Shown: positions 1 through 23,121 of the stretch, in pieces | How positions within the stretch are numbered: the stretch's first letter is position 1 | Layout of the letters: each line of letters opens with the position of its first letter | The notes under the pieces: model-generated | Told to the model about the DNA's origin: nothing | The model's input: only the letters and a program-made list of their open reading frames with translations | The model's database searches: none | From: Candidatus Hydrogenedentes bacterium CG07_land_8_20_14_0_80_42_17 | Lineage (GTDB): Bacteria > UBA8481 | NCBI GenBank assembly: GCA_002780065.1 | Contig: PEWQ01000093.1 | Location: 1 to 23,121, forward strand | Length of the DNA: 23,121 nt | Reading direction: 5' to 3' | Program-made: the position numbers and the translations under genes

Positions 1-123
1 GCACAAGCGCCACGCGTCAATGGACGCCACGCGTCAAAGAACGTGTGAAATAATTGAAAAATGAAAATTGGAAAAATAAAATTTTCAATTTGCACTTTCC
101 AATTTGCAATTTCAAATATAACG
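1..123 (-). repeat. dispersed repeat element, left copy (inverted)
   Basis: The reverse complement of this stretch matches the 138-bp tandem units at 22854-23121 almost base for base. Differences are a few substitutions in the GC-rich arm and ACACG for GCATG near position 45. The AT-rich core (about 47-120) holds AATTGGAAA and TTTCCAATT as inverted repeats. The GC-rich arm (about 5-38) holds GCGTC and GACGC separated by AATG. Similarity stops at about 123, where the unique ftsH upstream sequence begins. The first bases (gcac) look like the tail of the GGAGGCAC arm seen at 22836, so the element probably continues left of the window. An open frame runs through it, but it is repeat-derived and not called as a gene. 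Confidence 0.9.
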
Positions 124-152
124 GGATTGGCATGGCAATGGTTGATCTCCTA

Positions 153-180
153 TTGCCTATCACCTAAATTTCAGTATAAT
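153..180 (+). promoter_or_regulatory. probable sigma70-type promoter of ftsH, leaderless
   Basis: A perfect -10 hexamer TATAAT lies at 175-180. TTGCCT at 153-158 (four of six matches to TTGACA) gives a 16-bp spacer. Only seven bases separate the -10 from the ftsH ATG at 188, so transcription should start at or within a base or two of the start codon. No Shine-Dalgarno sequence precedes that ATG. This is the arrangement expected for a leaderless mRNA. It would drive the long + strand operon. Inferred from sequence only. Confidence 0.6.
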
Positions 181-187
181 CTCTTTC

Positions 188-2116
188 ATGAAAAAAAGAG
201 TTCTACCAAATTTCTGGCTAATATTGCTGATCGTGCTTGTTCCGCTGCTGATTTATCAACAGCAATTTTCCAAAGCAAAAGAGCCTCACAAAATTCCGTA
301 CAATGAATTCTGGACAGCGGCAAATGAGGGCAAGATTCAATCTGCGATTATCGATAATCAAAAAGGAACAATATCGGGCGAGTTCACGGATAAAACTTCT
401 TATGTGACATACATCATCGCAACTGATTTAACTCTGGCGGAAAGGCTCTCAAAGGTTCCTATTGCGCATTACGAAGCAAAGGAGCCTGACAGTCAATTTT
501 GGGAGAATTTCTTATATTATTGGGCTCCGACACTTCTTCTCATTCTTGTTCTCTGGTTCTTCATGTTCAGGCAGTTCAGTGCGGCCGGCAATAAAGCATT
601 TTCGTTTGGAAAATCGAAAGCAAAAATGCTGACTGAAGAACATCCGAAGACGACGTTCGACGATGTAGCCGGAGTTGAAGAGTCAAAAGCCGAGCTGATG
701 GAGATAATCGAATTTTTGAAAGAGCCGCAGAAATTTGTAAAGCTCGGCGCGCGCATACCGAAAGGCGTACTTCTTGTGGGCCCGCCCGGAACAGGAAAAA
801 CACTTTTGGCAAAAGCTATTGCAGGTGAAGCCAACGTTCCTTTCTTCTCACTTTCAGGTTCTGACTTCGTCGAGATGTTCGTTGGAGTGGGAGCGTCGCG
901 GGTTCGAGATCTCTTCGAACAGGGCAAAAAAAATGCTCCGTGCATCATCTTCATAGATGAAATCGACGCAGTCGGCAGGCATCGAGGCTGGGGGATGGGC
1001 GGCGGACATGATGAGCGCGAACAGACGCTCAACGCGCTACTTGTCGAGATGGACGGATTCGAATCCAAAGAGGGAGTTATACTTATTGCCGCAACGAACA
1101 GGCCGGATATTCTCGATCCCGCAATATTGAGACCTGGGAGATTCGACCGCAGAGTAGTTGTCGACCTGCCGGACATCGAAGGAAGACTTGGAATACTGAA
1201 TGTTCATTGCAAAAAAGTTCCGCTTGCTGAAAATATCGATCTCATGAGTATTGCTCGCGGCACACCTTTTTTCTCGGGAGCGGACATTGCAAATCTTGTC
1301 AACGAAGCGGCTCTTCTTGCGGCGCGCAGAGGTAAAACTTCAATAAACACGGAAGAGATGGAAGAGGCCAGAGACAAGGTCATGATGGGGCCTGAGCGGC
1401 GCTCGAGATCTATATCCGAAAAAGAGAGAAGGATAATTGCGTATCATGAAGCAGGACACACTGTTGTAGCGCGTTCATTGCCTGGGACTGACCCTGTCCA
1501 TAAAGTCACTCTGATTCCCCGCGGTATTGCGTATCTTGGAGCAACGTATCAACTGCCTGAGCACGATAGATATTTGAAGGAACTGACTGAATACGTCAAC
1601 GAACTCACGATACTTATGGGAGGGCGAGTAGCCGAAGAAATTTTCATCGGAGATATTACAAGCGGAGCAGGCAACGATATAAAGCGTGCGACCGAGCTTG
1701 CGCGAAAAATGGTTTGCGAATGGGGAATGTCTAAAAATATGGGGCCTTTGGCTTACGGTGAAAAGCAGGAAGAAATATTTATTGGTAGAGATATAGTTAA
1801 TCGGCAAAACTATTCTGAATCAACTTCACAAAAAATAGACAGTGAAATTAAAACCTTAGTTTCTTCAGCTCATGAAAAAGCGCGTGAAATATTGACGGAA
1901 AAAAGAGATGTTATCGAACGAGTTGCAAAGAATTTGCTTATTCGCGAAATCCTCGACGGCGCAGAGATCGATATACTGCTTGCTGGAGGCGAATTGCCGC
2001 CGCCTGTTATTTCTGTTAAGCAAAAAGTTAAAGAAAAAGAGAACAAAGAAACTAAAGAAACTGCAGTCGAAAAAAATAATATTCCGCTCCCAGTACCTGC
2101 TCCAGTTTCGTCCTAA
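188..2116 (+). CDS. ftsH: ATP-dependent zinc metalloprotease FtsH
   Basis: Membrane-anchored AAA+ protease that extracts and degrades membrane and short-lived cytosolic proteins as a hexamer. Two transmembrane segments (about residues 8-22 and 112-130) flank a short periplasmic domain. The AAA module has Walker A GPPGTGKT at 198-205, Walker B IIFIDEID, and a second region of homology with [19 protein letters not shown]. The M41 protease has zinc site HEAGH at 420-424 and third ligand D497 (GNDIKRAT). The 642-residue length is normal; the tail after about residue 600 is charged and low-complexity. The ATG at 188 is chosen because it opens directly into the first membrane segment, although it has no Shine-Dalgarno site and sits seven bases after a TATAAT. 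First gene of the operon; folP starts seven bases after its stop. Confidence 0.98.
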
Positions 2117-2123
2117 CTGATGT

Positions 2124-2990
2124 GTGACTAAAGAAAAATTGTTTACAAAAACTCGTTGGAAATTTAAAGGAGGAGATTACGAACTCGATTCTAATTTTCT
2201 TATTGTCGGAGTTTTGAACCTCACTCCGGATTCATTCTACGACGGAGGCAAATATAAAACTCTATCCGCAGCTATGACTCAGGCAAAAAAAATGGTTGAA
2301 GAAGGCGCTGACATAATTGATGTCGGAGGCGAATCGACTCGACCTGGTGCAGAAGAAATTCCTGCCGAACTCCAAATCACACGTATTTCTGAAACGATCA
2401 AAAAGTTAGTCGAGGAAGGAATTATAGTTTCAGTCGATACACGAAAAAAAGAAGTCGCGGAAAAAATGCTCGATATTGGAGCAAAGATAATCAATGACGT
2501 CTCCGGACTTGGAGATGTATCCATGCCGAATATAGTTGCAAGATATGGAGCAGGACTTGTCGTAATGCATATAAAAGGAACTCCGAAGACAATGCAGGAA
2601 AATCCTAATTACGTCGATACTGTTCACGAAGTTAAGGAAAGTTTGAGGAAACGGACAGAACTTGCAGTCAACGCTGGAATTAATCCTTCATCGATAATAA
2701 TCGACCCTGGAATAGGATTTGGTAAGAGAGCTGAAGATAATCTGAAACTGATAAGCGAAACTGAAAAATTTCTTGATTTAGGATTTGGAATTATGCTCGG
2801 CATTTCCAGAAAAAGTTTTCTTGGAGCAGTAAATGCCGGAGAGAAGCCTGCAGAACGGCTTGCAGGCACTCTAGCGATGACAGCTCTAGCTTACGAACGC
2901 GGAGCGCGCATATTCCGAACTCACGATACCGGTGAAACAAAAAAAGCGCTCTTCGCTGCGAAAGCTTTAATCAATATCGAAAAGAGGTAG
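2124..2990 (+). CDS. folP: dihydropteroate synthase
   Basis: Condenses 6-hydroxymethyl-7,8-dihydropterin pyrophosphate with p-aminobenzoate to give dihydropteroate in cytosolic folate synthesis; the sulfonamide target. A TIM-barrel protein of 288 residues, normal for the family. Visible signatures are GVLNLTPDSFYDGG (pterin/pyrophosphate loop), DVGGESTRPGA, INDVSG, DPGIGFGK and GISRKSFLG, ending with RTHDT. All key loops are intact. The start is a GTG seven bases after the ftsH stop with no clear Shine-Dalgarno sequence, so translational coupling to ftsH is likely. The ftsH-folP pairing is common in bacteria. The AAAGGAGGA string near 2166 is inside the gene (it encodes KGG) with no usable start after it. 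Confidence 0.97.
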   Translation: MTKEKLFTKTRWKFKGGDYELDSNFLIVGVLNLTPDSFYDGGKYKTLSAAMTQAKKMVEEGADIIDVGGESTRPGAEEIPAELQITRISETIKKLVEEGIIVSVDTRKKEVAEKMLDIGAKIINDVSGLGDVSMPNIVARYGAGLVVMHIKGTPKTMQENPNYVDTVHEVKESLRKRTELAVNAGINPSSIIIDPGIGFGKRAEDNLKLISETEKFLDLGFGIMLGISRKSFLGAVNAGEKPAERLAGTLAMTALAYERGARIFRTHDTGETKKALFAAKALINIEKR

Positions 2991-3007
2991 CCGCAGACTT
3001 TTCATCA

Positions 3008-3024
3008 GTAATATTTTTTATTAC
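3008..3024. promoter_or_regulatory. small AT-rich palindrome before the PilZ gene
   Basis: GTAATA (3008-3013) and TATTAC (3019-3024) form a perfect six-base inverted repeat around five T residues, in the 42-bp gap between folP and the PilZ gene. This is the largest gap in the operon and the ATG at 3033 has no Shine-Dalgarno site. TATTAC ends eight bases before that ATG and could also be a poor -10. It could be an operator, a weak internal promoter or chance in AT-rich DNA. Confidence 0.25.
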
Positions 3025-3032
3025 AGCTTCTC

Positions 3033-3734
3033 ATGAAAATGGATATAATAATTTTTCAGGAGATAGCGAAAAAAATAATGAAAGAGATATCGCCTAAAAT
3101 AGGTTCACAGGTCGAAGTAGTTTTAGCAAGTGAAAAAGAGACTTCACACTACTTGGCGATAGTTGCAGAAGAGACTGAAAAAGGAATCATACTTTCTTCA
3201 TTCGAAGGTATTGAAGATTTAAAATTTCCTGAGCCTGATATTCCAATTAAACTGCGTTTTAACCTTAAGGATGCGGGTTATGAATTCGATTCACTAATAT
3301 TGGCAAAAAAAGAAAGTCCTTACAAATTTCTTTACGTTGCAAAGCCCGTAAAAGTTCTTCGCAGGCAGTTGCGAGCATATCTTCGAATTGACTGTGAAAT
3401 TCCCGTCACTGTTATACGCCGCGATGACCCGCGCAAGCATCCTATTGCCGGTGTAATCACAAACATATCCGGCGGCGGATTGCTTGTCTCTTTGATCGTG
3501 ACTATTCCGGCGGACGTTCAAGTTGAACTTAAATTCGAATTTGAAGACGGAACTTCAATCTCAAATGTGATTGCAAGAGTGCTCTCGATTAGAGCCGGAG
3601 AAGGCGGTTCAAGAATTCATGCAATGCAGTTCGACTCGATATCAGAAGAGCAAAGAACGGCAATTATCAAATATACCTTCAAGCTTCAGCAGAGAGCGGC
3701 AAAAAAGGCAAAGAAAGAAGAGAATCCATCATGA
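3033..3734 (+). CDS. PilZ domain protein with YcgR-like N-terminal domain
   Basis: Probable c-di-GMP receptor of 233 residues. The N-terminal half (about 20-105) is a beta-rich flagellar-brake/YcgR-like module. The C-terminal half is a PilZ domain with the two c-di-GMP contact motifs intact: RxxxR at R114-R118 (RAYLR) and NISGGG near 147. The tail is lysine-rich. YcgR-like proteins bind c-di-GMP and adjust motility or envelope functions; the partner here cannot be read from sequence. It ends by overlapping cdaA by four bases (ATGA), so a c-di-GMP receptor is translationally coupled to a c-di-AMP synthase. The start has no Shine-Dalgarno sequence; a second ATG two codons later would change little. 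Confidence 0.85.
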   Translation: MKMDIIIFQEIAKKIMKEISPKIGSQVEVVLASEKETSHYLAIVAEETEKGIILSSFEGIEDLKFPEPDIPIKLRFNLKDAGYEFDSLILAKKESPYKFLYVAKPVKVLRRQLRAYLRIDCEIPVTVIRRDDPRKHPIAGVITNISGGGLLVSLIVTIPADVQVELKFEFEDGTSISNVIARVLSIRAGEGGSRIHAMQFDSISEEQRTAIIKYTFKLQQRAAKKAKKEENPS

Positions 3735-4495
3735 CAATATTTAATGAATTGATGGAATGGCGAAACTTCTTCGACATTTTAATTGTCGCTTGCATTATTT
3801 ATATTCTCTTAAAAATTTTTCGAGGCACAATTGCTTTGCAAGTCTTGAAAGGGCTTGCGATATTCTCAGTCTTCTTCATTATTGCTGAAATCTTTAGACT
3901 CGATACTCTCTCGTGGATCATCGATCGACTCGTTCCGATACTGCTCATAGGAATTATCGTTCTGTTTCAGCCCGAACTAAGGCGCGGACTGGCCCGCATA
4001 GGCGAACGGTCATTCGGCAGTTTCTTTGAATTCGAAGGAAACAGAGTTATTGAAGAGGTCTGCAAAGCAACGGTTGAACTATCGAAGAACCGCTTCGGAG
4101 GATTAATTGCTTTTGAGCGAGAAACCGGACTCGATCAATTCATCGAGACCGGAGTACTTCTCAATGCAGAAGTGACTGCCGAACTTATTCTTGCTCTCTT
4201 TTATCCGAAGGGTGCTCTGCACGATGGAGCTATGATAGTGCGCGGAAACACGCTTGTGGCCGCGAGCTGTCTCTTTCCGCTCGATCGCGACGAAACCTTG
4301 CGCTTCGGAACCAGACATCGCGCCGCGCTTGGAATTTCAAAAGAAACCGATGCCATCATCGTCGTGGTATCTGAAGAAACCGGCGACATCTCTTTCGCTC
4401 ATGCCGGAAAGCTCATCAAAGGCATCAGCGACAAAACTCTTCGCGAAATGCTGACCATTTATCTCAACTCCGGCAACCAAGGCGGCAGGGCATGA
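3731..4495 (+). CDS. cdaA: diadenylate cyclase CdaA (DacA)
   Basis: Makes c-di-AMP from two ATP at the cytoplasmic membrane. About three transmembrane helices in the first 80 residues precede a DAC (DisA_N) domain. The catalytic motifs are intact: DGA at 165-167 (GALHDGAMIVRG) and RHR at 195-197 (GTRHRAALG). The 254-residue length is slightly short of the usual 270-285 but includes the whole catalytic core. Its start overlaps the PilZ gene and its stop overlaps cdaR, both by four bases. CdaA is normally regulated by CdaR and often by GlmM. Here cdaR follows, but glmM, a frequent next gene, is absent and pdxJ takes its place. Confidence 0.97.
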   Translation: MTIFNELMEWRNFFDILIVACIIYILLKIFRGTIALQVLKGLAIFSVFFIIAEIFRLDTLSWIIDRLVPILLIGIIVLFQPELRRGLARIGERSFGSFFEFEGNRVIEEVCKATVELSKNRFGGLIAFERETGLDQFIETGVLLNAEVTAELILALFYPKGALHDGAMIVRGNTLVAASCLFPLDRDETLRFGTRHRAALGISKETDAIIVVVSEETGDISFAHAGKLIKGISDKTLREMLTIYLNSGNQGGRA

Positions 4496-5160
4496 GTCTG
4501 CGACGCAGTATCGAAATATACGGCATGCCGGTAATTTCTATTCTTCTGGCATTATTTCTCTGGTTCTTCGTAGCTAATCAGAAAATTAAATCGTGGACTT
4601 ATCCTGTCGAGGTCTATGTCAAGACTGCGTCTAGCGATATCTCGGGCTGGTCAATTCCTGAAAAAGTTTATATCGAACTCAAGGGACCGAGCAGAGTTCT
4701 CGACAGAATTACGAACGAAAATCTAGGACTAAAAATTGCGCTCGCTGAGATTCAAGCCGGACAATACACAAGAAGCATTCAGCAGTCGATGATCTCCGGA
4801 GTTCCAAACGGAGTTGAAATAGTTAAAATCGATCCGGCTGAAGTCAGAATCGAATTGAGGCCTCTTATCGAGATAAGATATCGAGTCGTGCCGCAATTTG
4901 CCAGTCTATCAGATTCAAGCCTTGAGCTTGGACAGATAGTTGACGTCGATCCCAGATATGTCGAACTCCGCGGAATGAGAGAGCTTCTGCAGGATATTAC
5001 CGAGATTCAAACAGAACCTATAGAGATTGAAAAGCGTATCGGAAAACATGAAGCAAATGTATCTTTAATAGTTCCGAAAGAGACGAGAGTATTTCCTCAG
5101 ACTGTCAGAGTATCATACGAAGTCATTTCAAAAAAAGATTCAGAAGGGAGAAATAATTGA
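4492..5160 (+). CDS. cdaR: YbbR-domain regulator of CdaA (CdaR)
   Basis: Single-pass membrane protein of 222 residues that in studied bacteria binds and modulates CdaA from outside the cytoplasmic membrane. One transmembrane segment (about 13-30, ending LWFFVANQ) is followed by two YbbR-like beta repeats (about 35-122 and 125-215), recognisable by phrases such as PEKVYIELKGPSRVLDRI and DPRYVELRGMRELL. Firmicute CdaR usually carries three or four repeats, so this is a short form. It overlaps cdaA and pdxJ by four bases each. Confidence 0.9.
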   Translation: MSLRRSIEIYGMPVISILLALFLWFFVANQKIKSWTYPVEVYVKTASSDISGWSIPEKVYIELKGPSRVLDRITNENLGLKIALAEIQAGQYTRSIQQSMISGVPNGVEIVKIDPAEVRIELRPLIEIRYRVVPQFASLSDSSLELGQIVDVDPRYVELRGMRELLQDITEIQTEPIEIEKRIGKHEANVSLIVPKETRVFPQTVRVSYEVISKKDSEGRNN

Positions 5161-5897
5161 TAAAGCTCGGTGTAAACATTGATCATGTTGCAACGCTTCG
5201 CCAAGCAAGAGGAGAAGAATTTCCGAATCCAATAAAAGCCGCAAGAGCGGCAACAGAAGCCGGAGCGAATGGAATAACGATTCATCTTCGCGAGGACAGA
5301 AGGCATATTCAGGACGATGATTTTCGTAAGCTCTGTCCTGAATTCAGATTGAATTTAGAAATGGCTCCGACCGAAGAGATGGTTTCCATTGCTACCGGAA
5401 CTTATGAAGGAATAATGCCGCACTCGGTCTGTCTTGTTCCTGAGCGGCGCGAGGAGCTGACAACCGAAGGCGGTTTAGACGCACTCAAAAACAGCATCCA
5501 GCTCGAAAAGGTAGTCAAGCAGTTGAAAGCAAAGGGAATTATAGTTTCAATTTTTATCGAATCAGATCCATGGCAGATAGAGGGCGCATCGCGAATCGGA
5601 GCCGACTATATCGAGATACATACAGGAAGATATGCTTCTCTATTTCTCTCCGGCGGAAAAGATTTAGAAAACGAATTGAAGAGAATCGAATATGGAATTA
5701 AGTCCGCAAAAAAATTAGGGCTCAAAGTAAACGCCGGGCACGGGATTACAAAAGACAATGTTGGGCAAATAGTAAAGCTTGGCGGAGTCGAAGAACTGAA
5801 CATCGGCTTTTCCATAATCGCAAGAGCTATTTTTGTCGGATTGGAAACGGCTGTTCGTGAAATGAAAGATGCAATAAAAGATGCAGAGAAGGAATAA
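5157..5897 (+). CDS. pdxJ: pyridoxine 5'-phosphate synthase
   Basis: Joins 3-amino-2-oxopropyl phosphate and deoxyxylulose 5-phosphate to make pyridoxine 5'-phosphate, the last ring-forming step of the DXP-dependent vitamin B6 route. The 246-residue TIM barrel is typical in length. Family signatures are NIDHVATLRQARG at the N terminus, HLREDRRHI, NLEMAPTEEM (catalytic glutamate), HSVCLVPERR, HTGRYA, NAGHGITK and LNIGFSIIARAIF. Translation starts at TTG, chosen because the conserved MIKLGVNIDH begins there and AAGGGAG lies six bases upstream (5144-5150). The TTGA overlaps the cdaR stop. Confidence 0.97.
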   Translation: MIKLGVNIDHVATLRQARGEEFPNPIKAARAATEAGANGITIHLREDRRHIQDDDFRKLCPEFRLNLEMAPTEEMVSIATGTYEGIMPHSVCLVPERREELTTEGGLDALKNSIQLEKVVKQLKAKGIIVSIFIESDPWQIEGASRIGADYIEIHTGRYASLFLSGGKDLENELKRIEYGIKSAKKLGLKVNAGHGITKDNVGQIVKLGGVEELNIGFSIIARAIFVGLETAVREMKDAIKDAEKE

Positions 5898-5904
5898 TAT
5901 TTAA

Positions 5905-8073
5905 ATGACAGTGTTCGACGAGAAGCAGACACTTCTTTTTGCAGACATGGGGCGCATCTTCGAGTTTTTTTCTTATGATCTCGAATCCACGTTAGAGCGT
6001 TTTGTAGAGTCAGCAAGCCATATTCAGCATTTTGACGAATACGCATTTGTTGTCACAACTCATAAAGGTGAAATAAAAGTTTTCTTGTCGGACGGATTAT
6101 CTCTGCCGAAAAATAATGACGAAGTAAAATTCTCAGACTTTTATCCCGGCGATGAAGCAATGTATCTCGTTGACGAAGTCGATGAGAAATGCTGCAACAT
6201 TATTTTTGCACCTTCAGGAAAAATTCGTTCTTACGTAACGATCCCGCTCATAACTCAAAATGAGCTGACCGGATTGTTCATTCTCGGCAGTAAGAAAAAA
6301 TCCGGATTCGATTCAGAACTTCAGGATATATTCTTTTCGCTCGGTTCATTCTTTGCAGTTGCAGTTGAAAACATCAGGCATTTTGAACGCTCACAGGATA
6401 GGATGAAAGTAATAATAAGCCTTCAAACGAGCCAACAGGCAATCGCTTCCGCAATGGAATTAGACAAGATTCTTGCAAAGGTATCCGAAGAGAGCCTTAG
6501 AACCTTAGGCGCGGAATGCGCCGCAATCTACTTGAAATCAGGTTTTGAGTGGCATAGGCACATATTTCGCTCAAGGATTCCTGCAATATCTCCTCCCGAT
6601 GTCGTCGCTCATGCAGACCTTCCTATACCGATATCGAGCGCGCTTGAAAGAACCGATGTCGTATTTATATCAAAAAGCGATTTCGACGATCTTGGAGCAT
6701 TCCGCTTTTCAGCGCGCCCCGGTTCATTAGTCATAGTTCCGCTAAGATTAGAAAATACTTTATCCGGATTTGTAATTCTTGAATCGAGTACATTCGATTC
6801 CGAGCGGCTCTATTTGACTCAACTCTTCGCAGGGCAAGTTCAGGTAATATTTTCGAATGCATTGCTGGTCAAAGGACTTCGTGAAAAGACTGCTGAGCTT
6901 GAAGAGAAGAATAAACTTATTCGCGAATATGCCGAGAGCCTTCAGAAATCTCACGACATGCTCGAGAACCGCGTCAAAGAATTAAGCACTCTTCATGATG
7001 TAAGCTCCGCTCTGGTTTCAATAACTGATATAGATGAATTACTGCATTTCATACTCGATCGAGCGTGCAGTGTAATGCGCTCCGACAAAGGTTCGCTTCT
7101 TCTATTGGACGGCGATGAACTGAAAGCTCGCTGTGTCCGCGGAAATTTTGGACCGTCTGAAATCAAATTCAAATTAGGCGACGGAATTGCAGGGCAGGTA
7201 GCTAAAACAGGACAATCGAAAATTATAGAAAATGTGCTCACAAACCCCAAATTCAAGCACATACAAGAAAAAGAATGTGAGCGGGAAGAGACCATGATTG
7301 CAGTGCCATTGCTCATAGACAATCGAGTTATCGGAGTATTGAACGTTGACCGCGAATTAAAATTTGGAGTCTTCACACCTGACGACGAGAGATTGCTTAC
7401 GTCGCTTGCTTCCGCCGCGGCAGAGGCTTTAGCTCGAGCTCAGCACATTCTTGATCTCCGCAATATGAACCTCGAAACGCTCGAGGCGTTCGCAATGGCA
7501 GTCGATACGAAGGACGCATACACGCATGGACATTCCAGACGCGTAAGCTATCTATCTGTCCAAATCGCGAACAAACTTAGATTATCAAGCGAAGAGATCG
7601 AAGTAATCGCGCGAGCGGCTCTTCTGCACGACATCGGCAAGATAGGAATATCGAACACAATTCTCTTCAAGCAAGGCAGACTTACTCCGGAAGAATACGA
7701 CATCATGAAAGCTCACGTGATATGGGGAGAAAATATTCTGAAGCCGATCAAAAGTCTGAAAGAGGAGGCATATCTAGTTCGGCACCATCACGAACGTTGG
7801 AACGGACAAGGCTATCCCGATAAATTGAAAGGCGAAGAGATTCCAATCGGCGCGGCGATTATATCGGTTAGCGATGCATACGACACAATGACCTCAGACA
7901 GGCCTTACAGGAGATCTATTAGCCGAGAAGCGGCGCTAAAAGAACTTCAGAAGTATAATGGAACTCAGTTCAATCCTCTTGTCGTCGGAGCATTCATGAT
8001 GCTGGTTCAGCAGAAAGATTTTTCTTTAGACTCTACCGGCGCAAATCTAAGAGAGGAGATCATCGGTTCATGA
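5905..8073 (+). CDS. three-GAF HD-GYP domain phosphodiesterase
   Basis: Likely cytosolic c-di-GMP phosphodiesterase under control of small-molecule sensor domains. No membrane segment or signal peptide is seen. Three GAF-like domains (about 10-165, 180-325 and 360-510) lead into an HD-GYP domain (about 520-700); a coiled coil (about 325-360) separates GAF2 and GAF3. The HD-GYP signature is complete: HDIGK at 575-579, HHERWNGQGYP with GYP at 636-638, then IISVSDAYDTMTSDRPYR, which points to an active enzyme. The ligands of the GAFs cannot be read. It lies seven bases after pdxJ with a weak AAGGA site and overlaps lysS by four bases. With the PilZ protein upstream, the operon holds a c-di-GMP receptor and a c-di-GMP-degrading enzyme but no GGDEF synthase. 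Confidence 0.92.
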   Translation: MTVFDEKQTLLFADMGRIFEFFSYDLESTLERFVESASHIQHFDEYAFVVTTHKGEIKVFLSDGLSLPKNNDEVKFSDFYPGDEAMYLVDEVDEKCCNIIFAPSGKIRSYVTIPLITQNELTGLFILGSKKKSGFDSELQDIFFSLGSFFAVAVENIRHFERSQDRMKVIISLQTSQQAIASAMELDKILAKVSEESLRTLGAECAAIYLKSGFEWHRHIFRSRIPAISPPDVVAHADLPIPISSALERTDVVFISKSDFDDLGAFRFSARPGSLVIVPLRLENTLSGFVILESSTFDSERLYLTQLFAGQVQVIFSNALLVKGLREKTAELEEKNKLIREYAESLQKSHDMLENRVKELSTLHDVSSALVSITDIDELLHFILDRACSVMRSDKGSLLLLDGDELKARCVRGNFGPSEIKFKLGDGIAGQVAKTGQSKIIENVLTNPKFKHIQEKECEREETMIAVPLLIDNRVIGVLNVDRELKFGVFTPDDERLLTSLASAAAEALARAQHILDLRNMNLETLEAFAMAVDTKDAYTHGHSRRVSYLSVQIANKLRLSSEEIEVIARAALLHDIGKIGISNTILFKQGRLTPEEYDIMKAHVIWGENILKPIKSLKEEAYLVRHHHERWNGQGYPDKLKGEEIPIGAAIISVSDAYDTMTSDRPYRRSISREAALKELQKYNGTQFNPLVVGAFMMLVQQKDFSLDSTGANLREEIIGS

Positions 8074-9638
8074 CGGAGAATAATCCTGAAGTCATTGAAA
8101 AGTCGGATAAGATAGAAATTCGCAGAGGCAAGCGCGATAAGTTTAGAGAAATCGGAATCGATCCGTATCCGCCGCGATTCGAAAAAACATTTTCATGCAG
8201 TAAAGCGCGCGAGAGCGTGAGCGAGACCGAGCCTCATGAACATGTCGCAGTCGCAGGAAGGATACGTTCTATTCGAGAACACGGGAAAAGCACTTTTGCC
8301 ACTATCGAAGATGAATCGGGAAAAGTTCAGATATATTTCAGAAAAAATGATCTGACAGAAAAATATGATTACATAAAATTTTTGGATATTGGAGATTTCA
8401 TCGGCGTAAAAGGATACACCTTTAGAACTCGGATGGGTGAGCCGACGGTTCATGCCGAAGACTTCGAGATTCTTTCCAAATCGCTTCAGCCCTTGCCTTC
8501 GGAATGGTACGGGCTCGAGAACAAAGAGATTCGATATCGCAAACGGTATCTGGACCTTATTTCAAACCCTGAAGTGCGTGAAGTATTTAAGAAGCGAGCG
8601 GTTATTGTTAGCTCTATCAGACAATTTTTAATCGAACGCGGTTTTATGGAGGTTGAGACTCCGATGATGCAGGCGCTTGCTGGAGGCGCCGCCGCAAAGC
8701 CGTTTATGACTCATCATAACGCTCTTGATATAGATCTCTATCTTCGAATAGCTCCGGAACTTTATCTAAAAAGACTTATAGTCGGAGGATTCGAAAAAGT
8801 TTTCGAACTGAACAGAAACTTCAGAAACGAAGGTATGGACAGAAACCACAATCCTGAATTCACGATGCTGGAAATTTATCAGGCATACGCCGATTACAAC
8901 TCGATGATGGATTTGACTGAAGAGTTGGTTCGATATGCGGCAGAAAAAGCGAATGCTTATCGAGTACCGCTGGAGGCACGTGCGAGCGCTCCTGTGCCTC
9001 TAAGTAAAAATGATAATGAATTGCCGCTGGAGGCACGTGCGCCCTCGCACATGCTCGATAAGCATTTCATGGAAGTTATATCTGATGATAAAAGCTCTTC
9101 ATTGAAACTCGATGGTCCATGGCAAAGAATTCCTTTTTTCGAAGCGATTAGATTAGGAGGCGGTCCGGATCTGAAACCAGGAGATGCCGCAAAAGCTGAA
9201 GCGGCGGTCAAGGAATGCGGAATAGAGACTGAGTCGCGCGAATATGCCGACCACCTTGATTCTCTCTTCGAGCGATTTGCTGAGCCTCATTTGGCCGGTC
9301 CAGTATTCATCACGGATTATCCTACTGCACTAAGTCCTCTTGCTAAAAGAAAACCGGGTGAGCCTGAACTTGTTGAGCGATTTGAGGCTTACGTTAGAGG
9401 AATGGAGATCGCAAACGCATTCAGTGAGCTTAACGATCCTGACGATCAGGAGGCTAGGTTTCGAGCTCAAAGCGATAGAATCGACGAAGATTATGTCTCT
9501 GCGCTTCGAGCCGGAATGCCGCCGGCCGGAGGACTAGGCATCGGCATTGATAGACTTGTAATGATTCTTACCGGAGCACATTCTATACGCGATGTAATTC
9601 TCTTTCCTACGATGCGGCCAGATTCAAAAAGCGATTAG
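8070..9638 (+). CDS. lysS: lysyl-tRNA synthetase, class II, with repeat-derived insertion
   Basis: Charges tRNA-Lys with lysine in the cytosol. The N-terminal OB-fold (about 60-150) binds the anticodon. The class II core shows motif 2 around RNEGMDRNHNPEFTMLE and motif 3 GIGIDRLVMILTG near the C terminus, plus ALAGGAAAKPF of LysRS. The 522 residues exceed the usual 490-505. The excess sits between the helix ending AAEKANA and the conserved PWQRIPF: residues about 297-335 contain PLEARA twice (300-305 and 319-324), encoded by a palindromic repeat described separately. Active-site motifs lie outside the insertion, so the enzyme should work. GAGGAG stands upstream of the ATG, which overlaps the HD-GYP gene by four bases. 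Confidence 0.96.
   Translation: MTENNPEVIEKSDKIEIRRGKRDKFREIGIDPYPPRFEKTFSCSKARESVSETEPHEHVAVAGRIRSIREHGKSTFATIEDESGKVQIYFRKNDLTEKYDYIKFLDIGDFIGVKGYTFRTRMGEPTVHAEDFEILSKSLQPLPSEWYGLENKEIRYRKRYLDLISNPEVREVFKKRAVIVSSIRQFLIERGFMEVETPMMQALAGGAAAKPFMTHHNALDIDLYLRIAPELYLKRLIVGGFEKVFELNRNFRNEGMDRNHNPEFTMLEIYQAYADYNSMMDLTEELVRYAAEKANAYRVPLEARASAPVPLSKNDNELPLEARAPSHMLDKHFMEVISDDKSSSLKLDGPWQRIPFFEAIRLGGGPDLKPGDAAKAEAAVKECGIETESREYADHLDSLFERFAEPHLAGPVFITDYPTALSPLAKRKPGEPELVERFEAYVRGMEIANAFSELNDPDDQEARFRAQSDRIDEDYVSALRAGMPPAGGLGIGIDRLVMILTGAHSIRDVILFPTMRPDSKSD
8967..9041 (+). repeat. palindromic repeat inserted in frame within lysS
   Basis: An 18-bp sequence (CCGCTGGAGGCACGTGCG) occurs at 8967-8984 and again at 9024-9041, 57 bp (19 codons) apart and in the same frame. 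In the first copy GAGGCAC (8973-8979) pairs with GTGCCTC (8994-9000). Both outer borders, CTGGAGGCACG and CCTGTGCCTC followed by AAG one base later, recur in the intergenic module at 22835-22887. The second copy keeps only the left arm. This looks like a shortened member of the dispersed family that entered a coding region without breaking the frame. Confidence 0.8.
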
Positions 9639-9661
9639 AGATTGGATGAGAGCATGAAAGA

Positions 9662-11098
9662 ATGAACCTTGATTTTTCAGGAAAACTCCAGAAAATTTCT
9701 CTTCTTCTACATATCGCAGTTCGACATCTATTGGGCGGAAGATTTAATTTGTTCTTCAAAAACCGATTCAAACGCTGGCTCTCATCTATGCTTTTTTTTA
9801 TAATCTCTGCCGCTCTTGGAATCGTAATTGCAATGAAAGGCTCGCCTGTCTGGGGCGCAGTCGCTTTTCTGAGTCTTAGCGTTATTCTATCGATAGTTCA
9901 CCGTCTGATTCACGGTTCGATCCCAGACGAAGCAAGAGGCGCTTATGCGACCGCAGTGACCTCTGTAGCAATACTCGGAATAACAATAGCCGTTATGACT
10001 CTGATAGTGATCGTTTCGGTTATGGACGGATTTTCCGAGAACATTCAAATTGCATTATTGAAGACAACTGCTGAGGTTATGGTAAGTGATTTCGACGAAA
10101 AGCTTGATCCTCGTATCGCTAAATTATGCCTTCAAATCGATGGAGTGAAACGCGCTGATCCTTATGTTGAAAGCGATCTCTTGATGAAGATCGACGGACT
10201 CGAACGTCCTATTCCGGTAAAACTTCGTGGGGAAACATCGAGTTCACATAAAAACGCAGGCGGCCCTGATCTCATTTCGGGATCATGGAACGCGCTTGAT
10301 TCGGAGTCGCTGGTCATTGTCGGTTCGGAAATGGCGCGCCTGTATCTTCTCCGCCCCGGCGACAAACTTTGGTTCATCACTTCAAATGCCGCTTTGACCC
10401 CGCTCGGAGTGATGCCCGGCATGAGAGAGCTCGAGGTGGCCGGCGTCTTCAAATCCGGATTCTACGAGATCGATCAGAGCATGGTAATTACCGGTCTGCA
10501 ATCCGCGCAAGAACTCTGCGGGCTGAATGGAGATGTGACCGGTATTGATGTCCGCGGCGAAGACCCGTATAAAGCTCCGGAACTTGCCGAAAAGATAAAA
10601 GCTTCACTTTCAATTCCGGCAATAGTTATGTCATGGGCGGAAACAAGAAAAAATTTATATGAAGCAATGCGAACGGAAAAAACGGCAATGTTCATAATCG
10701 AATCTTTGCTCATTCTGATTGCTTCATTCAATATAACATCGACACTCTTCATGGCAATCGGAAGAAAGACTAGAGAGATCGGACTGCTCCGCTCATTAAA
10801 TCTTTCGAAAAATGAAATTATGTTTTTGTTCGCATTCGAAGGATTTTCGATTGGCGTCATCGGCACTTTGTTCGGACTCTTGATGGGAGTCGGTTTTTCT
10901 TTGTATCTCGAACACTTTCCTGTTCACATGCCCGGAGGCGGAAGCGTATATTACATCGATACTATTCCTATTCATCTGTCTTGGGGACTCGTTGCCGTCA
11001 CTTCGATTGCATCGATCCTAATTGCGGCCGCCGCGTCTGTCATTCCGGCATACAAGGCATCGAAAATTTCTCCGGCAAAGGCTCTGAGATATGAGTAA
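9662..11098 (+). CDS. lipoprotein-releasing ABC transporter permease (LolC/LolE family)
   Basis: Membrane subunit that, with LolD, releases outer-membrane lipoproteins from the inner membrane. It has the FtsX/MacB-type layout: a membrane helix (about 98-125, ending VIVSVMDGF, the LolC/E N-terminal motif), a large periplasmic domain (about 126-340) and three C-terminal helices (about 345-368, 383-412, 440-465), ending in the family phrase [17 protein letters not shown]. At 478 residues it is longer than the usual 400-415. The extra length is two added hydrophobic segments (about 40-60 and 64-85) placed between RHLLGGR and the first canonical helix. With a single permease gene here, a homodimer (LolF-like) is possible, or a second permease may lie elsewhere. 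lolD overlaps its end by eight bases. Confidence 0.9.
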   Translation: MNLDFSGKLQKISLLLHIAVRHLLGGRFNLFFKNRFKRWLSSMLFFIISAALGIVIAMKGSPVWGAVAFLSLSVILSIVHRLIHGSIPDEARGAYATAVTSVAILGITIAVMTLIVIVSVMDGFSENIQIALLKTTAEVMVSDFDEKLDPRIAKLCLQIDGVKRADPYVESDLLMKIDGLERPIPVKLRGETSSSHKNAGGPDLISGSWNALDSESLVIVGSEMARLYLLRPGDKLWFITSNAALTPLGVMPGMRELEVAGVFKSGFYEIDQSMVITGLQSAQELCGLNGDVTGIDVRGEDPYKAPELAEKIKASLSIPAIVMSWAETRKNLYEAMRTEKTAMFIIESLLILIASFNITSTLFMAIGRKTREIGLLRSLNLSKNEIMFLFAFEGFSIGVIGTLFGLLMGVGFSLYLEHFPVHMPGGGSVYYIDTIPIHLSWGLVAVTSIASILIAAAASVIPAYKASKISPAKALRYE

Positions 11099-11714
11099 TG
11101 ATATCCTTTCAGTCAGAGATATTTTCAAAAGCTTTCCTTTGCCGAACGGCCAAAAACTTGAAGTTTTGAAGGGAGCTTCTTTTGAAATTTCCAAAGGAGA
11201 ATCTCTGGCGATTATGGGAGTTTCCGGCTCGGGCAAAACAACTCTTCTTCATATCGCGGCAGGGATTGACATTGCTGATTCAGGTTTTGTTAAAACCGGA
11301 CGCATTGGACTCATATTTCAAGCTCATTATCTACTTCCGGAATTTGACTGCAGAGAGAACGTATCAATTGCGGCGCGCATTCAAGGAATCGATAAAAATT
11401 CCGCAGACGTGCGAGCGGAGCGCATACTTCAAGAAGTTGGGCTTGGTGAAAGAATGTGGCATCTGCCTTCCGAACTGTCCGGCGGCGAAACAGCAAGAGT
11501 TGCGATTGCCCGAGCTTTAGCCATTGAGCCTGAAGTAATTCTTGCTGACGAACCTACCGGAAATTTAGACGAAAAAACTTCAGAGAATGTAAAGAACCTT
11601 CTATTCGAACTCGTCAAGCGTCATAATACGGCTCTGGTAATTGTCACTCACGATTCTACTCTATCGAGCAGGGCTGACAGAACATTACATCTCGAACACG
11701 GAATCTTGAAGTAG
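11091..11714 (+). CDS. lolD: lipoprotein-releasing system ATP-binding protein LolD
   Basis: Cytosolic ATPase that powers lipoprotein release with the permease encoded just upstream. ABC motifs are present: Walker A GVSGSGKT at 43-50, Q-loop [12 protein letters not shown] (Q77), signature LSGGE at 129-133, Walker [12 protein letters not shown] and switch histidine H187 in VTHD. The HYLLPEF phrase is LolD-like. At 207 residues it is shorter than the usual 225-235: the stretch between the end of the Walker A helix region and the Q-loop (about 60-75) lacks roughly 18 residues found in E. coli LolD. The reading frame is open and the flanking motifs are intact, so this looks like a compact variant, not a broken gene. 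Last gene of the + strand operon. Confidence 0.93.
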
Positions 11715-11808
11715 AGATTTGGAGTTTCAAAATTCCGTATCTAGGCAGCTTCGTGGTAAAAGTCTCTGCGCAACCGTATTTAATTTTTGATTATTTCATA
11801 CGCTCTAA

Positions 11809-12681
11809 TTATGAAAGTAATTCCAAAAATTCTTTCGCGCCTTCGAACTCTTTGTCCATTTCAGTTTCTACCATAACCCCTACTTCGTTATCATTTATTC
11901 CTAATCTCTGAATCGCTTCTTCATTTAAGTTCGTAATATCGGAGTCGCCGCCTGAACCCATTCCTTTGGTCTTAGTAAGGATATTTGCAAAATGAACTGC
12001 GTAAACTATTTTCTGATCAGCCGTTGCCTCTAAAGGCCTATGATGATATCTGATCGCGTTTACAATATTTTCAGGGAGGTTCCATTGCCCCGCAAGAAAA
12101 GCTCCGATTTCATCATGAGTAATTCCGTTCATCTCCAGCTCTGCTTGAAGAAACGATACTCCGCGCTCTTTTATTCTTACAATTACTTGAGCGAAGTTCT
12201 CAGGAAAGTACTGATCCATAATCACCTTACCGATGTCGTGCATAAGCCCGGCCATGTAGTAGAACTCTTCGGTATCACGATCGCATCTGATTTTTCGCGC
12301 AATCAGCCGTGAAGTCATGGCAACACCAAGCGAATGCTTCCAGAATTCTTTGCGAGAAAAACCCTCTGCTGTTTCTTCCAGCCCGAACTTATCCATAATT
12401 GCAGTGGACAAGCCAAGAGATCTTACTGACTCGAACCCTAGAATCACTACTGCCTGCTTGATCGATGAAATCTTATTGCGAACCGAGTAATACGATGAAT
12501 TAACCATTCTCAAAACTTTTGCGGATAGAGACTGATCCATAATGAGTATTTTTGAAAGATCTTCAGCAGCTGTTTTAGGATCATTCGCAATCTTAATAAT
12601 CTCAAATGCAACAGTCGGCAGAGTAGGAAGTTTAGTTACGCTTTTCAACAAATCCTTTACGTCAAGCCTGTCAAGCGGCAT
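11809..12681 (-). CDS. HDOD domain protein
   Basis: Cytosolic protein of 290 residues made almost entirely of an HDOD domain (about 10-210), opening with the typical LPTLPTVAFEIIKIANDP and LIMDQSLSAKVLRMVNSSYY. HDOD domains are HD-fold modules that usually act as signalling or scaffold units, often in c-di-GMP networks. This one keeps HDIGK at 148-152 and several further histidines (WKH, THDEIG, YHH), so residual metal binding or hydrolysis is possible but unproven. It is the last gene of a minus-strand cluster, three bases after the HAD gene, and shows no strong Shine-Dalgarno site, so coupling is likely. It converges on lolD with a 94-bp gap. Confidence 0.88.
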   Translation of the reverse strand: MPLDRLDVKDLLKSVTKLPTLPTVAFEIIKIANDPKTAAEDLSKILIMDQSLSAKVLRMVNSSYYSVRNKISSIKQAVVILGFESVRSLGLSTAIMDKFGLEETAEGFSRKEFWKHSLGVAMTSRLIARKIRCDRDTEEFYYMAGLMHDIGKVIMDQYFPENFAQVIVRIKERGVSFLQAELEMNGITHDEIGAFLAGQWNLPENIVNAIRYHHRPLEATADQKIVYAVHFANILTKTKGMGSGGDSDITNLNEEAIQRLGINDNEVGVMVETEMDKEFEGAKEFLELLS

Positions 12682-12684
12682 AAG

Positions 12685-13458
12685 TTATTCAACCACTCTT
12701 TCTGAAATAAAATTAGTTTCTAAAATATTTTGAGCTTCTCTGAGATTTTTCACTGACACATAATTATCTGATATGACAGGAGCTTTTTGGAGTTTCCATT
12801 CGTAATTATTTTTGACATGCACTGCAAAAAGACCAAGTTCCAGAGCAGGATTGATCTCGAACCTCAATGAATCTCCGACCATTGCAAACATCTTTGAAGA
12901 ACCGTTGATTAAGCTCTTCAAAACGTCTTTGCTTTTTGAAGGAACTATATGAATATGCTGAAAGTAATTTCCCAAGCTGTGTCTTTCAATTTTTGAACGC
13001 TGAATTGATTCATCTCCAAGCGTGTAAAGCCACAATTCAACCGAGCTTTTTAGAGCTTCCAGAAGTTCAAGAGCCCCATTTTTTAAATCAGGAATCATTT
13101 TGTAAACGCTCCAGCCTAAATCTTCAAATTCTTTTTCGATTTTTTCATTGGGCATTTTATTAAAAAGTTTGCAGAAATGTTTGTATGTCGCAGTGAATGA
13201 TTTAGGAAATCTTTCGGCATCAAATACAGCAGTCTTCCAGAATTCGCTGTCGAATTTTTCCTGTACTGCCAAAACTTCGTCAGCTTCGACTGAAAATATA
13301 TTTTTCATTCTACTGCATAATTCCTTAAGAACTTTTTCATAGCAACTCGCAGTATCAATCAATGTATCGTCAAGATCGAATATTACGGTTTTATTCGTGA
13401 AACGGATGTTTTCATTCAGATGAGTAAACAACTCTGCATCAGAATCTTTCGAATTCAT
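12685..13458 (-). CDS. HAD-superfamily hydrolase
   Basis: Probable phosphatase of 257 residues with unknown substrate. Motif I DLDDTL is at 28-33, giving the nucleophile and acid/base aspartates, followed by a helical cap (about 40-130), motif II threonine in YTLGD, motif III lysine around PSKSKDVL and motif IV in VGDSLRFEI, where the second acidic residue is E instead of the commoner D. The start chosen is the ATG at 13458, whose ATGA overlaps the stop of the upstream PilZ gene, matching the coupling seen elsewhere in this cluster. An ATG at 13479 would add seven residues and has no better ribosome binding site. Confidence 0.8.
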   Translation of the reverse strand: MNSKDSDAELFTHLNENIRFTNKTVIFDLDDTLIDTASCYEKVLKELCSRMKNIFSVEADEVLAVQEKFDSEFWKTAVFDAERFPKSFTATYKHFCKLFNKMPNEKIEKEFEDLGWSVYKMIPDLKNGALELLEALKSSVELWLYTLGDESIQRSKIERHSLGNYFQHIHIVPSKSKDVLKSLINGSSKMFAMVGDSLRFEINPALELGLFAVHVKNNYEWKLQKAPVISDNYVSVKNLREAQNILETNFISERVVE

Positions 13459-14057
13459 TCTCCGCTTTTTTCCACGCAAATAACCGGAGCGTCCATAAGT
13501 TTTTCCAATATTGCCTCATCGAGATAATTCGTATCTTGAGTTTCGATATGGCTGAAATGAAGTCCATGCCCAAACCGTCCGAAACTGCGTTCCTGACGCC
13601 ATACAACCATTGCAAATGCAGATATGGGATTATTAATTCCTGGAAGTTCAAATTGAATTTCGAAGAGTGTCGAGATCGGATACGGCCGCCCGGTTACAAT
13701 GTAAAGTCCGCCGGCTGAAATATTTTTTATATCCCCTAAAATAGTACCGACTTTATCATTTCGTTTTCCTTGAGGCGTCCATAACACTCGATAATAAGCC
13801 GATATTTCGACAGGTATTCTCTTGTTTTTTCTTCGATCGGTTCGAACAACTTTGGATTCTGAAATTAAATCCTTCTGAACCTCCAAAAGAGGAATACCAA
13901 CATGAGCTTGAAACCAATCTTCGTAATAGTTGTCCATCCATTTGACAACAGCATCGCGTAACGTCAGAACTTCACCTTTTGATTTTTCTTTTGCTATGTA
14001 TTCTTCAATTGCCGAACGCATCTTAGGAACGATTACTGAAAAATCAAAAGGACTCAC
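13455..14057 (-). CDS. PilZ domain protein
   Basis: Likely c-di-GMP receptor of 200 residues. An N-terminal helical region (about 1-65) of no family I recognise precedes a PilZ domain (about 72-190). Both binding motifs are intact: RKNKR (R76 and R80) and NISAGG at 112-117. No membrane segment is seen. It starts at a GTG with GAGGAGG six bases upstream; the GTGA overlaps the leuD stop, so it is translated in tandem with a leucine-biosynthesis subunit. This is the second PilZ gene in the window and is not close in sequence to the one at 3033. Confidence 0.86.
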   Translation of the reverse strand: MSPFDFSVIVPKMRSAIEEYIAKEKSKGEVLTLRDAVVKWMDNYYEDWFQAHVGIPLLEVQKDLISESKVVRTDRRKNKRIPVEISAYYRVLWTPQGKRNDKVGTILGDIKNISAGGLYIVTGRPYPISTLFEIQFELPGINNPISAFAMVVWRQERSFGRFGHGLHFSHIETQDTNYLDEAILEKLMDAPVICVEKSGE

Positions 14058-14611
14058 GACGCCCTCCTCAATAAACCTTCACGTCTTGAATATTCAAAAA
14101 GCCCGCCCGCATCAATAACAGGCAGAGCATCACCGAGAGGTTTCAATTTAAATATAGAACCTTTATTATTTTTAATTCTGCATTGATCTAAGTCTACTTC
14201 TACAATGTCGCCGGTTTTGATTGAGCCTAAAATTTCATCGCTGGATTCCACCGGATAAAGTTCGCCTGTCGCAATCGAATTGCGGAAGAATATTCGAGCG
14301 AAAGATTTCGCTATTACAACCCTGCACCCAGCCGCGCCAAGCGCAATTGGAGCGTGTTCTCGAGAAGAACCGCAACCGAAATTTCTTCCGGCAATAATAA
14401 TCGAATACTCGGTTTTGGTTTGACCGCCGGCGATATATTTTTTTTCCGAAGGCAATCCGGAAAGCGCAAATGAACCGAGCTTCTCGTATTCCTCACGTAT
14501 TGTCGGAACGAGACTCAAATATTTTGCCGGAATAATTTGGTCCGTATCGATATTATCTCCGAGAACAAATACTTTACCTGTTATCAAATGTTTGATATTC
14601 TTTTTATCCAT
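14054..14611 (-). CDS. leuD: 3-isopropylmalate dehydratase small subunit
   Basis: Swivel-domain subunit that pairs with LeuC to isomerise 2-isopropylmalate to 3-isopropylmalate in leucine synthesis. The 185-residue protein shows GKVFVLGDNIDTDQIIPAKYL near its start, then GRNFGCGSSREHAPIAL and SFARIFFRNSIATG, all standard. The ATG at 14611 is chosen because the family alignment begins there; an upstream ATG at 14671 would add 20 basic residues with no counterpart. Its start lies only six bases from the yihY start on the other strand. Its partner gene leuC is about 1 kb away on the same strand, beyond yihY. Confidence 0.94.
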   Translation of the reverse strand: MDKKNIKHLITGKVFVLGDNIDTDQIIPAKYLSLVPTIREEYEKLGSFALSGLPSEKKYIAGGQTKTEYSIIIAGRNFGCGSSREHAPIALGAAGCRVVIAKSFARIFFRNSIATGELYPVESSDEILGSIKTGDIVEVDLDQCRIKNNKGSIFKLKPLGDALPVIDAGGLFEYSRREGLLRRAS

Positions 14612-14617
14612 AGTCCT

Positions 14618-15565
14618 ATGAACATTAATTTTCCTTCGCAAAACGATTCTAGTCAATCTTTTATTGCGCATCTTTTTCGGGTTATTCTATCAGCTTTGAG
14701 AATTTTTTCTCGCCGCGAAACTTATCTTCGAATTTTTCAAGCAGTGGATTTCTTGCTTTCTAACGAGATTTATACCTATGCTTCCGCTATTGCATTCAAC
14801 GTTCTCATTGCTTTTTTCCCGGCAGTAATAGTCGTCTTGACAGTAGTAAATCAGGTTGGAGGGCATGAACTGCACGGAGCCGCATTGCGCGCTATCGCTG
14901 ACTATCTGCCCTCAAATCGAGAATTCTTTATTGCGCAAATTTCTTTGGTCAGCAGGCATTTTACAGGTATGACTTTGTTTTCGCTCGTGATTCTGCTTTT
15001 TACTGCGGTCGGAATATTTGTGCCTGTTGAACTGGCTTTGAATTATGTATGGAAAGAGCCTAAGCCGAGGCATTGGCTCGTTTCTCAGATGATTTCGTTC
15101 TTTTTGCTTGGTGTATTCGTTATGATGAGTTTATTGCCGATCTTCATTTCATGGGGTTTTGGAAGAATTTTGGATACAATATTTTTCTTTGCAGTCGGCT
15201 CCGCTTTTTTGAAATGGATAAACTGGCTGATCTTCAAATTAGTTACCGTTCCATTCACAATCGCCGCGTTTGCAATTATTCTTTCTGTTCTTCCAAATCG
15301 AAAGATGAAGATGGAAGAGGTTATTCCTGCGGCGATATTTTCAGGCGTCGTTTTTGAGATTGGTAAATACGTGTATATTGTCTCTCTGCCGCTATTGGGA
15401 TTGAAAGAGATTTACGGAGCTTTTGTTGTCAGCGTGACGTTTGTGACGTGGGCTTTGTTCGCGTCAATGATAATGCTTATGGGAGTCTACTTGACTGCTC
15501 AGGATTTATTACCAAAATGGCGGCCGGCATGGTCAACGACAGCAACAAAAAATGATATGTATTGA
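14618..15565 (+). CDS. yihY: YihY/BrkB family inner-membrane protein
   Basis: Integral membrane protein of 315 residues in the YihY (UPF0761, formerly annotated ribonuclease BN) family, whose function is not settled. The family opening is visible: NEIYTYASAIAFNVLIAFFPAVIVVLTVV, then about five more hydrophobic segments, RHFTGM, LNYVWKEPKPRHW and LPLLGLKEIYGAFVVSVTFVTWALFASMIMLMG. A soluble N-terminal stretch of about 45 residues precedes the first helix. The ATG at 14618 is the most plausible start; it has no Shine-Dalgarno site. A TTG at 14537 would overlap leuD by 75 bp. It lies on the opposite strand between leuC and leuD, so it is antisense to any transcript joining them. Confidence 0.88.
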   Translation: MNINFPSQNDSSQSFIAHLFRVILSALRIFSRRETYLRIFQAVDFLLSNEIYTYASAIAFNVLIAFFPAVIVVLTVVNQVGGHELHGAALRAIADYLPSNREFFIAQISLVSRHFTGMTLFSLVILLFTAVGIFVPVELALNYVWKEPKPRHWLVSQMISFFLLGVFVMMSLLPIFISWGFGRILDTIFFFAVGSAFLKWINWLIFKLVTVPFTIAAFAIILSVLPNRKMKMEEVIPAAIFSGVVFEIGKYVYIVSLPLLGLKEIYGAFVVSVTFVTWALFASMIMLMGVYLTAQDLLPKWRPAWSTTATKNDMY

Positions 15566-15596
15566 CAAAAGGCATGAAATTATATGGAGGTAAAAA

Positions 15597-15650
15597 ATGA
15601 AAAAAATAAATCCAACCGCCTCGAACAATTATTTGGAAATAAAAAGCTAA
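15597..15650 (+). CDS. possible 17-residue micro-ORF with a strong ribosome binding site
   Basis: GGAGGT lies six bases before an ATG that opens a 17-codon frame (MKKINPTASNNYLEIKS) ending at TAA 15648-15650. It follows the yihY stop by 31 bases and overlaps the last bases of leuC on the other strand. This is one of the best Shine-Dalgarno sites in the window, while many full genes here have none. It may be a real small peptide, the surviving start of a larger gene cut off when leuC arrived, or chance. No function can be assigned. Confidence 0.35.
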   Translation: MKKINPTASNNYLEIKS

Positions 15651-17017
15651 ATATCTCTCGGATCCGTTACTACTCCTTTTATGGCTGAAGCCGCGACAGT
15701 GGCAGGCGAGGCTAGAATAACTTTTGACTCGATATGTCCCATTCGCCCGGGAAAATTGCGATTCGTAGTGCTTATGCAAATTTCAGGCTTATTCATTCTA
15801 CCAAATGTATCCTCCGGCCCGCCGAGACACGCGGCGCATGAAGCGTTTTCTGTCAACGTAACTCCGGCATCGGCTAAAATATTCCAAATCGATTTTTCAC
15901 CACGCATTGTGCTCTTCAATTCTTTCAGGACGAGAGAAGTAGCAGGCACTCCGAATGTAGGAACCTTAACTCTATGTCCTTCTATCACCTCGGCAAATGC
16001 ATAGAAGTCCGAGACTTTTCCTCCGGTACATGAACCGATGTATGCTCGATCAATTTTAATATCTCCGCACTCGCGAGCAATTCTGCGATTGCCAGGGTTG
16101 GGATGCAGAGCTACTACCGGTTCGAGTTTTGAAAGGTCTATTTTATATTCGGCATCCACTTTCGCAGAGAGATTCTGCTCGACAGGTTCGTATTCGCTTT
16201 TTGTTCCGGCTCGCGCAGTTGCAAATGAAACATACTTTGCTGTTTTGTCATCGAACGGAAAGATTCCGTTCTTTCCGCCGGCTTCAATCGCCATGTTAGC
16301 TATCGTCATGCGGTCGTCCATCTCCAGCCAGTTTGTTCCATCTCCGCCAAATTCCATTGCTTTGTAAGTGGCTCCGTCAAAACCGATCATTCCAATTATC
16401 CAGAGAATAATATCCTTTGCCATTACGCGCGGATTCAAACTTTTTTCGAGAATGAATCGTATTGTAGGAGGAGTCTTCAACAGAATCTTTCCTGTTGCCA
16501 TCACAAAACCCGCGTCAGTATTTCCAATTCCAGTCGCAAATTCGTTGAATGCTCCGGCAGTACACGTATGAGAATCGGTTCCGAGCAGAACTTCGCCGGG
16601 CCGCGCGTGTCCTCGTTCAGCAATAGTAGTGTGGCATACGCCGGCATATCTCGAACCGTATTGCTTCGTGATATTTTCTTTCGACGCGTCGTATCTCCAT
16701 TTACCATTCGGATCATCGATGACATCATAGAAATATTTTATGCCTTGCTCTTTTGCAAATGCTCGAAGTATATCGACATTTCGATTCGACTTTTCATCCG
16801 TGGTGAATATGTAATGGTCAGGAATTAGAACGATTGAGTCGGGATTCCATACCTTTGCATCTTCACCAATCTCGCGCTTGAATATTCCGATAGTGCCAGG
16901 TCCACAGACATCATGAGTCATCAAAACGTCCACGTTTACCCATACATTTTCCCCGGGTTCGACTCGAGTCTTACCGGACTTCTTCGCAAATATCTTTTCT
17001 GTCAATGTCATAGTCAT
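15647..17017 (-). CDS. leuC: 3-isopropylmalate dehydratase large subunit
   Basis: Aconitase-fold subunit that with LeuD interconverts 2- and 3-isopropylmalate through a 4Fe-4S cluster. The cluster cysteines are C330 (IGSCTGG) and C394/C397 (SCAACLGGP). Other signatures are PDHYIF, LLGTDSHTCTAGAF, FATGIGNTDAGF, EAGGKNGIFP and STTNRNFPGRMGH. At 456 residues it is longer than archaeal-type LeuC (about 418) and not of the E. coli type. Phrases such as AGVCHTTIAERGHARPGEV and TGKILLKTPPTIRFIL resemble the plant chloroplast enzyme as I recall it. Two in-frame ATGs (17017 and 17011) are possible starts; neither has a Shine-Dalgarno site. Homoaconitase activity cannot be excluded, but the nearby leuD favours leucine synthesis. 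Confidence 0.93.
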   Translation of the reverse strand: MTMTLTEKIFAKKSGKTRVEPGENVWVNVDVLMTHDVCGPGTIGIFKREIGEDAKVWNPDSIVLIPDHYIFTTDEKSNRNVDILRAFAKEQGIKYFYDVIDDPNGKWRYDASKENITKQYGSRYAGVCHTTIAERGHARPGEVLLGTDSHTCTAGAFNEFATGIGNTDAGFVMATGKILLKTPPTIRFILEKSLNPRVMAKDIILWIIGMIGFDGATYKAMEFGGDGTNWLEMDDRMTIANMAIEAGGKNGIFPFDDKTAKYVSFATARAGTKSEYEPVEQNLSAKVDAEYKIDLSKLEPVVALHPNPGNRRIARECGDIKIDRAYIGSCTGGKVSDFYAFAEVIEGHRVKVPTFGVPATSLVLKELKSTMRGEKSIWNILADAGVTLTENASCAACLGGPEDTFGRMNKPEICISTTNRNFPGRMGHIESKVILASPATVAASAIKGVVTDPRDI

Positions 17018-17036
17018 TTAAAAATGATATTCGAAA

Positions 17037-17042
17037 ATTATA
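17037..17042 (-). promoter_or_regulatory. candidate -10 element of leuC
   Basis: Read on the minus strand, a perfect TATAAT lies at 17042-17037, nineteen bases before the leuC ATG at 17017. No good -35 is seen at 16-18 bp. The leader would be about 12 bases, with no Shine-Dalgarno site. Confidence 0.4.
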
Positions 17043-17074
17043 GAATGTTCAATCGAATCATAAAAATGAAAATT

Positions 17075-17133
17075 CCTCCATGACGTCGCCCGTTATATTT
17101 GAAATTTTCATTTTTCAATTATTTCGCACGTTT
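17075..17133 (+). repeat. shortened copy of the dispersed repeat, upstream of bamA
   Basis: CCTCCA (17075-17080), a ten-base spacer, then CGTTATATTTGAAATT continuing as TTCATTTTTCAATTATTTCGCA matches the right-hand 138-bp units in order and spacing. A 42-bp block of the AT-rich core present in those units (from GCAAATTGG to CCAATT) is missing. Similarity ends near 17133. It lies between the divergent starts of leuC and bamA. Confidence 0.8.
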
Positions 17134-17148
17134 CACTAGGCACAACTA

Positions 17149-17177
17149 TTGACTCATAACTAAAAAACAGTTAGCGT
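17149..17177 (+). promoter_or_regulatory. candidate bamA promoter
   Basis: TTGACT (17149-17154, five of six) and TAGCGT (17172-17177, TAnnnT pattern) are separated by exactly 17 bp. Transcription would start near 17184-17188, at or just before the second in-frame ATG (17188) and after the first (17179). This favours 17188 as the true start and a leaderless or near-leaderless mRNA. The -10 is weak. Confidence 0.4.
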
Positions 17178-17178
17178 T

Positions 17179-20100
17179 ATGATCACTATGCGTCGACTAC
17201 TAATATTTTTATTGTTGTTATTTTTTGCCGGTAATATTGCAAGCGCTCAATCTGATCTTGCTTCCACAGCAAAGTTATTTGAAGATGCGGCTGTTGCTCG
17301 CGAAGAGGCCGCTAAGATCTGGGAAGGAATGAACGAGCGGGTGAAAGCCACTGAGGCTTGGAACGAAGCAGCGGCAAGTTGGGAAAAAGCTGCCCGAGCG
17401 TGGAATGCGGCTCAAAACAAAGAAAGAACTGACGAAGCTTGGCGCAGATTCAAGCAGGCTTTGCAGAGACGCGACGCTTTCGAAATATTGCTTGAAGTTG
17501 TTTCCGGCAATCAGCAAACGGTCAGAGTCGGAAGGCTTTCTGAACCTCTGACAGTTCGTGCGACCGATCGCGATAGTAAACCCATAGCGAATGTAAAAGT
17601 GCTCTTCGAAATTTCTAGCAAGCCGGGCAGCGGCGAAGGTATGTCGATAGAGCCTATTACTCCGGTGACTGATTCGAACGGAATCATTTCGGCTAGAATG
17701 AAGCTTGGTACTACCGCAGGCAATTATACAATTTCTGCTTCCGTAACTGATTTATCGCGTCAGCCCGTCTTTTTCGATCTCATTGCAACTGCAGGTAATG
17801 CGGCTCGTTTGGAAATATTCAGCGGAAATAATCAGGTGATGCGCGTAAATCAAATGGCAATGGCGCCCCTTGTAGCACGTGTCACAGACATTTACGGAAA
17901 CCCTGTCCAAGGCATCTCAGTCCAATACAGAATCGTTTCTGAACCTGACGGAGCCATCGGACATTCTCTCTCATCTGAAGACGCAGTCACAGATGCGTCA
18001 GGATTATGCGGAGTGAGATTCCAATCAGGCAATCTCGGAGGAAGCTACATTGTTTTAGTTGAAAGCGAAAATCTTGACGGCTCTCCGTCGAAATATGAAT
18101 TGATGGCTCGGCAAACCATACCTACGTTCAGAATTATAGGAACAAGATTCGAGGGTTCTACAGATACTATTTCACTCGAATACGGCAGTAAAATTAAATC
18201 CGGAGAGACTTATCTTCTTCCGGATTTAGGAAGACTCTTCAGAGACGAATTGAAGCGCATCTACGCGACAGGTCGGTTCGACGATGTTTACGCATCGATT
18301 GAGGAAGGCGACATTCAGGGTGAAGGAAAAGCGGTCTTCAGAATGAAAGAACGGCCCAAGGTCTCCTCGATAAAAATTGTCGGTTTGAAAAAAGTTAAAG
18401 AGAATGATATTCGCGGAGTCATGGGACTTTCCGAAGGCGCTCCGTTTTCAGTTCCCGCATTAGAGCGAACTCGCGGAGCAATGTTGCGGTATTTGGAAAA
18501 TGAAGGTTATTTGAATGCAACAGTTTCGGCAGAAACAACTGTTGTGACTGCTCCGCCTAAAGAAGGCGAACCTGCTCCGGCGCTTCCTCCGGTTGCGATA
18601 ACATATAAAGTTGTCGAGAAAGATAAAGTTAAAGTTGCGAGAATGAATCTCATCGGAAATAAATTTTTCTCCGATTGGAGTTTGAACTGGCACATGAAGA
18701 CAGGCTCGGGAAGAGTTTACAAGGAATCGGAGTTTGAAGAGGACAGAAGAAAGGTGATCGGCAGATATGTCGAGCGCGGTTATCTTTCCGCCGTAATGGA
18801 CGATCCGATAATTACGAAGGATAACCGTGGCAGATTGATTCTCGATATTGTAATCAAAGAAGGCCCACAATACAAAATCGGAGATATAACATTTGTAGGC
18901 AATACAGCCGTCTCAAGCGATGAATTGATGAGCATGCTGAAGCCAAAAAAAGGAGCTACATTTCGAGCTAGAAAATTTTTCGAATCGCTCGAGGATATGC
19001 GCGTCGCTACTGCCCGACACGGATATGCCGAATGCCGCGTGGTTCCGCAAGAGCGGCTTGATCAAGAAAAAGGCATAGTGGATTTTGTTGTCCGAGTCGA
19101 AGAAGGCCACATTCTTTATCTCGAAAAAATAGTTGTCGAAGGAAACACAAAAACGAGAGAGAAGATAATTACTCGCGAGATAAGGCTGAGGCAGGGTGAA
19201 GTATTAAACGGAGAAGAGATTGAAAGAGCTCGTAAACGACTCGAAGCGCTTCAGTTCTTTGAGCAGGGTTCTGTGCAGATGAGTCTTCGAGAGGGCTCGA
19301 AGCCGGATCAGCGGGTTCTTGCAGTAAAAGTTGCAGAAGGGAAAACAGGACAGTTGCAATTAGGCGCTGGGTATTCGAGCGTAGATAAGCTTGTCGGTTT
19401 TGTTTCTGTGACCAAGCGCAATTTTGATCCGTTCGATTTCTGGTCTTTCACAGGCGCAGGTCAGGAAATATCTTTCTCGGCTGAATACGGTGGAACAAAA
19501 AACTCGTTTTCACTTTCGTGGACTGAGCCTTACTGGAGAAATAAACCTATCTCAATCGGATTCGATGCATTTAATCTCTATCAAGAGCGTGAGGGTTTTG
19601 ACTGGCGAAGAAGCGGAGGCGGAATAAGGCTTAGCCATCAGAGAGGCGAATACGGCAGGCTTTCATACGCGTATCGAGCGGAGCAGGTCGAGATTCTTAA
19701 TGTGACAAGTTACGCTCCGAGTGATGTTCAAGCCGAAGTAGGCTATCCGTCAAGAGCGAGTTATACTCGAACAACGACTAGTTTGACAACAGGTTATACT
19801 CACGATAATAGAGACGATGTAAATTTTCCTCTAAGCGGACATTTTTTCGAACTGCAGAATCAATTTGCAAGCAAGATTCTCGGAGGAAATGTTTCGTTTG
19901 ACCGGCCGTCACTAACTTTTTCATACTTTAGGCAAGGACTTTCAAAGAATCATGCGATTGCCGGAAGAATTCAATACGGAACAATTTCCAATTTCTTCGA
20001 ACGAAATAATCCCATACCAACTGCAGAAAAGTTTTATCTTGGCGGAGCAAATTCGGTGCGCGGATACAGGGAGAGAAGCATACAAGTTTACACACAGAGC

Positions 20101-20382
20101 GGCTCACTTGTTGGACCTGGCAGAACTTTTATGCTTGGCAATTTGGAATATCGAATTCCATTCACAGACGACAAGAGCTTCTCGATGGTATTTTTCTACG
20201 ATGTTGGAGATGTTTACGAAGGCGAATGGGAATTTGGTTTGAATGATCTTAAGTCGGCTGTTGGAATGGGCGTAAGGTTCAATACTCCGATGGGACCGAT
20301 TCGACTCGATTATGGTTACGGGCTCGATTTCCCGAACAAAAATCGAGGACAATTTCATTTTTCTATCGGACAAGCATTTTAA
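17179..20382 (+). CDS. bamA: outer-membrane assembly factor BamA with helical and Ig-like N-terminal domains
   Basis: Omp85 protein that inserts beta-barrel proteins into the outer membrane. A signal peptide (1-23, ending NIASA before Q24) leads to a Trp/Ala-rich alpha-helical segment (about 25-102, repeating AAxxWExAARAW-like units), then two Ig-like (Big_1/invasin-type) domains (about 106-204 and 205-310). Five POTRA domains begin near 314, 393, 482, 563 and 644. The 16-strand barrel (about 720-1067) contains VRGYRER near 960, the family loop-6 motif, and ends in phenylalanine as a beta-signal. The 1067 residues compare with about 800 for E. coli BamA; the excess is the helical and Ig-like part. 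The start may be 17188 instead. fcl follows after 15 bp. Confidence 0.93.
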   Translation: MITMRRLLIFLLLLFFAGNIASAQSDLASTAKLFEDAAVAREEAAKIWEGMNERVKATEAWNEAAASWEKAARAWNAAQNKERTDEAWRRFKQALQRRDAFEILLEVVSGNQQTVRVGRLSEPLTVRATDRDSKPIANVKVLFEISSKPGSGEGMSIEPITPVTDSNGIISARMKLGTTAGNYTISASVTDLSRQPVFFDLIATAGNAARLEIFSGNNQVMRVNQMAMAPLVARVTDIYGNPVQGISVQYRIVSEPDGAIGHSLSSEDAVTDASGLCGVRFQSGNLGGSYIVLVESENLDGSPSKYELMARQTIPTFRIIGTRFEGSTDTISLEYGSKIKSGETYLLPDLGRLFRDELKRIYATGRFDDVYASIEEGDIQGEGKAVFRMKERPKVSSIKIVGLKKVKENDIRGVMGLSEGAPFSVPALERTRGAMLRYLENEGYLNATVSAETTVVTAPPKEGEPAPALPPVAITYKVVEKDKVKVARMNLIGNKFFSDWSLNWHMKTGSGRVYKESEFEEDRRKVIGRYVERGYLSAVMDDPIITKDNRGRLILDIVIKEGPQYKIGDITFVGNTAVSSDELMSMLKPKKGATFRARKFFESLEDMRVATARHGYAECRVVPQERLDQEKGIVDFVVRVEEGHILYLEKIVVEGNTKTREKIITREIRLRQGEVLNGEEIERARKRLEALQFFEQGSVQMSLREGSKPDQRVLAVKVAEGKTGQLQLGAGYSSVDKLVGFVSVTKRNFDPFDFWSFTGAGQEISFSAEYGGTKNSFSLSWTEPYWRNKPISIGFDAFNLYQEREGFDWRRSGGGIRLSHQRGEYGRLSYAYRAEQVEILNVTSYAPSDVQAEVGYPSRASYTRTTTSLTTGYTHDNRDDVNFPLSGHFFELQNQFASKILGGNVSFDRPSLTFSYFRQGLSKNHAIAGRIQYGTISNFFERNNPIPTAEKFYLGGANSVRGYRERSIQVYTQSGSLVGPGRTFMLGNLEYRIPFTDDKSFSMVFFYDVGDVYEGEWEFGLNDLKSAVGMGVRFNTPMGPIRLDYGYGLDFPNKNRGQFHFSIGQAF

Positions 20383-20397
20383 TAATATGAGATTCGT

Positions 20398-21342
20398 ATG
20401 GAATTAAAAGGCAAACGCATAATTGTGACCGGCGGCGCCGGATTTCTAGGTTCGCATGTAGTTGAAGAACTAGAAAAAAAGGGACCGAGCGAAATAGTTA
20501 TTCCGCGTTCAAAATCATGGGATCTCAGAAACGAAGAGACTTGCAGAAAACTTTTGCATCAGGTGAAACCGGATCTGGTTATTCATCTCGCGGCAGTTGT
20601 CGGAGGAATCGGCGCTAACAGAGCAAACCCTGGAAAATTTTTCTACGATAACATGTCGATGGGTCTGCATATTATTGAAGAGTGCAGAAAAGCCGAAGTG
20701 GAAAAACTTGTAGTGACCGGCACAATCTGCTCTTATCCGTGCCTGACTCCGGTTCCATTCAGAGAGGAAGAGCTCTGGAACGGCTATCCTGAGCCCACAA
20801 ACGCTCCTTACGGAATTGCAAAGAAAGCCTTACTGGTGCAATGTCAAAGCTATCGAGCTCAATACGGAATGAATGCGGTTTTACTCCTACCGGTAAATCT
20901 TTACGGTCCTCGAGATAATTTTAATCTTGAAACATCTCATGTGATTCCTGGCTTGATTCGAAAATATGTCGAGGCGCGTGATTGCGGCGCAGACAAAATG
21001 GTAGCGTGGGGCACAGGCGCCGCCACAAGAGAATTTCTTCATGTTCGCGACTGCGCAAAAGGGATCGTTGCTTCTGCCGAAAAATATGATGAAGCCGAAC
21101 CGATTAATCTTGGTTCAGGACAGGAGATTTCGATTAGAGACCTCACAATGCTGATAAAGAAGATGACCGGATTTAAAGGCAGAATTGAATGGGATGCGAC
21201 AAAACCTGACGGTCAGCCTCGAAGATGTCTTGATACCAGTCGGGCATTAAAATTTTTTAGTTGGAAGGCAGAAATAAAATTCGAAGACGGATTGCGTGAA
21301 ACGATAGAATGGTATGAGGAGCACAAGAATGAAATTAAATAA
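20398..21342 (+). CDS. fcl: GDP-L-fucose synthase (NAD-dependent epimerase/dehydratase)
   Basis: Short-chain dehydrogenase-fold enzyme that converts GDP-4-keto-6-deoxymannose to GDP-L-fucose by epimerisation and NADPH reduction, feeding surface glycans. At 314 residues it has the family length. The nucleotide site is GGAGFLG at 12-18. The catalytic region shows TGTICSYP (107-114) and Y138-K142 (YGIAK), and the Fcl-specific phrases [18 protein letters not shown] and [14 protein letters not shown] are present. Its partner GDP-mannose dehydratase (gmd) is not in the window. Related GDP-sugar epimerases share much of this sequence, so the exact sugar is likely but not certain. It follows bamA closely and overlaps the next gene by 14 bp. 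Confidence 0.88.
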
Positions 21343-22798
21343 TTCTATAGAATCTAAAATAGTTTTGCGATCTGATTTAATTCGTGATTATTATGATAAC
21401 AATATCAAAGGATTCAACAAATTCAGAAAAAGAAATTCATATTATGTCAACGAGGTCACAAAACTCGCCAAAGAATTAGTTGGCGAACCTAAGTCTATGC
21501 TCGATGTCGGCTGTGGCTTGGGTTATTTTCTTGCGGAGTTTTCTCCTCAACGCGGAGTAGGAATTGATTTTGCTCCAACTGTAATTGAAGAAGCTAAACG
21601 ATTATTTCCACGATCTAATCTCGAATTTAAAGTTGCTGATGTGCAGAAAGATAAAATTGAAGAAAAATTTGACTGCATTACTTTCATTAACTGTCTCTGC
21701 GATATTGAAGACGTATGGGCCGCGTTCAGAACCGCGCGTAGCTGTGCTACTCAAGACACGAGGCTTGTAATAATAAATTACAACTACCTTTGGGCTCCGA
21801 TTTTGAAATTGGGAGAGAAGATTGGAATGAGGATGCCTCAATCGAATCTCAATTGGTTCAGCTTTGAGGATGTATCAAATCTGCTTTATCTCAACGGCTT
21901 TGAACTCGTCAATAAAGGGTATTCGTGCCTCTTTCCGATTAAGATTCCGATCATTTCCAATCTCATTAATCGATTTATTGCGCCTCTGCCGTTCATACAT
22001 CGATTGGGATTGGTCACATATTTTGTGGCAAGACCTTTGCCAGGCGGATTAAGGCCGTCGCGTCCCTGCACTGTTTCAGTTATATGCCCTGTTCGTAATG
22101 AAGTAGGAAATATTGAAGAATGTTGCAGACGGCTTCCTAAAATGGGGACACATACCGAATTGATATTTGTTGATGGAAATTCAACCGACGGAACGAGAGA
22201 AAAAATACTGGAGATGATCGAAAAATATTCTGGAAGTTTGGAGATACAACTAGTCGATCAAGGCGAAGGAAAAGGGAAAGGCGATGCTATGAGAAAAGGC
22301 TATGCCGCGGCTCGTAACGATATCTTCATGATATTGGACGGAGATTTGACTGTGCCGCCTGAAGACCTTCCAAAGTTTTACGCCGCGATAGAAGAGGGGA
22401 GAGGCGAATTCATTAATGGCTCGAGACTTGTCTATTCGATGGAAGAAGATGCAATGATGCCTCTGAATCTAGCAGGAAATAAATTCTTTGCGTTTGTATT
22501 TTCATTTTTACTTGGGCAGAAACTAAAGGACACTTTGTGCGGAACAAAAGTTTTAAGGCGGCATCACTATGAAATGATTGAGAAGAACAGGAGCTGGTTC
22601 GGCGACTTCGATCCGTTCGGTGATTTCGATCTTCTCTTCGGCGCTGCGCGGCTCAATCTGCGCATAGTCGAAATTCCAATAAGGTATCGCGCCAGAGCCT
22701 ACGGTGAAACAAAGATATCTCGTTTTTCTCACGGCCTGCTTCTCTTCAAAATGTGCTGGATTGCATTGAAGCGATTAAAGTTCAGACTGCACGCGTAA
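21329..22798 (+). CDS. fused SAM methyltransferase and family 2 glycosyltransferase
   Basis: A 489-residue two-domain protein. Residues about 1-235 are a class I methyltransferase with motif [11 protein letters not shown] (DVGCGLG at 59-65) and a GVGID acidic loop. Residues about 246-489 are a GT-A glycosyltransferase resembling dolichol-phosphate mannosyltransferases: [31 protein letters not shown], metal-binding DGD near 335 and [15 protein letters not shown] near the end. No transmembrane segments are clear. Together with GDP-L-fucose synthase it suggests synthesis of a methylated surface glycan or glycolipid; acceptor and sugar are unknown. The ATG at 21329 is chosen because GAGGAG (21316-21321) lies seven bases upstream; an ATG at 21314 would add five residues and lose that site. 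Confidence 0.88.
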
Positions 22799-22835
22799 TC
22801 AAAAAAGGGATAGCTGCCGGAAATTGCATCTCATC

Positions 22836-22885
22836 TGGAGGCACGCACGCGACGCGTCCATTGACGCGAGGCGCCTGTGCCTCCA
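22836..22885. repeat. palindromic module at the border of the tandem repeats
   Basis: TGGAGGCAC (22836-22844) and GTGCCTCCA (22877-22885) form a perfect nine-base inverted repeat. Inside it CGCGTC and GACGCG form a second stem around CATT. The outer arms match the palindrome inside lysS. No run of T follows either arm, so it is not called as a terminator. The rest of 22799-23121 contains no gene; the open frame from 22753 to 23067 is a read-through of the repeats. Confidence 0.85.
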
Positions 22886-22991
22886 AGGCGGCTCTCGTTA
22901 TATTTGAAATTGCAAATTGGAAAGTGCAAATTGAAAATTTTATTTTTCCAATTTTCATTTTTCAATTATTTCGCATGTTCTTTGACGCGAG
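22854..22991 (+). repeat. 138-bp tandem repeat, unit 1
   Basis: First full unit of a direct repeat with an exact 138-bp period. A GC-rich part containing GCGTCC and GACGCGAGGCGCC is followed by an AT-rich near-palindromic core (about 22900-22970). It differs from unit 2 over 130 compared bases at only two sites (22880 C/A and 22927 C/T). The period equals 46 codons, so open frames pass through it. Confidence 0.95.
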
Positions 22992-23121
22992 GCGTCCATT
23001 GACGCGAGGCGCCTGTGACTCCAAGGCGGCTCTCGTTATATTTGAAATTGCAAATTGGAAAGTGTAAATTGAAAATTTTATTTTTCCAATTTTCATTTTT
23101 CAATTATTTCGCATGTTCTTT
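22992..23121 (+). repeat. 138-bp tandem repeat, unit 2 (cut by window end)
   Basis: Second unit, 130 of 138 bases present, then the window ends inside the element. The near identity to unit 1 implies recent duplication or ongoing homogenisation. Further units may follow beyond the window. Confidence 0.93.

Follow-up and report, generated by a model that had tools for sequence, protein, structure and literature searches.

The lysyl-tRNA synthetase gene (lysS) in the window, the whole 23,121-nucleotide stretch of DNA analysed here, contains an in-frame insert of about 121 bp. We conclude that a lineage-restricted element of the MITE/REP type very probably inserted into this gene and would be translated there as a tolerated, probably disordered loop. 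The features of lysS and its insert, and the other element copies in the window, are as follows.

8070-9638, + strand: lysS, class II lysine--tRNA ligase of 522 amino acids, core intact (NCBIfam and PDB LysRS matches)
about 8950-9070, + strand: repeat-derived insert of about 121 bp, coding for roughly residues 295-333 (blastn and alignment)
8950-8967, - strand: inverted linker piece; CGAATGCTTATCGAGTAC agrees at 16/18 positions with CGAATGCTTATCCAGCAC of the C173 copy
8952-8964, + strand: left 13-bp inverted arm AATGCTTATCGAG, 100% complementary to 9054-9066
8967-8984, + strand: 18-bp direct repeat CCGCTGGAGGCACGTGCG, copy 1, coding for PLEARA
8970-9004, + strand: first, short element copy, spanning both terminal repeats, CTGGAGGCACGTGCGAGCGCTCCTGTGCCTCTAAG
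9007-9070, + strand: second, partial element copy, with 5' flank, TGGAG, hairpin 1 and linker TCGATAAGCATTTCAT
9024-9041, + strand: 18-bp direct repeat CCGCTGGAGGCACGTGCG, copy 2, coding for PLEARA
9054-9066, + strand: right 13-bp inverted arm CTCGATAAGCATT, pairing with the left arm at 8952-8964
22835-22887, + strand: intergenic element copy spanning both terminal repeats; an AT-rich repeat comes next
22999-23025, + strand: partial second element copy, part of a tandem duplication of 138 bp that lies at the contig end

The lysS product matches TIGR00499 (562.8 bits) and PRK00484 (614.8 bits), both above the cut-offs. An alignment with 48 LysRS from other genomes revealed about 37 net extra residues between AAEKAN and MEVISDD that are unique to this protein, in agreement with the preliminary description, in which the enzyme was considered longer than typical LysRS exactly at a palindromic repeat. 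The 48 include the LysRS (54% identity) of G001, which is the only genome of the same order in a comparison that reaches no closer than this rank. The gene is the single class II LysRS copy in the draft genome (2.39 Mb, 207 contigs, 86.9% complete); a class I LysRS was not found by a search that was positive in known genomes, an absence that is not proof at this level of completeness.

The repeat had been described as spanning 8967-9041. The repeat itself is real, but this span represents only the middle of the unit, because the inverted arms reach 8952-9066 and the insert covers about 8950-9070, bounds that are approximate since exact ends would need an empty site. Other parts of that description were reproduced in full: the two 18-bp sequences are exact and both encode PLEARA, with a start-to-start distance of 57 bp; GAGGCAC and GTGCCTC flank copy 1, the latter at 8994-9000; and the borders of the lysS repeat recur in the intergenic module at 22835-22887. 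No other direct repeat of 18 bp occurs within the coding portion of the window, and among 200 Markov windows not one had such a repeat within 150 bp. The insert would be a composite copy made of two tandem partial units and an inverted piece. The linker match at 8950-8967 to the C173 copy scored 14 (shuffle maximum, 11), GCGAGCGCTCCTGTGCCTCTAAG of the short copy is also found in the intergenic copy of the window, and hairpin 1 of the second copy is formed by the pairing of 9033-9041 with 9046-9054. Inspection of the lysS junctions by eye identified no clear target-site duplication.

A direct repeat spaced by 57 bp, 33 bp of which align at 82%, is also what might be seen if an old loop native to LysRS had grown by slippage or by a 57-bp tandem duplication, its likeness to intergenic sequences being coincidental. 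This explanation is highly improbable, and the dispersed copies already largely refute it. The best blastn match of lysS, on contig C147, shows 95% identity over 43 bp (E 5e-11), and covariance model R1, although built with the lysS copy among its sequences, matches lysS at 9028-9071 with 55.1 bits (E 1.6e-12). When the whole of lysS was compared with the other element loci by blastn, only 9007-9070 matched; the left part of the insert was matched to intergenic copies in a separate comparison, and the rest of the gene is without such likeness. A protein-level search with the insert peptide recovered, apart from lysS itself, only the copy on C147, where the match lies in a frame of 48 aa.

The element from which we derive the insert is a palindrome of two hairpins between TGGAG and CTCCA ends. 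Its canonical unit consists of TGGAG, hairpin 1 (GCACGTGCG..CGCACGTGC), a linker near YNGATAAGCATGCGTNGCAA, hairpin 2 (GCACAGGCG..CGCCTGTGC) and CTCCA. It has terminal inverted repeats (TGGAGGCAC/GTGCCTCCA), its canonical copies measure 88-139 bp, and it is multicopy and non-coding, as is a MITE. In hairpin 1, changes on both sides occur at 4/9 pairs and 97.7% of the cells are paired, figures that are supportive only, because the alignment rows had been chosen by hand, one of them being an idealised, consensus-like sequence. In the consensus of alignment A1, hairpin 1 is preceded by TGGAG and followed by TNGATAAG, and neither a GTAG nor a CGTC tetranucleotide is present at its foot. The loops frequently contain arrays of a ACGCGTCAATGGACGC-like unit, which make them larger. 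Tandem arrays with units of roughly 18-22 bp are present at L070 (C173), L011 (C126) and L169 (C154); the number of units varies between copies, and these differences look as if they had arisen by slippage expansion.

Several searches showed that this element is dispersed in the genome. CTGGAGGCACG occurs 25 times genome-wide and TGGAGGCACGTGCG 19 times, whereas their reversed controls do not occur at all; the hairpin-linker core was found 36 times with up to three mismatches (control, 0), and the covariance model yielded 54 matches. Merging of all searches gave about 60 element sites, 16 of which are no more than 400 bp from a contig start. The family is probably undercounted because the element breaks the assembly. 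In G001, the border sequence occurs only at chance level (10 occurrences versus 7 for the reversed sequence), and 288 further genomes contained none apart from single chance matches in two of them. Because of this distribution, the family appears to be restricted to the lineage within the genomes compared. Neither of the two outcomes that the preliminary description had named as refuting its reading was thus observed: relatives lack the extra residues, and the border sequence does have other copies in the genome. The exact element core had no match in IMG/VR.

A second dispersed repeat, which is AT-rich and about 77 bp long (AATTGCAAATTGGAAAGTGC...), has >40 copies, mostly 90-100% identical, and often adjoins the palindromic element. 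In the window, it is located at 35-111 (-), 22908-22992 (+) and 23046-23121 (+), that is, at both contig ends. In addition, a linker piece of the element abuts an apparent CRISPR array with a repeat close to TTTCAATCCACGCGCCCCGCACGGGGCGCGAC (L172, contig C6 near 135-155).

Since members of the palindromic and AT-rich families are found at numerous contig ends, the two of the present contig among them, an intergenic repeat might have been misjoined into lysS during assembly. We attach almost no probability to such an artefact: both parts of the gene are complete and share one reading frame, which the insert does not interrupt with a stop, and the inserted sequence is a variant of its own, its nearest copy (on C147) being similar over only the 43 bp mentioned above.

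Among the approximately 60 sites, lysS is the only conserved gene with a copy inside it, according to ORF tests at the fetched sites. One other gene, ybeY (PF02130; L077, 866-1259 (+), contig C176), ends within an element copy, from which its final codons (LDASASR) and stop derive. Candidate in-gene copies on C147, C136, C154 and C194 were rejected because each copy precedes the likely start codon, and a match in an amylase gene on C72 was a chance match with three mismatches. The window is 96% coding, and one in-gene copy in 60 would be far below the expectation for random placement at 88% coding genome-wide, a figure that is itself an assumption and is set against sites not all of which were ORF-tested with full flanks. 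The view that a palindromic element of this type can enter genes thus holds for lysS, where the copy is in frame, but extends to no other conserved ORF among the sites tested, and the in-frame tolerance of the element rests on one conserved gene. As a rule, the element does not enter genes, and the lysS copy is a rare tolerated insertion. With a single insertion found in a conserved gene among these sites, tolerance would be the exception, with selection keeping the element intergenic.

Only one of the three forward frames of the lysS insert is stop-free, and this is the frame used. Because, in addition, the net length of the insert preserves the reading frame, it would be translated, giving about 37-40 extra residues in the form of a disordered loop. 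Translational bypassing was considered and rejected: an insert that is stop-free and in frame needs no bypass. In an AlphaFold2 model of the enzyme (mean pLDDT 81.2), residues 298-342 have values under 50 and are flanked by a confident helix (276-296) and strand (352-355), so that the segment appears unstructured between intact core elements. The top Foldseek matches of the model are all LysRS, with TM of about 0.8 for solved structures. The inserted loop is likely disordered, although an unaligned insert would also yield low pLDDT. The site would be a variable loop leading from the helix after motif 2 to the strand before the C-terminal half of the catalytic domain. We infer that this loop tolerates the insert because it lies outside the catalytic core, and the insertion may have been nearly neutral.

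From arm to arm, the insert measures 115 bases, and this segment folds stably both as RNA (-54.2 kcal/mol, z = -6.0 versus shuffles) and as DNA (z -4.6). The RNA fold would accord with an insert kept for its function, either as a stable hairpin that slows or regulates lysS translation or as a loop that binds tRNA or a partner; if this were true, a selfish repeat would have been turned into a working part of an essential enzyme. However, such folding is inherent to the element at any location and the loop is predicted to be disordered, and the genomes compared include no close relative that could show conservation. We therefore regard a functional insert as improbable and favour a tolerated insertion.

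Such an insertion would have occurred through movement of the element as mobile DNA, after the split from the nearest relative compared. A RAYT was sought as a mobiliser: the four Y1_Tnp (PF01797) matches are not accompanied by the element in the fetched flanks, and the draft may miss a RAYT. These four Y1 (IS200-like) transposase genes (L202, L203, L204 and L205) include some with RAYT-like extensions. A parent insertion sequence was not found in the search, which was limited to PF01797.

The best-known comparison is with the Rickettsia palindromic elements (RPEs), which are 105-146 bp long (Ogata et al. 2000, as reviewed in PMC2229807, PMC10969869); the Gmk of R. conorii stays active despite an RPE insert (PMC2229807). 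The present element is likewise a short dispersed palindrome of similar length (canonical copies, 88-139 bp) found in frame in a conserved gene. However, nearly half of RPEs lie within ORFs (PMC10969869), whereas here this applies to one of about 60 sites, and in-frame inserts in many unrelated genes, as known for RPEs, were not seen beyond lysS and the overlap with the end of ybeY. The likeness is one of description, and no sequence relation is claimed. Palindromic repeats within ORFs, tRNA synthetases included, are also shared with the GTAG/CGTC-tagged REPs, which often form dimers or groups and occur inside ORFs of several phyla, among them tRNA synthetase genes of X. oryzae, E. litoralis and S. 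alaskensis; these inserts mostly encode 20-30 aa, and clusters 43-82 aa (PMC3733652). In contrast to those REPs, the present element lacks the tags, contains two different hairpins between TGGAG and CTCCA, and flanks no RAYT.

Enterobacterial RU/ERIC and other MITEs are 100-170 bp long, have terminal inverted repeats and are mostly intergenic, with occasional in-frame fusions (PMC2759123, PMC10969869). The present element resembles them in all of these respects except that RU fusions in conserved families are reported to affect C-terminal regions and not conserved domains (PMC2759123), whereas the lysS insert sits within the catalytic domain, in a loop. The element behaves like these known insertions, and we file it as a MITE-like palindromic element and not as an RPE. 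A Rickettsia-like insertion in an unrelated organism, as first proposed, is indeed present here, but cases outside Rickettsia had already been published, also for tRNA synthetases (PMC3733652). In-frame palindromic insertion is thus already known, and the lysS case adds a clean further example of it rather than anything new in kind. It extends the phenomenon to a bacterial lineage that is isolated and to an enzyme that is apparently the cell's sole lysyl-tRNA synthetase; the donor family could be identified within this genome. The case also provides a count: one insertion found in a conserved gene among about 60 sites.
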